This document shows, piece after piece, positions 1 to 64,000 of a stretch of DNA of 64,000 nucleotides. Every line of letters begins with the position of its first letter. Position 1 is the first letter of the stretch. A program made the translations under genes and the position numbers. Below the pieces are notes generated by a model. That model was not told the origin of the DNA. It ran no database searches and worked only from the letters and a program-made list of their open reading frames with translations. This DNA comes from Neisseria sicca (GTDB taxonomy: Bacteria > Pseudomonadota > Gammaproteobacteria > Burkholderiales > Neisseriaceae): contig NZ_POXG01000003.1 of assembly GCF_003044565.1 (NCBI RefSeq), positions 310,001 to 374,000 on the forward strand. The letters run 5' to 3'.

Positions 1-83
1 TAATTTTTCTCGTTCGGGTCTACAATCCGACTCATGTTCGTTTTCAAAACGATTTCAAAATCATAATAATGGAGCTTATGAAT

Positions 84-371
84 ATGACAGCTAAAGGACA
101 AATGTTACAAGATCCTTTTTTGAATGCGTTGCGTAAAGAGCACGTTCCGGTTTCGATTTATCTGGTCAACGGTATCAAACTGCAAGGCCAAGTCGAGTCG
201 TTTGACCAATACGTCGTTCTGCTGCGTAATACTTCCGTTACCCAAATGGTTTATAAACACGCGATTTCAACTATCGTTCCTGCCCGTGCCGTGAGCCTGC
301 AACACGAGAACAAACCCCAAGCCGCTGCGGCTGCCCCGGTTCAAGTTGAGACCGTGCAACCTGCCGAATAA
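84..371 (+). CDS. hfq: RNA chaperone Hfq
   Basis: Hfq forms a hexameric ring that pairs small RNAs with mRNAs. The 95-residue product has the Sm1 region ([16 protein letters not shown], then [10 protein letters not shown]) and the Hfq hallmark Sm2 motif [10 protein letters not shown], followed by a short Ala/Gln-rich tail. An in-frame ATG at 69 exists, but GGAG at 70-73 is correctly spaced (10 nt) only for the ATG at 84, giving the usual [14 protein letters not shown] start. A strong hairpin terminator follows. Identification is secure. The sRNA candidate at 34.5 kb could be a client. Confidence 0.97.
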
Positions 372-397
372 TGTATGTAACGCATTAATCGATTCTG

Positions 398-432
398 ATA
401 CCTTACCGCTTGACCGGTAAGGTATTTTTATT
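398..432 (+). terminator. Rho-independent terminator of hfq
   Basis: An 11-bp perfect stem (ATACCTTACCG / CGGTAAGGTAT) with a 6-nt loop is followed by a T-rich run, just after the hfq stop codon. Confidence 0.85.
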
Positions 433-461
433 TTCAGACGACCTCTGGACGGTTTCATCTT

Positions 462-1031
462 ATGCAGCTTGAAAACATCCTCCCTTTTGCACACACGCTT
501 CTCAAACAAGCCTTGAAACCCGATGCCCGCGCTTTGGACGGCACAGCGGGAAACGGCAACGATACGCTGATGCTGGCGCGTTCAGTCGGTAGCGGCGGGA
601 AAGTGTGGGCGTTTGACGTGCAAGAGCAGGCATTGGCAAACACGCGAATGCGTTTGGAAGAAGCGGGCATAACGGATAGGGTGGAACTGATATGGGACGG
701 ACATGAAAACCTTGCCGCCCATATCCGCGAACCGTTGGACGCGGCGGTATTCAATTTCGGCTGGCTGCCCGGCGGCGATAAAAGCTGTACGACAGAAGCG
801 GCAACCAGTATCCGCGCATTGTCATCCGCCTTATCGCTGCTGAAAACGGGCGGTTTGGCGGTTGCCGTCTTATATCCGGGACATGAGGCGGGGCTGTATG
901 AAGCGCAGGCAATCGAAGATTGGGCGCGGCAGCTGCCGCAGGATGAATTTGCCGTTTTGCGCTACGGCTTTATCAACCGCCGCAACCGCCCGCCGTATTT
1001 GTTGGCGTTTGAAAAGTTACGTCAAGAATGA
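462..1031 (+). CDS. Class I SAM-dependent methyltransferase, MnmM/YtqB family
   Basis: The 189-residue protein has SAM-binding motif I (LDGTAGNGNDTLMLA, about residues 25-39), an acidic motif II (VWAFDVQEQAL) and the family signature FNFGWLPGGDKSCTT around residue 100. These match the rRNA_methylase/YtqB family. The Bacillus member MnmM methylates the wobble uridine of tRNA (nm5s2U to mnm5s2U). The family is clear; the exact substrate in Neisseria is inferred. A DUS lies just upstream at about 434-445. Confidence 0.8.
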   Translation: MQLENILPFAHTLLKQALKPDARALDGTAGNGNDTLMLARSVGSGGKVWAFDVQEQALANTRMRLEEAGITDRVELIWDGHENLAAHIREPLDAAVFNFGWLPGGDKSCTTEAATSIRALSSALSLLKTGGLAVAVLYPGHEAGLYEAQAIEDWARQLPQDEFAVLRYGFINRRNRPPYLLAFEKLRQE

Positions 1032-1083
1032 ATGTTTGCGGTAGAATAGACGCTTCTTTCAAAAACAATAACGTGCGACCGCT

Positions 1084-1458
1084 ATGCAATATCTGTTTGT
1101 AAAATACAGCCATCAGATTTTCGTTACCATCACCATTTTGGTGTTCAATATCCGCTTCTTTCTGCTTTGGCGGCATCCCGACAAACCTTTGGCGGGCATC
1201 TGGAAAGCCCTTCCCCATCTCAACGACACCATGCTGCTCTTTACCGGCTTGTGGCTGATGAAGATTACCCACTTTTCGCCCTTCAATTCGCCGTGGCTCG
1301 GCAGCAAAATCTTGCTGCTCTTGGTTTACATCGGGCTGGGTATGGTCATGATGCGCTCCCGTCCGCGTTCGCCGAAGTTTTACGCCATTTATGTTTTGTC
1401 GATGGCTTGCGTCGGCTGCATCGTCTATCTTGCCAAAACCAAAACGCTGCCGTTTTAA
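1084..1458 (+). CDS. SirB2-family integral membrane protein
   Basis: The 124-residue protein is almost entirely hydrophobic, with four predicted membrane helices. The conserved F.VRFFLLWR-like stretch and the HLNDTMLLFTGLWLM segment are typical of the SirB2 family, named for a Salmonella invasion-gene regulator but of unknown biochemical role. It ends 15 bases before folK and is probably co-transcribed with it. Confidence 0.75.
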   Translation: MQYLFVKYSHQIFVTITILVFNIRFFLLWRHPDKPLAGIWKALPHLNDTMLLFTGLWLMKITHFSPFNSPWLGSKILLLLVYIGLGMVMMRSRPRSPKFYAIYVLSMACVGCIVYLAKTKTLPF

Positions 1459-1473
1459 AGAGGTCGTCTGAAA

Positions 1474-1968
1474 ATGCCGCAAACCCATTTTGCCGTCATC
1501 GCCTTGGGCAGCAACCTTGCCGAACCCGCCCGCCAAGTCCGCGCCGCTTTGTCCGCGCTGGAGGTGCATCCGCAGATTCAAATCGAAAAAACGTCCTCGC
1601 TGTATGTAACTGCGCCGGTCGGCTACGACGATCAGCCTGATTTTGTCAACGCCGTTTGTTCCGTCCGAACATCATTGGACGGCGTTTCGCTGCTTGCCGT
1701 GTTGAACCGCATCGAGGCAGATTTCGGGCGGGAACGCACGTTCCGAAACGCCCCGCGCACGTTAGACTTGGACATCATCGACTTTGACGGCATTTTCAGC
1801 AGCGACCCGCATCTGACCCTGCCGCATCCGCGCGCGCACGAACGCAGCTTTGTGATGAAGCCGTTAGTTGAAATCCTGCCTGATTTTGTTTTGGGCGGAC
1901 ACGCACGGGCGGCGGATTTGGCGGCTGCTTTGGGCGATGAAGGAATACGCCTGTTGGAAGCCGTTTGA
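1474..1968 (+). CDS. folK: 2-amino-4-hydroxy-6-hydroxymethyldihydropteridine pyrophosphokinase
   Basis: FolK transfers pyrophosphate from ATP to 6-hydroxymethyl-7,8-dihydropterin in folate synthesis. The 164-residue protein has the N-terminal ALGSNLAEP motif, the Mg/ATP-binding RTLDLDIIDFDG motif and LPHPRAHERSFVMKPLVEI, in the right order and at normal length. The start codon follows a DUS (1461-1472) whose leading GAGG is placed like a Shine-Dalgarno sequence. An inverted DUS pair 90 bases downstream probably ends the transcript. Confidence 0.95.
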   Translation: MPQTHFAVIALGSNLAEPARQVRAALSALEVHPQIQIEKTSSLYVTAPVGYDDQPDFVNAVCSVRTSLDGVSLLAVLNRIEADFGRERTFRNAPRTLDLDIIDFDGIFSSDPHLTLPHPRAHERSFVMKPLVEILPDFVLGGHARAADLAAALGDEGIRLLEAV

Positions 1969-2058
1969 GGCAGGACGGGTTTACCGTTTTCAGCCTGTCG
2001 GTAAAATGAACATACTTGCTTGCCGTCAATCCTGTATTGAACGCAAGCTCTATTCAAG

Positions 2059-2109
2059 AGGTCGTCTGAAAAGGGAAATGGCTTGGAAGTTTCCTTTTTC
2101 AGACGACCT
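2059..2109 (+). terminator. Inverted DUS pair, terminator of folK
   Basis: AGGTCGTCTGAA at 2059-2070 and its reverse complement at 2098-2109 enclose complementary flanks (AAGGGAAA / TTTCCTTT), forming a long hairpin with a T-rich end. Confidence 0.75.
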
Positions 2110-2201
2110 TTCAAGAAGGACGGCGGCAGGTTTGGGCAAATTCCGTCGGTCTGATAAAATGCCTCTTTCCAAAATATCAAAACAATATCATTAATCAAAC
2201 C

Positions 2202-2837
2202 ATGAACTACCGTTATATTGTCGTCGAAGGCTCCATCGGCAGCGGGAAAAACGCCTTGAGCCGCCGCCTTGCAGAACATTTCAGCGCGATGTCGCTGGCG
2301 GAAAAACCCGAACACAACCCCTTTCTCATGAAGTTTTACGCCAACGCCTCCCATCACGGCTTGGCAACCGAGCTTTTTTTCCTGATGCGCCGCGCCGAAA
2401 GCGTGGACATCATCAAAAACGAATACGCACAAGGCGGCATGGTCGTCGCCGATTTCCTGTTGGAAAAGGACCGGATTTTCACGCCGGTCGTGTTGAATGA
2501 AGACGAGCAGCAGCTCTTCGCCGATTTGAAACAAAAAATCCTGCCGCAGTATCCTGCGCCCGATTTGGTGATCTACCTGCAAACCGCCGTGGACGGCAAC
2601 CGCAAACGCCTGCAAAAACGCGGCGACGGCATCATCAATCTTTTCCCCGAAGGCTATTTGGGGCGGATACACGAGGGATACAGCCAGTTTTTCCACCTTT
2701 ATCAAAACGCCCCGCTGCTGACCGTCAATGCCGACGAGTTGGACTTGCAGGGCAATGACGAACATTTCCAACTGTTGCTTAATGCGCTGAACGATTTGCA
2801 GGGAACGCGCAATTATCTGAATTTGAGCGAGCGCTGA
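2202..2837 (+). CDS. Deoxynucleoside kinase family protein
   Basis: The 211-residue protein belongs to the deoxyadenosine/deoxyguanosine kinase family, which phosphorylates deoxynucleosides for salvage. It has an N-terminal P-loop (VEGSIGSGKNAL), a KPEHNPFLMKFYAN substrate segment, the DFLLEKDRIF stretch in place of the usual DR(S/Y) motif, and VIYLQTAVDGNRKRLQKRG near residue 130, which resembles the lid arginine region. The P-loop has Asn where Ser/Thr normally follows Lys. Substrate specificity cannot be read from the sequence. Confidence 0.8.
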   Translation: MNYRYIVVEGSIGSGKNALSRRLAEHFSAMSLAEKPEHNPFLMKFYANASHHGLATELFFLMRRAESVDIIKNEYAQGGMVVADFLLEKDRIFTPVVLNEDEQQLFADLKQKILPQYPAPDLVIYLQTAVDGNRKRLQKRGDGIINLFPEGYLGRIHEGYSQFFHLYQNAPLLTVNADELDLQGNDEHFQLLLNALNDLQGTRNYLNLSER

Positions 2838-2910
2838 CGCAGTTTGCAAGATTAAGGTGAAACGCCGAAGCGGCTATGTTGGGGATTCATTTTATTTCCT
2901 GATCCGCTAC

Positions 2911-3066
2911 TATAGTGGATTAACAAAAATCAGGACAAGGCGACGAAGCCGCAGACAGTACAGATAGTACGGAACCGATTCACTTGGTGCTTCAGCACCT
3001 TAGAGAATCGTTCTCTTTGAGCTAAGGCGAGGTAACGCCGTACTGGTTTAAAGTTAATCCACTATA
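2911..3066. mobile_element. Correia repeat enclosed element (156 bp, full length)
   Basis: The element starts TATAGTGGATTAAC and ends GTTAATCCACTATA. Its interior is the standard Correia core (CAGGACAAGGCGACGAAGCC and the GAGAATCGTTCTC palindrome). It sits between the deoxynucleoside kinase gene and bcp. Correia elements are non-autonomous MITE-like repeats of Neisseria. Confidence 0.95.
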
Positions 3067-3100
3067 CATTTCCGTCTTAGGTCGTCTGAAAGGATACATC

Positions 3101-3538
3101 ATGACCCAATACCGATTCACTTTGCCCTCAAGCAGCGGCAACGACTTCGATTCCGCCAAACATTTGCCGCTGATTGTCTATTTCTACCCCAAAGACAGCA
3201 CGCCCGGCTGCACCACCGAAGGCTTGGATTTCAACGCCCGTTTGCCGCAATTCAAAGAACTCGGCTATACCGTCGTCGGCATCTCGCGCGACGGCGTGAA
3301 ATCGCATCAGAATTTTTGCGCCAAACAAGGCTTTAATTTTGAATTGTTGAGCGACAAAGACGAAACCGTGTGCAAAATGTTTGATGTGATCAAGCTGAAA
3401 AAGCTGTACGGCAAAGAGTCTTTGGGCATTGAACGCAGCACCTTCGTATTGGACGCAAACGGCGAAATCATCCACGAATGGCGCAAAGTCAAAGTCGCCG
3501 GACACGCGCAGGAAGTTTTGGAAACTCTGTCCCGATAA
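3101..3538 (+). CDS. bcp: Thioredoxin-dependent peroxiredoxin, Bcp/PrxQ type
   Basis: This 145-residue AhpC/TSA-family peroxidase reduces hydroperoxides. The peroxidatic cysteine is Cys37 in YPKDSTPGCTTE, the Bcp signature. The fold continues with VVGISRDGVKSHQNF, LLSDKD and GIERSTFVLDANGEI. The N-terminus is several residues shorter than in typical Bcp proteins. A DUS precedes the gene and an inverted DUS pair follows it. Confidence 0.92.
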   Translation: MTQYRFTLPSSSGNDFDSAKHLPLIVYFYPKDSTPGCTTEGLDFNARLPQFKELGYTVVGISRDGVKSHQNFCAKQGFNFELLSDKDETVCKMFDVIKLKKLYGKESLGIERSTFVLDANGEIIHEWRKVKVAGHAQEVLETLSR

Positions 3539-3555
3539 ACCGATAATGCAGCAAA

Positions 3556-3617
3556 AGGTCGTCTGAAAACGAGCTTGGCGGGTTCTGTCCAAGCAGGTTT
3601 TCATTTTCAGACGACCT
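3556..3617 (+). terminator. Inverted DUS pair after bcp
   Basis: AGGTCGTCTGAA at 3556-3567 pairs with TTCAGACGACCT at 3606-3617. The flanks (AAAACGAGCTTGG / CCAAGCAGGTTTT) extend the stem, and TTTT follows. Confidence 0.75.
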
Positions 3618-3707
3618 TTTATAATGGACGTCAATCAGGGCAGGGTTGCTTGTCCTGATTCATATTCGATCCACGATACACCATCTTCGGACTGCCCGTA
3701 AAACCCC

Positions 3708-4583
3708 ATGACCGACGAACTCATAGACAAACTGCTCGAATCGCTGTGGCTGCAAGACCGTCTCAGCCACAACACCTTGCAAGGCTACCGCCGCGATTTG
3801 GAAAAAATCGCCGCGCGTTTGGAAGCGGGCGGGCATACCTGGCTGGATGCCGAAGCTGCCGATTTGGCGGATGTCGTCTATGCGGCGGACGAAAAACACA
3901 GCTCGCAGGCGCGCGCCTTGTCCGCCTGCAAACGCCTATACGCCTGGCTGGAAGAAACCGAGCGTCGGACGGACAACCCGACCCGTTTCCTCAAAGCCCC
4001 GAAACAGACGCAAAAACTGCCTACACTGATTACCGAAGCGCAAATCGAAAACCTGCTTGCCGCGCCCGATACCGACACGCCGCACGGCCTGCGCGACAAA
4101 GCCCTGCTCGAAGTCATGTACGCCACAGGTTTGCGCGTAACCGAAGCCGTCAAGCTCCAACTGGGCGACCTCGACCTCAACCGCGGCTGCATCCGCACCA
4201 TAGGCAAAGGCGACAAACTGCGCATCGTGCCTATGGGCGAAGAAGCCGTTTACTGGGTCGAACGCTATTGCGCCGAATCGCGCCCGCTGCTGCTCAAAAA
4301 CAAAATCTGCGATGAAGTCTTCGTCAGCCAAAAACGCAGTGGCATCTCCCGCCAACTCGCATGGATGATTGTCAAAAATTATGCGGACTCCGCCGGCATC
4401 ACCTCCCTCAGCCCGCACGGCCTTCGCCACGCCTTCGCCACCCACCTCGTCAACCACGGCGTCGATTTGCGCGCCGTACAGCTCATGCTCGGACACGCCA
4501 ACATCAACACAACCCAAATCTACACCCACGTCGCCAACATCCGCCTAAAAAACATCATTGACGAACACCATTCGCGGAATTAA
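3708..4583 (+). CDS. xerD: Site-specific tyrosine recombinase XerD
   Basis: XerD works with XerC at dif to resolve chromosome dimers. The 291-residue protein has the N-terminal core-binding SAM-like domain (residues 1-100) and a catalytic domain with Arg143 (ATGLRVTE), His237 and Arg240 (HGLRHAFATHL), His263 (LGHANI) and the nucleophile Tyr272 (QIYTHV). Size and motif order match XerD rather than a phage integrase, and no att-like duplication is visible near it. Confidence 0.93.
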   Translation: MTDELIDKLLESLWLQDRLSHNTLQGYRRDLEKIAARLEAGGHTWLDAEAADLADVVYAADEKHSSQARALSACKRLYAWLEETERRTDNPTRFLKAPKQTQKLPTLITEAQIENLLAAPDTDTPHGLRDKALLEVMYATGLRVTEAVKLQLGDLDLNRGCIRTIGKGDKLRIVPMGEEAVYWVERYCAESRPLLLKNKICDEVFVSQKRSGISRQLAWMIVKNYADSAGITSLSPHGLRHAFATHLVNHGVDLRAVQLMLGHANINTTQIYTHVANIRLKNIIDEHHSRN

Positions 4584-4599
4584 ACGATTCCATTGAAAA

Positions 4600-4640
4600 A
4601 GGTCGTCTGAAAACGGAAATTTCGTTTTCAGACGACTTTT
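4600..4640. terminator. Inverted DUS pair between convergent xerD and clpA
   Basis: AGGTCGTCTGAA at 4600-4611 faces a one-mismatch copy (TTCAGACGACTT) at 4627-4638. It lies between two convergent genes and so may terminate both. Confidence 0.7.
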
Positions 4641-4652
4641 TGCCTTTATCCG

Positions 4653-6938
4653 TCAAACCGCTGCTGCTTCAGGTTTGGCTTTGTTTTTCTTGAATTTCAA
4701 CACGGCTTCTTCTTTTGCCGCATCCCAGTCTATCCGCACGAAGCCGCCGTCGGCGAGTTTGCCGAACAGGAGTTCGTCGGCGAGCGGTTTGCGGATTTTT
4801 TCCTGAATCAGGCGGTGCATCGGGCGCGCGCCCATTTGCGGGTCGAAACCTTTTTCCGCCAGATATTTGCGCAATGCCGGCGTGAATTCGGCTTCGACTT
4901 TTTTGTCGAGGAGCTGGTGTTCGAGCTGGAGCAGAAATTTGTCCACGACTTTGGCGATGACGGGTTCGGACAAGGGTGCAAACGGGATAATCGCGTCCAA
5001 GCGGTTGCGGAACTCGGGCGTGAAGAGTTTGTTGATCGCCTGCATTTCGTCGCCGCGTTCGCGCTTGGCGGTAAAGCCGAGGCTGGGGCGGCTGAGGCTT
5101 TCCGCGCCTGCATTGGTAGTCATAATCAGGATGACGTTGCGGAAATCGGCACTCTTGCCGTTGTTGTCGGTCAGTTTGCCTGCGTCCATGACTTGCAGGA
5201 GGACGTTGAAAATGTCGGGGTGGGCTTTTTCGATTTCGTCCAAGAGTAATACGCAGTGCGGATGTTTGTTGGCGGCTTCGGTCAAAAGACCGCCCTGGTC
5301 GAAGCCGACGTAGCCCGGCGGTGCGCCGATGAGGCGCGATACGGCGTGTGGCTCCATGTATTCGGACATGTCGAAACGTTGCAGCGGTACGCCCATCGAG
5401 TAGGCAAGCTGTTTGGCGACTTCGGTTTTGCCGACGCCGGTCGGGCCGGAGAAGAGGAAGCTACCTATGGGTTTGTCGGGCAGGGCGAGACCGGAACGCG
5501 ACATTTTGACGGCGGCAACCAGCGCGTCGATGGCGTTTTCCTGACCGTAAACCATGTTTTTCAAATCGCGGCCGAGGAATTGCAGCACTTGTTTGTCGTC
5601 GTTCGACACGGTTTTTTCAGGAATCCGCGCGACTTTGGCGATGACGGTTTCTATTTGCGCTTTGCCGATGACTTTTTTCTGTTTGGATTTGGGCAAAATC
5701 CGTTGCGCCGCGCCTGCTTCGTCCATCACGTCGATGGCTTTGTCGGGCAGGAAACGCTCGTTGATGTAGCGGGCGGAGAGTTCGGCGGCGGCTTCGAGTG
5801 CGCCTTGCGTGTAGCGGACTTGGTGGAAGCCTTCGAACATCGGCTTCAAGCCGCGCAGGATTTGCACGGTTTCGGCGACGGTGGGTTCGACCACGTCAAT
5901 TTTTTGGAAGCGGCGGCTTAAGGCGTGGTCTTTGTCGAAAATGGTGCGGTATTCGTCGTAAGTGGTCGCGCCGATGCAGCGCAGCGAGCCTTTCGCCAGC
6001 GCGGGTTTGAGCAGGTTGGACGCGTCCATCGTGCCGCCGCTGGTGCTGCCCGCGCCGATGATGGTGTGGATTTCGTCGATAAACAAAATGGCTTGCGGGA
6101 TTTTTTCGAGCTGTTTCAAGACGGATTTGACCCGCGCTTCAAAGTCGCCGCGGTATTTTGTACCCGCCAAAAGCGAACCCATATCCAGCGCGTACACTTC
6201 CGCTTCTTTGAGCGCGTCGGGAATATCGCCGTTGACGATTTGATGCGCCAAGCCTTCCGCCAGTGCGGTTTTGCCCACGCCTGCTTCGCCGACTAAAAGC
6301 GGATTGTTTTTGCGGCGGCGACAGAGGATTTGCACCAGCCGTTCCATTTCGTGTTTTCTGCCGATTAAGGGGTCGATGCGGCCGGCTTTGACTTCGGCAT
6401 TGAGGTTTACAGTGTAGTCCGACAACGAACCGCTTTTTGACTCGACGGGGTCGTCTGAATCATTGTCGGGGTCGTCTGAAAAGCTTTTGTGTTCATCGTC
6501 TTCGGTTGCACCGTGGGCAATGCAACGCAAAACTTCAAAACGCGTAACCGATTGCAGCTTGAGGAAATAAACGGCGTGGCTGTCGGTTTCGCTCATCAGC
6601 GCCACCAAAACGTCCAAAGGCTCGACCAAACCTTTGCCTGCGGATTGGGTATGCACCATTGCGCGCTGGATGACGCGTTGGAAGCCGAGTGTGGGCTGGG
6701 TTTCGACCGTATCTAAAAGGTGGTCGGGAATCTGTGGGGTATTTTCGGCAACGCTGGCGGCGAGTTGTTCGGACACCACTTTTAAATCCGCGCCGCAGAG
6801 CTTGAGGACGTTGGGGATGGAGGCATCTTCTTCGATTAACACCAAAAGCAGATGCTCGAGGCTGATAAATTCATAATGAGCTTTACGCGCCTCGCGGTAA
6901 AGCTGCTGCAAAATCTGTTCCAATTCGGGTGAAAGCAT
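4653..6938 (-). CDS. clpA: ATP-dependent Clp protease ATP-binding subunit ClpA
   Basis: ClpA is the AAA+ unfoldase that feeds substrates to ClpP. The 761-residue protein has an N-domain beginning MLSPELEQILQQLY, a first AAA+ module (GEAGVGKTALAEGL, LFIDEIHTIIGAG) and a second (GPTGVGKTEVAKQL, LLLDEIEKAHPDI). An upstream in-frame start at 6989 would overlap clpS; the ATG at 6938 has AGGAG correctly placed inside the end of clpS and gives the family N-terminus. Translational coupling with clpS is likely. Confidence 0.96.
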   Translation of the reverse strand: MLSPELEQILQQLYREARKAHYEFISLEHLLLVLIEEDASIPNVLKLCGADLKVVSEQLAASVAENTPQIPDHLLDTVETQPTLGFQRVIQRAMVHTQSAGKGLVEPLDVLVALMSETDSHAVYFLKLQSVTRFEVLRCIAHGATEDDEHKSFSDDPDNDSDDPVESKSGSLSDYTVNLNAEVKAGRIDPLIGRKHEMERLVQILCRRRKNNPLLVGEAGVGKTALAEGLAHQIVNGDIPDALKEAEVYALDMGSLLAGTKYRGDFEARVKSVLKQLEKIPQAILFIDEIHTIIGAGSTSGGTMDASNLLKPALAKGSLRCIGATTYDEYRTIFDKDHALSRRFQKIDVVEPTVAETVQILRGLKPMFEGFHQVRYTQGALEAAAELSARYINERFLPDKAIDVMDEAGAAQRILPKSKQKKVIGKAQIETVIAKVARIPEKTVSNDDKQVLQFLGRDLKNMVYGQENAIDALVAAVKMSRSGLALPDKPIGSFLFSGPTGVGKTEVAKQLAYSMGVPLQRFDMSEYMEPHAVSRLIGAPPGYVGFDQGGLLTEAANKHPHCVLLLDEIEKAHPDIFNVLLQVMDAGKLTDNNGKSADFRNVILIMTTNAGAESLSRPSLGFTAKRERGDEMQAINKLFTPEFRNRLDAIIPFAPLSEPVIAKVVDKFLLQLEHQLLDKKVEAEFTPALRKYLAEKGFDPQMGARPMHRLIQEKIRKPLADELLFGKLADGGFVRIDWDAAKEEAVLKFKKNKAKPEAAAV

Positions 6939-6939
6939 A

Positions 6940-7251
6940 TTAAATCTCCTCGACAATACATTGCAGCGGATGCCCTTCGGCTTTTGCATGCTGCATGACT
7001 TGTTGTTGTTTGGTTTGGGCGATGTCCCGTGTGTAAGTGCCGCACAAGCCTTTGCCTTCGTGATGAACCAAAAGCATCACCGCCACCGCCTGCTCCTGTC
7101 CGAGCATAAAGATTTCGGTCAGGATTTCGACGACAAATTCCATCGTGGTGTAATCGTCGTTCAGCAAAAATACGCCGTAACGTTTCGGCGGGGCGGTTTT
7201 TTGGTCGCTTAAAAGAGTATCGGATTCGTGATGTGTGTTTAGGTTGTTCAT
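6940..7251 (-). CDS. clpS: ATP-dependent Clp protease adaptor ClpS
   Basis: ClpS delivers N-degron substrates to ClpA. The 103-residue protein has the core PPKRYGVFLLNDDYTTMEFV with the N-degron-binding Asn-Asp-Asp, then MLLVHHEGKGLCGTYTRDIA. Its stop codon is one base from the clpA start, the usual clpS-clpA operon order. Confidence 0.96.
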   Translation of the reverse strand: MNNLNTHHESDTLLSDQKTAPPKRYGVFLLNDDYTTMEFVVEILTEIFMLGQEQAVAVMLLVHHEGKGLCGTYTRDIAQTKQQQVMQHAKAEGHPLQCIVEEI

Positions 7252-7412
7252 AAATATTTATGGCTTTATGGAAGAGGGTTTGTTTTCAGACGACCTTTTG
7301 AAAGGTTTGATACCAAATGAATCTATAAATATAGTGATTATAGAGTTTGATTTCAATTTCTGTTGTATTTTGGTCTGTTTCCGCCATTTTCGCACTTTTT
7401 CCCTTATATGGC

Positions 7413-7441
7413 TTGACGTTTTGACTTAACAAATGTAAAAA
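7413..7441 (+). promoter_or_regulatory. Candidate promoter of the cold-shock gene
   Basis: TTGACG and TAAAAA are spaced 17 bases apart in the 314-base gap between clpS and the cold-shock gene. This would leave a leader of about 120 nt, the kind of long 5' UTR common in cold-shock mRNAs. The -10 element is weak. The rest of the gap holds only one inverted DUS copy (about 7283-7296). Confidence 0.35.
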
Positions 7442-7565
7442 GACGGTTAAGCAGAAGCCGGCATTCGACCAAGTATATAAAGCTAGGGAGAAACGCTGAA
7501 CGTTTAAGTTTGCTGTATGCCTTATTTTGCTGATTTTGTTAATTTTTAAGTATAGGAAGTTTCTA

Positions 7566-7769
7566 ATGGCAACCGGTATCGTAAAATGGTTTAACGACGC
7601 TAAAGGTTTTGGTTTCATCACTCCTGATGAAGGTGGCGAAGATCTGTTCGCTCACTTCTCAGCGATCAACATGGATGGTTTCAAAACCCTGAAAGAAGGT
7701 CAACGCGTATCTTTCGACGTAACCACCGGCCCTAAAGGCAAACAAGCTGCTAACATTCAGGCTGCTTAA
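7566..7769 (+). CDS. Cold-shock domain protein, CspA family
   Basis: The 67-residue single-domain protein has the RNA-binding motifs [11 protein letters not shown] (RNP1) and DLFAHFSAI (RNP2). It binds single-stranded nucleic acid as an RNA chaperone. A longer in-frame start at 7527 adds 13 non-conserved residues; the ATG at 7566, preceded by TAGGAAG, gives the canonical [10 protein letters not shown] start. Confidence 0.95.
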
Positions 7770-7797
7770 TTAAATGCACGGCTTATGCCGTAGAATG

Positions 7798-7827
7798 ATG
7801 GCGGGATTGATTCCCCGCCATTTTTTT
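7798..7827 (+). terminator. Rho-independent terminator of the cold-shock gene
   Basis: ATGGCGGG and CCCGCCAT pair across a short loop and are followed by seven T residues. The last T is the first base of the adjoining Correia element. Confidence 0.85.
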
Positions 7828-7933
7828 ATAGTGGATTAAATTTAAATCAGAACAAGGCGACGAAGCCGCAGACAGTACAAATAGTACGGCAAGGCGAGGC
7901 AACGCCGTACTGGTTTAAATTTAATCCACTATA
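7827..7933. mobile_element. Correia repeat element (107 bp, internally deleted form)
   Basis: It has TATAGTGGATTAAAT and ATTTAATCCACTATA termini and lacks the central GAGAATCGTTCTC segment of the 156-bp form. It lies between the cold-shock terminator and the next small gene, 24 bases before that gene's start codon. Confidence 0.93.
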
Positions 7934-7957
7934 TTGTCTATAAGAAACGGAATCCCT

Positions 7958-8185
7958 ATGGCAGAAGACAAACAAAATGTCGCCTACGAAAACGCCCTGC
8001 GGCAGTTGGACGAACTCATCACCCATCTGCGCAGCAGCGGGGAAGTCAGCTGCGCTGTGGCGGAACAAGAAGACCTGATGCTGATACGGCTTGCCGATTT
8101 GAAAATCGATTTGAGGCCGAATGATAAAAAGGCGATAGCGGATATCGACCGGTTTTACCGCCGCCATTTGGGCGACGGCAAATAA
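7958..8185 (+). CDS. Small hypothetical protein
   Basis: I do not recognise this 75-residue protein. It is charged and probably helical, with YENALRQLDELITHLRSSGE near the N-terminus and DKKAIADIDRFYRRHL near the C-terminus. The first half faintly recalls the helical hairpin of exonuclease VII small subunits, but the second half does not fit, so I do not call it XseB. A TTG start at 7934 would begin at the edge of the Correia element; the ATG at 7958 is preferred. Confidence 0.55.
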   Translation: MAEDKQNVAYENALRQLDELITHLRSSGEVSCAVAEQEDLMLIRLADLKIDLRPNDKKAIADIDRFYRRHLGDGK

Positions 8186-8377
8186 AATCGGATGATCGCA
8201 ATCGCGTGATGAAGGTCGTCTGAAATCTCTATTTCGCCCTTGCCTGTTTTTTGGGCAGTATTATTTTTCCTTTTAGTATCAAAAAGTAATCCAATATATC
8301 CACAACTGGATTCACATAAAGCAAGGATAACTATATTTTTTCTTCATCATGCTTCGGGGTCGTCTGAAAATCCGTTC

Positions 8378-8484
8378 TATAGTGGATTAACTTTAAACCA
8401 GTACGGCGTTGCCTCGCCTTGCCGTATTATTTGTACTGTCTGCGGCTTCGTCGCCTTGTCCTGATTTAAATTTAATCCACTATA
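8378..8484. mobile_element. Correia repeat element (107 bp)
   Basis: It is in the reverse orientation to the copy at 7827 and has TATAGTGGATTAACT and TTTAATCCACTATA ends. It ends 18 bases beyond the 3' end of comA. The rest of the 316-base gap (8186-8501) holds two DUS copies (about 8213 and 8359) and no other recognisable feature. Confidence 0.93.
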
Positions 8485-8501
8485 CCATACAGCAGACACA
8501 T

Positions 8502-10727
8502 TTACTCAAACGGCTTTTTCTGCCAATAAAACTTATCCTTTTTCAGACGACCTTTAAAGATTTCATCGCCGCCCAATTCAAACACCAGCGCGCCCGACAA
8601 ATCCGTCCGCAACAAAGTCGCGCCGTATGCGCGGACGCGGGTTTGGACGGCGGGCGTCGGATGTTTGTAGGCATTGGCGTAGCCGCTGGAAGCGACGGCG
8701 TATTTGGGGGCGACCGTGTTGAGGAAGCCGCCTGATGAAGCCGTATTGCTGCCGTGGTGTCCCAATATCAAAACCTGGCTGTACAGCGAGCTGCCGTAGC
8801 GTTCTACCAGCCCCGCTTCGCCTTTGACGCCCAAATCGCCCGTAACCAGCAATGCCTGTCCGTCGGAAACGACGCGCAAGATGCAGCTTTTGTCATTGTC
8901 TTCGCCGGCCGGGTTTTCAGACGACCTCAATAACTCGAAATCCACGCCGTCCCATTGCCATTGCGCTTCGGCGCAAAGTTTTGCGTTCGGATAAAACTCA
9001 GGCTGCCCCGCCAGCGTTTCGCCGATTTCAATATCGGAAACGGCGTCCAAACCGCCGTCGTGGTCGCTGTCGTGATGAGACAGAATCAGCGTGTCCAAAC
9101 GGCGCACGCCCATGGCGTTCAGGCTTGGCACGATACCCGTTTGCGCCGCCTGCGCCGTACCCGTGTCAAACAGCAGGTTGCGGTCGCGCGTCTGTACCAA
9201 CACCGATAACCCCTGTCCCGCGTCCATCACGGTAATCCGCGCCAACCCGTCATCCAAACGGTCTGGGCGGTAAAACACAAATCCAGCCAACACCAAACAA
9301 GCCCACGGTCGCAAACCCAGACCGCGCGGCAACAGCCACAGCAAAGCCGCTGCAAAAGCCAAAACCAACAGCGGCACAGGCACGGCGGCTACGGCAAATT
9401 CAGGCGATACCTCCGCCAGCCAAACCAAGCCGCGCAAAGTGTATTCCGCCAAACCTGCCGCCGCCCATCGCAAAGGCGCGAACGGCAACACCGACCCCAG
9501 CAGCGCCAAAGGCGTCAATACCCAAGAAAACCAAGGAATCATCGCCGCATTGACCAAAGGGCTGATGATGGGCAACGACGCAAAAATATAGCCCAACAAT
9601 ACCACCGACAACACCGTCGCCGCCCATTGTCCGCGTACAGCCAAACGCCAGCCACGTTCTTTCAGACGACCTGCCGAAGCCCAAATCAAGGCGGCAACCA
9701 AGCCGAACGACAGCCAAGTGCCGACACCCAAAACCGCCAACGGATCAATCAGCAACACCACCGCCAAAGCCTGCCACCACGCCGCCCAACCCGAAGACAG
9801 ACTGCCGCGCCACCAAGCCCAGGCAAACGCCGCCAACATCAAGACGCTTCGCTGCGTCGGCACGGAAAAGCCCGCCAGCAGTGCATAAAACAAAGCCCCT
9901 GCCGCGCCGCCCACCAAAATCCACATGCGCGGTTTTGCCGGTATCCAAGGCAGTCGTCTGAAAATCAGTTTGACCAGCCAACCCGCCAAAACTGCCACCA
10001 TCGTAACGTGCAGCCCCGAAATGCTGACCAGGTGCGTCAAGCCCAAAGGTCGGAACGCCTGCCACAGTTCGGGCCTCAACGCCGATTGTTCGCCTATGCT
10101 CAAAGCCCGCATCAGACCGATACCGTCCGAAAAATCGGGACTTCCCGCCCCGACCGCCTGCCAACGACGGCTGATCGCATCACGCCACACCGCCAAGCCG
10201 ACACTGCCGCCCTTGCGAACCAAGCTCCTGCCTTTGCCCAGCGTACCCGCGCCATCCAAACCGTTTGCCAACGCCCAAGCTTCGCGGTTCAGCCCGCGCA
10301 GGTTCACTTCGCCGATAACCGGCTTGAGCCGTGCCGACACCTTCCAGCGACTGCCCACCGCCCAATCGCGTTTCTGATAATCCGACAGCAATAAATCAAA
10401 CTGCCGCCCGTCCTCCGTCCACGCCTTCGCCGCAAACTGCACCCGCCGCCCGTCACCGCGCGGCATATCCGCGACTTCAACCGTCAACACCGACTCCGAA
10501 GCTCCGTTCAGCGGCCATTGCGACGACAAAGCCGCTTCCGTCCGAAACACGCCGTAAGCTGCGCCAAGTAGGACGCACAGCATCATTCCTGCCACCGCAA
10601 ACCGCCGCGAAGCCGCCAGCAAAACCAATGCTGCTGCCAGCCACACAGCCCAATGCGGTACGGACGGCAAAGCGAACGAGGCAATGACGCCGACTGCCCA
10701 AAACGGTAATCCATAATATTTCAGCAA
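8502..10727 (-). CDS. comA: DNA internalisation competence protein ComA (ComEC/Rec2 family)
   Basis: ComA is the inner-membrane channel for transforming DNA. The roughly 741-residue protein has N-terminal hydrophobic segments, a central competence domain with many membrane helices ([16 protein letters not shown] is a family signature) and a C-terminal metallo-beta-lactamase-like domain ([33 protein letters not shown]). I chose the TTG start at 10727 because AAGGGA precedes it and the protein then starts [11 protein letters not shown] longer start at 10829 would translate a DUS and is unlikely. The abundant DUS dialect is the sequence this uptake pathway recognises. Confidence 0.93.
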
Positions 10728-10803
10728 AACTGTTTCCCTTTTTATTATTAGCTTTGAAATCAGGTGGGGATAATAATTGAATTTCCTACAAACGTCATGA
10801 AAA

Positions 10804-10844
10804 AGGTCGTCTGAAAACCTGAATCTCAAGTTTTCAGACGACCT
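10804..10844 (-). terminator. Inverted DUS pair after the DyP peroxidase gene
   Basis: Perfect AGGTCGTCTGAA and TTCAGACGACCT copies lie 42 bases past the end of the minus-strand peroxidase gene and upstream of comA. Confidence 0.7.
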
Positions 10845-10885
10845 TTCGTCTTAGGGCTTCAATATTTCACATCGGCAATGCGGTT

Positions 10886-11794
10886 TTACAAATCCTGCAA
10901 ACGCTCGACCGAAGGGGCGTAGTAATATGCGCCGGACACGGCGGTGGAAAGATGCTTGAGCAGCAGGTCGGTTTTGCCGTCGGCATCGCCGAACATATGT
11001 AAAAGCTGCACTTCGATGTTGTGCAGGGTGTGGCAGTAGGCGGTGAACATCAGGCCGTGTTCGCCGCTGATTTTGCCGAAGGGCAGGCTGCGGCGGACGA
11101 TTTTCAGACCCACGCCGTTTTCTTTCAGGTTGACGCGGCCTAAATGCGAATCGGGCAGGCGCACGTCTTTGCTGAACTCTTCATTCGCTTCTTTGCTGCG
11201 GCCAACGCTGGCTTCTTGTTCAGCAACGGGGACGGCATCCCATTTTTTCAGGTCGTGCAGGTATTTTTGCAGCAGGACGTAGCTGCCGCCGGCATCGGGT
11301 CGGCCTTCGGGAATAATGGCGACATTGCGGACGTTTTCATCGCCTTGCGGGTTTTCAGTTCCATCGACAAAGCCGTCCAGTCCGCGGTCTTCATAAAGGC
11401 GCAGGCCGTGTTCTTCGGTGGCGATGCTGATGCTGTCGCCGAACGCGGCAAAGACGGATTGTGCGAGTGCGAAGGCGGCTTTTTGGCGGTAGGCTTGGAT
11501 GTGGATGTAGATATCGTGTTGGGTTGAGGGGGCAAGACCGTTGCCCATGACGGGGAAGGGTTTGATTTCGCTGCCTTCTTCTGCGTGTCCGAATGCTTTC
11601 CATGCGTCGCTGCCGAAGGCGATGGTCATGCCTAAAATATCTTCGGGAAAGCGGGTTTTCAGCTTCGCCAAAGCTTCAAGCGAGCTTCGGCAGGCGGTTT
11701 TGATGTCATCGTAGCGACCGTCGCGGATGTCGGCTTCGATAAATATGCCGGCTTGGGCGTGATCGGGGATGATGGCGGTTTGCGGGCGGGGCAT
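10886..11794 (-). CDS. Dyp-type haem peroxidase (YfeX-like)
   Basis: The 302-residue protein has the DyP signature GFVDGTENP near residue 150, whose Asp is the distal catalytic residue, and a C-terminal LMFTAYCHTLHNIEVQL segment that should carry the proximal haem ligand. Length and lack of a Tat signal fit the cytoplasmic YfeX/EfeB-like class. The physiological substrate is unknown. Confidence 0.92.
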   Translation of the reverse strand: MPRPQTAIIPDHAQAGIFIEADIRDGRYDDIKTACRSSLEALAKLKTRFPEDILGMTIAFGSDAWKAFGHAEEGSEIKPFPVMGNGLAPSTQHDIYIHIQAYRQKAAFALAQSVFAAFGDSISIATEEHGLRLYEDRGLDGFVDGTENPQGDENVRNVAIIPEGRPDAGGSYVLLQKYLHDLKKWDAVPVAEQEASVGRSKEANEEFSKDVRLPDSHLGRVNLKENGVGLKIVRRSLPFGKISGEHGLMFTAYCHTLHNIEVQLLHMFGDADGKTDLLLKHLSTAVSGAYYYAPSVERLQDL

Positions 11795-11926
11795 TGTGGT
11801 TCCTTTTCGGTTTATTGGATTTTTCAGGCGGTATTATAGCACTTAAGGTTTTCAGACGACCTCGTCTGAAAGGGCGGATATGATAGAATCCGCCGTTTGT
11901 TTTTTGATTTTCAACAGGTTCGCTTT

Positions 11927-13012
11927 ATGTTCGGTACGATGTTTTTGATTATGATTGTATTGCTCCAGCTTTTCACGTTCGGACTGGGGCGTTCGTTGCA
12001 ATGGCTGTTCGCGCCGGTGGTCGGCAAGGCGGGCAGGCGTTGGCTGATGGGGGTGTCGTATTTCGTGACTAACGGCCTGTTGGCGGGGCTTTTGTTGGAA
12101 TTGGGACATTTTATGTTCCGCATCATGGCGTTTTGGATGGTGTTGCTGCTGTTTGTGATGTATGCGGCACTGGCGACGTTTGTTCTGTTTCTGCTGCTGC
12201 GCAAATTTGTGGCAAGCCGATCGCTGTCGCGCAGTCTGCGCTTGTTTGCGCCGCTGTTCGTATTAGGTTTGGTCGGCTTGGGGATGTACAACGCCTATAC
12301 GCCCGTCGTCCGTCATCAGACCGTCGTGATCGATAAGAAAATGGACAAACCGCTGCGTATCGGCATGGCAAGCGACCTGCACTTAGGGATTTTGTTCGGC
12401 GCGCGGCAACTGGATAAGCTGGTGGACATCATGAACCGCGAAAAAGTCGATTTAATCCTGTTGCCGGGCGATTTGATGGACGACAACGTCGATGCCTACC
12501 GCAAAGAGAATATGCAGCCGCATCTGGGTCGTCTGAAAGCGCCGCTGGGCGTTTACGCGACTTTGGGCAATCACGATATGTTCGGCGACAGCGCGCGCAT
12601 CCGCCATGACCTCGAAGCGGCAGGCATTACCGTACTCGGCAACCAAGTGTTGCAACACGATGCTTTCCTGCTCGTCGGCCGCAACGACGATTTGGACCAC
12701 GACCGTCCGTCTGTCTCTCAGTTGCTGGAAAACCACAATACCGACCAGCCCGTTTTGTTGATGGATCACCGCCCGACCGAAGTCGAGGCGCACGCCAAGC
12801 TGCCTATTGACGTTCAAGTTTCCGGTCATGTCCACAACGGTCAAATCGCGCCGGCAAACCTGATTGTGCACACACTCTACCGCCTTGCCTACGGCTACGA
12901 GGAAATCGGCGGAAGACATTTTTTTGTCACGTCCGGCTACGGTTTCTGGGGGATTCCGCTGCGCTTGGGTTCGCAGTCGGAAGTGTGGGTAATTGATGTG
13001 AAAGGGAAATAG
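11927..13012 (+). CDS. Membrane-anchored metallophosphoesterase (YaeI-like)
   Basis: The 361-residue protein has about four N-terminal membrane helices (residues 1-120), then a calcineurin-like domain with all metal-binding blocks: MASDLHLG, LPGDLMDDN, TLGNHDMFG, MDHRP and SGHVHNGQ. Members act on phosphodiesters including lipids; the substrate here is unknown. The ATG at 11927 is preferred over 11897 because CAGG sits at the right spacing. Confidence 0.88.
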   Translation: MFGTMFLIMIVLLQLFTFGLGRSLQWLFAPVVGKAGRRWLMGVSYFVTNGLLAGLLLELGHFMFRIMAFWMVLLLFVMYAALATFVLFLLLRKFVASRSLSRSLRLFAPLFVLGLVGLGMYNAYTPVVRHQTVVIDKKMDKPLRIGMASDLHLGILFGARQLDKLVDIMNREKVDLILLPGDLMDDNVDAYRKENMQPHLGRLKAPLGVYATLGNHDMFGDSARIRHDLEAAGITVLGNQVLQHDAFLLVGRNDDLDHDRPSVSQLLENHNTDQPVLLMDHRPTEVEAHAKLPIDVQVSGHVHNGQIAPANLIVHTLYRLAYGYEEIGGRHFFVTSGYGFWGIPLRLGSQSEVWVIDVKGK

Positions 13013-13037
13013 CGGTATTGCAAAATGAAAAGATAAA

Positions 13038-13076
13038 AAATACAGGCTTGCCGTTGCGCAGCCTGTATTTTTTTAT
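13038..13076 (+). terminator. Rho-independent terminator after the metallophosphoesterase gene
   Basis: AAATACAGGCT and AGCCTGTATTT pair around an 11-nt loop and run directly into T residues. Confidence 0.88.
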
Positions 13077-13285
13077 TTGCTGTGAATCTCGATGACGTGC
13101 GCGGCTTGGTTGTTTTTAGAATATGGTTCCAATCTATTGAATCAATCGAAACAAGAAAATCAATAGAAAATTACCAAATAAAACCGTTCGAACCGGTCTT
13201 GCAATGCAAACTGTTTTTATTTATATTTACGTTTAAGAATAAAACACACTATCAATACTGAGCGAAAGAAAACACGGAGCACATC

Positions 13286-13486
13286 ATGTTTGTTTGCATT
13301 TGCAACGCCATTACCGACCACGACATCAAAGAAACCATCGCTGCAGGCGCGAGTACCATGAGCGATTTGCAGGCTCAATTGGGCGTTGCCACTTGCTGCG
13401 GCTGCTGCGGCGAACTGGCGGCTTCCTTCCTGAATGCCAACAGTGCACAAACGACAGTTACCGCCGGTATCAATGTGCAATCCTAA
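13286..13486 (+). CDS. bfd: Bacterioferritin-associated ferredoxin
   Basis: Bfd is a small [2Fe-2S] protein that reduces bacterioferritin to release stored iron. The 66-residue protein has the Bfd ligand pattern Cys4-x-Cys6 and Cys38-x2-Cys41 (MFVCICNAIT, CCGCCGEL). The 200-base AT-rich region upstream holds its promoter; I could not find a convincing Fur box by eye. Confidence 0.93.
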   Translation: MFVCICNAITDHDIKETIAAGASTMSDLQAQLGVATCCGCCGELAASFLNANSAQTTVTAGINVQS

Positions 13487-13505
13487 TCTTGTCTAAAGCA
13501 TTATC

Positions 13506-13549
13506 AAAGGTCGTCTGAAACCGCAATCAGGGTTTCAGACGACCTTTGC
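13506..13549 (+). terminator. Inverted DUS pair after bfd
   Basis: AGGTCGTCTGAA (13509-13520) and TTCAGACGACCT (13535-13546) lie just downstream of bfd. Confidence 0.72.
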
Positions 13550-13610
13550 ATTGACGGCAGCCTTTATCTTACAATCCGTTTTTCGTTTACCACACCGCAA
13601 AGCATCCGCC

Positions 13611-13865
13611 ATGAAGCTGACCCTGATGTTTCGAGAATATTGCAGTCTCTGTCACAAAATGCGTGAACAGCTCAAGCCGTATCAAGAGGCATTCGGTTTT
13701 GAGTTGGAAATCTTCGATGTCGATGAAGACCCTGTTTTAGAAGAAAAGTATAACGAACTTGTCCCCGTGTTATTGGATGGGGACGAAGAAATCTGCCATT
13801 GGTTTTTGGATGAGGAAAAACTGAAGGCATGGTTGGAAGGGAAGAAACCGACCGCACGAGCATAG
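13611..13865 (+). CDS. Glutaredoxin-family protein (DUF836)
   Basis: The 84-residue thioredoxin-fold protein has a Cys11-x2-Cys14 active site (REYCSLCHKM) and a cis-Pro segment (LVPVLLDGDEEI). It is a typical stand-alone DUF836 glutaredoxin-like protein. The redox partner is unknown. The ATG at 13611 begins the conserved MKLTLMF strand. Confidence 0.85.
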   Translation: MKLTLMFREYCSLCHKMREQLKPYQEAFGFELEIFDVDEDPVLEEKYNELVPVLLDGDEEICHWFLDEEKLKAWLEGKKPTARA

Positions 13866-13910
13866 TTTGTTGTTCCATCCTGATGTGCAGTGAATCCCTT
13901 ATTAATAAAA

Positions 13911-13951
13911 AGGTCGTCTGAAAAAACAAACGGAGTTTTTTCAGACGACCT
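13911..13951. terminator. Inverted DUS pair between convergent genes
   Basis: Perfect 12-mers plus A/T flanks make a stem of about 18 bp (13907-13955). It lies between the glutaredoxin-like gene and the minus-strand gene ending at 13973 and can end both transcripts. Confidence 0.78.
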
Positions 13952-13972
13952 TTTTGCTATGTTAAAACCGGA

Positions 13973-14407
13973 TTATTCTGCCTTCAAACCTGCCACACAC
14001 TGCCTGTCGCGATCTTCAAACGCTTGCGCGCCGCCAAGCAGGTCGAGCTGTTCTTGCGGGCTGAGTTTGCCCAATGAACGGATTTGTTCTTCAGAGAGCT
14101 TGTCCAAAGGCTTGTCCCACATACAGGTGCAGTAATCGGCGGCGAGTTTGCTGTTGTTTGAATCCAAGCCTCTTGCTTTCAAATCGTTTTGCCATTTTTC
14201 GGCAAAGGGGATGTTTTTCACGCAAGATTCAAAGATGTTCTGCTTCGCCTGCGGTTTGGACATGGCGCATTGCGAGAGCAGGGCAGTCGCGGCGAGCAGT
14301 GCCAAAATGACCCATGCCCAAATGCGGATGGTGCGGATTTTGGCTTTCGCTTTTTTACGCGCCGCGGCTTGCTCTTCGGCGGACATTTCGTTTTTCGGCT
14401 CAGTCAT
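13973..14407 (-). CDS. Hypothetical single-pass membrane protein
   Basis: I do not recognise this 144-residue protein. A charged N-terminus (AEEQAAARKKAKAK) is followed by one membrane helix (IWAWVILALLAATALL) and a periplasmic domain with four spaced cysteines (ESCVKN, DYCTCMWD, RQCVAG) that could form disulfides. Its ATG overlaps the stop region of hom by 8 bases, so it is translationally coupled to hom. Confidence 0.75.
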   Translation of the reverse strand: MTEPKNEMSAEEQAAARKKAKAKIRTIRIWAWVILALLAATALLSQCAMSKPQAKQNIFESCVKNIPFAEKWQNDLKARGLDSNNSKLAADYCTCMWDKPLDKLSEEQIRSLGKLSPQEQLDLLGGAQAFEDRDRQCVAGLKAE

Positions 14408-15707
14408 GCAGGCTTTCCATACGGATCATGGTGATCGGTTTTTCCACGCAGTTTAATGCTTCAATGGCGGCAATCGCGCGCTTGATGTTTTTCTCGACCG
14501 TGCTGTGGGTCAGAATCACGATTTCGGCGGTGGTTTGGTCGATCACGCCTTTTTGGATTAAGGCTTCGATGGACACGTTTTCTTTTGCCAAAAGCGCGGC
14601 GATTTGCCCCAGCGTACCCGGTTCGTCTTTGGCTTGGACGCGCAGGTAGTAGCTGCTGGTGATTTCGTCCATAGGCAGGATGGTTTGCGCTTGGACTTGG
14701 GCGGGTTGGAACGCCAGATGCGGTACGCGGTGGCCGGTATCGGCTTCAATCAGGCGGGCGATGTCGATGATGTCGGCGACCACGGCGGAAGCGGTCGGCA
14801 ATGCGCCCGCGCCCGCGCCGTAATATAAGGTTTCGCCGACCATATCGGCGTTGACGCGCACGGCGTTCATCACGCCGTTGACGTTTGCCAAGAGGCGGCT
14901 TTCGGGAATCAGGGTTGGATGGACGCGCAATTCGATGCCTTTGTCGGTTTTGCGGGTGATACCCAGAAGTTTGATGCGGTAGCCGAGTTCTTCGGCGTAT
15001 TTGATGTCGCGGCTGTCGAGTTTGCTGATGCCTTCGAGGTAGCAGGCGGGGAAGTTCATCGGCGTACCGAATGCCAGCGCGCTCATGATGGTGATTTTAT
15101 GGCCTGCGTCGTTGCCTTCGATGTCGAAGGTCGGGTCGGCTTCGGCATAGCCCAATGCCTGCGCTTCTTTCAATACGTCGGCAAATGCGCTGCCTTTTTC
15201 GCGCATTTCGGAGAGGATGAAGTTGCTGGTGCCGTTGATGATGCCGGCGATGCTGCGGATGCGGTTGGCGGCGAGGCCTTCGCGCAGGGCTTTGATAATC
15301 GGGATGCCGCCTGCTACTGCCGCTTCAAATTGCACCATGACGTTTTTTTCTTCCGCCAGCGGGAAGATTTCGTTGCCGTATTCGGCGAGCAGTTTTTTGT
15401 TGGCGGTAACGATGTGTTTGCCGTTTTCAATGGCTTTTAATACGGCATCTTTGGCGATGCCGGTACCGCCGAACAATTCGACGACGACATCGACGTCTTC
15501 ACGCGCCACCAGTTCGAACGGGTCTTTGACGAAGGCTGCGGACGGACAGATTTGGCGGGCTTTTTCTTCGCTCAAGTCGCATACGGCACTGATGCGCACT
15601 TCGCGTCCCAAACGGCGGCTGATTTCCGCCGCATTGTCCTGCAACACGGCAGCCGTACCGCCGCCGACCGTACCTAAACCTAAAAGACCGATGTTTACTG
15701 GCTTCAT
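14400..15707 (-). CDS. hom: Homoserine dehydrogenase
   Basis: Hom reduces aspartate semialdehyde to homoserine for Thr and Met synthesis. The 435-residue protein has an N-terminal NAD(P)-binding motif (GLLGLGTVGGGT), the catalytic region with GIINGTSNFIL and YAEADPTFDIEGNDAGHK, and a C-terminal ACT domain (SYYLRVQAKDEPGTLGQIA) that normally mediates Thr feedback. It is the monofunctional type. Confidence 0.96.
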   Translation of the reverse strand: MKPVNIGLLGLGTVGGGTAAVLQDNAAEISRRLGREVRISAVCDLSEEKARQICPSAAFVKDPFELVAREDVDVVVELFGGTGIAKDAVLKAIENGKHIVTANKKLLAEYGNEIFPLAEEKNVMVQFEAAVAGGIPIIKALREGLAANRIRSIAGIINGTSNFILSEMREKGSAFADVLKEAQALGYAEADPTFDIEGNDAGHKITIMSALAFGTPMNFPACYLEGISKLDSRDIKYAEELGYRIKLLGITRKTDKGIELRVHPTLIPESRLLANVNGVMNAVRVNADMVGETLYYGAGAGALPTASAVVADIIDIARLIEADTGHRVPHLAFQPAQVQAQTILPMDEITSSYYLRVQAKDEPGTLGQIAALLAKENVSIEALIQKGVIDQTTAEIVILTHSTVEKNIKRAIAAIEALNCVEKPITMIRMESLHD

Positions 15708-15949
15708 TGTGCCTCCTTGTGAGCCGATTCTCTTAAATCAAAAAGTAAAAACAGAAATTCAGAAAGCCCGAAACGCACCGCCGCCGCAGATTGATATAAT
15801 GCTGATTTTGCAAGGGCGGAAGGCGCAGGCTAAAGTCGCCCATCCTACCTGAAATTGCCTGATTTTGCACCTTTTTTACGGAACGCGGCGAAAGGGCGGC
15901 AAGCCTGTTTGAAATTGATATATCAAGCCGAGAAAGAAACGGAAGAAAA

Positions 15950-16324
15950 ATGCTGATTGAAGAAAACAAAACCGATGAAACCCTGAGCCTGACCGCTTAT
16001 CGGGCGGGCGCAATCGAAGCGGGCGGCAAAACCTACACCACACCCATCATCTGGCGCAACGGCAAAATCGAAGCAATGAACGTGCAAACGCCGTCCGAAC
16101 TGACTGCCGCCGACCTGTTTCAGACGACCTCCGAGTCGGACAGTTTGCCCGAAGTCATCATTATTGGCACGGGGGAGAAGCAGCAGTTCCTCCATCCGAA
16201 AATCGCCGCCGAACTTGCCGCACACGGCATCGGGTTGGAATGTATGAACACAGCCTCCGCCTGCCGAACGCTGGTGTTGCTGCAAGGCGAAGGGCGCAGC
16301 GTTTGGGCGTGGTTGTGGGTGTGA
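15950..16324 (+). CDS. Mth938-like domain protein (DUF498)
   Basis: The 124-residue protein matches the Mth938/NDUFAF3-like family: an IEAGGKTYTTPIIWRNGKI strand pair, then EVIIIGTGEKQQFLHPKI and GIGLECMNTASACRTLVLL. Its molecular function is unknown; the mitochondrial relative assists complex I assembly. The coding sequence contains one DUS (FQTTSE). Confidence 0.8.
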   Translation: MLIEENKTDETLSLTAYRAGAIEAGGKTYTTPIIWRNGKIEAMNVQTPSELTAADLFQTTSESDSLPEVIIIGTGEKQQFLHPKIAAELAAHGIGLECMNTASACRTLVLLQGEGRSVWAWLWV

Positions 16325-16347
16325 ACAGGCATCCGCTGGATATAAAA

Positions 16348-16374
16348 AGGTCGTCTGAAAATTTCAGACGACCT
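16348..16374. terminator. Compact inverted DUS pair
   Basis: AGGTCGTCTGAA and TTCAGACGACCT are separated by 3 bases, between convergent genes ending at 16324 and 16398. Confidence 0.75.
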
Positions 16375-16397
16375 TTGTCTATGAAACAGCCGATACC

Positions 16398-16832
16398 TTA
16401 TCCCAATACGACAAACCGTCCGTCAAAGACGGCAGCCAATTCGTTTTCCGAATAGATTTCGGTTTGCAGGGCGATTTTTCCTTTTTTATGGCGCTCGAAC
16501 ATGGTTTTGAGTTTTTGCCACTCTTCAGCCGGCGGACTGCGTGTGATGATGGTCAGATCGCCTCGTGCAGGGCGCAGGTAGCGGGTGCTGCCTTCTTGAA
16601 TGACGATATTGCCATCCGATTCGGGGCAGTTGAGATACACAGTTGCCCAGCCGCCGACGGTTGCCGCCAACGCGATACTGCCGCCGAAGGCAGTATTTTT
16701 ATGATTGCGGTTGGGGGCGTGGGGCGCGAAAAGTACGGTTTGTTCCGCCGTAGTTTCCAAGACGCTTAGATCGAGCAGGGCGGTCGCAGGGATGTGGGTA
16801 TGCAGGAAATCTTGCAGGGTTTCGGGGTTCAT
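16398..16832 (-). CDS. YiiD C-terminal-type thioesterase (hotdog fold)
   Basis: The 144-residue protein resembles the thioesterase domain of YiiD: the hotdog helix region NRNHKNTAFGGSIALAATVGG, then YLRPARGDLTI and a C-terminal AVFDGRFVVLG strand. The substrate is unknown. The upstream start at 16889 is rejected because it would translate a DUS. Confidence 0.8.
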   Translation of the reverse strand: MNPETLQDFLHTHIPATALLDLSVLETTAEQTVLFAPHAPNRNHKNTAFGGSIALAATVGGWATVYLNCPESDGNIVIQEGSTRYLRPARGDLTIITRSPPAEEWQKLKTMFERHKKGKIALQTEIYSENELAAVFDGRFVVLG

Positions 16833-16915
16833 GGTCGGTATCGGGATGGGTCGTCTGAAAATCGGGAGCAGACAGCGAAGCCCCATCAATTATAGCGATA
16901 GGGCGCGCAGAGGGC

Positions 16916-17452
16916 TTATTTTGACTGCTTGTGCTGTCCTGCCAACCGCACATAATGCGCGGACGAATATTTCAAAAACTCTTTTTCCTTGTCCGTCAGC
17001 GGGCGGACTTGTTTGACGGGCGAACCGACATAAAGATAGCCGCTTTCCAAACGTTTGCGCGGCGGTACCAAGCTGCCAGCGCCTATCATTACGTCGCTTT
17101 CGACGACGGCATCGTCCAAAATAGTCGTACCCATGCCGATTAACACACGATCGCCGATACGGCAGCCGTGCAGCATGACTTTGTGTCCGACGGTAACGTC
17201 TTCGCCGATGACAAGGGGCGAACCTTCAGGCTTTTCCGCGTTTTTGTGCGAAACGTGCAAGACGCTGCCGTCCTGTACATTGCTGCGCGCGCCGATGCTG
17301 ATGCTGTTCACATCGCCGCGCAAAACGGCATACGGCCAGACGGATACGTCTTCGGCAAGCGACACTTTGCCGATGATGACCGAAGTTTCATCGATAAGGC
17401 AGGACTCATGGACTTGCGGAGTATGGTCTAAGAAGGAGCGGATGGGGTTCAT
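16916..17452 (-). CDS. Gamma-carbonic anhydrase-family hexapeptide protein (YrdA-like)
   Basis: The 178-residue protein folds as a left-handed beta helix with imperfect hexapeptide repeats (residues 20-150) and the metal-ligand region VGHKVMLHGCRIGDRVLIGMG. This pattern matches YrdA/PaaY-type gamma-carbonic anhydrase homologues. Catalytic activity is not assured in this group. Confidence 0.88.
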   Translation of the reverse strand: MNPIRSFLDHTPQVHESCLIDETSVIIGKVSLAEDVSVWPYAVLRGDVNSISIGARSNVQDGSVLHVSHKNAEKPEGSPLVIGEDVTVGHKVMLHGCRIGDRVLIGMGTTILDDAVVESDVMIGAGSLVPPRKRLESGYLYVGSPVKQVRPLTDKEKEFLKYSSAHYVRLAGQHKQSK

Positions 17453-17488
17453 GCGGTTATTTCCTTTGTAAGCAGGGTTTGTTTTAAG

Positions 17489-17527
17489 AGGTCGTCTGAA
17501 ACGGATTTCAAGCTTTTCAGACGACCT
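17489..17527. terminator. Inverted DUS pair
   Basis: AGGTCGTCTGAA (17489-17500) and TTCAGACGACCT (17516-17527) are followed by TTTT. The pair separates the YrdA-like gene from the AT-rich genes to the right. Confidence 0.7.
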
Positions 17528-17581
17528 TTTTAAATGTTGGGTCTTCGACTCAAACTAACTTTGTGAATAATGATCAAAAAA

Positions 17582-17923
17582 TCAAGTTTGATTTATGGTC
17601 CTACTTTCAATCAATTTTCTCCATTGATATAAAAGGGACAAAAAGTATCCAAAGTCATAAATGGTCACATCCATTTCAGTAAATTCGTTAAAAATATTTA
17701 TCTTATCTTTTGTTATGGAAATTGTGTGTGCATTACCCGTACCTTCCCAAATTTCTATTTTACCGTTTTGGACTTGACTAATATTGTCTATTATTAAATC
17801 AACAGTATTTGCTACTCCCATAACATCTTCTTCCAGAAAATCTGCAATCATTTCATCAGATGATTTTAAATTTTTACGTTCAACCTTGCATATGTTATTG
17901 CTATCTATATAAAAATACATCAT
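17582..17923 (-). CDS. Hypothetical protein, AT-rich orphan
   Basis: I do not recognise this 113-residue acidic protein. It begins MMYFYIDSNNICKVERK and ends FLSLLYQWRKLIESRTINQT. Its base composition is visibly more AT-rich than its neighbours, which suggests transfer. Small acidic orphans like this are often immunity proteins of polymorphic toxins, but no toxin gene is present here, so that is only a guess. Confidence 0.6.
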   Translation of the reverse strand: MMYFYIDSNNICKVERKNLKSSDEMIADFLEEDVMGVANTVDLIIDNISQVQNGKIEIWEGTGNAHTISITKDKINIFNEFTEMDVTIYDFGYFLSLLYQWRKLIESRTINQT

Positions 17924-18127
17924 AGGCGCTTTTAATTTCAGAAATTATTCGGTTTCGAGACCCTGTTTTAGAATAAATGATGAAGGTGCCGTTTATTTAA
18001 TCTATTTTCTTTTTACAGAATCAAAAATTTCAATATTTCCTATAGATTTGAACTTTTCAGACGACCTTTTCAAGCCCACCCATACACATGAATTAAGATT
18101 TCAAACGGGGTACAGTTTTCTCATCAT

Positions 18128-18625
18128 TTATTCATTGGAAAAAATGATCATTTTCCCTTCCGGATAATCTCCTTTCCAACCACAAGGGAGACCGTTATGT
18201 TGGTAAACATATAAGATATCTTTCCAAATCTCCGGTATATAGTTATTGGCGTAACAATTCAATAAAATCCTCATATTGTCAGGCATTGTTTCTTCCAGTA
18301 GGTTTACTACCCCCTCTATCGTGAGCTTTTTATCTGCACCATGAAAATCCTTATCTAGGGCTCCCAGGCAATTGGTATTAATTAATTTAGCACCAATCAA
18401 GTAGTGCCAATCGAAATCCTCCAAGCCCGAGAATTGCTGAGTATCTATAATCTCCTCCCACTCATCCCATTCGTCGCCTAACAGATATCTGGCTTCCTCC
18501 GGAGAGGTGGTAACGATAAACTTTTCACGATCTCCATCATAAGGACGGGAAAAGAAACTGTCTGATGACAAAAAATCAACCACGGGTTGCGCCGATTCAA
18601 GTATTTGGTTCCAAGTCTTTTTCAT
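18128..18625 (-). CDS. Hypothetical protein, AT-rich orphan
   Basis: I do not recognise this 165-residue protein. It is acidic, with many aromatic residues (DEWDEWEEII, GLEDFDWHYLIGAKL) and ends PCGWKGDYPEGKMIIFSNE. With the preceding gene it forms an AT-rich pair bounded by DUS hairpins and a Correia element. An immunity-type or phage-derived origin is possible but not shown. Confidence 0.62.
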   Translation of the reverse strand: MKKTWNQILESAQPVVDFLSSDSFFSRPYDGDREKFIVTTSPEEARYLLGDEWDEWEEIIDTQQFSGLEDFDWHYLIGAKLINTNCLGALDKDFHGADKKLTIEGVVNLLEETMPDNMRILLNCYANNYIPEIWKDILYVYQHNGLPCGWKGDYPEGKMIIFSNE

Positions 18626-18748
18626 TGTTGATTGCCTTTTAATTCAAATTTTACAAGCACCAAGCCCGGGAATATTTGTTTACGGGGCGCGGGCGAGATG
18701 AAAAATATTCGGTTTATATTATCTATCTGTCTTCGGGCTGACAACTGT

Positions 18749-18904
18749 TATAGTGGATTAACTTTAAACCAGTACGTCATTGCCTCGCCTTAGCTCAAAG
18801 AGAACGATTCTCTAAGGTGCTGAAGCACCAAGTGAATCGGTTCCGTACTATTTGTACTGTCTGCGGCTTCGTTGCCTTGTCCTGATTTTTGTTAATCCAC
18901 TATA
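18749..18904. mobile_element. Correia repeat enclosed element (156 bp)
   Basis: Full-length element with TATAGTGGATTAACT and GTTAATCCACTATA ends and the GAGAACGATTCTC core. It occupies most of the 356-base gap between the AT-rich orphans and the cardiolipin synthase gene. Confidence 0.94.
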
Positions 18905-18916
18905 TCCAAACAAAAG

Positions 18917-18954
18917 GGTCGTCTGAAAAGGGTTTCAAGCTTTTCAGACGACCT
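18917..18954 (-). terminator. Inverted DUS pair after cardiolipin synthase
   Basis: GGTCGTCTGAA (18917-18927) pairs with TTCAGACGACC (18943-18953), 28 bases beyond the minus-strand stop codon. Confidence 0.7.
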
Positions 18955-18981
18955 TTGGTCTTGTACGAACGGTAAGCCTGC

Positions 18982-20475
18982 CTATAACAGCGGACTCATC
19001 AGGCGGACGGTGTTTTCAATCAACCCGCGGAATTTGGAGCGTTGCTGCCATGCTTTGACGGTGATGTAGCTGCTGTTTTTGAGGTAGTCGCGTTGCAGGT
19101 TGCAGATTTGTTTGGTGATGTCGCGGTCGTAGATGGCGAGGCTGATTTCGAGGTTGAGGAAGAAGCTGCGCATGTCCATGTTGACCGTGCCGAAGAGGGC
19201 GTAGTCTTCGTCTATGGTCATGGTTTTGGCGTGTAGAAGTCCGCCTTTGAACATGGCGATTTTGACGCCTGCGTCGAGCAGCATGGGGTAGTAGGCGCGG
19301 GAGGCGTAGCGCACCATGAAGGAATCGACTTTATCGGGCAGAATCAGGGTAACTTTGACGCCGCGTTTGGCGGCGATGGTCAATGCCATCAGTAGGGGTT
19401 CGTCGGGGACAAAATAGGGGGTGGTGATGGTGATTTGTTTGGTGGCGGCGTAAATCGCGCTGATGATGGTTTCGTAAATGACGTGGCTGCCTTGTTCGGG
19501 CGCGGAGGGGATGACTTGGGCGACGATGTCGCCCTGCTGCATTTTTTCGGGAAGGATTTCGGGAATGCGCTCTTGCGCCTGTGTCAGATATTGTTGTACG
19601 CCTTCGAGGTTTTCGTCGGTTTCGACGGCGAGGTCGGCAAAGAAGACGGCGGAGAGTTCGAGTACCATCGGGCCGGTGCAGCGCATCATGACGTCCACCC
19701 ATTCGCCGACGCCTGAATCTTTTTTGAAGAAGCGGGGATCGACGAGGTTGAAGCTGCCGGTGTAGCCGATTTTGCTGTCGATGACGAGGATTTTGCGGTG
19801 GTTGCGCAGATCGGTGCGGGTGAAGAAGGTGCGCCAGACGCCGACGGGCAATGAGGCGTGGACTTCTATGCCGGCTTCGCACAGGGTTTCTACCCAGCCG
19901 CTGTCGAAAAAGCGGCTGCTGCCGACGGCATCGGCAAGGATGGCGCAATCCAAACCTCTGTCGGCGGCGGCGAGGAGTTCGTTTAACAGTTCTTCTATCC
20001 TGCCTTCAGGTTCGATGATGTAGAAGGCGAGCATGCAGGAATGGCGGGCGGCGCGGATGTCGGCAAGCATGGTGTCGATGATTTCATCGGTGGTGGACAG
20101 CAGCGTCATGGCGTTGTTGCGCGTTGCGCCCAGTCCCGTTCCTTTGGCGGCGACTCTGCTGATGCCGTGATAACGGGATTTGACGTTGTCGCCGACACCG
20201 AGGTAGATCTCGGAGAGGTAGCTTTCGGCAAAGCTTTGGTAGAAGCGGTTCATCTCGCCCGTGCGCTTTGCCCGCGCCGTGCCGAGTCGGGGTTCGCCGA
20301 TAAGCAGGTAGGCGATGGTACCAAAGACGGGGAATAGGAAGAGGATAATCAGCCAGGCGAAGGTGGAGCCGATGTTTTTTTGTTTGTACAACACTCGCAA
20401 GACGCAGCCGAGTGCGGCGCAGGTGTGGGCGAAAATGAAGATTTCTGTCCAGGTGATGTCTTTTAGAAAAGTCAT
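18982..20475 (-). CDS. Cardiolipin synthase (phospholipase D family)
   Basis: The 497-residue membrane enzyme condenses two phosphatidylglycerols to cardiolipin. It has two N-terminal helices (residues 10-60), an ending VFGTIAYLLIGEPR typical of ClsA, and two HKD motifs: NHRKILVIDSKIGYTGS and HAKTMTIDEDYALFGT. Length and topology match ClsA rather than ClsB. Confidence 0.93.
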   Translation of the reverse strand: MTFLKDITWTEIFIFAHTCAALGCVLRVLYKQKNIGSTFAWLIILFLFPVFGTIAYLLIGEPRLGTARAKRTGEMNRFYQSFAESYLSEIYLGVGDNVKSRYHGISRVAAKGTGLGATRNNAMTLLSTTDEIIDTMLADIRAARHSCMLAFYIIEPEGRIEELLNELLAAADRGLDCAILADAVGSSRFFDSGWVETLCEAGIEVHASLPVGVWRTFFTRTDLRNHRKILVIDSKIGYTGSFNLVDPRFFKKDSGVGEWVDVMMRCTGPMVLELSAVFFADLAVETDENLEGVQQYLTQAQERIPEILPEKMQQGDIVAQVIPSAPEQGSHVIYETIISAIYAATKQITITTPYFVPDEPLLMALTIAAKRGVKVTLILPDKVDSFMVRYASRAYYPMLLDAGVKIAMFKGGLLHAKTMTIDEDYALFGTVNMDMRSFFLNLEISLAIYDRDITKQICNLQRDYLKNSSYITVKAWQQRSKFRGLIENTVRLMSPLL

Positions 20476-20511
20476 GTTCGATAGGCGGTGGAGGAATGGC
20501 GGGAGCGGATG

Positions 20512-20667
20512 TATAGTGGATTAACAAAAATCAGGACAAGGCGACGAAGCCGCAGACAGTACAGATAGTACGGAACCGATTCACTTGGTGCTTCAGTACC
20601 TTAGAGAATCGTTCTCTTTGAGCTAAGGCGAGGCAACGCCGTACTGGTTTAAAGTTAATCCACTATA
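20512..20667. mobile_element. Correia repeat enclosed element (156 bp)
   Basis: Nearly identical to the copy at 2911 and in the same orientation (one visible change, CAGTACC for CAGCACC). It begins 36 bases upstream of the cardiolipin synthase start, so it could influence that promoter. Confidence 0.94.
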
Positions 20668-20721
20668 TTTTTGAATCTGACTGGTTTGAGACGGTAAGGT
20701 TCAGATGATGAGTATATACAA

Positions 20722-20805
20722 AGGTCGTCTGAAAAACGAGTTTACACCGATAAGCGGGTATTTTTCTTTTTAGCGAAACTCGCTGCGCTCGTTTTCAGAC
20801 GACCT
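20722..20805 (-). terminator. Inverted DUS pair after the PAP2 gene
   Basis: AAAGGTCGTCTGAAAAACGAG and its near-complement CTCGTTTTCAGACGACCTTT form an extended stem around a loop of about 45 nt, just beyond the 3' end of the PAP2 gene. Confidence 0.65.
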
Positions 20806-20836
20806 TTTAGGTTTTGTTTTTACGGGCTTGGGTGCG

Positions 20837-21427
20837 TCAAAGCACTAAAAGATACAGCCAGTAGGCAAAGCCGCCCAATGCCGCGCCTGCGGGCAGGTCA
20901 ATCAGGTAATGCTGTTTGGTAAAGATGCAGGACAGGGCAATCAATACGGGAAAGAGGAACGCGGCGGCACCCAAAGTCGGCAGCGCGTGCAGGGCGGTCA
21001 ACATGGCGACGGAAACGTGCATACTGGGGAAGCAGTTGCTGGCTTGGTCGAACTTTTGAACAAATTGTAAAAACCATTCAGACGGTGTTTTGCCGGTATT
21101 GATGCTGCGCCAATGCGGCGGAGTGGAAACGGGAAACAGCCAGAAGAACAGCATTTGCATAAACAGCAACATCAGGAAGCTGAACGCCATCATGTTGAAA
21201 TGACGGTGGTCGGTGGCGATGATGTTGAGGTAGAGGATGGCGGGGTAGTAAAGGAAGCTGTATATCCACGACCAACGCGGGCGGAAAGGGATTTTTTCGT
21301 CTATTGGGGAATTCCAAATAATCTCTTTGCGCAAGGGGTGGCGTTGGGTATAGAAGTAAAATTGATAAGCGCCGATAATCATCACGCCGCTCAATATCAG
21401 ATTGACGAAATAGTCTTGAAAACTCAT
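20837..21427 (-). CDS. PAP2-superfamily membrane phosphatase
   Basis: The 196-residue protein has about six membrane helices. The phosphatase motifs are NCFPSMHVSVAML (motif 2) and FTKQHYLIDLPAGAALG (motif 3); motif 1 is weak, as in the inositolphosphotransferase-like branch. It probably dephosphorylates a lipid phosphate or pyrophosphate. Confidence 0.85.
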   Translation of the reverse strand: MSFQDYFVNLILSGVMIIGAYQFYFYTQRHPLRKEIIWNSPIDEKIPFRPRWSWIYSFLYYPAILYLNIIATDHRHFNMMAFSFLMLLFMQMLFFWLFPVSTPPHWRSINTGKTPSEWFLQFVQKFDQASNCFPSMHVSVAMLTALHALPTLGAAAFLFPVLIALSCIFTKQHYLIDLPAGAALGGFAYWLYLLVL

Positions 21428-21622
21428 GTATGTGTTCCTAGAGGGGCTGTTGACAGCCCCTAAAAAAGTGGGTTTTATTGAAATTGGAATGGTAGTTTTG
21501 AAAGAACGTTATCATACCCACCTTTTGAAATATGTGAAATCAATCTGATTTGATTTTGGTAAATATGCAGTCGATTAAATAGAAAATGTCTTATTTTTAC
21601 TTTTAACCTAACGCAAAACAAA

Positions 21623-21671
21623 AGGTCGTCTGAAACCAAAACTGCTCAAGAAGCTTGGTTTCAGACGACCT
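21623..21671 (-). terminator. Inverted DUS pair after hemE
   Basis: AGGTCGTCTGAAACCAA and TTGGTTTCAGACGACCT form a 17-bp stem beyond the hemE stop. The 195 bases to its left hold no recognised feature beyond the probable PAP2 promoter. Confidence 0.78.
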
Positions 21672-21689
21672 TTTACGTTACGCGCTCAA

Positions 21690-22751
21690 TCAGGCGTGAT
21701 ATTGGCGCGACAGTTCGTGTACGGTATCGACTAAGATTTTGGCGTGTTCGGGGTCGGCGTGTTGGTTGATGCCGTGTCCGAGGTTGAAGACATGGCCGCT
21801 GCCGTGCCCGTAGTCGGCTAGGATGCGCGCGACTTCGGTGCGGATGGATTCGGGCGTGCCGAAGAGGGCAAACGGGTCGAAGTTACCTTGCAGGGCGACT
21901 TGGTTGCCGACGCGGCGGCGTGCTTCGCCGATGTTGCACGTCCAGTCCAAGCCTAATGCGTCTGCGCCGATTTCCGCCATGCTTTCCAGCCACAGTCCTC
22001 CGCCTTTGGCAAACACGATGACGGGAACGCGTCTGCCTTCGCTTTCGCGTTTCAATCCGGCAACGATTTGGCGGATGTATTTGAGGCTGAATTCTTTAAA
22101 CGCCGCGTCGCTCAGGACGCCGCCCCAAGTGTCGAAAATCTGCACAGCCTGCGCACCCGCGTCGATTTGGGCGTTGAGGTAGGCGGTAACGGCTTGGGCG
22201 TTGGTGTCGAGGATTTTGTGCAGCAAATCGGGGTGCGAGTACATCATGGTTTTGATGGTGCGGAATTCTTTGCTGCTGCCGCCTTCGACCATGTAGCAGG
22301 CGAGCGTGAACGGGCTGCCGGAGAAACCGATAAGCGGTACGCGACCGTCCAATGCTTTACGGATGGAAGTTACCGCGTCGAAAACGTATTGCAGTTTTTC
22401 CATATCGGGAACTTGCAGCTTGGTAATGTCGGCTTCGTGTTGCAAGGCGCGTTCGAATTTCGGGCCTTCGCCTTCGGCAAAATACAGTCCCAAGCCCATT
22501 GCGTCGGGAACGGTCAGGATGTCGGAGAACAGAATCGCCGCGTCCAAATCGAAGCGTTCTAAGGGCTGGATGGTGACTTCCGTTGCCAATTCGGTGTTTT
22601 TACACAAATCGAGGAAGCTGCCCGCTTTCGCGCGCGTGGCTTTGTATTCGGGCAGATAACGCCCCGCCTGACGCATCATCCAAATCGGCGTGTATTCGAC
22701 GGGCTGTTTGAGCAGGGCGCGGAGAAAAGTGTCGTTTTTCAAAGAGGTCAT
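21690..22751 (-). CDS. hemE: Uroporphyrinogen decarboxylase
   Basis: HemE converts uroporphyrinogen III to coproporphyrinogen III in haem synthesis. The 353-residue protein has the N-terminal signature [15 protein letters not shown], the catalytic [14 protein letters not shown] segment, [17 protein letters not shown], and the C-terminal [14 protein letters not shown]. It is separate from, but close to, the hemDXY run. Confidence 0.97.
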
Positions 22752-22795
22752 GTGGGGCTTTCAGTTTGTTTGTAAAACAGGGAAGGAAAACGGTT

Positions 22796-22841
22796 TTCAG
22801 ACGACCTTTGCGGCGGTTTTCGCAATGAAAGGTCGTCTGAA
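22796..22841. terminator. Inverted DUS pair upstream of hemE
   Basis: TTCAGACGACCT and AGGTCGTCTGAA lie 22 bases apart with complementary flanks, between hemE and the 3' end of the next minus-strand gene. Confidence 0.6.
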
Positions 22842-22907
22842 AAGGGGGGAGACGAACATATTTATCTAGGGACAATCATCAGTAGGTGATTAAACGGCAG
22901 CAGCCTT

Positions 22908-23348
22908 TTACGAGGTCTGTATAGCGCGTTTATCTTCGATATGGATAACTTTGAGTTCTTCAGCATCACAATCGCGATTAGAACGCCCTTCGATACCGAT
23001 TTTGAAATCTTCATCCAATCCTTCTTCTTTTAGGACCAGGGTAAAAATTTCGGGATGATGGCATGAAACGGCATATCCATCGCCACTGTCTAAAGTGATA
23101 ATGCCAAAGTCTGCAGATGGTGATCCTGTTTGAACTCTGCCCCATTTGCTTAATATCTCTTTAGCTTGTTTCGCTAAATCTTTTTCCGGCTCAAGTAAAA
23201 TGACGCAAGTTCCATTTTCAAAGAGCACCCAAGATTTTTCATCTCCCTTAATGCTCTTTTTCCAAACATCAATCAACCTTTGATTATAAGCAGGCGTTCC
23301 AATTTCAAATATTTCTTTCTTTGACTTAAAGGAATCTGAAAGTCCCAT
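22908..23348 (-). CDS. Hypothetical protein downstream of hemY
   Basis: I do not recognise this 146-residue protein. Visible segments are SWVLFENGTCVILLEPEKDL, SADFGIITLDSGDGYAVSC and a C-terminal acidic tail. It follows hemY by 33 bases on the same strand, so it may be the last gene of that transcript. GGAGA precedes the ATG at 23348. Confidence 0.68.
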   Translation of the reverse strand: MGLSDSFKSKKEIFEIGTPAYNQRLIDVWKKSIKGDEKSWVLFENGTCVILLEPEKDLAKQAKEILSKWGRVQTGSPSADFGIITLDSGDGYAVSCHHPEIFTLVLKEEGLDEDFKIGIEGRSNRDCDAEELKVIHIEDKRAIQTS

Positions 23349-23381
23349 CAAATTCTCCTAGATAAGAGTGTTTTCCTAAAC

Positions 23382-24605
23382 TCAGCTATGCTGCTCCAAC
23401 GCTGCGTGGCGTTCTTCTTCGGAGACGGCTTCCAAAACCAACTTCCGTTGTTCCTGAGCTTTTTGCGGTTGTCCGGTTTCGTCGAGTACACGCGCCAGCA
23501 TGAGGCGGGCGGCGATGCTCGGTTGCAGGGCGATGCTGGCCTCGAGGTAACTTTGCGCTTTACCCCACAGGCTACGACCGTAGGCAAGCTGTCCGAGGTA
23601 CATCAAGAGCGGCGCGTCGTCAGGTTTGTCTTTCAGCCAAGAATCGGCAAGGTCGATGGCTTTTTGCTGACCGCGTTCGTTGAAGAAGCGGACGCTTTCG
23701 ACAAAGGCTTCCAAAAGTTCGGGACGGCGGTTTTGCGGATAATAGTGGCGTACCCATTTGACGGCTTCGGTATAGAGTCCGAGACGCTCGTATTTTTCGG
23801 CAATGGCGACACACAATTCGTCCGCTTTGAGTGCTTCGGGAATGCGTTTCAGACAGGCTTTCAGACGAGCTGCGTCTGATGCTTCCGCCAACAGGCGGCG
23901 GTATGCCCAGCTTTGGTATTGTTCCGCTTCAAAATCGTTTATCGCGCCGGCTTTCATCAGTTTTTCAGATTTCGCCAACACATCTTCCGCATCGCCGTGG
24001 TCAAAGGCATAACGCAGTTGTAGGCGGGCGAGGCGGGACAGGTTGGGATGGATGCGCGCGGCGGCGTTCAGATTTTCCAGGGCGGTTGGATAATCGCGGC
24101 GGCTGAGTGCGGATTCCGCCAACAACAGATAGCGGGAAAGCTGCTGTTTGTTCGGCAGTTTTTCGATGTCTTTCAGGTAGTGGTCGCGCAGCTCGAAGTT
24201 TTCCATTTGGTCGGCGGCGTGCGCGCCCAACATCAGCGCGAGATTGCGGTTGTCGCCGGCTTCTTTGTTTTCCAATACTTTGGCGGCTTCTTGCTCCGCT
24301 TTTTCAAAGCGGCCTTCAAAAAACGCCAAACCTGCGCTGTTCAAAGCGACGGCTGCCTGACGACCTTTGCGCGCCGTGCCGAAACGCTGCATACGGGTGG
24401 GGATGTTCATCAGGCCGACGATGAATTTGATCAGGAAATACAGGGCAACGACAAAAAGGACCAACCCTAAGACAAAGGCGTGCAGGTTGACCCGCATCAT
24501 AACTTGTCCGACGACGATATAGACATTACCCGTGTAAACACCGGAAGTTAGGACGATACCGACTGCGGCTGCGAATAAAACGACAATCCAGACGACAGCT
24601 TTCAT
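23382..24605 (-). CDS. hemY: HemY-family TPR membrane protein
   Basis: The 407-residue protein has two N-terminal membrane helices, the HemY_N region (GNVYIVVGQVMMRVNLHAFV) and TPR-like helical repeats through the rest. Proteobacterial HemY in this context is not the Bacillus oxidase; its exact role near haem synthesis is unknown. Its start overlaps the hemX stop by 4 bases. Confidence 0.88.
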   Translation of the reverse strand: MKAVVWIVVLFAAAVGIVLTSGVYTGNVYIVVGQVMMRVNLHAFVLGLVLFVVALYFLIKFIVGLMNIPTRMQRFGTARKGRQAAVALNSAGLAFFEGRFEKAEQEAAKVLENKEAGDNRNLALMLGAHAADQMENFELRDHYLKDIEKLPNKQQLSRYLLLAESALSRRDYPTALENLNAAARIHPNLSRLARLQLRYAFDHGDAEDVLAKSEKLMKAGAINDFEAEQYQSWAYRRLLAEASDAARLKACLKRIPEALKADELCVAIAEKYERLGLYTEAVKWVRHYYPQNRRPELLEAFVESVRFFNERGQQKAIDLADSWLKDKPDDAPLLMYLGQLAYGRSLWGKAQSYLEASIALQPSIAARLMLARVLDETGQPQKAQEQRKLVLEAVSEEERHAALEQHS

Positions 24606-26134
24606 GCGCGGCCTCCTTTGGTCTCAACATCGGCGGCAGGGCGGTTTTGTTTTTCAGGAGCGGCTTTCTTTTCCGGCTCGGAAATGTTTTGCGGCTTGGT
24701 CTCGGAAGGCAGCGCCGGAGCTTCTAAAGGTTTCGCTTCTGTTTGGGCGGCTGGAGCAGGTTTCTGCGCAGGACCAGGTCTTGCTTTGGCAGGATGGGGA
24801 GCCTTCGGAGCTGATGCGGTTTTCGGTGCAGAAGCAGTTTCGCCTGCGGGTGCGGCGGTTTGAGGAGCGGCAGCTTCGGAAGCGGCGGAGGGCAGAGGCG
24901 CGGACGCGGCGGAGGTTACAGGCTCAGGCAGTGCGACCGGAACGCGTGTGCCGTCTTGATAAGCGCGGACTGCGCTGAGGCTGGCTTTCAAGCTGTCGTC
25001 TGAAATCATGCGTACATCCAGCGCTTTCAATTCGGACAACTCTTTCAGCCATGCCTGCGTTGCGGGCGATTTGCCGTCAAAGTATTGTCTGACCGCCGCT
25101 TCGACGTAGTTCAAATCGCTTTGATAAACCTCGCCGTTGTGCTGCAACAACGCGGTACGCGCGTCCAAAAGGCGCAGGCGGAGGTTCTCGCGGACGAAAT
25201 ACGCCTGTTCGGGCGACAGCAGCATCGCGTCTTTATTGTCGAGTCGGCGGACTTCCACCAGCCCTTTAAGCGCAACCAAAGATTTATCCCAAGCGTTTTG
25301 CCACCAAGAGCCTGAAGATGCGCCGTTGCTTTGCGCCTGCTCGCCCGGCTGCAATACGCCGTCCAACACCAGCGGCAGACCGGAAACGGCGGTTTCCAAA
25401 CGGTCGAGGCGCAACGCCGTGCCGGAAATATCGACATACGGACGGTTTTTCAATGCCGCCAAATCATGGCTGACGGCTTGTTTGATAGGCAGCAGTTCGG
25501 GATGGTCGAAACGGCTCAGGCGGCCGTCGATGTGTTCCAATACTGCGGCTGCGCCTTGTACGTTGCCTGACAACAGCAGTTGCTGCGAGGCAAGGTTCAA
25601 CATGGTTTCCGCTTCGTCAACCAGCCAGTTGACGCGCCCTTTGGTCAGCTCCTGATACGCTTTTTGCGTCAACAGGATTTGTTCGCTGTTTGCCATTTGC
25701 GCTTTGCCCAAACGGTCGATTTCGGCTTGGATGGCGGTTTGGCGGTTTAAATGGTCTTTCAGGAGTAAAGCGTTTTCAGATTCGCCCAAGGCAGCTTTAT
25801 CGAGCTTTTGGTTAAACGAAAGCTCTTGGTTTTTCAAAACGTTCTGCCCTTGTACAAACAAAAAGCCGCTTACGCCCAAACCCAGCAGCGCCAGCACCAG
25901 CGCGCCTGCTGCCAGCCCTCTGCCGCCGGATTGTTTAATGATGACGGGGGCGGGTTGGTTTTGGGGAAGATTTTTAGATTCAGACATGTGTGTTCCTGCG
26001 TATTCGGAGGTTTTAGGCTGTTTTGCCTTTTTCGGAGCCGCTGTTTCAGACGACCCCGCATTGCCCTGACTGTCGACGATAATCGGCCGACCGGCTTCGT
26101 TTGCTTCGGATGGATTGTCTTCAGACCGGCTCAT
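24602..26134 (-). CDS. hemX: HemX-like protein (uroporphyrinogen-III C-methyltransferase family annotation)
   Basis: The 510-residue protein has one membrane helix (AAGALVLALLGLGVSGFLFV, near residue 80), a coiled-coil-like region and a HemX core (NWLVDEAETMLNLASQQLLL). It ends in a low-complexity Ala/Pro/Lys tail of about 110 residues. No SAM-binding motif is visible, so the inherited methyltransferase name should not be trusted. It overlaps hemD by 14 bases. Confidence 0.85.
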   Translation of the reverse strand: MSRSEDNPSEANEAGRPIIVDSQGNAGSSETAAPKKAKQPKTSEYAGTHMSESKNLPQNQPAPVIIKQSGGRGLAAGALVLALLGLGVSGFLFVQGQNVLKNQELSFNQKLDKAALGESENALLLKDHLNRQTAIQAEIDRLGKAQMANSEQILLTQKAYQELTKGRVNWLVDEAETMLNLASQQLLLSGNVQGAAAVLEHIDGRLSRFDHPELLPIKQAVSHDLAALKNRPYVDISGTALRLDRLETAVSGLPLVLDGVLQPGEQAQSNGASSGSWWQNAWDKSLVALKGLVEVRRLDNKDAMLLSPEQAYFVRENLRLRLLDARTALLQHNGEVYQSDLNYVEAAVRQYFDGKSPATQAWLKELSELKALDVRMISDDSLKASLSAVRAYQDGTRVPVALPEPVTSAASAPLPSAASEAAAPQTAAPAGETASAPKTASAPKAPHPAKARPGPAQKPAPAAQTEAKPLEAPALPSETKPQNISEPEKKAAPEKQNRPAADVETKGGRA

Positions 26135-26852
26135 CGGTTTGCTCCTTAGGAAATGATGAAAGTGCCGCTTTCAAAGAAGCGACGACCCGTATGTGGCGCG
26201 CACCCGCCTCGCGAAGCGCGTTGGCTATGCGCGGATGATGGGTGAAGTATAACAAGGATTCGAAGAATCGGGAAAATTGCGGCGGAACCTGCGTAAACAG
26301 CCCGCGCACCAGTTCGCCCGAAGCGATAAAGGCGGCATCAATGGATTCGGCATCAAAATCCTGCCAATTCAATTCATTAGGTCGTCTGAAATACACTTCC
26401 GCGATTTCCACCGCAAAGCCTTTTTTCTTTAACGACTCCGCCAAAAAATCGCGCCCGCCGCGTCCGCGCACAATCAATATGCGTGCGCCCTGCGGCAGCG
26501 TATCCCAAACTGGCAGCCGCAACACTGCCTCGCTGTCGTTGCCTTCTTGCGGCACAGACACATTTTTAGCGCCGCAGCGTACCAACGCCCGACCGCTTGC
26601 CTGACCGACCGCAATCTGAGCCTTCAGGTCGTCTGCAAAATCCACATACGGCGCAGCGGTTTCAACTGCCGTCGGACTGACCCAAAATACCGCGTCCGCA
26701 CGGGAAAACTGTTCTTTCAAGCCGCGCAACGCCGTTTCATCCGGCTCGATTTCAACCGGACTCAACACCCGCGCGCTCCACCCCGCCTGCGAACAGGTGC
26801 GCACATCATCTCCCGCACGCGCGGACGGACGGACAATCAGCATGACAGGCAT
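26121..26852 (-). CDS. hemD: Uroporphyrinogen-III synthase
   Basis: HemD cyclises hydroxymethylbilane to uroporphyrinogen III. The 243-residue protein is divergent, as HemD proteins are, but shows LIVRPSARAGDD at the start, AVFWVSPTAVETA and the IDAAFIASGELVRGLF-type segment. The longer ORF start at 26966 would translate a DUS; the ATG at 26852 is used. hemD, hemX and hemY overlap end to end as an operon. Confidence 0.88.
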   Translation of the reverse strand: MPVMLIVRPSARAGDDVRTCSQAGWSARVLSPVEIEPDETALRGLKEQFSRADAVFWVSPTAVETAAPYVDFADDLKAQIAVGQASGRALVRCGAKNVSVPQEGNDSEAVLRLPVWDTLPQGARILIVRGRGGRDFLAESLKKKGFAVEIAEVYFRRPNELNWQDFDAESIDAAFIASGELVRGLFTQVPPQFSRFFESLLYFTHHPRIANALREAGARHIRVVASLKAALSSFPKEQTDEPV

Positions 26853-27040
26853 TTCAGACGACCTCTTTATAGGATGGGTAATGTGTTGATGACGTTTAAA
26901 TCGGTTTGAAAAAACATATCCAATGGATATAATTCTTTTTGTATTTTTACGGTTGATGCCTGCCAAGTCAATACTGAGTATGGTTTCAATAGGGTATTGG
27001 GCGGTAGGCTAGGCATGATTCGATTTTAGGAAAACATAAT

Positions 27041-27460
27041 ATGAACAAAATAGCGACAATACTTTTCGCTGCGTTACTGGTGCCGTCTGTCTCTTTTGCA
27101 AGCGGAGACAATGCCGCCAAGATTCATTTGGTTAAGAAAATTTATCAAGAAGCAAGCCGCGATGATGAATCGGGCGTGAAGATTTTGAACCGATATGCAG
27201 ATGCTTCTTTGAAAAAAGCCATCCGTACTGCTTCTCGGTCGGCGGATTTGTGTGTGGAGGCTGATCCGATATGGAACAGTCAGGATCCTGAAACCGAAGT
27301 AAAGGTCAGCGTGTCTGCCTTGTCCAACGGCAAAATTCGTGCCAGCTTCAAACAATGGGGCAGTCCGGTCAAGGTAGATTATTCGGTCAACTGCTCCGGA
27401 AATGTCTGCAAAGTGACGGATGTCGATCATCTCAAACGTACTTGGCTGCAATGCCGTTAA
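27041..27460 (+). CDS. Secreted hypothetical protein
   Basis: The 139-residue protein has a clear signal peptide (MNKIATILFAALLVPSVSFA, cleavage near residue 20). The mature part is small and basic, with paired cysteines (SADLCVEADP, VNCSGNVCKV, WLQCR) suited to periplasmic disulfides. I do not recognise the family; DUF3828-like proteins are a possible relative. Confidence 0.7.
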   Translation: MNKIATILFAALLVPSVSFASGDNAAKIHLVKKIYQEASRDDESGVKILNRYADASLKKAIRTASRSADLCVEADPIWNSQDPETEVKVSVSALSNGKIRASFKQWGSPVKVDYSVNCSGNVCKVTDVDHLKRTWLQCR

Positions 27461-27486
27461 TGTGTTGGATTCATTAAAAGGTCAAA

Positions 27487-27517
27487 AGGTCGTCTGAAAA
27501 CGCTTTTCAGACGACCT
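27487..27517. terminator. Inverted DUS pair
   Basis: AGGTCGTCTGAAAA and TTTTCAGACGACCT form a 14-bp stem after the secreted-protein gene. The following 177 bases, up to the nuclease gene, show no gene. Confidence 0.75.
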
Positions 27518-27694
27518 TTGCTTATACTATGGGCTGTCGACATTCAATAGTTTCTGTGCCTTTTTATCCCCAAAGCGGCATTTTCTGCGTTGGAAATCCT
27601 CGCAAGGCGTCCAACCTTGTTGCGGTTTCCGCCTTGAATCTTCCGCTTTATGAACAAAAATCCACTTGAAAAATGAAATGTCGAAAGCTGCTAG

Positions 27695-28441
27695 TTACCA
27701 AATCCCAAACCATTGTCCGCCTGATTCTTCACGGCGGTCGTTGTGTCCGCCGTTTTGCCCTTCGCGCTCTTCGCGGCGGAAGTTCCACGGGGCTTGGGGA
27801 TTTTTACCGCTCCACAAGCCTTTGCGTTTTTGTTTTGCCTGTTTTTGGGCGGCGGCGTAGTCGGTGTAGGCGGTTTTGCTTTGCTGCTTTTTGGCGTAGC
27901 TGTCGTAATGCCATGCCGCTCCGTCGCGCAGTTGCATGAGGTTCAAATCGGTTGTGCCGACGGAAACTTGCGCGACTTCACGTTTGTAGCGGTCTGTTTC
28001 AAATACGAGTACCTTCACCTTTTTACCGTCGGCGGCGTCAATTAAGTTGTCCCGCGAACGTGTGCCGTATGCCTGATTGATTTCGGGCGCGTCGATATAC
28101 GCCATGCGGATTTTGTGTTTCGCGCCGTCTTCGTCGATAACGTGGAGCGTGTCGCCGTCGTGGATTTTGGAGATTTTGCCGCGATAGGTATGGGGCGCGG
28201 CGGGATTGCGTTTTTGAGTGTGCGGACGGCTTTGGTGTGCATTATTTTCAGACGACCCTGATTTGACGGTTTCCGATAATAATGCGCCGAAGGCTTCCAT
28301 GCCGAAATGGCTGCTGCCTGTGAGCGCAGAAGCGAATTGCACGCCGGAGCGGATGATTTCGGTATCGCGCGAGCTGTAACCCAATGCGCCCAAGACGGAC
28401 AAAACCACGGGAAGCCATTTTAAGATTGTTTTGGTTTTCAT
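27695..28441 (-). CDS. Staphylococcal-nuclease-like (thermonuclease) protein
   Basis: The 248-residue protein has an N-terminal membrane or signal segment and a linker of about 85 residues. The SNase domain follows, with KIHDGDTLHVID, RMAYIDAPEINQ, the catalytic Arg/Glu region and VFETDRYKREVAQV. The tail, from GLWSGKNPQAPWNFRREE on, is hydrophilic. It is probably an exported or membrane-anchored nuclease. Confidence 0.88.
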   Translation of the reverse strand: MKTKTILKWLPVVLSVLGALGYSSRDTEIIRSGVQFASALTGSSHFGMEAFGALLSETVKSGSSENNAHQSRPHTQKRNPAAPHTYRGKISKIHDGDTLHVIDEDGAKHKIRMAYIDAPEINQAYGTRSRDNLIDAADGKKVKVLVFETDRYKREVAQVSVGTTDLNLMQLRDGAAWHYDSYAKKQQSKTAYTDYAAAQKQAKQKRKGLWSGKNPQAPWNFRREEREGQNGGHNDRREESGGQWFGIW

Positions 28442-28463
28442 AAGGTTGACGGTGGTTTGTTTG

Positions 28464-28491
28464 AGGTCGTCTGAAATTTTTCAGACGACCT
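28464..28491 (-). terminator. Compact inverted DUS pair after the histidine kinase gene
   Basis: AGGTCGTCTGAAA and TTTCAGACGACCT are separated by a few bases and lie downstream of the minus-strand kinase gene, upstream of the nuclease gene. Confidence 0.72.
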
Positions 28492-28570
28492 TTTTGATGA
28501 GGCTTTCGGTGTAAATCTGATTGAGAAGTGTGCGCTTGCCGTAGAAGTCTATGGGTGGGAAATGCTTGTA

Positions 28571-29611
28571 TCAACCGAACAGTCTGTTCACATCAGACGC
28601 TTTTTTGCGGTAAGGCAGGCGGATGTCGACGCGGAAAATGCCGTCGAGTTGGCGGCTTTGGATTTTGGCGTCGTTGTCGTACATCAGTGTCAGACGTTCT
28701 TTGAGGTTGCGCAGCGCCATCGAGTTGCCCTTGTGCGGCTTGGCGTTTTCGCTGCTTTCAGGCGGGGTGTACGGGTTTTCGATGCGGATGTAAATGGATG
28801 ATTTGTTGAGCTTGGTAAACACGGTAATCATGCCGGGGCGGTGGGTCGATTCGACGCCGTGGAAGACCGCGTTTTCCAAAAGGGGTTGGAGCAGGAGGTG
28901 CGGCGTTTCCGCGTCATCGGGCGCTTGGTGCTGCCACATAACCTGCACGCGCATATGACCCATACGGATTTGTTCGATGGCGATGTATTCCTGTGCCCAC
29001 TCGATTTCCTGTCCTAAAGTGCTGCTTTGGCTGCCGTCACGCAGTTGGGCGCGGAACAGGTTGGCGAGGTTTTCCAACAGGGTTTCCGCGTCATACGGGC
29101 GCAGGCGGATCAGGCTGATGGCGGCATTGAGGCTGTTGAACAGGAAATGCGGGCGGATACGGGCGGTCAGCGCGCTGAGGCGGGCTTCGGAAACCGAAGG
29201 CGCAAGCCCGTTGCGGCGCGAACCTTCGTAATACATCAGCCCGAGCAGGAACAGGTTGAATAGGAAAAAATGTTGCGACAGCGATCTGCCATTCGTTTTT
29301 AAAACGATAAAATCAACAATCACAAATATCGACAGGTTCAAAAGATAGGTAATAATGACGCCGTAGGGTGCTTCTTTGATGGAAGGTACGAATATATTGA
29401 CGAAATAGGCTTTGACCAAAATGCCCAAAAGTACGGGGAATATCCATTTGGAGTGGTGGTAAATCTCTGCGGAATAGGAGAGTGAGGAATCGCTGATTAA
29501 GGGTAGAAAAAACAGACTGCCCAAGACAATAATCAAAAGGCGCACGACTGTCGCGGAATTGCGCAGGTCCGGGGCGGCGAATGTATTGTTGATTTGACGT
29601 ATAATAGACAT
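28571..29611 (-). CDS. LytS/AlgZ-type sensor histidine kinase
   Basis: The 346-residue protein has four to five N-terminal membrane helices and a His_kinase domain with the phospho-acceptor motif RIRPHFLFNSLNAAISLI. The N-box is LLLQPLLENAVFHG and the G-box is GNSMALRNLKERL. This is the AlgZ (FimS)/YehU class, which pairs with LytTR response regulators. No response-regulator gene is adjacent. It diverges from argH across 78 bases. Confidence 0.87.
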   Translation of the reverse strand: MSIIRQINNTFAAPDLRNSATVVRLLIIVLGSLFFLPLISDSSLSYSAEIYHHSKWIFPVLLGILVKAYFVNIFVPSIKEAPYGVIITYLLNLSIFVIVDFIVLKTNGRSLSQHFFLFNLFLLGLMYYEGSRRNGLAPSVSEARLSALTARIRPHFLFNSLNAAISLIRLRPYDAETLLENLANLFRAQLRDGSQSSTLGQEIEWAQEYIAIEQIRMGHMRVQVMWQHQAPDDAETPHLLLQPLLENAVFHGVESTHRPGMITVFTKLNKSSIYIRIENPYTPPESSENAKPHKGNSMALRNLKERLTLMYDNDAKIQSRQLDGIFRVDIRLPYRKKASDVNRLFG

Positions 29612-29689
29612 AAAATATTTCCAACCGTTTTCTTTTAATGCGTTTATACGAGCCTTATCGGCTCTGTTATTTTATCTGAGGATGAAACC

Positions 29690-31069
29690 ATGAGTAAGGA
29701 CAAAACCTGGTCTGGCCGTTTCAACGAGCCTGTTTCCGAACTGGTAAAAAAATACACCGGTTCGATCGATTTCGATAAACGGCTTGCCGAGTGGGACATT
29801 CAGGGTTCGCTGGCGCACGCGCAAATGCTTGTTCAATCAGGTGTTTTGAGTGAAGAAGATTTGGCGGCGATCCGTCAGGGAATGGCGGAGATTATAGCAG
29901 AAATCAAGGACGGTACTATTTCTTGGTCGCTGGATTTAGAAGATGTCCATATGAACATCGAACGCCGTCTGACCGATAAAATCGGCGATGCGGGCAAACG
30001 CCTGCACACCGGACGCAGCCGCAACGACCAAGTCGCCACCGACATCCGCCTGTGGCTGCGCGATCAAATTACCGTTATTCAAGACCTGATTCGAAGCCTG
30101 CAAACGGCTTTGGTCGATTTGGCGGAACAAAACGCCGAAACCGTCATGCCCGGTTTTACCCATCTGCAAGTCGCCCAGCCCGTCAGCTTCGGACACCACA
30201 TGCTCGCCTATGTCGAAATGCTCGGACGCGATTTCGAGCGCATGACCGACTGTCGCAAACGCGTCAACCGTATGCCGCTCGGCGCTGCCGCCCTTGCCGG
30301 TACGACTTATCCGATTCAGCGCGAAATCACCGCCGAATTGCTGGGCTTTGAACAAATCTGCCAAAACTCGCTCGATGCCGTATCCGACCGCGATTTTGCC
30401 ATTGAGTTCACCGCAGCAGCATCGTTGATTATGATCCACCTGAGCCGCCTGTCTGAAGAATTGATTTTGTGGATGAGTCCGCGTTTCGGCTTTATCGACA
30501 TTGCCGACCGTTTCTGTACGGGTTCGTCCATCATGCCGCAGAAGAAAAATCCCGACGTTCCCGAACTCGTGCGCGGCAAATCCGGTCGAGTCATCGGACA
30601 CCTTATCGGCTTGATTACCCTGATGAAATCTCAGCCCTTGGCGTACAACAAAGACAATCAGGAAGACAAAGAACCGCTGTTTGACACCGCCGACACGCTC
30701 ATCGACACACTGCGGATTTACGCCGATATGATGCGCGGCGTGACCGTCAAACCCGACAATATGCGCGCCGCCGTCATGCAGGGCTTCGCCACCGCCACCG
30801 ATTTGGCAGATTACTTGGTAAAAAAAGGCATGCCTTTCCGCGACAGCCACGAAGTCGTCGCCCAAGCCGTGCGCCACGCCGATCAAGCGGGCGTCGATTT
30901 GAGCGAACTGCCGCTTGCAGTCTTGCAAGGTTTCAGCAACTTGATTTCAGACGACGTGTACGGCGTACTGACACCCGAAGGCAGCCTGAACGCGCGCAAC
31001 CACTTGGGCGGAACCGCGCCGGAACAAGTGCGCTTCCAAGTCAAACGCTGGCGGGAATTATTGGCTTAA
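29690..31069 (+). CDS. argH: Argininosuccinate lyase
   Basis: ArgH cleaves argininosuccinate to arginine and fumarate. The 459-residue protein starts [20 protein letters not shown] and has the fumarase-superfamily signature [20 protein letters not shown] near residue 285, with the catalytic Ser in its flexible loop. A good Shine-Dalgarno (GAGGAT) precedes the ATG. Confidence 0.98.
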
Positions 31070-31084
31070 AAGGAATAGATAGAA

Positions 31085-31123
31085 AGGTCGTCTGAAAACT
31101 GGGAATAGGGTTTCAGACGACCT
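31085..31123 (+). terminator. Inverted DUS pair after argH
   Basis: AGGTCGTCTGAAA (31085-31097) and TTTCAGACGACCT (31111-31123) are followed by TTTT, 16 bases past the argH stop. Confidence 0.75.
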
Positions 31124-31154
31124 TTTGATATAAGGAGAACATTTATATTAGCTT

Positions 31155-31311
31155 TATAGTGGATTAAATTTAAACCAGTACGGCGTTGCCTCGCCTTAGC
31201 TCAAAGAGAACGATTCTCTAAGGTGCTGAAGCACCAAGTGAATCGGTTCCGTACTATCTGTACTGTCTGCGGCTTCGTCGCCTTGTCCTGATTTAAATTT
31301 AATCCACTATA
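31155..31311. mobile_element. Correia repeat enclosed element (about 157 bp)
   Basis: Full-length element with TATAGTGGATTAAAT and ATTTAATCCACTATA ends, between argH and glnD. The remainder of this 418-base gap holds two DUS hairpins and nothing else recognised. Confidence 0.94.
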
Positions 31312-31423
31312 AACACGGGTGAAAAAGTGTGAACGATTGCCTGTTGGCTAAGTTGATTCACATCGACAGGCAGAACAAAAGAAATAGGTTTTTGATTGAA
31401 AACTGTCTCAAAACCAAAAACAG

Positions 31424-31462
31424 AGGTCGTCTGAAAATCGAAAACAGGTTTTCAGACGACCT
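31424..31462 (-). terminator. Inverted DUS pair after glnD
   Basis: AGGTCGTCTGAAAA and TTTTCAGACGACCT sit 26 bases past the minus-strand glnD stop codon. Confidence 0.72.
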
Positions 31463-31487
31463 CTTACTTTTCCCTTAAATCCACCCA

Positions 31488-34049
31488 TCACACCGACAAT
31501 TGTTCCAACAAAGCCTGTTTCAACGACGACTGCGTTTTCGGATTTTTCAAATCGGGGCTGAAGACGATGAAGCTGTCTTCGACGCGTTCGTCCAGCGTGG
31601 AGATTTTGGCGTAACGCAGGCTGACGTTGTGGGCGAAGAAGACTTCCGCCATGTCGGCGAGCAGGAAGGGGCGGTTGACGGCGGTGATTTCGACGGAATA
31701 CCAGTCGGGATAGTCTTCTTCGGGTGTGATGGTGATGCTCGGTGCAATCGGCATGTAGCGGCTGCGGCGGCTGATGCGGCGGCTGTGGCTTTGGGTTTCG
31801 GAAACGGTGTGTCCGTGGATAAAGCTGTTGAGTTCTGCTTCGAGCGCGCTTTGGATGTCGGGGTAGTCTTCGGGGGCGTGTTGCGAGGGGATTTGCACGA
31901 TGAAGGTGTCGAGGATGTAGTCGTGTTCGGTGATAAAGGCGCGGGCGGCAAGGATGTCGAAGCCGTGGCGGCTGAAGATGCGGCAGAGGCGAGCGAACAG
32001 GCGCGGACCGTTGGGCATGAAGACCATGACTTGAAAGCTGTCGCTTTTGGGCAGGATGCGGCTGCGGACGATGGGAGTTTCAAAGTCATGTACGAGGTTG
32101 GCGGCGTGCCACAGGATTTCGCGGGACTGATGGCGGGCGAAGTAGGCAGAACCGAGCGCGTTCCATAGTTTTTTCTGCTGTTTTTCGGGGACGGCGGCGC
32201 GGGTAAGCAATTCGGCGGCTTCTTGTTGGCGGCGGCCGAAGAGGGCGTGCGGGTTGCCTCCGTTGCCTGCGAGGTAGCGTCCGGCGGCGTGAAACAGGCT
32301 TTCCAGCAGGCTGGCGCGCCATGCGTTCCACAGTTTGGGATTGGTGCCGCGTATGTCGGAAATGGTGAGAAGGTAGAGTGCGCTGAGGCGTTCGTGGGTT
32401 TGTACGCGTTTGCAGAAGGCATCGAGTACGTCGGGGTCTTGGATGTCTTCTTTTTGGGCGACGGTGGACATGAGCAGGTGGTTTTCGACCAGCCAGGCGA
32501 GCAGGTCGCTTTCTTCTTCGGTCAGGAAGTGGTCGGCGGCAAATTGGCGCGCGTCTGCGATGCCTTGTATGGCATGGTCGCCGCCGCGTCCTTTGGCGAT
32601 GTCGTGGAAGAAGGCGGCGAGATAGAGGATGTCTTGTTTTTCAAAGGACTGCATCAGTGCGGAGGCGTAGGGCAGCTCGTGGCTGTGCATGTCTAGGGCA
32701 AGGCGGCGGACGTTGCGGACGACGGCGAGGATATGGTCGTCCACAGGATAAATGTGGAACAGGTCATGCTGGAGCAGACCGACGATTTTTTCCCATGCGG
32801 GCAGATAGCGGCCGAGCACGCCGTAGAGGTTGAGAAAGCGCAGGGTTTGGGTCAGTCCGTTGCCGCTGCGGAAAAAGCCGGCGAAACGGCGGCGGTTTTC
32901 GGGATTTTGGTAGAAGCTGCGGTTGATTTTGCGCGTCGCGCCCCACCATGCGCGCAGGGTTTGAGGTTCGAGCGCGGTAATGTCGTTGCGCTGCTGCATG
33001 ATTTCGACGATTTTGAAAATGTGTTCGGGTCGTCTGAAAAAAATATCGGTGTGCCGCGCGGCGATTTGGTTGTTCACTTGGATGTAGTCGTCGTCAATCC
33101 GCAGGGTAACGCGCATCGGCGTCGAAGAAACGCGGCTTTGTAGCATGGGCGTGAGGATGCCGCTCAATTGTTTGACGGTTTTAATCGCGCGGTAAAACAC
33201 GCGCATCAGTTCTTCGCTTTGGCGGCGGAGATTCAAGTCTTGATAGCCCATACTTTCGGCGACTTGCGGCTGTAAATCGAACAGCAGGCGGTCTTCGGCG
33301 CGCTTCGCGTTTAAATGCAGATGGATGCGGATGTGGGCGAGGCGGCGGTAGCCGTGCGAAAGCATACCGGCTTCGGTGCGCGTCAGAATACCTTGTTGTA
33401 CCAACGCAGGAAGATTGGTTGCCAAACCTTGCGCTTTCGCTATCCAAAGCAGGGTGTGGATGTCGCGCAGACCGCCCGGACAGCTTTTGATGTTCGGTTC
33501 CAACACCGCCCCTGAGCCTTGCGATTTGGCATGGCGGTGTTCCATCTCCACCAGTTTTGCTTCGATAAACGCCGCTACATTGCGTTGCGCGTTCATTTTT
33601 TCCGTCAACTCGTCTGCTGTCTGGCGGTTGCCGAACAAAAAACGAGCCTCTAAAAACGCTGTGTCCCCCGTAATATCATCGCGCACGCTTTCACACAGCT
33701 CATCAACGCTGCCGCTTTTGACCGACGGCGCAAGTTTCATGTCCCACAAATCCTGTACAAAAGCCGCGATTTTCTCTTGGAGGTCGTCTGAAACGGTTTC
33801 AGACGACACGACCGCCAAATCCAAATCAGAATAAGGATACAGCTCGCCGCGCCCGAAGCCGCCGGTTGCCATCAGGCATAAACCGCTGTTTTGGAAATGT
33901 TTGTCCCAAAGTGCCGCCAGCAAGGTTTCGACTGCCGCCGTATATTCCCTGAAAAATACCGACACGCGGTTGGCTTTTAAATAATGCGCTTCGGCGGCAT
34001 CACGCTGCTGTTTGAAGGTTTCCAATGCTGAAGACAGGTTTGCAGACAT
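31488..34049 (-). CDS. glnD: Bifunctional uridylyltransferase/uridylyl-removing enzyme GlnD
   Basis: GlnD senses glutamine and modifies PII proteins. The 853-residue protein has a nucleotidyltransferase domain ([20 protein letters not shown]), the [14 protein letters not shown] segment [16 protein letters not shown], an HD phosphohydrolase domain ([15 protein letters not shown]) and two C-terminal ACT domains ([36 protein letters not shown]). An inverted DUS pair lies inside the coding sequence at 33781-33807. Confidence 0.96.
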
Positions 34050-34100
34050 TTTTTATTCTTTCGAGTTATGGATGGCGTAAGGCTAAAGGTGGTTAGGCAG

Positions 34101-34418
34101 TCAAATATCGTTTTCAGACGACCTCTGCTGGACAGCCGAGGGATTGGTCATCAGGTTTAGCAGTTCCTGCGGCGGCAGCAGTAACTGATACGCCGCCACG
34201 CCCAAAGCCGTCGCCATCTTTTCAATATTCGATAACGCAATGTTCCAGCGTTTGCGCTCCACAGCCGATACATAAGTCCTGTCCAAACCGCATTGCCGCG
34301 CCAGCTCTTCCTGAGACCAACCCTTATTCACGCGGAAAACCCGCATGTTGTACGCCAATACTGCCCGTAAATCTTGCTCGTCAGGCAATTCGGCAGGAGG
34401 AGTCAATTTATTGCTCAT
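34101..34418 (-). CDS. XRE-family transcriptional regulator
   Basis: The 105-residue protein is a single helix-turn-helix domain: VNKGWSQEELARQCGLDRTY followed by SAVERKRWNIALSNIEKMA, a Cro/C1-type HTH. A short tail includes a translated DUS (QQRSSENDI). Its target is unknown. It lies next to the FNR-type sRNA gene. Confidence 0.85.
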   Translation of the reverse strand: MSNKLTPPAELPDEQDLRAVLAYNMRVFRVNKGWSQEELARQCGLDRTYVSAVERKRWNIALSNIEKMATALGVAAYQLLLPPQELLNLMTNPSAVQQRSSENDI

Positions 34419-34488
34419 GATTTTGCTTTCGGATAAAAGTTTTAAATGAAAGAATTTGCTGTTACGGATTTTACTTCACATAAAAACC

Positions 34489-34632
34489 AAAAAAAAGGGG
34501 TGGCAACAGCCACACCCAAACACACACACATCAAGAGGAAAGAGATAGAGAGTATTAAATCAAAGCAGATGTATCATCTACTACTGATCAGAAAATCTTG
34601 AAGACTTTGAGAAATGTCGTCTCAGTTCCAAT
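34489..34632 (-). ncRNA. Putative FNR-activated small RNA (AniS/FnrS-like)
   Basis: On the minus strand, a perfect FNR box, a TATAAT -10 box and a strong Rho-independent terminator frame about 144 nt with no credible ORF. The terminator is GGGTGTGGC/GCCACCCC-type followed by eight T. The RNA carries a CU-rich stretch (CTCTTTCCTCTTGATG) that could pair with ribosome binding sites. Neisseria has a known FNR-dependent, Hfq-bound sRNA of this kind, AniS/FnrS. Homology by name is from memory; the promoter and terminator are seen directly. The 5' end is predicted, not mapped. Confidence 0.7.
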
Positions 34633-34639
34633 GTCAGCG

Positions 34640-34680
34640 ATTATAAATGAAACTCAATTTGGAGCTTTGATTCAAATCAA
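34640..34680 (-). promoter_or_regulatory. FNR-dependent promoter
   Basis: A perfect FNR site TTGATTTGAATCAA (34667-34680 in minus-strand reading) is centred about 41.5 bases upstream of the predicted start. A TATAAT -10 box (34640-34645) follows. This is the class II geometry for FNR activation under low oxygen. Confidence 0.78.
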
Positions 34681-34843
34681 GTCTGAAGACTATTTATAAA
34701 ATATATTTTAAAGATAGATTGTATTAATTGAAAGCAGGGTTGATTGAAGGGAGCGGTTGGGATTGACTCCTCTATTTTTACTTCGGATTGTGAACAAAAT
34801 CCGTGCATCCCTCTGAAAATTCCTCTATAATACCCGCTACATT

Positions 34844-34920
<77 letters not shown>

Positions 34921-34926
34921 AATATC

Positions 34927-34964
34927 AAAACCTGCTTTGATTTCATGATCAAAGCAGGTTTTTT
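34927..34964 (+). terminator. Rho-independent terminator of tRNA-Pro
   Basis: AAAACCTGCTTTGAT and ATCAAAGCAGGTTTT form a 15-bp stem with a 6-nt loop, ending in T residues. The rest of the region up to 35206 holds one DUS (about 35060) and the promoter area of the next gene. Confidence 0.88.
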
Positions 34965-35206
34965 CATATCGTGGTTTCGAGTATGAACACTGCCATTTTT
35001 ATACGGTGGAAAATGACAGTGGTTTACCGGTGTATCCAGCTATATCCCCTGTTTTATTTTCAGACGACCTTCATATTTATGGTTATCCTCTAAAAAATAC
35101 GAATTTACTAGATATATCCACTATACTGCTTTTTAATATTCAGTTAAGAACCGTTAATCTGTTCGCGTATAATTTGTAGTTTTACCAACAAGGCAGATGG
35201 TGTTTT

Positions 35207-36571
35207 ATGTCTTCCAACCAACCCCGTCAAACTTGGTCCAACCGTTTGACTTATATTCTTACCGTTGCCGGCGCGACTGTCGGTTTCGGCGCGACGTGGC
35301 GTTTCCCGTATTTGGTCGGTGAAAACGGCGGCGGCGCGTATGTGTTTTTATTCTGTATCGCCATGTTTGTTATCGGTATTCCGATGATTTTGGTGGAAAA
35401 CGTCATCGGACGACGCAAAGGTGTGAATGCGCTGGATGCGTTCGGCGGTTCGATGAACGGCAAACCCGTCGCTAAAATTTGGAAACTGGTCGGCTGGATG
35501 GGCTTGCTCGGCGCGTTCGGCATTATGGCTTATTACATGGTGCTCGGCGGTTGGGTCATCAGCTATATCGTTAATATTATTGGCGGAAATCTGAATATTT
35601 CTAGCCCTGTCAGCGGCGAAATAACGAAAAGCTTTTTCACCGAACACATCGAAAACAGCCCTTGGGAAATTGCGTTCTACACTTTCTTGTTTGTCGTTGT
35701 GAACCAATGGATTTTGGTCAAAGGCGTCATCGGCGGCATTGAAAAAGCGGCGAAATACCTGATGCCGCTGCTGTTTTTGTTCTTGATCGCCATGGTCGTG
35801 CGCAACGTTACCCTGCCGGGCGCGATGGAAGGGATTACTTTCTATCTGAAGCCTGACTTCAGCAAGATTACCGCCGAACTTTTCGTCTTCGTTTTGGGGC
35901 AAGTATTCTTCGCCTTGAGCTTGGGTTTCGGCGTGATGATTACTTTGTCCAGTTATTTGGATAAAAACGAAAATCTGGTTCAAACCGCAGTCATTACGGC
36001 AATTACCAATACCATCATCGCCGTACTTGCGGGTTTTATGATTTTCCCGTCGCTCTTCAGCTTCGGCGTTGCGCCCAATTCCGGTCCGACTTTGGTATTC
36101 CAAAGTTTGCCGATTGTGTTCTCGAATATGTGGGCAGGACCTGTGTTCGCCGTGATTTTCTTCTCACTGCTCCTGATTGCCGCGCTGACGACTTCGCTGA
36201 CCATTTATGAAGTGTTGATTACGACGATTCAGGAAAAAACCAAAATCCGCCGTACCGCAGCGATTACGATTGTATTGGCTGCCATCTTCATCTTCGGCAA
36301 CATTCCGTCCATTCTGAGTTATGGCCCGTGGAAAGACGTTTCCGTGTTCGGCAAAAATATTTTCGATGCTTTTGACTACATCAGCGGCAATATCTTGTTT
36401 ATGCTGACCGCGCTCGGCTCCGCGCTGTTTGTCGGTTTCGTGATGAAGGACGAAGCGAAGGACGAATTGCTTTATAAAGGCAACCATACGACGGTCAATA
36501 TTTGGTTTGCCTATGTGAAATACCTCGTACCGCTGGTGATTTTGCTGATTTTCGTCAGCAACCTGTTGTAG
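35207..36571 (+). CDS. Sodium-dependent transporter, NSS family
   Basis: The 454-residue protein has about 11-12 membrane helices. The first carries the NSS signature VGFGATWRFPYLVGENGGGAY, with the unwound sodium/substrate site. It is a LeuT-type symporter for an amino acid or related amine; the substrate cannot be assigned. It has its own terminator. Confidence 0.92.
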   Translation: MSSNQPRQTWSNRLTYILTVAGATVGFGATWRFPYLVGENGGGAYVFLFCIAMFVIGIPMILVENVIGRRKGVNALDAFGGSMNGKPVAKIWKLVGWMGLLGAFGIMAYYMVLGGWVISYIVNIIGGNLNISSPVSGEITKSFFTEHIENSPWEIAFYTFLFVVVNQWILVKGVIGGIEKAAKYLMPLLFLFLIAMVVRNVTLPGAMEGITFYLKPDFSKITAELFVFVLGQVFFALSLGFGVMITLSSYLDKNENLVQTAVITAITNTIIAVLAGFMIFPSLFSFGVAPNSGPTLVFQSLPIVFSNMWAGPVFAVIFFSLLLIAALTTSLTIYEVLITTIQEKTKIRRTAAITIVLAAIFIFGNIPSILSYGPWKDVSVFGKNIFDAFDYISGNILFMLTALGSALFVGFVMKDEAKDELLYKGNHTTVNIWFAYVKYLVPLVILLIFVSNLL

Positions 36572-36632
36572 TTGTAATGGCATATAAGGTCGTCTGAAAA
36601 TTTGAAACTGCCGAAATTCTCGGCGTAGTTGT

Positions 36633-36674
36633 AAAAGCCGGGTTCTGTAAATGACAGAGCCCGGCTTTTTTTTA
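36633..36674 (+). terminator. Rho-independent terminator of the transporter gene
   Basis: AAAGCCGGG and CCCGGCTTT, with further pairing inside (TTCTGT/ACAGA), are followed by eight T. The rest of the 375-base gap (36572-36946) has one DUS at 36588-36599 and no gene I can support. Confidence 0.88.
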
Positions 36675-36946
36675 TTTTAAACTGTATCGAGCACGATTTT
36701 TTGGCGTTCAGATATCTGTAAAAGGGGTAAGTGTATTATGTGTGCATACATGAAAAGTGGTGTCTGCGTGCTTGAAAAGACCAGTCTATATGGAGAAACT
36801 TAGAAGAAGGGGTCTTCTGAAACGGAGGATTATTACATTAGGTTTACGGTTGCTTAAATCTACAAAGTTGGCTGCTTGTGATAAAGTTACGTTTGATTAT
36901 GGCCGTATGAATTCTGATGCGGCTTTTTTGTACACAAAGGATTGTT

Positions 36947-38830
36947 ATGTTGCTGTCCCCAAGCCGCGCCCGCACGATTGCCGCTGCGGTCATGATGTTG
37001 TTTGCGGTACAAGTTTCCGCCGCCAGACAGGATAATGCCGTCGAGGTGAAAACACCGAAAGACGTGAAACAGATTATTCAAAAGAGAAACCGCTTTACGC
37101 CTGATGAATTCAAGGCCGAGCAGGCTCGCCGTGTGAATATACAAAACCGTGCAAATCAGATATTTACCTTGTTGAGCGGCGAAATACTGCTGCAAAAAGG
37201 TGATGCCGGTACGGCGTTGGCAACATATATGATGATGTTGAACAATACCAAATCGCCTGAAGTGGCGGAACGTGCTTTGGAAATGGCGGTTTCGCTCAAT
37301 GCGTTCCAACAGGCGGAAATGATTTATCAAAAATGGCGTGAAATCGAACCTGTTCCGGGTAATGCGCAAAAACGTATGACCTGGTTACGCAATATCTTGT
37401 TAGGGCAGGGCGATAAGACCTTGAATGGTTTGGATGATATCTTGGCCAATGCCAGCGAAGAGCAGAATCAGCGTATTTTCCTGCTGTTGGCTCAAGCGGC
37501 AATCCAGCAGCCGGGGTTGGCAGAGAAAGCTTCGTCACAAGTTCACAAAGAAGCTTTGAAATATAAAGATTTGCCGGAAGCTGCGATTGCCGATGTGATT
37601 TTCAGTGCGCAAGACGGTAAAAAGAAACATGCCATTGCGGCATTGCAACGTTTGGCAGGGCTTGATGCAGAGATGCTGCCGCCGACTTTACTGACTTTGC
37701 GTCTGATGGCGCAACGCAGTCCCGAGATATTAAACGGCTTTTTCGATCAAACCGATACGCGCAATCTTTCGCCCGTATGGCAGGAGTTGGAAATCGTTAA
37801 TCTGATTTCCAATAAGCAAAACGACAAAGCCTATGCGCGCCTGCGTACGCTGTTGGAAAATAATCCAAATCCCGACCTGTATATTCAGGCGGCGTTGTTG
37901 GCAAACAATCGTAAAGACGATATTTCGACGATCATCAATTATTTAGATAAAGCGTATAACATTGGAACAAGCGAGCAGCAAAGCCGTGCCGCTCTGATTG
38001 GTGCGATGGCTTATGCCGATGTTAAGGACTATCCCAAAGCGAAACAATGGCTCGCCAAAGTGGTTTCCCCCAGTTATGTTTTTGATAAAGCAGTTTTCGG
38101 TGCTTCATTAGAGGCTGAACAAGGAAACGGTAAGGCGGCGTTAGCGGAAGCACGTCGGGCGCAAAGCCTGCCCGAGCAGGAAGGGCGTTATTTCGGCAGT
38201 AAGGAATTGCAACGGGTTACCCTGTTTGCTTTGTCCAAACACGATAATTTGCAAGAAGCTTTGTCCGAGCTGAATAAAATGTTGCCCAAAATCAGCCGAC
38301 AGCCGGATGCAGCGGAGCAGTTGCCTGATGCTTTGTACCAACGCGCCATGATTTATGACCGTATGGGCGATCAGGGCAAAGCCATTGCCGATTTGCGCCG
38401 CGTAGTCGAATTGGCGCCGGATAACGCCAACGGTTTGAATGCTTTGGGCTATATCTTGCTTTCTCCGACCAAGGAGCATTTAGACGAAGCCTTCAAATTG
38501 ATTCAGGCTGCTTATCAGATTGAACCGGAAAACCCTGCCATCAACGATAGTTTGGGCTGGGCGTATTTCCTGAAAGACGATGTGCAAACCGCATTGCCTT
38601 ATTTGCAATATGCGTTTGAAAAATATCCTGATGCAGAAGTTGCCGCACACTTGGGCGAAGCATTGTGGGCATCTGGAGATCAGGAAAAAGCCAAAAAAAT
38701 ATGGACGGACAGCCTGAAGGGCGAAGGCGATATGAAAATATTGCGGGAAACCATGAAGCGTTTCGGCGTGGAGTCTGCTCCTAAAGCAACGAAAAAAGCC
38801 CAATCTGGACGTTCCGTAAAAACGAAATAA
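36947..38830 (+). CDS. TPR-repeat exported protein
   Basis: The 627-residue protein has a signal peptide (ARTIAAAVMMLFAVQVSAA) and many TPR-type helical hairpins, clearest near the C-terminus (YDRMGDQGKAIADLRRVVEL, then LGWAYFLKDDVQTALPYLQY). It lies directly upstream of lolB, as in other Neisseria, and probably acts in the envelope. AAAGGA precedes the ATG at 36947. Confidence 0.85.
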   Translation: MLLSPSRARTIAAAVMMLFAVQVSAARQDNAVEVKTPKDVKQIIQKRNRFTPDEFKAEQARRVNIQNRANQIFTLLSGEILLQKGDAGTALATYMMMLNNTKSPEVAERALEMAVSLNAFQQAEMIYQKWREIEPVPGNAQKRMTWLRNILLGQGDKTLNGLDDILANASEEQNQRIFLLLAQAAIQQPGLAEKASSQVHKEALKYKDLPEAAIADVIFSAQDGKKKHAIAALQRLAGLDAEMLPPTLLTLRLMAQRSPEILNGFFDQTDTRNLSPVWQELEIVNLISNKQNDKAYARLRTLLENNPNPDLYIQAALLANNRKDDISTIINYLDKAYNIGTSEQQSRAALIGAMAYADVKDYPKAKQWLAKVVSPSYVFDKAVFGASLEAEQGNGKAALAEARRAQSLPEQEGRYFGSKELQRVTLFALSKHDNLQEALSELNKMLPKISRQPDAAEQLPDALYQRAMIYDRMGDQGKAIADLRRVVELAPDNANGLNALGYILLSPTKEHLDEAFKLIQAAYQIEPENPAINDSLGWAYFLKDDVQTALPYLQYAFEKYPDAEVAAHLGEALWASGDQEKAKKIWTDSLKGEGDMKILRETMKRFGVESAPKATKKAQSGRSVKTK

Positions 38831-38837
38831 TGAAAGG

Positions 38838-38897
38838 GGTCGTCTGAAAACAAGGCTTTGGAAGAAGCTGGGATGATAGACAGTTTTCAGACGACCT
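38838..38897 (+). terminator. Inverted DUS pair between the TPR gene and lolB
   Basis: GGTCGTCTGAAAAC (38838-38851) and GTTTTCAGACGACC (38883-38896) lie between the TPR gene and lolB and could act as an attenuator. Confidence 0.6.
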
Positions 38898-38910
38898 TTT
38901 GGGAGTATTT

Positions 38911-39501
38911 ATGAAATTACAAACCATTGTATCTATTGCAACACTGACTTTGCTTGCCGCTTGTGTGCATCCTAATTTGTCTCAACAAAATGATTGGAAG
39001 CCGGCAGAGAATGTCAATGATTTTACTGCAGACGGAAGATTGGCAGTAAAAGTCGAAGAAAAAGGCTCTTACGCCAATTTTGACTGGTCCTATCAAAATC
39101 AAGTCCAAACCATTAGCGTCAATACACCTTTGGGCAGTACGGTCGGACAGTTATGTAAAGACAACCAAGGCGTATTGGCTGTAGACAGTAAAGGTCGAGT
39201 GTATCAGGCAGAAACAGCAGAAGAGCTCAGTCACAAACTTTTGGGCTATGAATTGCCTGTTCAATATCTGCATATTTGGGCGGATGGCAAACGCGTTGCC
39301 AATGCGCCATACCGATTATTGCCCGATGGCCGTTTGGAGCAATTTGATTGGACTATTACACGCAGTACCAATAGCGAAGGTAAGCCGAAAATCCTTCAAT
39401 TGGAAAATGCCAAATTAAATGTCCGCCTGGTATTTGACGAAGTCAACCACGAACCTGCTGCCAGCGATCAGACGCAATGTGCAGCCCGCCTTAAAAAATA
39501 A
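38911..39501 (+). CDS. lolB: Outer-membrane lipoprotein LolB
   Basis: LolB receives lipoproteins from LolA and inserts them in the outer membrane. The 196-residue precursor has a lipobox (LTLLAAC, acylated Cys17) and the LolB core ([20 protein letters not shown], then [15 protein letters not shown]). GGGAG at 38901-38905 fixes the ATG at 38911. It is followed by ispE at 14 bases. Confidence 0.93.
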
Positions 39502-39515
39502 AAAAAGAGCTTGAT

Positions 39516-40364
39516 ATGGATATTCCTGCCGACGCTCAAGCCTTTCCCGCGCCTGCCAAGTTGAATCTTGATTTGCGTATTACAGGCAGAAGGGATGACG
39601 GATATCATAATTTAGAAAGCATTTTCTGCCTTATCGGGCTGTATGATACCGTTTACCTGAAGCCACGAGACGATAAAAAGATTATTTTGCATAATCCCAC
39701 CGAAGGTATTCCCTACGAACAAGATTTGGCCTATCGTGCCGCACTTTCTTTACAACAACATACCGGCTCCTGCCGTGGTGTGGAAATCTGGTTAGAGAAA
39801 AAGATTCCAACAGGAGGAGGATTGGGCGGAGGCAGTTCCGATGCGGCAACCGTGTTAATCGTGTTAAACCAATGGTGGAAATGTCGGCTGACAAGACAGC
39901 AGCTCATTGATTTGGCAGTAAAATTGGGTGCGGATGTGCCGTTTTTCCTTTTCGGACAAAGTGCTTTTGCACGAGGGATTGGTGAGCAATTAGTCAAAAT
40001 AGAAATTCCTAAACAATGGTATGTGATAGTTAAACCATCAGCGCATGTTTCGACTGTTAAAATTTTCTCGCATGAAAACTTGACACGAAATTCCAAACCA
40101 AGCATAATGCCGACTTTCCATTCTTTGCAGCCGTTTAGAAATGATATGCAGGCTGTTGTTTTTCAGGAGTATCCTGAAGTTTGGAAAGCTTATTGTGAAT
40201 TATCTAAATATGGTCCTACATTAATGACAGGGTCTGGAGCATGTATATTTCTCTCTACAGATAGTCAGCAAGAAGCAAACAATATATACCAACAAGTTTC
40301 ACAATCATATGAAGCATATTGTGTTGAGGGCTTAGACTCTCATCCTTTGTTTCAAATGATTTGA
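39516..40364 (+). CDS. ispE: 4-diphosphocytidyl-2-C-methyl-D-erythritol kinase
   Basis: IspE phosphorylates CDP-ME in the MEP isoprenoid pathway. The 282-residue GHMP kinase has [21 protein letters not shown], the ATP-binding loop [17 protein letters not shown] and the C-terminal [10 protein letters not shown]. The lolB-ispE-tRNA-Gln-prs-rplY order is conserved in many beta- and gammaproteobacteria. Confidence 0.96.
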
Positions 40365-40370
40365 TAAAGT

Positions 40371-40446
40371 TGGGGAGTCGTCAAGCGGTTAAGACACTGG
40401 ATTTTGATTCCAGCATGCGAAGGTTCGAATCCTTCCTCCCCAGCCA
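40371..40446 (+). tRNA. tRNA-Gln (anticodon TTG), copy 1
   Basis: A 76-nt cloverleaf with acceptor TGGGGAG/CTCCCCA, anticodon stem CTGGA/TCCAG with loop TTTTGAT, T arm GAAGGTTCGAATCCTTC, and an encoded CCA. It begins 6 bases after the ispE stop codon. Confidence 0.96.
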
Positions 40447-40457
40447 AATCCCTTTGT

Positions 40458-40533
40458 TGGGGAGTCGTCAAGCGGTTAAGACACTGGATTTTGATTCCAG
40501 CATGCGAAGGTTCGAATCCTTCCTCCCCAGCCA
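40458..40533 (+). tRNA. tRNA-Gln (anticodon TTG), copy 2
   Basis: Sequence identical to copy 1 as far as I can see, after an 11-base spacer. Confidence 0.96.
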
Positions 40534-40544
40534 GCACCCTTTAT

Positions 40545-40620
40545 TGGGGAGTCGTCAAGCGGTTAAGACACTGGATTTTGATTCCAGCATGCGAAGGTTC
40601 GAATCCTTCCTCCCCAGCCA
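40545..40620 (+). tRNA. tRNA-Gln (anticodon TTG), copy 3
   Basis: Third identical copy after another 11-base spacer. The three are presumably cut from one transcript. Confidence 0.96.
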
Positions 40621-40623
40621 AAT

Positions 40624-40655
40624 AAGAGCGTGTAAGTTCCCTTACACGCTCTTTT
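40624..40655 (+). terminator. Rho-independent terminator of the tRNA-Gln array
   Basis: AAGAGCGTGTAAG and CTTACACGCTCTT form a 13-bp stem with a 4-nt loop, followed by T residues. Confidence 0.9.
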
Positions 40656-40694
40656 ATGTTGAAAATTAGTGATAACGCTGAAAAGCTTTGTTTG

Positions 40695-40760
40695 ATAGTG
40701 ATAAATTTGGATTGGGATAGAGCGAAGCAGCGATGTAACGCTACAAATTTAATTCACTAT
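40695..40760. repeat. Degenerate short Correia-like element (66 bp)
   Basis: It starts ATAGTGATAAATTTGGA and ends CAAATTTAATTCACTAT, which match Correia termini with several changes. The interior (GATAGAGCGAAGCAGCGATG) does not match the standard core. It lies in the prs promoter region. Confidence 0.6.
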
Positions 40761-40863
40761 GCCGTTCATTGTGCGTATAATAACGCCCGTAATGTCTTGT
40801 ACATAGGCAGAGGGAAGCATGACGTTTTCTGAGCGGAAGTTAAACATAAAATCAGGTGAAGAT

Positions 40864-41847
40864 ATGGCTGCATACGACAGTTTGATGGTATTTACCGGTA
40901 ATGCAAATCCGGAGTTGGCTCAACGTGTTGTCAAACACTTGGATATTTCATTAGGCGAGGCGACGGTATCCAAATTTTCAGATGGCGAAATTGCTGTCGA
41001 ATTGATGGAAAATGTTCGTGGTCGTGACGTTTTCATCCTGCAGCCTACTTGCGCTCCAACCAACGACAACCTGATGGAAATCCTGACTATGGCTGATGCG
41101 CTGAAGCGCGCTTCTGCCGGTCGTATTACCGCAGCAATTCCCTATTTCGGCTATGCCCGCCAAGATCGCCGCCCGCGTTCTGTGCGCGTTCCGATTTCCG
41201 CCAAACTGGTGGCGAATATGTTGTATTCGGCAGGTATCGACCGCGTTTTGACTGTTGATCTGCATGCCGACCAAATTCAGGGTTTCTTTGATATCCCTGT
41301 CGACAACATCTATGCCACTCCTATCCTGTTGAACGACATCAAGCAGCAGCGTATTGAAAACCTGACCGTAGTCAGCCCAGATATCGGTGGCGTAGTCCGT
41401 GCCCGCGCTGTTGCAAAATCATTAAATGCCGATTTGGCAATTATTGACAAACGTCGCCCGAAAGCCAATGTGGCGGAAGTAATGAACATTATTGGCGACA
41501 TCCAAGGTCGTACCTGTCTGATTGTCGATGACATGATTGATACTGCGAATACGCTGTGTAAAGCCGCCGTTGCTTTGAAAGAGCGCGGAGCGGAGCGAGT
41601 CTTGGCTTATGCCAGCCATGCCGTATTCTCGGGAGAGGCAGTCAGCCGTATTGCCTCGTCTGAAATCGACCAAGTTGTCGTTACCGACACCATCCCTCTG
41701 TCTGAAGCGGCCAAACAATGCGACCGTATCCGTCAAGTGACGATTGCCGGTCTTTTGGCTGAAACGGTCCGCCGCATCAGCAATGAAGAATCCGTCTCAT
41801 ATCTTTTCAATGAAGAAGTGATGACAGGCAGCATGTTGCTGCCATAA
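40864..41847 (+). CDS. prs: Ribose-phosphate pyrophosphokinase
   Basis: Prs makes PRPP from ribose-5-phosphate and ATP. The 327-residue protein has [20 protein letters not shown] and the PRPP-binding loop [17 protein letters not shown]. An upstream in-frame ATG at 40819 adds 15 non-conserved residues; the ATG at 40864, after AGGTGA, gives the family start [19 protein letters not shown]. Confidence 0.97.
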
Positions 41848-41913
41848 CCCCGAAGCCGTCTTAAGCTGGTCGCGGCCGATGACGGTAGTTTTATTTAATT
41901 TGGAGTATTTAAC

Positions 41914-42486
41914 ATGACTTATGAAATTCAAGCCTCTGTTCGTGAAGCACAAGGCACTGGTGCGAGCCGCCGCCTGCGTCGCGAAGGCCAAATCCCCGGC
42001 ATTTTGTACGGTGAAGGTCAAGAGCCCGTTGCAATTGCTGTGGATCACAAAACTGTATTCTACGCATTGGAAAAAGAATCTTTCCACACTGCACTGATCA
42101 AACTGTCTCTGAACGGCGAAACCAAAGACGTTATCGTCCGCGATTTCCAAATGCACCCGTTCCGTCGCGAAGTTCAACATATCGACTTCCAAGCTGTTAA
42201 AGCCGACCAACCTGTACGCATCCGCGTTCCCCTGCACATTGTTAACGCTGAAAACTCTCAAGCCGTGAAACTGCAAGGCGGTCGCGTATCTCTGTTGAAC
42301 ACTACTGTTGAAGTGGTTGCTTTGCCTGCCAACATCCCTGCTTACTTGGATCTGGACTGCGCTAAAGTCGTTGCCGGCGACATCCTTCACCTGTCTGACA
42401 TTCAACTGCCTGAAGGTGTAGAAAGCGTTTCTCTGAAACGTAACGAAAACCTGGCGGTTGCTACCGTTACTGGTAAAAAACGCTAA
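41914..42486 (+). CDS. rplY: 50S ribosomal protein L25/general stress protein Ctc
   Basis: The 190-residue protein is the long L25/TL5 form. The N-terminal 5S rRNA-binding domain starts [20 protein letters not shown] and contains IPGILYGEG; the C-terminal TL5 domain ([20 protein letters not shown]) follows. It is 66 bases after prs, the usual neighbour. Confidence 0.97.
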
Positions 42487-42509
42487 TCATCGATTCGAGA
42501 ATGATTTGA

Positions 42510-42537
42510 AAAACTGCACTAGCGATAGTGCAGTTTT
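42510..42537 (+). terminator. Rho-independent terminator of rplY
   Basis: AAAACTGCACTA and TAGTGCAGTTTT form a 12-bp stem with a 4-nt loop, followed by TATTTT. Confidence 0.9.
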
Positions 42538-42578
42538 TATTTTGAAGCCATAAGGTAACTTCTTGATTGGATTTCAAT

Positions 42579-42616
42579 AAAAAAGCATTGCAATGGAAAT
42601 TTGCAATGCTTTTTTG
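42579..42616. terminator. Second hairpin terminator
   Basis: AAAAAAGCATTGCAA and TTGCAATGCTTTTTT pair symmetrically. It lies between rplY and the convergent ABC gene and could act in both directions. Confidence 0.8.
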
Positions 42617-42619
42617 TTA

Positions 42620-42726
42620 TATAGTGGATTAACTTTAAATCAGGACAAGGCGACGAAGCCGCAGACAGTACAGATAGTACGGCAAGGCGAGGCAACGCCG
42701 TACTGGTTTAAAGTTAATCCACTATA
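42620..42726. mobile_element. Correia repeat element (107 bp) overlapping the ABC ATPase stop
   Basis: TATAGTGGATTAACT and AGTTAATCCACTATA termini. Its right end overlaps the 3' end of the minus-strand ABC ATPase gene by 5 bases and supplies the TAG stop. Confidence 0.94.
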
Positions 42727-43447
42727 CCTCACACCAATCTGCTGATTCTTGCCTTTGCATCAATGCGTTGGCTTGGCTTAAATTGGAGTCGGTCAATACG
42801 GTATGGGTTGCGCCTGCGGCAACTTTTTCCCGTGCAATCAAAATGGTATGGGGAAAATAGGTTCGGACTTGTTCGTAATCATGTAAAACGGCAATGATGG
42901 CTTGACCGTCTTCATGGCATTGTTTCAATACGTCTAGCAATGCGTAAGTTGTCCGGGCATCTACTGCATTAAAGGGTTCGTCCAAGAGCAAGAAGTTGGC
43001 GTTTTGAGCCAGCATTCGTGCAAATAAGACACGCTGGAATTGCCCGTTGGAAAGGTGGGCGATTTGGCGGTCGGCAAGATCCTGAACGCCGACGCGTTCC
43101 AATGCTGCCATAACCCTTTTGCGTTGTTGGGTATTCACGCGGCCAAAAAAGCCTATTTCGTACCATAAACCCATCGCGGCAAGCTCAAAGACAGTCATCG
43201 GCTGGCTGCGGTCAATGTCTGACTGCTGGGGAAGATAGGCTATATCTTTGCGTTGCAGTCCTTCAAGCGACACTTTGCCTGTATCGATGTTTTGAAGCCC
43301 CATAATGGCTTTGAGCAGCGTGGATTTTCCGGCACCGTTGGGTCCGAAAATTGCCCACATGCTGTGGTCTTCAAAAGTAATATCGATATGGTGGATGGCA
43401 GGGCGGTGTTGGTAGCTGACCGTCATATTTTCTACCTTGATGCTCAT
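42722..43447 (-). CDS. ABC transporter ATP-binding protein, metal-type (ZnuC/MntB-like)
   Basis: The 241-residue ATPase has Walker A ([10 protein letters not shown]), Q-loop ([10 protein letters not shown]), a variant signature [15 protein letters not shown], Walker B ([12 protein letters not shown]) and the H-loop (AVLHDYEQV). It resembles ATPases of zinc/manganese uptake systems. No permease or binding-protein gene is adjacent. The stop codon lies in a Correia element, so the C-terminus may have been trimmed. The start overlaps a 33-codon ORF by ATGA. Confidence 0.88.
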
Positions 43448-43545
43448 GATGCGACTGCCCAAAAATATATTGCCCATAGAGCTGCAATTGCAAGAAGGGC
43501 AATCAGCAGCCGTTGGAGTAGGCCGGTTAAGAGAATGGAATTCAT
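43444..43545 (-). CDS. Possible 33-residue single-helix membrane protein
   Basis: An ORF beginning MNSILLTGLLQRLLIAL and ending AIYFWAVAS stops with TGA overlapping the ATG of the ABC ATPase gene (ATGA). It is one hydrophobic helix. The overlap suggests translational coupling, but the ribosome binding site is weak and it could be a remnant of a permease gene's end. I do not recognise it. Confidence 0.45.
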   Translation of the reverse strand: MNSILLTGLLQRLLIALLAIAALWAIYFWAVAS

Positions 43546-43631
43546 AAGTCTAAAGTGTTCAGACGACCCTAGATGATGAGTTGGAACAACCGACAAAAAC
43601 AAGGACGGCATCCAACGAATTTTGATTTTGC

Positions 43632-43738
43632 TATAGTGGATTAAATTTAAATCAGGACAAGGCGACGAAGCCGCAGACAGTAGAAATAGTACAGCAAGGC
43701 GAGGCAACGCCGTACTGGTTTAAATTTAATCCACTATA
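43632..43738. mobile_element. Correia repeat element (107 bp)
   Basis: TATAGTGGATTAAAT and ATTTAATCCACTATA termini, 205 bases from the next copy. Together they dominate a gene-free stretch of about 770 bases (43546-44315) that also has DUS copies near 43788 and 43893. Confidence 0.93.
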
Positions 43739-43943
43739 TAAAGCCGTATAGAGTACCTCGCCCAAGTATCGGGTCTTTCTAAGACGGGTCGTCTGAAATA
43801 AAGTAAACGAGTTTCGAGATGATACTTTATAACATTTTGACTGTAAATTTGTTTTTGACGATATTAGATAGAAGCAGCTTTACTCGGTCTCCGAGGTCGT
43901 CTGAAAGATTGGAAACGATAGTTGGTTTGAAGTTGTGTGTTTA

Positions 43944-44050
43944 TATAGTGGATTAAATTGAAACCAGTACGGCGTTGCCTCGCCTTGCTGTACTATTTGT
44001 ACTGTCTGCGGCTTCGTCGCCTTGTCCTGATTTAAATTTAATCCACTATA
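43944..44050. mobile_element. Correia repeat element (107 bp), inverted relative to the previous copy
   Basis: TATAGTGGATTAAAT and TTTAATCCACTATA termini. It is oriented opposite to the copy at 43632. Confidence 0.93.
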
Positions 44051-44139
44051 AAGGGTTTTAGAGCGGATTGGATAGCGTATAAAACGGAGAGGGTGGTTTG
44101 CCGGCGTTTGCCAGATGTTTATGGATATTTATTGATTAA

Positions 44140-44170
44140 AGGTCGTCTGAAAATGCTTTTCAGACGACCT
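44140..44170. terminator. Inverted DUS pair
   Basis: AGGTCGTCTGAAAA and TTTTCAGACGACCT are separated by a few bases, 146 bases beyond the 3' end of the phosphoesterase gene. It may end that transcript. Confidence 0.65.
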
Positions 44171-44315
44171 TTGCGTTATTGGGTAGAGTCACTGTCTTCG
44201 TGTTCGAACATAGCCGCACGCATCAGTTCGATTTTTACTTCTGTAACGAATTTGGGCTTTCTGTCCTGTACCATGGCACGAATGTCATTTTTTATCCGAT
44301 TTTTTTATATTTTCC

Positions 44316-44969
44316 TTATAAATCGTTGAGTGAGCGCAGCTGTTGCGCGACAAAATCTTTAGCAGTCTCTACTTGGGATGGAACGGTTGGGTTTTCCCCG
44401 AAATATGAGATTTTCGGCAGCGGACTGAGGAAGCTGTCGATGTCTTGCGGGGTAAGGAAACGGCCGTGCAGGTCGAAGCCGACGTTTAAGGCGCGGCCGG
44501 GGATTTCTGCCAGACGGTCGTGCAAATGGCCGTATAAGTGATACCAGCCTTTGTGGCAGCCGTCCCATTCGTTAATCGGGTAGTGGAACAAAATCAGCGT
44601 GTTGTCTATTTCGTCCAGTTTTAGTTTTCGGTAGGTGCGGGCGGATGACAGCAGCGGATGACCGTCGTGTTTGACGGTTTCAAACAGGTATTTGTTGTGG
44701 CGGCGGATGATGTCGTCGTGGTTGCCGTAAATCAAGTGGTGTTTGCCGTTGAGGCGCGATAGGACGGCGGCGATTTTTTTGATGTCGTGGGCGAAAGATA
44801 AATCGCCCAAGTTGTATACCTCGTCGTCGGAGGAAACTGTGTTGTTCCATGTTTCGATTAGGTATTCGTCCATGTCGGCGATGTTGTCGAACGGACGGAA
44901 CTGCGGACAGAATTTTGCAATGTTTTTGTGCGAAAAATGTAGGTCGGATGTGAAAAAGATTTTGCTCAT
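44316..44969 (-). CDS. Small metallophosphoesterase
   Basis: The 217-residue calcineurin-like protein has TSDLHFSHKNI, VYNLGDLSF, LIYGNHDDI, LFHYPINEWDG and YGHLHDRL, so the metal site is complete. This compact type is common in bacteria and phages and may act on nucleotides; the substrate is unknown. It stands alone. Confidence 0.85.
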   Translation of the reverse strand: MSKIFFTSDLHFSHKNIAKFCPQFRPFDNIADMDEYLIETWNNTVSSDDEVYNLGDLSFAHDIKKIAAVLSRLNGKHHLIYGNHDDIIRRHNKYLFETVKHDGHPLLSSARTYRKLKLDEIDNTLILFHYPINEWDGCHKGWYHLYGHLHDRLAEIPGRALNVGFDLHGRFLTPQDIDSFLSPLPKISYFGENPTVPSQVETAKDFVAQQLRSLNDL

Positions 44970-45088
44970 GTTGCGTTTCCTGTGATTTTTTGATGCGGAT
45001 TATGGTGTAGTAGTGCGGTTGTCTAGCTTGAACCGTATTGCAAGCGGGCGTATGCTGGTTATGTTTATTATGTGGTTAAGGAGTATGT

Positions 45089-45532
45089 ATGCGTTTGGTT
45101 ATTGCCGCGCCTGCCAACGGCGCGATATTGAAAGACGCGCTCAAAGCGCATTTGCAAAACGACCCGCGTGTCGGCAGCTTGGTTGATTTATACTCACCGG
45201 ACGGAACTTATCCGCAGCTTTCGTTTGCGGCGGCGCAGGAAGTGGCGGCAGGGCGTGCCGACCGCGCGCTGCTGGTTTGCGGCACGGGCGTGGGTACGGC
45301 GATTGCCGCCAATAAGGTGCGCGGCATACGAGCGGCTACGGCGCACGATTTGCTCACCCTTCGCGGTTCAGTGGAAAACTATGATGCGCAGGTGCTGTGC
45401 ATGGGGCAGAACGTGATTGCCGCGCCTGCCGCTTGGGCGTTGGTGGATATTTGGTTGGATTTGCGCCACGACACAAGCAGCGGTTATGCGCCCAAGGTTG
45501 GCGAAATCGAGGCATTCGAGTGCGGGGCATAA
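45089..45532 (+). CDS. RpiB/LacA/LacB-family sugar-phosphate isomerase
   Basis: The 147-residue protein has the family core CGTGVGTAIAANKVRGIRAA and NYDAQVLCMGQNVI. The N-terminus lacks the usual DHAG motif (it reads IAAPANGAILKDAL), so it is probably not ribose-5-phosphate isomerase B. It may belong to the tetrose- or hexose-phosphate isomerase side of the family. It has its own Shine-Dalgarno (AAGGAG). Confidence 0.8.
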   Translation: MRLVIAAPANGAILKDALKAHLQNDPRVGSLVDLYSPDGTYPQLSFAAAQEVAAGRADRALLVCGTGVGTAIAANKVRGIRAATAHDLLTLRGSVENYDAQVLCMGQNVIAAPAAWALVDIWLDLRHDTSSGYAPKVGEIEAFECGA

Positions 45533-45613
45533 GCGCATTATGGCTTTTGTTTTAAACAGACGACCTTGTTGTACTCTGCCGACTAGGTCGTCTGAAAACG
45601 TTTAAACGCTTAT

Positions 45614-46174
45614 TTATTTTCCGCTTTTGCTGCAAGGATGTTGTTCGCTGTTGTCGCAGACGGTAAATTTGCGCAGCTGATCCAAAGCGTTGTGTATTTC
45701 TTTCTTGTTCGGCGCGTAGCGGAAGGCGTATTGTTTCACATACAGGCTGTCATTGCCTTGTATTGCCTTGAACCAAGTGTATTCGGGTTTGCCAGTTTGC
45801 GGGTTGTGTTCGCAGGTAAGCTGCCACAGGGCGCCGGAATAGCCGTTTTCTTCGCCTTCAATTATGGGATTGAAGCTGCTTTTGGGGCAGGCATTCTGCC
45901 ATAAGTTTGCCATATTGTTTCGGAATCCCTCTGCACCCGGGTTTGCGCTTGCCATGGATTGCAGGGTGATCATTTGTGTCCAGTTGTCGACGGTCTGTTT
46001 TTGCGGTACCAGCTCGACCATGATCATGCCGTTTTGTTGGGTTTGATAGCCGATTTTGAAGTCTTTGGGCGGTTCACCGAAAGACGCTCTCTCCACAGCT
46101 TGCGCCGCCTGTGCTGCCAGAGGGAGCATTACGGCGGCAAGCATCAATTTTTTGACAATATTGGTTTTTTTCAT
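45614..46174 (-). CDS. Secreted hypothetical protein
   Basis: The 186-residue protein has a signal peptide (KLMLAAVMLPLAAQAAQA) and a mature domain with spaced cysteines (NACPKSSFN, LTCEHNP, TVCDNSEQHPCSKSG). I do not recognise the family. It lies after the RNA ligase gene on the same strand but has its own leader, so membership of the repair operon is doubtful. Confidence 0.72.
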   Translation of the reverse strand: MKKTNIVKKLMLAAVMLPLAAQAAQAVERASFGEPPKDFKIGYQTQQNGMIMVELVPQKQTVDNWTQMITLQSMASANPGAEGFRNNMANLWQNACPKSSFNPIIEGEENGYSGALWQLTCEHNPQTGKPEYTWFKAIQGNDSLYVKQYAFRYAPNKKEIHNALDQLRKFTVCDNSEQHPCSKSGK

Positions 46175-46266
46175 CGTTTTTCCTTTTGCAATAATGATGG
46201 AGCGGATGACACAAAGCATCCGCAGCCGTCATATTATCACAAGCGTTTGGCGTTTTTCAGACGACC

Positions 46267-47397
46267 TTATAGTTGTCGTAAGAATGCTTGAATAAATGCA
46301 ATCTTATCCAGTTCCGGCATGGCGTTGAACGCCTCGCGATGCTCGTGGATGTGGTCGATTAAGGGATAAAACTCTTCATCGACGTGGCGTTTGTCGAGCT
46401 TGCGTCCGATGTTGCCTTCGTTGCTTCGTCCCAGAAACTTGGAAATCAGGTAATACGGCGATTTGAGTTTGAACAGCATTTCGCCGGTTTGGGCATCAAA
46501 CACCATAAAACCTTCGTGTTCCACGTTTTTCAGACGACCTTTCAGCTCCCCGAACGTGATGTTTTTCAGCGTTTCGGGGCGGCGGATGCCGTATTGTTTG
46601 CCGATTTCGTCCAATTCGGCTTCGCCAAACTGACGGCCTGTCGCCACGTCGATGCAGCCGATTAGGGTTTCACCCAATTCTTCGCGGATGATGTGGATAT
46701 CTTTCGCGTCTGTGATTTCAAACAAAAAAGTATGGTTCGGATAAGCGCGGAACAGGGTTTCGTATTGCGCGCAGTGTGCGGCGGTCATGTCTGCAAACGC
46801 GCTATCAAGCGAACCGGTGGTCGAATACAGCACTTTGCCGTCAAACGCCGCGCCGTGGGACGGATGGTCGTCTGAAAGCGAGACGAAAGTGCAGCAGCCG
46901 AGGAAGCCGTTCACTTTTACCACTGCATCCACCAATCGCTCGTCGCCGACGCGGATTGGATAACGGCTGCCTTTGGCAATACGCTCCGAGTAATTGAACA
47001 CTTTTTTAAACGGGCGCACTATGATGCGGTTGTGCGCGTCGATAATCAAACCGCGCATTTCCAGCAGCGCATCGTCGAAGCGGTTGTCGTAGAACACGCT
47101 GCGGGCGTATTTCAACACGCGCAATTCGGGATAACGCTTGGACGCTTTGGCGGTAAAGTTGCGGCTGCCGTGTTGCAGATAATTTTCGGTTACGAAGGTT
47201 TGCTGTGCTTCGTCAAACGACAAGGATTGCTGCTCGAAAGCCTGCATTTGTTTGATTTTTTCCAGCTGTTCCGCGCTGGCGGGCTGCATGGCTTCGACGT
47301 GGATTTCGTTTGCCACGCGGTTTTGGTTCAGCTTGATATACGCCGCCAACACGTCATACTCTTTCACGCCGTGCAGGTTGGGATAGAAATTGTGCAT
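46267..47397 (-). CDS. T4 Rnl1-type RNA ligase
   Basis: This ORF encodes an ATP-dependent RNA ligase of the Rnl1 class. It has ALLEMRGLIID and IIVRPFKKVFNYSE upstream of the nucleotidyl-Lys motif I (VVKVNGFLG, Lys161), motif III-like TFLFEITDAKD, motif IV EGFMVFD (residues 295-301) and motif V LFKLKSPYY. It would seal 5'-phosphate to 3'-OH RNA ends, for example after anticodon cleavage. The first roughly 35 residues look like the end of the upstream kinase, not ligase; the real start is probably within or before the frame change at 47423-47430. It is the last repair gene of the leftward operon. Confidence 0.88.
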   Translation of the reverse strand: MHNFYPNLHGVKEYDVLAAYIKLNQNRVANEIHVEAMQPASAEQLEKIKQMQAFEQQSLSFDEAQQTFVTENYLQHGSRNFTAKASKRYPELRVLKYARSVFYDNRFDDALLEMRGLIIDAHNRIIVRPFKKVFNYSERIAKGSRYPIRVGDERLVDAVVKVNGFLGCCTFVSLSDDHPSHGAAFDGKVLYSTTGSLDSAFADMTAAHCAQYETLFRAYPNHTFLFEITDAKDIHIIREELGETLIGCIDVATGRQFGEAELDEIGKQYGIRRPETLKNITFGELKGRLKNVEHEGFMVFDAQTGEMLFKLKSPYYLISKFLGRSNEGNIGRKLDKRHVDEEFYPLIDHIHEHREAFNAMPELDKIAFIQAFLRQL

Positions 47398-47413
47398 ACG
47401 ATAGATTTCTGTT

Positions 47414-47746
47414 TCAAAACCGCTTTTTTTTCGCCAAATCCAACAAGTGGCGGCAACGCGAAGCTTTTTGGTTGGTGTTGGAATGGATGATTAAAATGTT
47501 GCGGTTCGGATTTTGGCGACCGATTTTTAAGGTTTCGGTCATCAAGGCATTGCCGCGCTTTTGCGCCTTATCCACCGCCTCGCCCGACCAGCGGTACACG
47601 CCGTTTTCATCGGTCATGAACAAGTCGTTTTCAATACGGACGATTTCGGCATCACGGTACTTCGCTTTAAATTCGGCGGCTTTTTGTTCGGCGAAAGTCG
47701 ATTTTCCCGAACCTTGGTGTCCGCGGATTAAGATGAATTTTTGCAT
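47414..47746 (-). CDS. P-loop polynucleotide kinase-like protein, C-terminus shifted out of frame
   Basis: The 110-residue ORF has Walker A (IRGHQGSGKSTFAEQ), a VRIENDLFM segment with an acidic residue, and LIIHSNTNQKASRCRHLLDL, as in small RNA/DNA 5'-kinases. It then runs into AAAAAAAA and stops (KKKRF). Removing one A gives LAKKSGFETEIYRMHNFYPN, the expected kinase ending, and continues in frame into the ligase. So kinase and ligase were probably one fusion of about 492 residues, or the tract switches between forms. A 3'-phosphatase domain is not present. Confidence 0.8.
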   Translation of the reverse strand: MQKFILIRGHQGSGKSTFAEQKAAEFKAKYRDAEIVRIENDLFMTDENGVYRWSGEAVDKAQKRGNALMTETLKIGRQNPNRNILIIHSNTNQKASRCRHLLDLAKKKRF

Positions 47747-47772
47747 GGTGTTTGGTTTCCTTATTTGGATTT

Positions 47773-48351
47773 TCAGACGACGTTTGTCGTAGGAGGTCGT
47801 CTGAAAACAATACGGGCGATTTCCTTATTGATTTCTTCCGCCAGCAAACGGACGGGATAACTTTGCCAATCGGGATAACGGCGGCTGTGATAACAATGCC
47901 AATAGTTGCGGATACGGTCTTTCTGCTTTTGCCAATAAAGCGGGTTGTCAGCGAAAAAGCGTGCCAGAGCCGCGGCGTTGTTTTCGAAAAATACGGCAAC
48001 GTCAAATTGTATCGGCAAAACGTATTCGCCGAGCAACTGTGCGGCAAAAGGCAGGACGAACTCAGGCTGTCTGGCGGCGAGCAGCGGTTTGAAATATCGT
48101 TCGCGGACATGACCGTCGTGATGGCGGGTGTTTAGGCAGTGTGCCATCAGTTGCCGAATCTCGTTCCCTGTCGGATGAAAAACAACATATTGTCGGCTGA
48201 CGAGACGGATTGTCTGTCCGTCTGAAACAACGGTTTCCCCTTGGCGGACGGGCAAGCGGCTGCGGTAGGGCTGCTGCAAAATCAGCGTTTCCGCTTCATG
48301 CCGCAAGGTCGCGGGAAAGGTTTCAATCCGGACAAGTTCGTCAGCATTCAT
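47773..48351 (-). CDS. Unknown protein in the RNA-repair operon
   Basis: I do not recognise this 192-residue protein. It is rich in Arg, His and aromatics, with FHPTGNEIRQLMAHCLNTRH and NYWHCYHSRRYPDWQSYPVR as the most striking parts, and a possible RNA-contacting character. It lies between rsr and the kinase in the same direction. Because the visible kinase lacks an end-healing phosphatase, this gene is a candidate for that activity, but no known catalytic motif supports it. Confidence 0.7.
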   Translation of the reverse strand: MNADELVRIETFPATLRHEAETLILQQPYRSRLPVRQGETVVSDGQTIRLVSRQYVVFHPTGNEIRQLMAHCLNTRHHDGHVRERYFKPLLAARQPEFVLPFAAQLLGEYVLPIQFDVAVFFENNAAALARFFADNPLYWQKQKDRIRNYWHCYHSRRYPDWQSYPVRLLAEEINKEIARIVFRRPPTTNVV

Positions 48352-48377
48352 GTTTGCCACTCAATCTTTTACCGGTA

Positions 48378-48418
48378 AGGTCGTCTGAAAACGTTGCCAC
48401 CTTATTTTCAGACGACCC
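48378..48418 (-). terminator. Inverted DUS pair between rsr and the next gene
   Basis: AGGTCGTCTGAAAA and TTTTCAGACGACC form a hairpin in the 72-base gap. It may reduce transcription from the Y-RNA/rsr part into the kinase/ligase part. Confidence 0.6.
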
Positions 48419-48423
48419 CTTAG

Positions 48424-49992
48424 CTAATTTACCGCCGCCAGCTCGGTTTTCTCAATCTCTTCCACCCAGAAATCCGCGCCCATACCTTGCTCGGCGAACA
48501 AGCCGATGAGCGTGAACACTTGGTCGGAGAAGCCGCCGATGTTCAAGATGTCGCGGCGGTTTTGCGCCTGTGCGGTGGTGTAGGGCTGGATGTCCAAGCA
48601 GACGAGTTTGGCTTCGGGGCAGCGTTGTTTCAGGATGTCCCATTCCTTCATCAGGCCGGTTTTGCAGCCCCAATGTTGTTCGCGGTCTGCCCAGCTTTCG
48701 TTGTCAGATACGATGACGACCAAGTCCACATCGGCTTTTTCGCGGTTCAGCATGGCGAGCGGTGCGCTGCATGCCGTTCCGCCGCCGCCGATATTGGCGA
48801 GTTTTTGGGCGTTGGTCATGATGCTGTCGCGCGGGTTGAGCTGCACGTTTACCGTGATTCGTTCAAACGGTATTACGCGGGCTTTCGGGTTGGTGCGCAA
48901 CATGGCGGCGGAGACGAGTGCGGCGATGTCGATGCAGCGGGTTTTGCTGGTTGCGCTGCCGCGATAGCCGGTAGCCGAGCTGTGCATGGAGCCGGAGACA
49001 TCCGGGCAAACCACGACTTTGCCTCGGATGGCCGGTACGTTTTGTACGGCGGTTTCCATCGCGTCTTGCAGCGCTTCGCAGATTTCAAACGGCATCTTTT
49101 CGGATGTCGCCTGATACGCGGTCAGCAATTGGTAAGGCAGGACGCGGGCGCGGCGGATGGCGGTTTTGTCGCGCAGTTTTTCTGCCACCATTTTGATGTT
49201 TTTGCTTTTCGCAAACACATCGTGGCGCAGGAAAGTGTTCAGGTTTTGGCGAACCTGCTGCCATGAGCCGTTGCGGGCGATTTGCGCCCAGTCGCCGCTG
49301 TTCAATTCCAAGGCAGTGAGCATTTGGAAGGGAACGTCGGGCAATGCGCCTTGGCGGCTTTGCTTGTAGTCTTCAAAGGCGCGGGTAATGGGCGGCAATG
49401 CTTCGCGGTCGTACGGTTTGCCGATAAGCCACGCAAACCAGGTGGCACGCCATGCTTCACGCGGTTTGGGATGCACCATTTTGACCACATCCGCCAGCGA
49501 CGGAGCATTGCCGATAGCGGCGTTCAACAGTTGTTTTTCGGTAGCGGTCAAAAGCCAGGTCTGCATCAGTTTTTTCGGACGGTTGCCGAAGGATTTTCTG
49601 CCGACCGCGCCGCTGCGGATGATTTGCGCGAAGTTGCGCAACATTTTACCGTTGTCCGCTACTTGGTCGAACACGCGGGCAAGCATGTTCACGTCTTTTT
49701 GCGCCAACACGGCAAGCAACAGCGCGGGCATGTCTTTCATGAAGCCTTTTTGACGGGCATACACGGCGGTTTTGGCGATAAACTCGGCATCCAGGTTTTC
49801 TGCCAATTCCAATACTTGCTCAAGCTGGTCTTGCGCATCGGTGTAGTAGGTGCTGTTCAGGCAGCCGGTGGCGGCAAGTTGGGCGAGCTGTTGTTTGGGT
49901 GTCAGCGTGTAGGCGATGCCGCCTGCTTCGTTGCGGGTGTCGGCAGCGGTCAAACGGGTTTTAAGTGATTGGAACAAGGTGGTGTTAGCCAT
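48424..49992 (-). CDS. rsr: TROVE-domain RNA-binding protein, bacterial Ro60 orthologue (Rsr)
   Basis: Rsr is a ring-shaped protein that binds Y RNAs and damaged or misfolded RNA and can tether exoribonucleases. The 522-residue protein has TROVE HEAT-like helices (residues 10-320; FIAKTAVYARQKGFMKDMPA, NFAQIIRSGAVGRKSFG). A C-terminal vWA domain has a complete MIDAS (CPDVSGSMHSSA, Asp331-x-Ser333-x-Ser335; then GGGGTACSAPL and VIVSDNESW). AAAGGA precedes the ATG. It lies directly downstream of two Y-RNA-like elements and is predicted to belong to a sigma-54 operon. Confidence 0.95.
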   Translation of the reverse strand: MANTTLFQSLKTRLTAADTRNEAGGIAYTLTPKQQLAQLAATGCLNSTYYTDAQDQLEQVLELAENLDAEFIAKTAVYARQKGFMKDMPALLLAVLAQKDVNMLARVFDQVADNGKMLRNFAQIIRSGAVGRKSFGNRPKKLMQTWLLTATEKQLLNAAIGNAPSLADVVKMVHPKPREAWRATWFAWLIGKPYDREALPPITRAFEDYKQSRQGALPDVPFQMLTALELNSGDWAQIARNGSWQQVRQNLNTFLRHDVFAKSKNIKMVAEKLRDKTAIRRARVLPYQLLTAYQATSEKMPFEICEALQDAMETAVQNVPAIRGKVVVCPDVSGSMHSSATGYRGSATSKTRCIDIAALVSAAMLRTNPKARVIPFERITVNVQLNPRDSIMTNAQKLANIGGGGTACSAPLAMLNREKADVDLVVIVSDNESWADREQHWGCKTGLMKEWDILKQRCPEAKLVCLDIQPYTTAQAQNRRDILNIGGFSDQVFTLIGLFAEQGMGADFWVEEIEKTELAAVN

Positions 49993-50076
49993 TTTTCATT
50001 TCCTTTCGTGTTGTTGTTTTTGGGTGGTCTGATGTTTTAGCTTTATAAAAGCAGTGTTTTCAGACGACCTCGAATG

Positions 50077-50164
50077 GGTGGCAACGCAGCGGCTAATATT
50101 TGAAGAGATACGGTTTTTTAACGTGGAAGGTTAATGTAATCCCTTCAGGCATCCGCCTGTCGCC
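50077..50164 (-). ncRNA. Y-RNA-like element F
   Basis: On the minus strand the 5' end GGCGACAGGCGG pairs with CCGCTGCGTTGCC. The conserved ATGCC faces AATATTAG as an internal loop, and TGAAGGGAT pairs with ATCTCTTCA over 9 bp. The terminal loop contains a TTAAC/GTTAA hairpin and no tRNA-like arm. It ends 85 bases before the rsr start. Confidence 0.7.
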
Positions 50165-50166
50165 GT

Positions 50167-50264
50167 AAAAGGGGGAGGGAGCGGCTAGGCTGTGGCAGGA
50201 TTCCTGCTTCGTATTATTAGTACGACGATTGTTTATCCAATGTAATCCTGCCGGCATCCGCCCG
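50167..50264 (-). ncRNA. Y-RNA-like element E
   Basis: 98 nt. CGGGCGG-ATGCC-GGCAGGATT pairs with AATCCTGCC-ACAGCCTAG-CCGCTCCC, followed by T residues. Its 5' strand is identical to that of element C. The apical part (about 40 nt) lacks a T arm. It overlaps the last codons of the gene ending at 50233, and element F begins two bases later. Confidence 0.75.
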
Positions 50265-50646
50265 TAAAACTTGTAAATATTGGTTTTAACTTCATTGAAG
50301 CTGTACTTTCAGACGACCTTTCGCTTTCAATCATGCAGCGGATACATGCCTGCCGCACATAGGCTTTGCGGTCGTCTGAAAGACGCAGTACAAGCATGCT
50401 TCCATAGCCGAACAGAAAATCTGTTTCTTTGCCCTGCGCCGTGCCGAGTATTTCGGCTTGGCGGAAGGTGCGGCCGTCTGAAAGTGCGATGTCGTAACGG
50501 CAGCCTTCCTTTATCAAACTGCATTCCGCTTCGGGAAAAGTCTGTTCCCGCCAAGCCTGCTCGCGTTTGCGGCTGCGGCTGTTTTGGAACGACCCGCAAA
50601 CCAGAGTTGAAAAAACGATGACGCCGATGATTAACCAAGTGTTCAT
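50233..50646 (-). CDS. Hypothetical membrane-anchored protein
   Basis: I do not recognise this 137-residue protein. It has an N-terminal helix (WLIIGVIVFSTLVCG), a basic stretch (SRSRKREQAW) and a domain with YDIALSDGRTFRQAEILGTA. The last dozen codons (TGGCRQDYIG) are simply the translated start of Y-RNA element E, so the ancestral stop was probably elsewhere or the element arrived later. Confidence 0.6.
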   Translation of the reverse strand: MNTWLIIGVIVFSTLVCGSFQNSRSRKREQAWREQTFPEAECSLIKEGCRYDIALSDGRTFRQAEILGTAQGKETDFLFGYGSMLVLRLSDDRKAYVRQACIRCMIESERSSESTASMKLKPIFTSFTGGCRQDYIG

Positions 50647-50672
50647 ATCTATTCCTTAAAGGCGGCTCAGTT

Positions 50673-51125
50673 TCAGGTAGCCTTTTTTGGAAAAGGATGT
50701 TCTACCCATCTTTCCAAATATTCTTTTTCGCCGATATTCAGATAAATATCTTCTAAAATCAGACGGATGTTTTCCGCCAATTCATACCGGGCCACTTTGC
50801 CGTGCCATAAGGTTTGTTGTGGACTGCGATTGAAGTTGAAACTGAAAAACCAGTCGTCTGAATAAATCAGCCTCACTTCGGCTTCGTTGCTTTGTTCGGC
50901 TGCAGATACCAGTAAGGTCAGTTCGCCGGGTTCGTCTAAAAACAGGACTTTCGCCTCAGTAATGCTGCCGCCGCTTTGCAGAGCAATTGCTAAATCACAT
51001 AAATCTTTCAGCGAATCATGCAGATAGGAAACAGCCTGTTGATAGTTCTCTTCGCCATATTTCACGGTAACGTTTGCCCAGCCTGCATCGTGCAGCTGAT
51101 AGGCGATATGGAATGATTCGGTCAT
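50673..51125 (-). CDS. Hypothetical cytosolic protein
   Basis: I do not recognise this 150-residue acidic protein. It reads MTESFHIAYQLHDAGWANVT at the start and has VLFLDEPGELTLLVSAAEQ and ELAENIRLILEDIYLNIGEK. Upstream in-frame codons to 51182 run into Y-RNA element D, so the ATG at 51125 is chosen. Its place between two Y-RNA groups may be fortuitous. Confidence 0.62.
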   Translation of the reverse strand: MTESFHIAYQLHDAGWANVTVKYGEENYQQAVSYLHDSLKDLCDLAIALQSGGSITEAKVLFLDEPGELTLLVSAAEQSNEAEVRLIYSDDWFFSFNFNRSPQQTLWHGKVARYELAENIRLILEDIYLNIGEKEYLERWVEHPFPKKAT

Positions 51126-51163
51126 GGCTATGCCTCCTTCAGGTCGTCTGAAAGTATCGATAA

Positions 51164-51295
51164 GGTGCAGTACGGCAAACAACGAGTTTTTGGAAACGCC
51201 TTATTGCTCTAACCGACTGAGCTACCCGCCGAAAGCGGGGCAGGACTCGAACCTGCGACGGATGTAGTTTCCAAGGCATTTGTCTGCCATACTGC
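51164..51295 (-). ncRNA. Y-RNA-like element D with permuted tRNA-like module
   Basis: About 132 nt. GCAGTATGGCAGACAA pairs over 16 bp with TTGTTTGCCGTACTGC, then ATGCC/AAACTCG loop, then GGAAAC/GTTTCC. Inside, in order: T arm GCAGGTTCGAGTCCTGC, acceptor-like hairpin CCCGC-TTTCG-GCGGG, then a D arm TAGCTCAGTCGGTTAGAGCA. This is a tRNA with the acceptor end closed and the anticodon arm replaced by the Y stem, i.e. a circular permutation. Element C ends one base before it. Confidence 0.85.
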
Positions 51296-51296
51296 G

Positions 51297-51394
51297 AAAA
51301 AGGTGGGCGGCTAGATTGGCAGGATTTACGCCGTTTCCGGCGGCGGGAATCGAACCCGCAATAACCGATCTGTAATCCTGCCGGCATCCGCCCG
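51297..51394 (-). ncRNA. Y-RNA-like element C
   Basis: 98 nt. CGGGCGG-ATGCC-GGCAGGATT pairs with AATCCTGCC-AATCTAG-CCGCCC and is followed by ACC and five T. The apical part has a T-arm-like hairpin GCGGGTTCGATTCCCGC and a short GCCG-GAAA-CGGC hairpin in place of the acceptor; no D arm is seen. Same length and stem as element E. Confidence 0.85.
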
Positions 51395-51401
51395 TAAGGG
51401 G

Positions 51402-51443
51402 TGGTACATCTGGCAACAAGAATGGTACATCTGGCAACAAGAA
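51402..51443. repeat. Two-copy 21-bp tandem repeat
   Basis: TGGTACATCTGGCAACAAGAA occurs twice head to tail (51402-51422, 51423-51443). The unit is the 3' strand of the outer stem of Y-RNA element B, so two alternative pairing partners exist for its 5' strand. Confidence 0.9.
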
Positions 51444-51570
51444 GTAGAGAAATTTTTACGCGCTCTATCCTCTGAGCTACTCTGCCATAGTTGGCGGCAG
51501 AGGCGGGATTCGAACCCGCGACCTCGAGCGTTGGCAGGCTGTAATTCCTCCGGCATTTGCCGAATGCACC
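51424..51570 (-). ncRNA. Y-RNA-like element B with permuted tRNA-like module
   Basis: About 147 nt. GGTGCAT and GGCAA pair with TTGCC and ATGTACC, ATGCC follows, and GAGGAATTAC pairs with GTAAAAATTTCTC. The centre holds T arm GCGGGTTCGAATCCCGC, then CTCTGCC plus GCCA, a 5-nt linker, then GGCAGAG, TAGCTCAGAGGATAGAGC. The acceptor strands are complementary but in reversed order, with a GCCA like a tRNA 3' end, so this is a nearly complete circularly permuted tRNA body. The 3' end may instead be at 51403. Confidence 0.85.
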
Positions 51571-51588
51571 TAAAACGGTTTTCATCGT

Positions 51589-51616
51589 AGGTCGTCTGAA
51601 AAGTTTCAGACGACCT
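51589..51616. terminator. Compact inverted DUS pair within the Y-RNA array
   Basis: AGGTCGTCTGAA and TTCAGACGACCT are four bases apart, between elements G and B. It may act as a processing or attenuation hairpin. Confidence 0.6.
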
Positions 51617-51633
51617 TGAGTGATCAAGCGATA

Positions 51634-51682
51634 CAGCAAGCCATCAACCATTCAGGGGAACAAGGCTGGCATTTGCCTGCTG
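51634..51682 (-). ncRNA. Possible minimal Y-RNA-like element G
   Basis: 49 nt. CAGCAGGC pairs with GCTTGCTG over 8 bp, with AAATGCC and GATG opposite each other and a weak AGCC/GGTT inner stem. It resembles the other elements in plan but is short and has an alternative fold, so it is the least certain. Confidence 0.4.
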
Positions 51683-51688
51683 AATCAG

Positions 51689-51786
51689 AAAAGGTGGGCG
51701 ACTAGAGAAACAAGACGTCAACGCCTATTAGGCGAGTCAGGAATCGAACCTGCAGAACCACTGTAGTCTTGTCGGCATTCGCCCTG
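51689..51786 (-). ncRNA. Y-RNA-like element A
   Basis: 98 nt, like C and E. GGGCGA-ATGCC-GACAAGAC pairs with GTCTTGTT-TCTCTAG-TCGCCC, then ACC and four T. The apical part has a T-arm-like hairpin (CAGGTTCGATTCCTG) and a CGCC-TAATA-GGCG hairpin where the acceptor would be. Element H ends one base upstream. Confidence 0.82.
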
Positions 51787-51787
51787 T

Positions 51788-51864
51788 AACGACACAACAG
51801 CTAAAAATTCACGGAAAATTCTTTCCTATAGAACTGTATTTCCCGCAGCATCTGCTGCATCGTT
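51788..51864 (-). ncRNA. Y-RNA-like element H, first of the array
   Basis: 77 nt. AACGATGCAGCAG pairs with CTGTTGTGTCGTT over 13 bp (three wobbles). ATGCTGC and GTGAATTTTTAG form the internal loop, and GGGAAA pairs with TTTTCC. There is no tRNA-like arm. Its 5' end falls within about 3 bases of the start predicted from the sigma-54 promoter. Confidence 0.72.
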
Positions 51865-51878
51865 ACATTTACAACACA

Positions 51879-51893
51879 GCCAACAGCGTGCCA
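51879..51893 (-). promoter_or_regulatory. Sigma-54 promoter of the Y-RNA/rsr/ligase operon
   Basis: The minus strand reads TTGGCACGCTGTTGGCT. The -24 block TGGCACG is exact and GG and GC are 10 bases apart as required; the -12 block is TGGC rather than TTGC. The predicted start is about 51867, at the 5' end of element H. The RtcR gene, a sigma-54 activator, is in the same island. RtcR-binding sites should lie in the 51.90-52.04 kb gap, which is AT-rich and otherwise has no recognised feature. Confidence 0.78.
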
Positions 51894-52041
51894 ACGATAA
51901 AAAAATTTCAAAATTAATTTTTAATTTATTGAATATAAAGAAAATATATTTTAACGTGGTCTTTTACGGCAAAAAGAGTAGAATACTGGAAAATATATTT
52001 ATAGATAGATTTATAGAAAATAAGATATTTAAGGAGACGCG

Positions 52042-52797
52042 ATGCGATTCGACGATTTGGACAAACGCCTGCGGCAATACGAAACAGCTTATGATTTCTG
52101 CGTGCCGCAGGAAAATTTCATTGTAGTGCGCTTGGACGGACGCGGCTTTACGCGGTTGACCAAGGAAATTTGGCAGTTTGAAGCACCCTTTGACATCCGT
52201 TTTCGCGATTTGATGGCGCACACCGTCCGTCATTTGATGAAATGCGGTTTCAATGTGGCGTACGGCTATTCCGAAAGCGATGAGATTTCGTTGCTGCTGC
52301 GCCGCGACGACGATACTTTCAAACGCAAAACGCGCAAAATCATTTCGGTATTGGCGGGCGAAGCCAGCGCCGCCTTTTCGGTGGCACACGGGCAGCCCGC
52401 CGCTTTTGATGCCAGAGTTTGCGTTTTGCCGAATGAGAAACTGGTGGTCGATTACTTCCGCTGGCGGCATGAAGATGCGCACCGCAACGCACTCAATGCC
52501 CATTGTTATTGGATGCTGCGCAAGAAAGGCGAAAGTGTATCCCGAGCCACAGAAGCGGTCAGCGGTCTCACGCGCGCGCAGAAACATGATTTGCTGTTTG
52601 AACACAATATCAATTTCAACGAATTGCCCTCATGGCAGAAACGCGGCTTCGGCGTGTATTTTCAGACGACCTTGAAAGAGGGTTTCAATCCGCAAACCGG
52701 CGAAACCGTGCAGGTGGAACGCCAAATTTTACATACGGATTTCGAGCTGCCTTTGGGCGACGATTACGGCGCGTTTGTCTTGGAAAGAATCGTTTAG
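52042..52797 (+). CDS. Thg1-like protein (tRNA 3'-5' polymerase/guanylyltransferase family)
   Basis: The 251-residue protein belongs to the Thg1/TLP family, which adds nucleotides to RNA 5' ends in the 3'-5' direction and can rebuild truncated tRNA 5' ends. Metal-binding residues are in FIVVRLDGRGFTRL (Asp32) and YGYSESDEISLLLRR (Asp80, Glu81). The family continues with AGEASAAFS, FDARVCVLPNEKLVVDYFRW and RATEAVSGLTRAQKHDLLF. AAGGAG precedes the ATG. It diverges from the Y-RNA operon and leads the helicase and rtcR genes. Confidence 0.9.
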   Translation: MRFDDLDKRLRQYETAYDFCVPQENFIVVRLDGRGFTRLTKEIWQFEAPFDIRFRDLMAHTVRHLMKCGFNVAYGYSESDEISLLLRRDDDTFKRKTRKIISVLAGEASAAFSVAHGQPAAFDARVCVLPNEKLVVDYFRWRHEDAHRNALNAHCYWMLRKKGESVSRATEAVSGLTRAQKHDLLFEHNINFNELPSWQKRGFGVYFQTTLKEGFNPQTGETVQVERQILHTDFELPLGDDYGAFVLERIV

Positions 52798-52810
52798 AGG
52801 TCGTCTGAAA

Positions 52811-55800
52811 ATGAATACTCCTACAAAAGTACACATCCCTGCTGTTCTCATCATTGATTTGGAAGTCGATCCAAAAACCGACAAGCCGTTCAAAATCGGT
52901 GCATTCCGCCCCGACTTTGGTTTATTTTTTGAAAAAGCTTTTCGTGGAGAAAAGGGTTTTCATGCTGCCTTGGTTGAAATGGCGAATATGACTGATGGAT
53001 TGAAGTGGCTGATGGGGCATAACTTTCTCGAGCACGATTTGAAATATTTGAAGGCTGCAATGCCTGAAGCTGCATGGCTTAAATTGCCTGTTATCGATAC
53101 GCTGCGGCTCTCGCCTTTGGCGTTTCCACAAAATCCGTATCATCGCTTGATCAAAAACCATAAAATCATCTCTTCTGAAATTAATTCCCCGCTTGCCGAT
53201 TGCCACGCATGCTGGCAACTTTTCCAAGACCAATGCACGGCGTTCGGCAAAATCAAGGTAGAAAGTCCTGAAGAATTTGAGTTGTGGGCGACCTTGTCCG
53301 ACATGCCTCTGCCATACCAGATTTCAGATTGCATTACCATTCCCGAACGCGTCATATGCCCTGATGTCAAGCGGCTGATCAGCACCATTTGGCTGATGAT
53401 GCAGGACAACGATGACCAAGGTCGTCTGAAAGTTTGCCGCACTCGTTTTACGGAGTTGATGAAAACTGATATCCATAATCCTGATATATATCCCTCCCTC
53501 GGCTACGCTTTGTCGTGGTTAAAAGTTTCTGGTGGGAATTCTGTACTGGCGCCGTGGGTGCGGCATCAATTTCCCGAGACGGCTCGGCTGATTGCCGAAT
53601 TGCGTGATCATGATTGTGGCAGTACAGAATGTCGTTATTGTCAGGATACGCTCAATCCGGATGTACAGTTGCAGCGTTATTTCAAACTGCCTACTTTCCG
53701 CGATGTAAAAGGATTTGATGGTGGACAACGTGCGGTGGTGCAATCAGGTATGAAGGGATTGCACACGCTGGCAGTATTGCCTACGGGAGGCGGCAAATCC
53801 TTGTGTTATCAGTTGCCAGCACTCAACCGCTACTACCGCAACGGAGGCTTGACAATAGTTGTTTCACCGTTGCAATCGCTGATGAAAGATCAATTGGACG
53901 GTTTGGAGAAAAAAGGTGATACCTGCGCTGCTATGCTTAACGGCTTGGTTGAGGTGGTTGAACGTGCCCAAATTTTAGACAAAACCGCCTTGGGCGATAT
54001 TGGCATCTTGTTTGTCGCGCCTGAGCAATTCCGCAACAGAAGTTTCATTACTGCTATTTCACAGCGCCAAATCAATGGCTGGGTATTTGACGAGGCACAT
54101 TGTCTGTCAAAATGGGGGCACGATTTCCGTCCTGATTATCTATATGCAGTCAAATTTATTGCTGAATACAGCAAAAATAGTGGTGCGGTTGCGCCGGTCA
54201 GTTGTTTCACTGCTACCGCCAAACCCGACGTCCTTGCTGATATTACCCACCATTTTCGAGAGGAAATGGGTATTGAGTTTCGCCAATTTATCGGTGACAA
54301 CGCACGCGACAATCTGTTTTACGATGTGCAGGAAATTTCAGACGACCTCAAAAAGCAAAAAATCAACGATCTGCTACATCGTGAACTTGATCATCAAAGC
54401 GGTGGGGCCGTGGTATTTGTCGGACGGCGGAAAAGTGCGGAAACCTATTCGAATTATCTGAAAGAACAAGGCTGGGCATGTGAGCATTTCCACGCCGATT
54501 TAGGTAACAACGAAAAAGCCGATATTCAAAACCAATTTATTGGCGGTAGTTTGCGCGTTATTGTTGCCACCAACGCCTTTGGTATGGGGGTGGATAAATC
54601 CGATGTGCGCCTAGTGATTCATGCCGAGATTACCGGTTCGCTGGAGAATTATTTACAGGAAGCGGGTAGGGCAGGAAGGGATCAGGAAGATGCAAAATGC
54701 GTGTTGCTTTATGACGGAAAAGACGTGGATACGCAGTTTTCCATCAGCAAAATGTCGCAAATCGAATTACGCGATTTGAAATCAGTATGGAAGAAAGTCG
54801 GTTGGCTGAATCAGGCGGCATACGGCAAAGACCATTGCGGTGAAATCGTGGCAACAGGTGGCGAAATTTTGCGCGCCACCGAGGAGCATATGAGTTTTGA
54901 CAGCGATGATAGACAGGCAGATACCAAAGTCAAAACCGTGCTGGCATGGCTGGAACGCGCAGACTTATTGGAGCGCAAGGAAAATCAAACCCGTATTTTC
55001 CCCGCACGTTCAGGTCGTCTGAATCTAGATGAGGCGCTGGCGATTATTGAAAAAAACAAGTTCAGCAAGCGTATCTCGGAAATTTACCAAACTATTGTCG
55101 AAATCGTGTTTCAAGCGCCAGATGACGCGCCTTTGAGTACCGACGATTTGATGCAGGCAACAGCATGCAGTTTCACTGAATTGCGCGGTCATCTAAAAAA
55201 ACTGGAAGAATTGGACATTCTTACCAACGATACACACATGACCGTTATTTTGCGTACTGATAACAAAAAGCCTGCTGATAAACGTCTGGCGCAAGTTATC
55301 GCTTGGGAAGAGAAACTTTGGCAGATTTTAAAAAACGAAATTCCGGAAGCTGATCAAGGGATTTGGCAAAATCTCTCGTTGAATGCTGTTTGCTACCAAA
55401 TGAATGAGGCGGGTTTGGAAACCAATCCTGCTGAAATCAAACTTTTGATGCAGTCGCTCGCCGATGATAAGGCGGCACAGCGGACAAATAGCAGTGGAAG
55501 TTTCCAAATCCGTGATGTTGGCAACAACCTTTTGAAAGTGCGTTTCAAGAATTCTAAGAGCGACAGTTGGGAAAGCGTGCAAAACAACGCAGAGCTGCGC
55601 CGTAATATCAACCTCTGCCTCTTACCATTCTTGATGGCAAAAACCAACGGAGTGCGCCAAAAAGACGTAATGGTGGAAACCCGCATGGGTGAATTGGTAC
55701 AACAGATTGCCGACGATTTGGTATTGTCGGTGCAAATCCCCGCCGACCGTCGTGAGCTTCTGCTCAAGCAGGCTTTGCTGTTCATGCACAAACAAGGTGT

Positions 55801-58138
55801 GATCAAACTCAACCACGGTATGACTATTCTACGTCATGCCATGACTATTATCCCTAATCCTGAAGCGCTCTCAGCCAAACGCCAATATCTTGTGGAGGAC
55901 TATAAATCACTTTCTGTTTTTTACAGCGAAAAACGTTTTCAAATCCATGTGATGCAGGAATACGCCCTTCGTGCATTGAAAAACCTTGCCGAAGGATTGA
56001 ATTTGGTGCGAGATTACTTTGGCTTGGAAGAAAAGAATTTTAAAAATAAATGGTTTAAAGGTCGTCTGAAAGAATTGGACGAGCCTGCATCGCCACAAAC
56101 CCTGCGCGAAATTACAGATGGGCTGAATGAGATGCAGAAAACCGTTGTTACTGACCAAAGCGGTAGTAACCGTCTTATTCTTGCCGGACCGGGTTCAGGC
56201 AAAACGCGAGTTATTGTGCACCGTGTTGCTTACCTCTTACGGGTGCAACATGTTCCCGCATCCGCCATCATTGTTTTGACTTTCAACCGTTTGGCGGCGC
56301 AGGAGGTCAAGCGCCGACTGTTCGGACTGGTCGGCCCTCTTGCTGCTGCCGTTACGGTCATGACTTATGACGGTATGGCAATGCGGCTTTTGGGGGTTCG
56401 TTTTGACGGCAACAATCGAGAATACGGCAAAAGTCAGTTTAAAGAATGGTGCAGGCAGGCTGCCGCTATGCTTTCAGACGACCTTGAAAACGATGATGGT
56501 AGCGATGAGACACGCGAACGTATCATGGCAGGTTTCCGCTATATTCTGGTAGATGAATACCAAGACATCAGTGAAGAACACTACCGGCTTGTTTCTGCGC
56601 TTGCGGGTAGGAAGCGGGCTGAAGAAGACAAACTGACCATTCTGGCGGTCGGCGACGATGACCAAAACATCTACGCCTTCAATGGCACGAGCAACGAGTA
56701 TATACACCGCTTCCAAAAAGACTACGACGTTGCCCAACCTGACTATTTAACCTACAACTACCGCAGTACACAATACATCATCAGCGCTGCTAACAGCGTA
56801 ATAAACGGCATGACAGGTCGTCTGAAAACACTGCATCCGATTGTTATCAACCCTGAACGTCAAACACAGCCCAACGGTGGCGTATGGGCTTCAACAGACA
56901 GCGAAAGGCAGGGGCGTGTGCGCCACATCAGCCTGCCGTTCGGTAGCAGCAGCAACATACAGGCACAAGCGGTTATTGCCGAAATAGGTCGTCTGAAAAC
57001 CTTGAGTGCAGTCGAATGGAATGAGATTGCAGTTTTATCCCGTCATAATGCCACTCTCAAACCTCTACAGGCATGGTGTGAACAAAACGGTATACCTTAT
57101 TTTTTGAGTGCCGACAAAAGCAGCAAAATCAAATTGCGCCACACCCGTGAGTTTGTCCGTCTTATTGATGGCGTGGAAAAACAAACCGAAGGCTTTACAT
57201 CACAAGCTTTTGCAGAACTTATTAGTGAACAAGTGAAAAAAAGTGGTGGTAGTTGGTGCGTTTGGTTTAGGCAATTACAAACTGATTTCTTAAACGAATA
57301 TCCACTGCAAGATGAGAAGCTACCTGAAAAGTCGGATAACCTTGCAGAGAGTCGTGAGGCAGAAATCCAAGCGTCGCCCAAAGAAGACAACGGGTCGTCT
57401 GAAAACGATAGTGGCAACGTTAACCGATATTCGTCCGCCTTTCTTAAAAACTGGCTCTACGAATATGTAGGTGATGAACATGAAACCCGTTCGGAAGGTA
57501 TATTTCTAGGCACGGCGCACGCAGTCAAAGGGTTGGAGTTTAAGCACGTCTTCATTTTAGACGGCGGTTGGCAGGGAGTTGATGAAGCCGAACAGAGGCT
57601 TTATTACGTCGCTATAACTCGTGCCATAGAAACACTGACCCTACTGCAAACTACCCCAGAGCATCCTTGGATGGCAAAGCTACCTGATGATATTGACAGC
57701 GTGGCTCAAATCTTTACCGAATTACCTGAGTTGAATACCGAATACAGGCGTTTGGCAGCTTATCGAAACACGGCAGTCGAGGGGGAAACCGATAGCAAAA
57801 GTGATTTGGATATCGACTTCATTGTCTGTCACAACAATGTCGAAACTGTGAAACAACGTCTGTTTGCTGCTGCGAAGCTGAAAAAAGACGATCCACTGGC
57901 AATGAAGCGGACGGAGGATGGCAGATATATTTTCCTTTCTGATGATATTGAAGTTGCCCGTACCGTCAAATTACCACCGTTGCCGACAAAAACTACCGCT
58001 TATGCCAACACCTTCAGAGTACGTTATTTAGACGAAGTCGGAGAATCATTTCGCCAACGTATCCCAGAAAAAATCGGTACTAAAAAGCTGGAAAAATGGA
58101 CGCTTGTTATCCCTATGTTAATGATACCACCTGAGTAA
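52811..58138 (+). CDS. Exonuclease-RecQ-UvrD fusion helicase
   Basis: The 1775-residue protein joins three modules. Residues 1-170 look like a DEDD 3'-5' exonuclease (VLIIDLEVD, LMGHNFLEHDLKYL). Residues 290-700 are a RecQ-type SF2 helicase (LPTGGGKSLCYQLP near 325, VFDEAHCLSKWG near 427, QEAGRAGRDQEDAKC). Residues 1110-1650 are a UvrD/Rep-type SF1 helicase (LAGPGSGKTRVIVHR near 1125, LVDEYQDISEEHYRL near 1248, GDDDQNIYAFNG, LTYNYRST, HAVKGLEFKHV, YYVAITRA). Its ATG lies one base after a DUS that also supplies the AGAGG ribosome binding site. At least seven exact DUS copies lie inside the gene. Confidence 0.9.
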   Translation: MNTPTKVHIPAVLIIDLEVDPKTDKPFKIGAFRPDFGLFFEKAFRGEKGFHAALVEMANMTDGLKWLMGHNFLEHDLKYLKAAMPEAAWLKLPVIDTLRLSPLAFPQNPYHRLIKNHKIISSEINSPLADCHACWQLFQDQCTAFGKIKVESPEEFELWATLSDMPLPYQISDCITIPERVICPDVKRLISTIWLMMQDNDDQGRLKVCRTRFTELMKTDIHNPDIYPSLGYALSWLKVSGGNSVLAPWVRHQFPETARLIAELRDHDCGSTECRYCQDTLNPDVQLQRYFKLPTFRDVKGFDGGQRAVVQSGMKGLHTLAVLPTGGGKSLCYQLPALNRYYRNGGLTIVVSPLQSLMKDQLDGLEKKGDTCAAMLNGLVEVVERAQILDKTALGDIGILFVAPEQFRNRSFITAISQRQINGWVFDEAHCLSKWGHDFRPDYLYAVKFIAEYSKNSGAVAPVSCFTATAKPDVLADITHHFREEMGIEFRQFIGDNARDNLFYDVQEISDDLKKQKINDLLHRELDHQSGGAVVFVGRRKSAETYSNYLKEQGWACEHFHADLGNNEKADIQNQFIGGSLRVIVATNAFGMGVDKSDVRLVIHAEITGSLENYLQEAGRAGRDQEDAKCVLLYDGKDVDTQFSISKMSQIELRDLKSVWKKVGWLNQAAYGKDHCGEIVATGGEILRATEEHMSFDSDDRQADTKVKTVLAWLERADLLERKENQTRIFPARSGRLNLDEALAIIEKNKFSKRISEIYQTIVEIVFQAPDDAPLSTDDLMQATACSFTELRGHLKKLEELDILTNDTHMTVILRTDNKKPADKRLAQVIAWEEKLWQILKNEIPEADQGIWQNLSLNAVCYQMNEAGLETNPAEIKLLMQSLADDKAAQRTNSSGSFQIRDVGNNLLKVRFKNSKSDSWESVQNNAELRRNINLCLLPFLMAKTNGVRQKDVMVETRMGELVQQIADDLVLSVQIPADRRELLLKQALLFMHKQGVIKLNHGMTILRHAMTIIPNPEALSAKRQYLVEDYKSLSVFYSEKRFQIHVMQEYALRALKNLAEGLNLVRDYFGLEEKNFKNKWFKGRLKELDEPASPQTLREITDGLNEMQKTVVTDQSGSNRLILAGPGSGKTRVIVHRVAYLLRVQHVPASAIIVLTFNRLAAQEVKRRLFGLVGPLAAAVTVMTYDGMAMRLLGVRFDGNNREYGKSQFKEWCRQAAAMLSDDLENDDGSDETRERIMAGFRYILVDEYQDISEEHYRLVSALAGRKRAEEDKLTILAVGDDDQNIYAFNGTSNEYIHRFQKDYDVAQPDYLTYNYRSTQYIISAANSVINGMTGRLKTLHPIVINPERQTQPNGGVWASTDSERQGRVRHISLPFGSSSNIQAQAVIAEIGRLKTLSAVEWNEIAVLSRHNATLKPLQAWCEQNGIPYFLSADKSSKIKLRHTREFVRLIDGVEKQTEGFTSQAFAELISEQVKKSGGSWCVWFRQLQTDFLNEYPLQDEKLPEKSDNLAESREAEIQASPKEDNGSSENDSGNVNRYSSAFLKNWLYEYVGDEHETRSEGIFLGTAHAVKGLEFKHVFILDGGWQGVDEAEQRLYYVAITRAIETLTLLQTTPEHPWMAKLPDDIDSVAQIFTELPELNTEYRRLAAYRNTAVEGETDSKSDLDIDFIVCHNNVETVKQRLFAAAKLKKDDPLAMKRTEDGRYIFLSDDIEVARTVKLPPLPTKTTAYANTFRVRYLDEVGESFRQRIPEKIGTKKLEKWTLVIPMLMIPPE

Positions 58139-58217
58139 GGGAATTTTTCAGGTGTTCTCAAGCATAAAGAGGGCGTTTTGAATACAAAGACTGTCAGAAA
58201 CTCAAACGGAATAAAAA

Positions 58218-59846
58218 ATGGGTAGCAAAAAACAAGTCGCCGTCAGCTTTCTCGGTACGGTATTGGACAGCGGTTTCGGTCAAGGGCGTTGGCAGAAGTG
58301 GCGGCCGAACGTCGCCATGAATCAGCGTCAGGATTTCCATCTTGACCGCATGGAGCTGTTTTATTCGGAGAAATACCGCGATCTGGCGGATCATGTCAAA
58401 GCCGATATTCAAGATGTGTCGCCGCACACCGCCGTCAATCTCGTGCCGATGGAGCTGGAAAACCCGTGGGATTTTTCCGAGGTTTATACCAAGCTGCATG
58501 ACTGGGCGGCGGGCTATGCGTTTGATACGGAAGAGGAAACCTATCTCACCCACATCACTACGGGTACGCACGTTGCGCAAATCTGCCTGTTTTTATTGGT
58601 AGAATCGCGTCAAATCCCCGGCGTGCTGTTGCAGACTGCGCCGCCGAAAAATCAAAAACGCAGCATGGGAAAAGGCGATGTCGGCAGTTATGAAATCATC
58701 GATTTGGACTTGGCGCGTTACGACGTGCTTGCCGAGCGTCTTGCTGCTGTGCGCGATGATGCAGTGCGCTACCTGAAAAGCGGCATTTCTACTCAAAACG
58801 CTGCCTTCAACCGTATGATTGCCGAAATCGAACAAGTCGCGCTGCATTCCCCGTCGCCGATTCTGCTCTCCGGTCCTACCGGCGCGGGCAAATCGATGTT
58901 GGCACGCAGGATTTTCGAATTGAAAAAAGCGCGCCATCTGATTAAAGGTGAGTTTGTCGATGTGAACTGCGCCACCTTGCGCGGCGACGGTGCGGCTTCC
59001 GCCTTGTTCGGTCACAAAAAAGGTGCGTTTACCGGCGCGGCGGAAAAGCGCGAAGGCTATCTGAAAACCGCCGACGGCGGCGTACTGTTTTTGGACGAAA
59101 TCGGCGAATTGGGCTTGGACGAACAGGCCATGTTGCTCAAAGCCATTGAAGAAAAACATTTTTATCCCGTCGGCAGCGACAAGGAAGTGCAAAGCAGCTT
59201 CCAGCTTATCGCCGGTACCAACCGCGACCTGCGGCGGGAAATCCGCGCCGGACGCTTCCGCGAAGACTTGTTTGCCCGCATCAATATTTGGAACTATCCG
59301 CTACCCGCACTCGCCGACCGCCGCGAAGACATCGAGCCGAACATCGAACACCAGCTCGCGCTCGCTTCGCAGGAACTCGGTCGCGCCACCCGTTTCAATA
59401 AAGAAGCCCTGTCCGCCTACCTTGCCTTCGCCCATTCAAGCGAAGCCCGATGGCGCGGCAATTTCCGCGACCTTGCTGCCAGCATCATGCGCCTTGCCAC
59501 GCTTGCCCCGCAGGGCAGGATACAGACGGAACAAGTGGCGGCGGAAATTGAGCGGCTCAAATGGTTGTGGGCTGAGGAGGCGGATTCAGACGACCTTGTA
59601 TCTAAGAGGTCGTCTGAAAAGGCGGATAACTACCCCGACAAAATCGATTGGGAAAATTTGGATTTGTTTGACCGATTACAACTGCAAAGCGTGATTGACG
59701 AATGCCGCAAACACCAAAACATGGCGCAGGCGGGAAGGGCTTTGTTTCATGTTTCCCGAAACAGCCGCGCCAAAACCAATGACAGCGACAGGCTGCGCAA
59801 GTATTTGCAGAAATTCGGTTTGGAGTGGAGCGATATCGTGCAGTAG
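58218..59846 (+). CDS. rtcR: RtcR, CARF-domain sigma-54-dependent activator
   Basis: RtcR activates RNA-repair genes when its CARF-like N-terminal domain senses RNA fragments. The 542-residue protein has that domain (residues 1-185), then an AAA+ domain with Walker A GPTGAGKS (219-226), the sigma-54 contact GAFTGA (269-274) and Walker B GGVLFLDEIGEL. A C-terminal DNA-binding region (MAQAGRALFHVSRNSRAKTN) follows. An inverted DUS pair (59585-59618) is translated in the linker before that region. The likely target is the promoter at 51879. No rtcB or rtcA gene is present. Confidence 0.95.
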   Translation: MGSKKQVAVSFLGTVLDSGFGQGRWQKWRPNVAMNQRQDFHLDRMELFYSEKYRDLADHVKADIQDVSPHTAVNLVPMELENPWDFSEVYTKLHDWAAGYAFDTEEETYLTHITTGTHVAQICLFLLVESRQIPGVLLQTAPPKNQKRSMGKGDVGSYEIIDLDLARYDVLAERLAAVRDDAVRYLKSGISTQNAAFNRMIAEIEQVALHSPSPILLSGPTGAGKSMLARRIFELKKARHLIKGEFVDVNCATLRGDGAASALFGHKKGAFTGAAEKREGYLKTADGGVLFLDEIGELGLDEQAMLLKAIEEKHFYPVGSDKEVQSSFQLIAGTNRDLRREIRAGRFREDLFARINIWNYPLPALADRREDIEPNIEHQLALASQELGRATRFNKEALSAYLAFAHSSEARWRGNFRDLAASIMRLATLAPQGRIQTEQVAAEIERLKWLWAEEADSDDLVSKRSSEKADNYPDKIDWENLDLFDRLQLQSVIDECRKHQNMAQAGRALFHVSRNSRAKTNDSDRLRKYLQKFGLEWSDIVQ

Positions 59847-59921
59847 ATGAGGATTGGTCTGAGCGGGTTGTGGTGGAAGGGTGGGGCTATTTCGATTGGC
59901 TGGCGTGGTCAATCAAGGGAA

Positions 59922-60006
59922 AGGTCGTCTGAAAAAACTGTTCTCAAGATTCACTGAGTTCGTTTTAGCTCCGCAGAAACTGACTGCGACCGTTTTCAGA
60001 CGACCC
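59922..60006. terminator. Inverted DUS pair after rtcR
   Basis: AGGTCGTCTGAAAA (59922-59935) and TTTTCAGACGACC (59993-60005) enclose about 57 nt, between the convergent rtcR gene and the gene ending at 60030. Confidence 0.6.
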
Positions 60007-60029
60007 TTTGCTTTGTGGCGGGGATGGAC

Positions 60030-60485
60030 TTATGGTTTGGTCAGATAAGGATATAGATCCATGCGTCCGTCTTGACGTACGGCTAAATAGTCCGGTGCAT
60101 CAAACCTCATCCCAGTACCGTGATAAAGGCATTTTTGCTGAGGATCAGGATACAGTCCGCCGCCCAAATAGCCGATTTCTAGCGGTTGCTGATTGGCAGC
60201 ATACTGTTTCAACACTGCGGCAGCAGCTTGTGTTTGTTCGGCGGTGGGATGGCCGTCGGCTCGTCCCAGACCAAGCAGATCCCAAAAGGTTTTTCTAGGA
60301 GGGGTAATACGGATATTGTATGTCGTACACCCATCGTTATAAATTGGGTGTTCTATTTGGCGGACGGAAATTCGATAGTAACCGTGGCTGCCTACAATAC
60401 TGAGGACTTGGGCTTTTGAAAAATCACCGCCTGCATAGGCTGCTAACGGAAACGGTAGGAAGAAGAGGGGGATAAGGTGGCGCAT
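60030..60485 (-). CDS. Secreted hypothetical protein
   Basis: The 151-residue protein starts with a signal peptide (MRHLIPLFFLPFPLAAYAGG). The mature part has DGCTTYNIRITPPRKTFWDL and EIGYLGGGLYPDPQQKCLYH, with two cysteines. I do not recognise the family. It looks unrelated to the repair island. Confidence 0.7.
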   Translation of the reverse strand: MRHLIPLFFLPFPLAAYAGGDFSKAQVLSIVGSHGYYRISVRQIEHPIYNDGCTTYNIRITPPRKTFWDLLGLGRADGHPTAEQTQAAAAVLKQYAANQQPLEIGYLGGGLYPDPQQKCLYHGTGMRFDAPDYLAVRQDGRMDLYPYLTKP

Positions 60486-60595
60486 AAGGTTTAGGTCGTC
60501 TGAAAGAGTGTTTGGCGTTACTGCAAGCTTAGCATGGCAGGTTTTACGGAAAGTAGGAAGGTAAGGTCGGGTATGGCGTTTTCTTTTTACTGGAA

Positions 60596-60623
60596 GGGTC
60601 GTCTGAAATTTTTCAGACGACCC
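60596..60623. terminator. Compact inverted DUS pair
   Basis: GGGTCGTCTGAAA and TTTCAGACGACCC are followed by five T, 40 bases beyond the end of the PaaK-like gene on the minus strand. Confidence 0.75.
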
Positions 60624-60662
60624 TTTTTATCTTTGCTTTAGAAAGATAACACATTAAAACGA

Positions 60663-61949
60663 TTAAGGATTTTCGCTATACGGGGAAATTTTCGTCACGC
60701 GCCGGCGTTTTTGGTGCAGGGGGCGGGTTTGTTCCGGCTGGAAAATGTAATCGAAGGGGCGAAGTTGCAGCGTCTGCCACAGGCGGTCCAGGTTGCGGGT
60801 GGCGGCGGCGCGGGTTTGTTCTGTGTCGGGCGTGAGGAAAATGTGTAGGGCTTTGCCGTGTTGCTCGACGCGGTATTCTTGGATGAGGTCGTCTGAAATC
60901 ATGGCGCGGCGGATGAAGTCGGCGTAGAGGGCGTAAGGTTCGCCGTTTGCCGTGCGTGCGTCGAGGATGTCGTCGCAGCGTCCTTCGATGGCGCTGATGC
61001 GGGCGAATGCGCTGCCGCAGGGGCAGGGTGCGTCGTTGGCAATCAAAACGTCGTCGAGGCGGTAGCGGATGACGGGTTGGCTTTTGCGGTTGAAGTCGGT
61101 AATGATGGGGGCGAAGCGGCCGCTTTCGCGGTCTATCCAGTCTTTTTCGATATAGACCATGTCTTCGTTCAGATGCAGGTTGCCGTGGGCGCAGGTGTGG
61201 GCGAGGAAGCCTTCGGTGCATTGGTAGATTTGGTGAACCGGCGTGCCGAAGCGTTGCTCGATGCGGGTTTTGACTTGCGGTTCTAAAACTTCGGCAACGG
61301 AGATGATTTTTTTGGGGCGTATGGCGAGGCCGGAATGCTGGGCAAGCTGCTGCAATACTTGGGCGGGGGCGATGAGGATGGTGGGGTTTTGTGCGTTGAG
61401 CCTTGGGATGTGTGCATCCAAGGTGTTGAGCAGGTCGTAAAACTCGAAGCGTATCAGCGGGCTTTTGACGGCGGTGTAGAGGTTGCTGTTGGCGCGCAGG
61501 AAGAAGGCGATGCTGTGGCGGGCGAGGTAGGGGCGGGGCAGCATGCGTTTGAGCATATAGCCTGCCCACAGGGCGGACTCTTCGGGTGAAACGAGGAAAA
61601 TGCCCCTGTTGCCGCTGGTACCGGAGGAAAGTCCGACGGTGATTTCTTTGCCCGAGGTCGTCTGAAAAACGGGGCTGAAGTCGCGGCTTTCTTCGGCTTT
61701 GAGCGCGACGGATAGGGCGTCTTTTTCGCTGATGCCGTAGGCGTTGATGTCGGCGAAATGCTGCATGAAGATGCGTTTGTTGATAACGGGATAGTCTTGC
61801 AGCTTGGTGCTGTGGGGGTAGAAGCGGCTGTCGTGGTTTGTTAAAAGGCGGTTGAGCTGTTTTTGCTGGTGTGCTTCAAGGGCGGCGCGTTCCGTGTAGT
61901 TTCGGGTGTTGAAGAAGGATTTGAGGATTTGCCATTTTGAAGGTTTCAT
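60663..61949 (-). CDS. PaaK/F390-synthetase-like adenylate-forming enzyme
   Basis: The 428-residue protein resembles phenylacetate-CoA ligase/F390 synthetase-related enzymes: the nucleotide loop VGLSSGTSGNRGIF, YQCTEGFLAHTC, VIRYRLDDVLI and PCPCGSAFARI, with Cys residues that may bind zinc. It probably activates a carboxylate. The three upstream genes run in the same direction, suggesting a shared pathway. Confidence 0.85.
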   Translation of the reverse strand: MKPSKWQILKSFFNTRNYTERAALEAHQQKQLNRLLTNHDSRFYPHSTKLQDYPVINKRIFMQHFADINAYGISEKDALSVALKAEESRDFSPVFQTTSGKEITVGLSSGTSGNRGIFLVSPEESALWAGYMLKRMLPRPYLARHSIAFFLRANSNLYTAVKSPLIRFEFYDLLNTLDAHIPRLNAQNPTILIAPAQVLQQLAQHSGLAIRPKKIISVAEVLEPQVKTRIEQRFGTPVHQIYQCTEGFLAHTCAHGNLHLNEDMVYIEKDWIDRESGRFAPIITDFNRKSQPVIRYRLDDVLIANDAPCPCGSAFARISAIEGRCDDILDARTANGEPYALYADFIRRAMISDDLIQEYRVEQHGKALHIFLTPDTEQTRAAATRNLDRLWQTLQLRPFDYIFQPEQTRPLHQKRRRVTKISPYSENP

Positions 61950-62008
61950 GGTGTGTTCTTTTGGGCGGTTGAGGGGCTTAGGTTTGTTGGGTTTTCAGAC
62001 GACCTGTT

Positions 62009-62833
62009 TTAATCCAAGCCTTCCATGCCCAAACGGCGCAAGGTGGGTTCGCAATGGCTGGGAACGAGGATGATTTCGCGGTTGCGGCGGTGGAGGTGTT
62101 GCAGGCGGTCTATGGTGGCTTGGACGGCGGAGCGGTTTTGCGCGATCAGACCGGTCAGCGGGTTGGGGCGGCGGTTGTGGCTGATGGTTGCAAACCGCCA
62201 AACGGCGTCGGCAATCAGGAAAAATTCTCCGGCTATCAGTCCGTATTGTCCGGCGGCATGGCCGGGCAGGGCGACGGCAATCAAATCGGCGCTGATGCGG
62301 TAGCCTTGTTCAAATGGGTAAAACGCTTCGTCAAGGCGGACTTCGGGCATATCTTCGATAAAGCGGGCGCGCTGCGGCAGGTCTTGGGGCAACAGCTCGC
62401 GCAGGAAGCCTTGTTTGACTTCGATGATGCGGTTGGTCAGGCTTTCGGGTTTATCGGTACGGTAAACAAAATCGTAGGCGGTACGGGAAAGGATGATTTC
62501 TGCATCGGGGAAGTCTTTGAGTCCGGCAATATGGTCGGCGTGCAGGTGGGACAGGAAGATTTGGTTGATGTCGTGCGCGGCATCGCCCAAGCGTTCGCGT
62601 ATGGTCGGTTGGCTGAGGGTGACGGGCGTGGTCAGCGCGTAAAATTTTTCGGGAAAGCGGCGGCAGGCTTCGAAAAAGCGGGGCGCGTAGCCGGTATCGA
62701 ACAGCAGGTTGCCGCCTTGGTGGGTGATGTGGGCGGTCATGGCGGGAAAGGCGGCTTTACGCAGGCTGCCGCCCCGTTCGACCATACATTCGGGATGGGT
62801 GCAGTAGCCGGTGTGGTAGAAACGGATGTCCAT
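62009..62833 (-). CDS. Metallo-beta-lactamase-fold hydrolase
   Basis: The 274-residue protein has the zinc motif FLSHLHADHIAGLKDF (HxHxDH), GHAAGQYGLI with a further His, FFLIADAVWR with the bridging Asp and a C-terminal VPSHCEP His. It resembles lactonase-type enzymes. The gene ends 59 bases before the PaaK-like start and begins 4 bases after the epimerase stop. Confidence 0.88.
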   Translation of the reverse strand: MDIRFYHTGYCTHPECMVERGGSLRKAAFPAMTAHITHQGGNLLFDTGYAPRFFEACRRFPEKFYALTTPVTLSQPTIRERLGDAAHDINQIFLSHLHADHIAGLKDFPDAEIILSRTAYDFVYRTDKPESLTNRIIEVKQGFLRELLPQDLPQRARFIEDMPEVRLDEAFYPFEQGYRISADLIAVALPGHAAGQYGLIAGEFFLIADAVWRFATISHNRRPNPLTGLIAQNRSAVQATIDRLQHLHRRNREIILVPSHCEPTLRRLGMEGLD

Positions 62834-62837
62834 AGCT

Positions 62838-63818
62838 TCAGCCTTTCAAGGAACGGGCGTATTGCCGCAGTCCGTCGGCAACGCTGATTTGGGGTTCGTA
62901 GCCGAGCAGCGAACGGGCGCGGCTGATGTCTAGGGTTTGGTCGAAGGAAATCGTGCCTATGCTGTAACGGGTAACGAGGGGTTCGCGAAAGGAACGGGTC
63001 AGCCGCGCCTGTGTTTCCAGTATGCGGGCAACGCTGTCGATCAGGCGGTAGGAAACGGGTTTCAGACGACATCCGAGATGCAGGGTGTCGATGATTTGCC
63101 GGTAGAGTGTGGCGATGGTCTGCGGCTCGCCGTTGGTGATGTTGAACGGCATGGCGCGGGGCACATCGGCTTTGGCAGCCAGCATCAGGGCGTGAACGAC
63201 ATTGCCGACATAGGTAACGTCGACTAATGCGCCGCCTGCTTCTCGTCCGCTGCGTCGAATCAGCGGCAGAAAACCTTTTTCGGAGATTTTGAGCAGGCGC
63301 GGCAGGACGGCGGTGTCGTATTCACCGAAAATGCCACGCGGACGGATGATGACACTAGAGATGTCGGTAGCGGCGGCGACTTCTTGTTCGGCAAGGAATT
63401 TGGTGTAGGCGTAGTCGTTGACGAAGTGGCGGCTGACGAAGGTTTCGGGGACTTTATGCTGGTCGAGGTAATCGAAATAGATGCTGGGCGTGGAAACGTG
63501 TATCAGCTTGCCGATATGGTGCTGCCGCATCGCCGCTAAGACGTTTTGCGTGGCGGTCACGTTGGCGCGGTAAAAATCTTCGTAACGCCCCCACGGCGAA
63601 GACAGGGCGGCGCAATGGAACACGATATCGGCTTCGGAAAACGCCTTTAGGGTCTGATTGCGGTCAGACAAATCGAAGGCGTGAAATTCCGTCCCCAGCA
63701 TTTTGCCGATTTCGGCATTGCGCCCACAGGCGGCTACTTGCCAGCCTTGGGCAAGCAGCGTCTGCACAAGGTTGCGCCCCAGTCCGCCGGTAGCGCCGGT
63801 GACGATGGCCTTTTTCAT
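62838..63818 (-). CDS. NAD-dependent epimerase/dehydratase (extended SDR)
   Basis: The 326-residue protein has the Rossmann motif VTGATGGLGRNLV, a catalytic Ser/Tyr/Lys set (HVSTPSIYF and YAYTKFLAEQ) and IIRPRGIFGEYD, as in 3-beta-HSD/OleD-like reductases. Its ATG overlaps the stop of the upstream KAS III gene (ATGA). Confidence 0.88.
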   Translation of the reverse strand: MKKAIVTGATGGLGRNLVQTLLAQGWQVAACGRNAEIGKMLGTEFHAFDLSDRNQTLKAFSEADIVFHCAALSSPWGRYEDFYRANVTATQNVLAAMRQHHIGKLIHVSTPSIYFDYLDQHKVPETFVSRHFVNDYAYTKFLAEQEVAAATDISSVIIRPRGIFGEYDTAVLPRLLKISEKGFLPLIRRSGREAGGALVDVTYVGNVVHALMLAAKADVPRAMPFNITNGEPQTIATLYRQIIDTLHLGCRLKPVSYRLIDSVARILETQARLTRSFREPLVTRYSIGTISFDQTLDISRARSLLGYEPQISVADGLRQYARSLKG

Positions 63819-64000
63819 GGTTTTTCCCAAATCAGCGCACCCAAGCCTACGCCTGCGGATGTGCCGAACAGCAGAACTTTATCGCCCGAGCGGACGGGGA
63901 AGTCGGTCATCAGGTGGTGCAGCGCGGAGGGGATGGAAGCGGAGATTTGGTTGCCGTGGGTGTTGAAAATATCGACGATTTTGGCAGGGTCGAGTTTCAG
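63815..64000 (-). CDS. 3-oxoacyl-ACP synthase III family protein (C-terminal 61 residues, cut by window edge)
   Basis: Translation of the window end on the minus strand gives IVDIFNTHGNQISASIPSAL and then GDKVLLFGTSAGVGLGALIW followed by a stop. This is the C-terminus of a KAS III/FabH-like condensing enzyme, with the Asn of the catalytic triad in HGNQ (usually GNT). The gene starts outside the window. Overlap with the epimerase start shows one operon. Confidence 0.85.
   Translation of the reverse strand: MKLDPAKIVDIFNTHGNQISASIPSALHHLMTDFPVRSGDKVLLFGTSAGVGLGALIWEKP

What the first reader, a model, noticed from the sequence alone, without database searches (positions are those of the whole stretch)
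50077..51864. Array of about eight Y-RNA-like elements in one operon
Elements H, A, G, B, C, D, E and F on the minus strand share a plan: outer stem, 5' AUGCC opposite a 3' CUAG/UUAG-type strand, inner stem, variable apical module. Outer stems differ in sequence but keep pairing, which is compensatory evidence of structure. A, C and E are each 98 nt. Several abut with 1-2 base gaps, suggesting processing from one precursor. To my knowledge bacterial genomes usually have one or two Y RNAs beside rsr, so a set this large with different caps would be new.
Basis: seen in the sequence. Interest (0 to 1): 0.95.

Follow-up and report, generated by a model that had tools for sequence, protein, structure and literature searches.

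The report
Cluster of seven-plus Y RNA genes
A Neisseria genome carries seven, perhaps eight, different small RNA elements of the Y RNA type in a cluster just before the gene of their likely protein partner Rsr, behind a promoter predicted to be switched on by damaged tRNA, so that one stress signal would deliver a whole set of interchangeable RNA adaptors; smaller and larger sets of the same predicted elements are found in other bacteria and in phages.

Summary
Partly confirmed. Seven minus-strand elements (H, A, B, C, D, E, F; 51867-50081) share one handle: outer stem, AUGC, 8-10 bp inner stem, UACA, and U-N-G before the outer 3' strand. G is doubtful. A strict descriptor gives 7 hits in 64 kb, all here; 500 dinucleotide shuffles of the region give 1 in total. 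Handle pairs covary in orthologues (25 doubly compensated cells; 0-3 when slid). D passes Rfam YrlA; B, C and A match below its threshold. Caps are modular: permuted tRNA mimic (B, D), T-arm hairpin (A, C), no tRNA part (E, F, H). A handle model hits 10 of 46 Neisseria genomes, exactly the 10 with Rsr, always beside rsr. A sigma-54-type site lies 26 bases before H; all ten genomes have RtcR. Likely role: a tRNA-damage-induced set of Rsr adaptors. "One or two per genome" does not hold in this Rsr branch: 13 other bacterial loci have 3-6 elements, viral contigs up to 10. New variant of a known kind. Transcription, processing and Rsr binding are untested.

The parts
51878..51893 (-). sigma-54-type -24/-12 site, 11 of 12 consensus positions; predicted +1 at 51867, the first base of H
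   Evidence: three sites of 11 or more on both strands of the window; same offset of 26 bases in 7 of 10 Neisseria loci
51785..51867 (-). Y RNA element H, no tRNA-like part in the cap
   Evidence: R1 33.9 bits
51696..51784 (-). Y RNA element A, T-arm-like hairpin plus second hairpin
   Evidence: R1 44.1 bits; YrlA 35.8 bits, below gathering 69
51621..51687 (-). element G, doubtful
   Evidence: folds but no descriptor or R1 hit; two near-identical orthologues only
51424..51570 (-). Y RNA element B, permuted tRNA-like cap with GCCA in the acceptor hairpin loop
   Evidence: YrlA 62.6 bits, below gathering 69
51305..51393 (-). Y RNA element C, T-arm hairpin plus second hairpin
   Evidence: R1 46 bits; YrlA 40 bits, below gathering
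51167..51295 (-). Y RNA element D, permuted tRNA-like cap
   Evidence: YrlA 91.7 bits, above gathering 69
50673..51125 (-). ORF of 150 aa between D and E, no family match
50233..50646 (-). ORF of 137 aa between D and E, no family match; its 3' end overlaps E by 31 nt
   Evidence: trimmed form; weak coding signal
50178..50263 (-). Y RNA element E, no tRNA-like part in the cap
   Evidence: R1 45.4 bits
50081..50163 (-). Y RNA element F, no tRNA-like part in the cap
   Evidence: R1 42 bits
48424..49992 (-). rsr, Ro60-like protein (TROVE and Ro60 vWA domains)
   Evidence: Pfam over cut-off; PDB 2nvo by profile, E 1.2e-34; NCBIfam Rsr model matched at 85 bits, far below its cut-off of 900
46267..47746 (-). 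polynucleotide kinase-like ORF (47414-47746) and T4 Rnl1-like RNA ligase ORF (46267-47397)
   Evidence: Pfam AAA_33 and RNA_lig_T4_1
52042..52797 (+). Thg1-like tRNA nucleotidyltransferase, divergent
   Evidence: Pfam Thg1 and Thg1C
58218..59846 (+). rtcR, sigma-54 activator
   Evidence: Pfam RtcR; NCBIfam NF038308 805 bits, cut-off 650

Best explanation
This is a cluster of seven (perhaps eight) Y RNA elements with one shared handle and different caps, placed between a sigma-54-type promoter site and the rsr gene, which is predicted to be transcribed when RtcR senses cleaved tRNA and would supply the Rsr protein with a set of alternative RNA adaptors. Shown here: the elements, the shared handle and its covariation, the cap classes, the promoter match, rtcR in the same genome, and co-occurrence with rsr. 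Inferred from Salmonella and Deinococcus work: RtcR, bound to 5' tRNA fragments that end in cyclic phosphate, activates the operon; each handle binds an Rsr ring; the cap decides what the ring meets. tRNA-like caps would recruit PNPase or tRNA enzymes, and short caps would gate the Rsr cavity in another way or leave it open. The kinase-ligase and Thg1-like genes nearby fit tRNA repair. Cutting of the transcript into single RNAs is assumed, not shown.
For: Seven handles in 1.8 kb against 1 in 500 shuffles. Handle covariation in orthologues. YrlA match over threshold for D and below it for B, C and A. Handle model in 10 of 46 Neisseria genomes, the same ten as Rsr, all 30 hits in the rsr locus, none in the 36 genomes without Rsr; in the window's genome five hits in the array, the next one at E 0.18. 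Promoter site at the same offset of 26 bases before H in 7 of 10 loci, with a conserved block upstream in the nine loci aligned. RtcR in the ten Rsr genomes and in one of the other 36, RpoN DNA-binding domain in 42 of 46. Caps vary while the handle stays. In Salmonella RtcR drives rsr-yrlBA-rtcBA (PMC7790460, passages and introduction), and the basal stem of Y RNA holds Rsr while the tRNA-like part holds PNPase (PMC8394870, passages).
Against: No RNA data. No terminator or cleavage signal that marks the units; the region has one sigma-70-like site, fewer than shuffles give. Only two caps are whole tRNA mimics. The 903 nt and two ORFs between D and E loosen the idea of one RNA-only transcript. 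RtcR lies on another contig (G031) or far away (G045) in two of the ten genomes. The site scores only 9 of 12 in L043. H, A, C and E show no doubly compensated handle pair.
Confidence: 0.68

Rival explanations
1. Decoy array: the tRNA-like caps occupy tRNA-cutting nucleases or tRNA enzymes during damage, and Rsr only keeps the RNAs stable.
For: B and D copy T-arm, acceptor and D-arm without an anticodon arm; the authors of PMC7790460 name competitive inhibition of the anticodon nuclease as a possibility (passage).
Against: E, F and H have no tRNA part but keep the full handle; the caps are not best matched to one host tRNA.
Confidence: 0.15
2. Duplication drift: one or two elements work (B, D) and the others are surplus copies kept by chance.
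For: Counts range from 2 to 8 among ten Neisseria loci; C and E share identical 5' handle sequence.
Against: H, A and F persist in the L039-L042 group at 76-85% identity to the window copies, and handle pairing is kept through changes, in F at one doubly compensated pair.
Confidence: 0.11
3. Structured leader: the elements act in cis as a 5' leader that controls rsr rather than as separate RNAs.
For: The array lies between the promoter site and rsr on one strand.
Against: In 11 of 13 other bacterial loci the strict elements lie only downstream of rsr (in L034 the upstream side is not held), in L022 only upstream, in L023 on both sides; Salmonella has rsr before yrlB and yrlA (PMC9879122, passage).
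Confidence: 0.06

Closest known systems
YrlA, Rfam RF02553 (bacterial Y RNA with tRNA-like module)
   Same: Handle and, in B and D, the permuted tRNA-like cap; D is over the gathering score
   Different: E, F, H and G are not matched at E up to 1; A and C match only in part, with a T-arm and no D-arm
Salmonella rsr-yrlBA-rtcBA RNA repair operon
   Same: RtcR, sigma-54-type promoter, Rsr, more than one Y RNA
   Different: Elements precede rsr; seven rather than two; T4-type kinase and ligase in place of RtcB and RtcA; Thg1-like gene divergent
RYPER (Rsr, Y RNA, PNPase) of Deinococcus radiodurans
   Same: Rsr profile matches the Deinococcus Rsr structure 2nvo; Y RNA as tether and gate is the model used here (PMC4726728, passages)
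   Different: PNPase contact not tested; several cap types

Membership tests
Bacterial Y RNA (YrlA type) | Rfam RF02553 gathering score | tested here: inconclusive
   D 91.7 bits, met; B 62.6, C 40, A 35.8, not met (gathering 69); E, F, H, G no match at E up to 1
Bacterial Y RNA (YrlA type) | Ro-binding handle: outer stem, AUGC bulge, inner stem | tested here: met
   Seven elements; G not met
Bacterial Y RNA (YrlA type) | Encoded beside a Ro60/Rsr gene | tested here: met
   same ten genomes for handle hits and Rsr among 46
Bacterial Y RNA (YrlA type) | tRNA-like module in at least one Y RNA of the locus (criterion recalled from Chen 2014, not held) | tested here: met
   B and D
Bacterial Y RNA (YrlA type) | Stable RNA bound by Rsr | not testable with these tools
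   Needs RNA and protein
Rsr / Ro60 | TROVE plus Ro60 vWA domains and match to solved Ro proteins | tested here: met
   Pfam TROVE 33.4 bits (cut-off 23) and vWA_Ro60 63.8 (27.7); 2nvo E 1.2e-34, 1yvp E 6.9e-16
Rsr / Ro60 | NCBIfam NF041674 Rsr equivalog cut-off | tested here: not met
   85 bits against 900; a divergent branch of the family, so it is called Rsr-like in that narrow sense
RtcR-controlled RNA repair operon | RtcR and a sigma-54-type promoter before the operon | tested here: met
   regulation itself untested
RtcR-controlled RNA repair operon | RtcB ligase and RtcA cyclase in the operon | tested here: not met
   T4 Rnl1-type ligase and a kinase-like ORF follow rsr; RtcB is present in relatives L023 and L032

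The most novel reading that the evidence does not exclude
Y RNA arrays are a general modular system: one constant Rsr handle carries a changing repertoire of caps (whole tRNA mimic, T-arm hairpin, non-tRNA) that the tRNA-damage signal delivers as a set, so that one protein ring is aimed at several RNA classes at once; bacteria and large phages each build their own repertoire, and phages set the units inside tRNA arrays.
Probability: 0.35. Interest if true: 0.78.

Novelty: new variant of a known kind. Interest (0 to 1): 0.55.

Why it matters
The role of Y RNA caps in bacteria is open. A natural set of seven handles with three kinds of cap in one genome would let the caps be compared on the same Rsr. 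It would tie a repertoire of Y RNAs to the RtcR tRNA-damage signal, and the handle descriptor and model R1 find Y RNA-like elements that Rfam's YrlA model misses.

Tried and rejected
G as a full member: not accepted (no UACA, no U-N-G, no descriptor or R1 hit; two near-identical orthologues, so no power for covariation).

Caps as copies of one host tRNA: compared with 42 distinct tRNA sequences (ARAGORN on 54 Rfam tRNA places of the genome); none stands out (B: Phe 44.5 and Thr 44.0 of 57; D: Asp 42.9 of 53). B's cap searched against the genome gives itself at E 1.3e-36 and four weak matches at E 0.2 or more.

Expression from a distant relative: authors of a Listeria phage study suspect that highly transcribed regions near an Rsr-like gene are Y RNAs (PMC12282133, passages). 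In the related phage P100 two stretches were fetched; the tRNA-rich one gave no descriptor hit, also without the UACA rule; the other was not scanned. So no support from there.

Loci with no R1 or YrlA hit: L086-L089 (TROVE loci far from this branch) and L091, L092 (rtcR regions of G036 and G045 away from any rsr) (a few loose descriptor hits without the full motif set). L024 gave no descriptor or R1 hit; its contig ends just after rsr. 24 of 46 viral Rsr loci have no strict element. TROVE was found in only 5 of 398 drawn genomes of the phylum at E 1e-5 (the window's own genome fell below that limit), so a broad count per Rsr was not possible.

Priority: the key papers on bacterial Y RNAs are not held (Chen 2013, Chen 2014, Sim and Wolin 2018, Sim 2020, Wang 2018, Burroughs and Aravind 2016). 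Searches for earlier reports of such arrays. I saw none in the listings or in the passages read, but the library lacks the papers most likely to hold one.

Full report
What is there. The window lies in a Neisseria genome (G000, contig 3; the genus is taken from the named matches). On the minus strand, between a divergent Thg1-like gene (52042-52797 +) and rsr (49992-48424), lie elements H, A, (G), B, C, D, two ORFs, then E and F. Seven of the eight follow one plan: outer stem of 5 to 16 bp, AUGC bulge, inner stem of 8-10 bp, UACA, a cap, the inner 3' strand, 7-9 bases that end in U-N-G, and the outer 3' strand. In 41 aligned handles from Neisseria, Cardiobacterium, Acidobacteria, Verrucomicrobia and a Phycisphaerales MAG, these are invariant: AUGC, an A two places before UACA, UACA, and the U and G of U-N-G.

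Is it more than chance. The loose descriptor gives 11 hits on both strands of 64 kb, 7 of them in this 1.8 kb. The strict form, which adds the UACA motif and a limit on the 3' loop, gives just those 7. It was tuned on the elements, so shuffles are the control: totals of 1 strict and 2 loose hits in 500 dinucleotide shuffles of the region, against 7 and 7. In the whole genome, model R1 finds five array members and then nothing better than E 0.18. It misses B and D, whose caps are long and which Rfam YrlA catches. R1 was built from seven window elements and 34 others, so hits on those are by construction; L036, L037, L038 and L040-L042 were not in the seed and are hit. Rfam YrlA at low scores is not specific: it also scores tandem tRNA genes at about 35 bits in Neisseria genomes without Rsr, so A's 35.8 bits alone would prove nothing.

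Covariation. On the 41 handles 94% of cells pair, with 174 double-change cells against a mean of 58 in shuffles and 8-38 when slid. These rows were chosen by a pairing rule, so one search is the cleaner test: orthologues aligned by sequence, handle pairs taken from the window. There 25 cells at 13 pairs are doubly compensated against 0-3 cells in six slid versions, and 64% of varied cells stay paired against 34-50%. Against this, 52 of the 145 varied cells are unpaired, H, A, C and E show no doubly compensated handle pair, and a structure taken from the window leans towards the unslid version. With whole folded structures the count is 44 doubly compensated against 81 broken cells (sum over the eight elements).

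Caps. B and D carry a permuted tRNA (T-arm, acceptor hairpin, D-arm); A and C a T-arm hairpin with a second hairpin; E, F and H no tRNA part (the script calls A 'none' because one of five T-stem pairs is broken in the window copy, while the L036 and L039-L042 copies pass). In the window copy of B and its 9 other Neisseria copies the acceptor hairpin loop begins GCCA, as if a tRNA 3' end were joined to a 5' end; the Cardiobacterium copy does not. Together with the YrlA scores of tandem tRNA genes this fits, as inference, an origin of the cap from a tRNA-tRNA junction. No single host tRNA matches the caps best.

Control. A sigma-54-type site (11 of 12 positions) lies 26 bases before H in 7 of 10 Neisseria loci; L037 and L044 have 12 of 12 near their first element, L043 has 9 of 12. 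Three sites of 11 or more exist on both strands of the 64 kb. The block upstream is conserved in the nine loci aligned, although the divergent gene is thg1 in some and rtcR in others. RtcR is at 58218-59846, in the ten Rsr genomes and in one of the other 36 (G036); the genomes are related, so these are not ten independent events, and in G031 and G045 rtcR is not near rsr. [quoted passage not shown]

Relatives. Strict counts per locus: window 7, L036 8, L037 4, L038 7, L039 6, L040 6, L041 6, L042 5, L043 6, L044 2; 13 other bacterial loci 3-6; viral contigs 0-10, with 22 of 46 having at least one (L100/L101 and L104/L105 look like duplicates, and two hits in L115 overlap). Three named records (L020, L021, L030) were left out as copies of G013, G031 and G026. 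The strict rule misses some: orthologues of F and D found by BLAST are not all counted. In L023 and in viral L107, L112, L122 and L123 the elements lie in stretches rich in tRNA genes, in L123 nearly flush with them. So the array is the high end of a wider pattern in this Rsr branch, not a lone case.

Mechanism. Most likely the array is a damage-induced set of adaptors for Rsr. A constant handle with varied caps argues that the protein contact is fixed and the far end differs in task. That step, the cutting into units, and the Rsr and PNPase contacts are inference from Deinococcus and Salmonella work (PMC4726728 and PMC8394870, passages).

Novelty. Two Y RNAs per operon are in print for Salmonella (PMC9879122, passage). 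I recall, from an abstract not held here, that Chen 2014 found likely Y RNAs near Ro60 in more than 250 species and a tRNA-like module in at least one per species; that paper may list larger sets. T-arm-only and tRNA-free caps beside whole mimics, in an RtcR-type operon with a T4-type ligase, make this a new variant of a known kind.

Noticed in passing
window 46267-47746 (-): Kinase-like and ligase-like parts lie in two ORFs here (110 and 376 aa), while L040 and L022 have one ORF of 492-494 aa with both domains (L037 and L042 also have one long ORF). Either a broken gene, a split one, or a sequencing error.
   Followed up: partly
L112, L123, L107, L094, L122 (viral contigs) and L023 (Acidobacteria MAG): Five to ten strict Y RNA elements among tRNA genes: L123 has 7 beside 35 ARAGORN tRNA calls, L112 10 beside 20; L023 6 beside about a dozen.
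   Followed up: partly
L122:8236-8375 and L137:8086-8209: Caps with the tRNA parts in normal, not permuted, order; in L122 ARAGORN calls a tRNA inside the predicted element. Could be chance stems around a real tRNA.
   Followed up: no
window 52775-58138 (+): Single ORF of 1787 aa with RecQ-like DEAD helicase and UvrD helicase domains between the Thg1-like gene and rtcR.
   Followed up: no
G036 (unnamed Neisseria genome): RtcR without Rsr and without handle-model hits.
   Followed up: partly
window about 51586-51618 (-): Inverted repeat AGGTCGTCTGAA/TTCAGACGACCT between G and B; the label neisserial DNA uptake sequence is recalled, not from a call. It could also act as a hairpin in the transcript.
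   Followed up: no
window 34489-34591 (-): Rfam AniS small RNA, 70.4 bits against a gathering score of 50.
   Followed up: no
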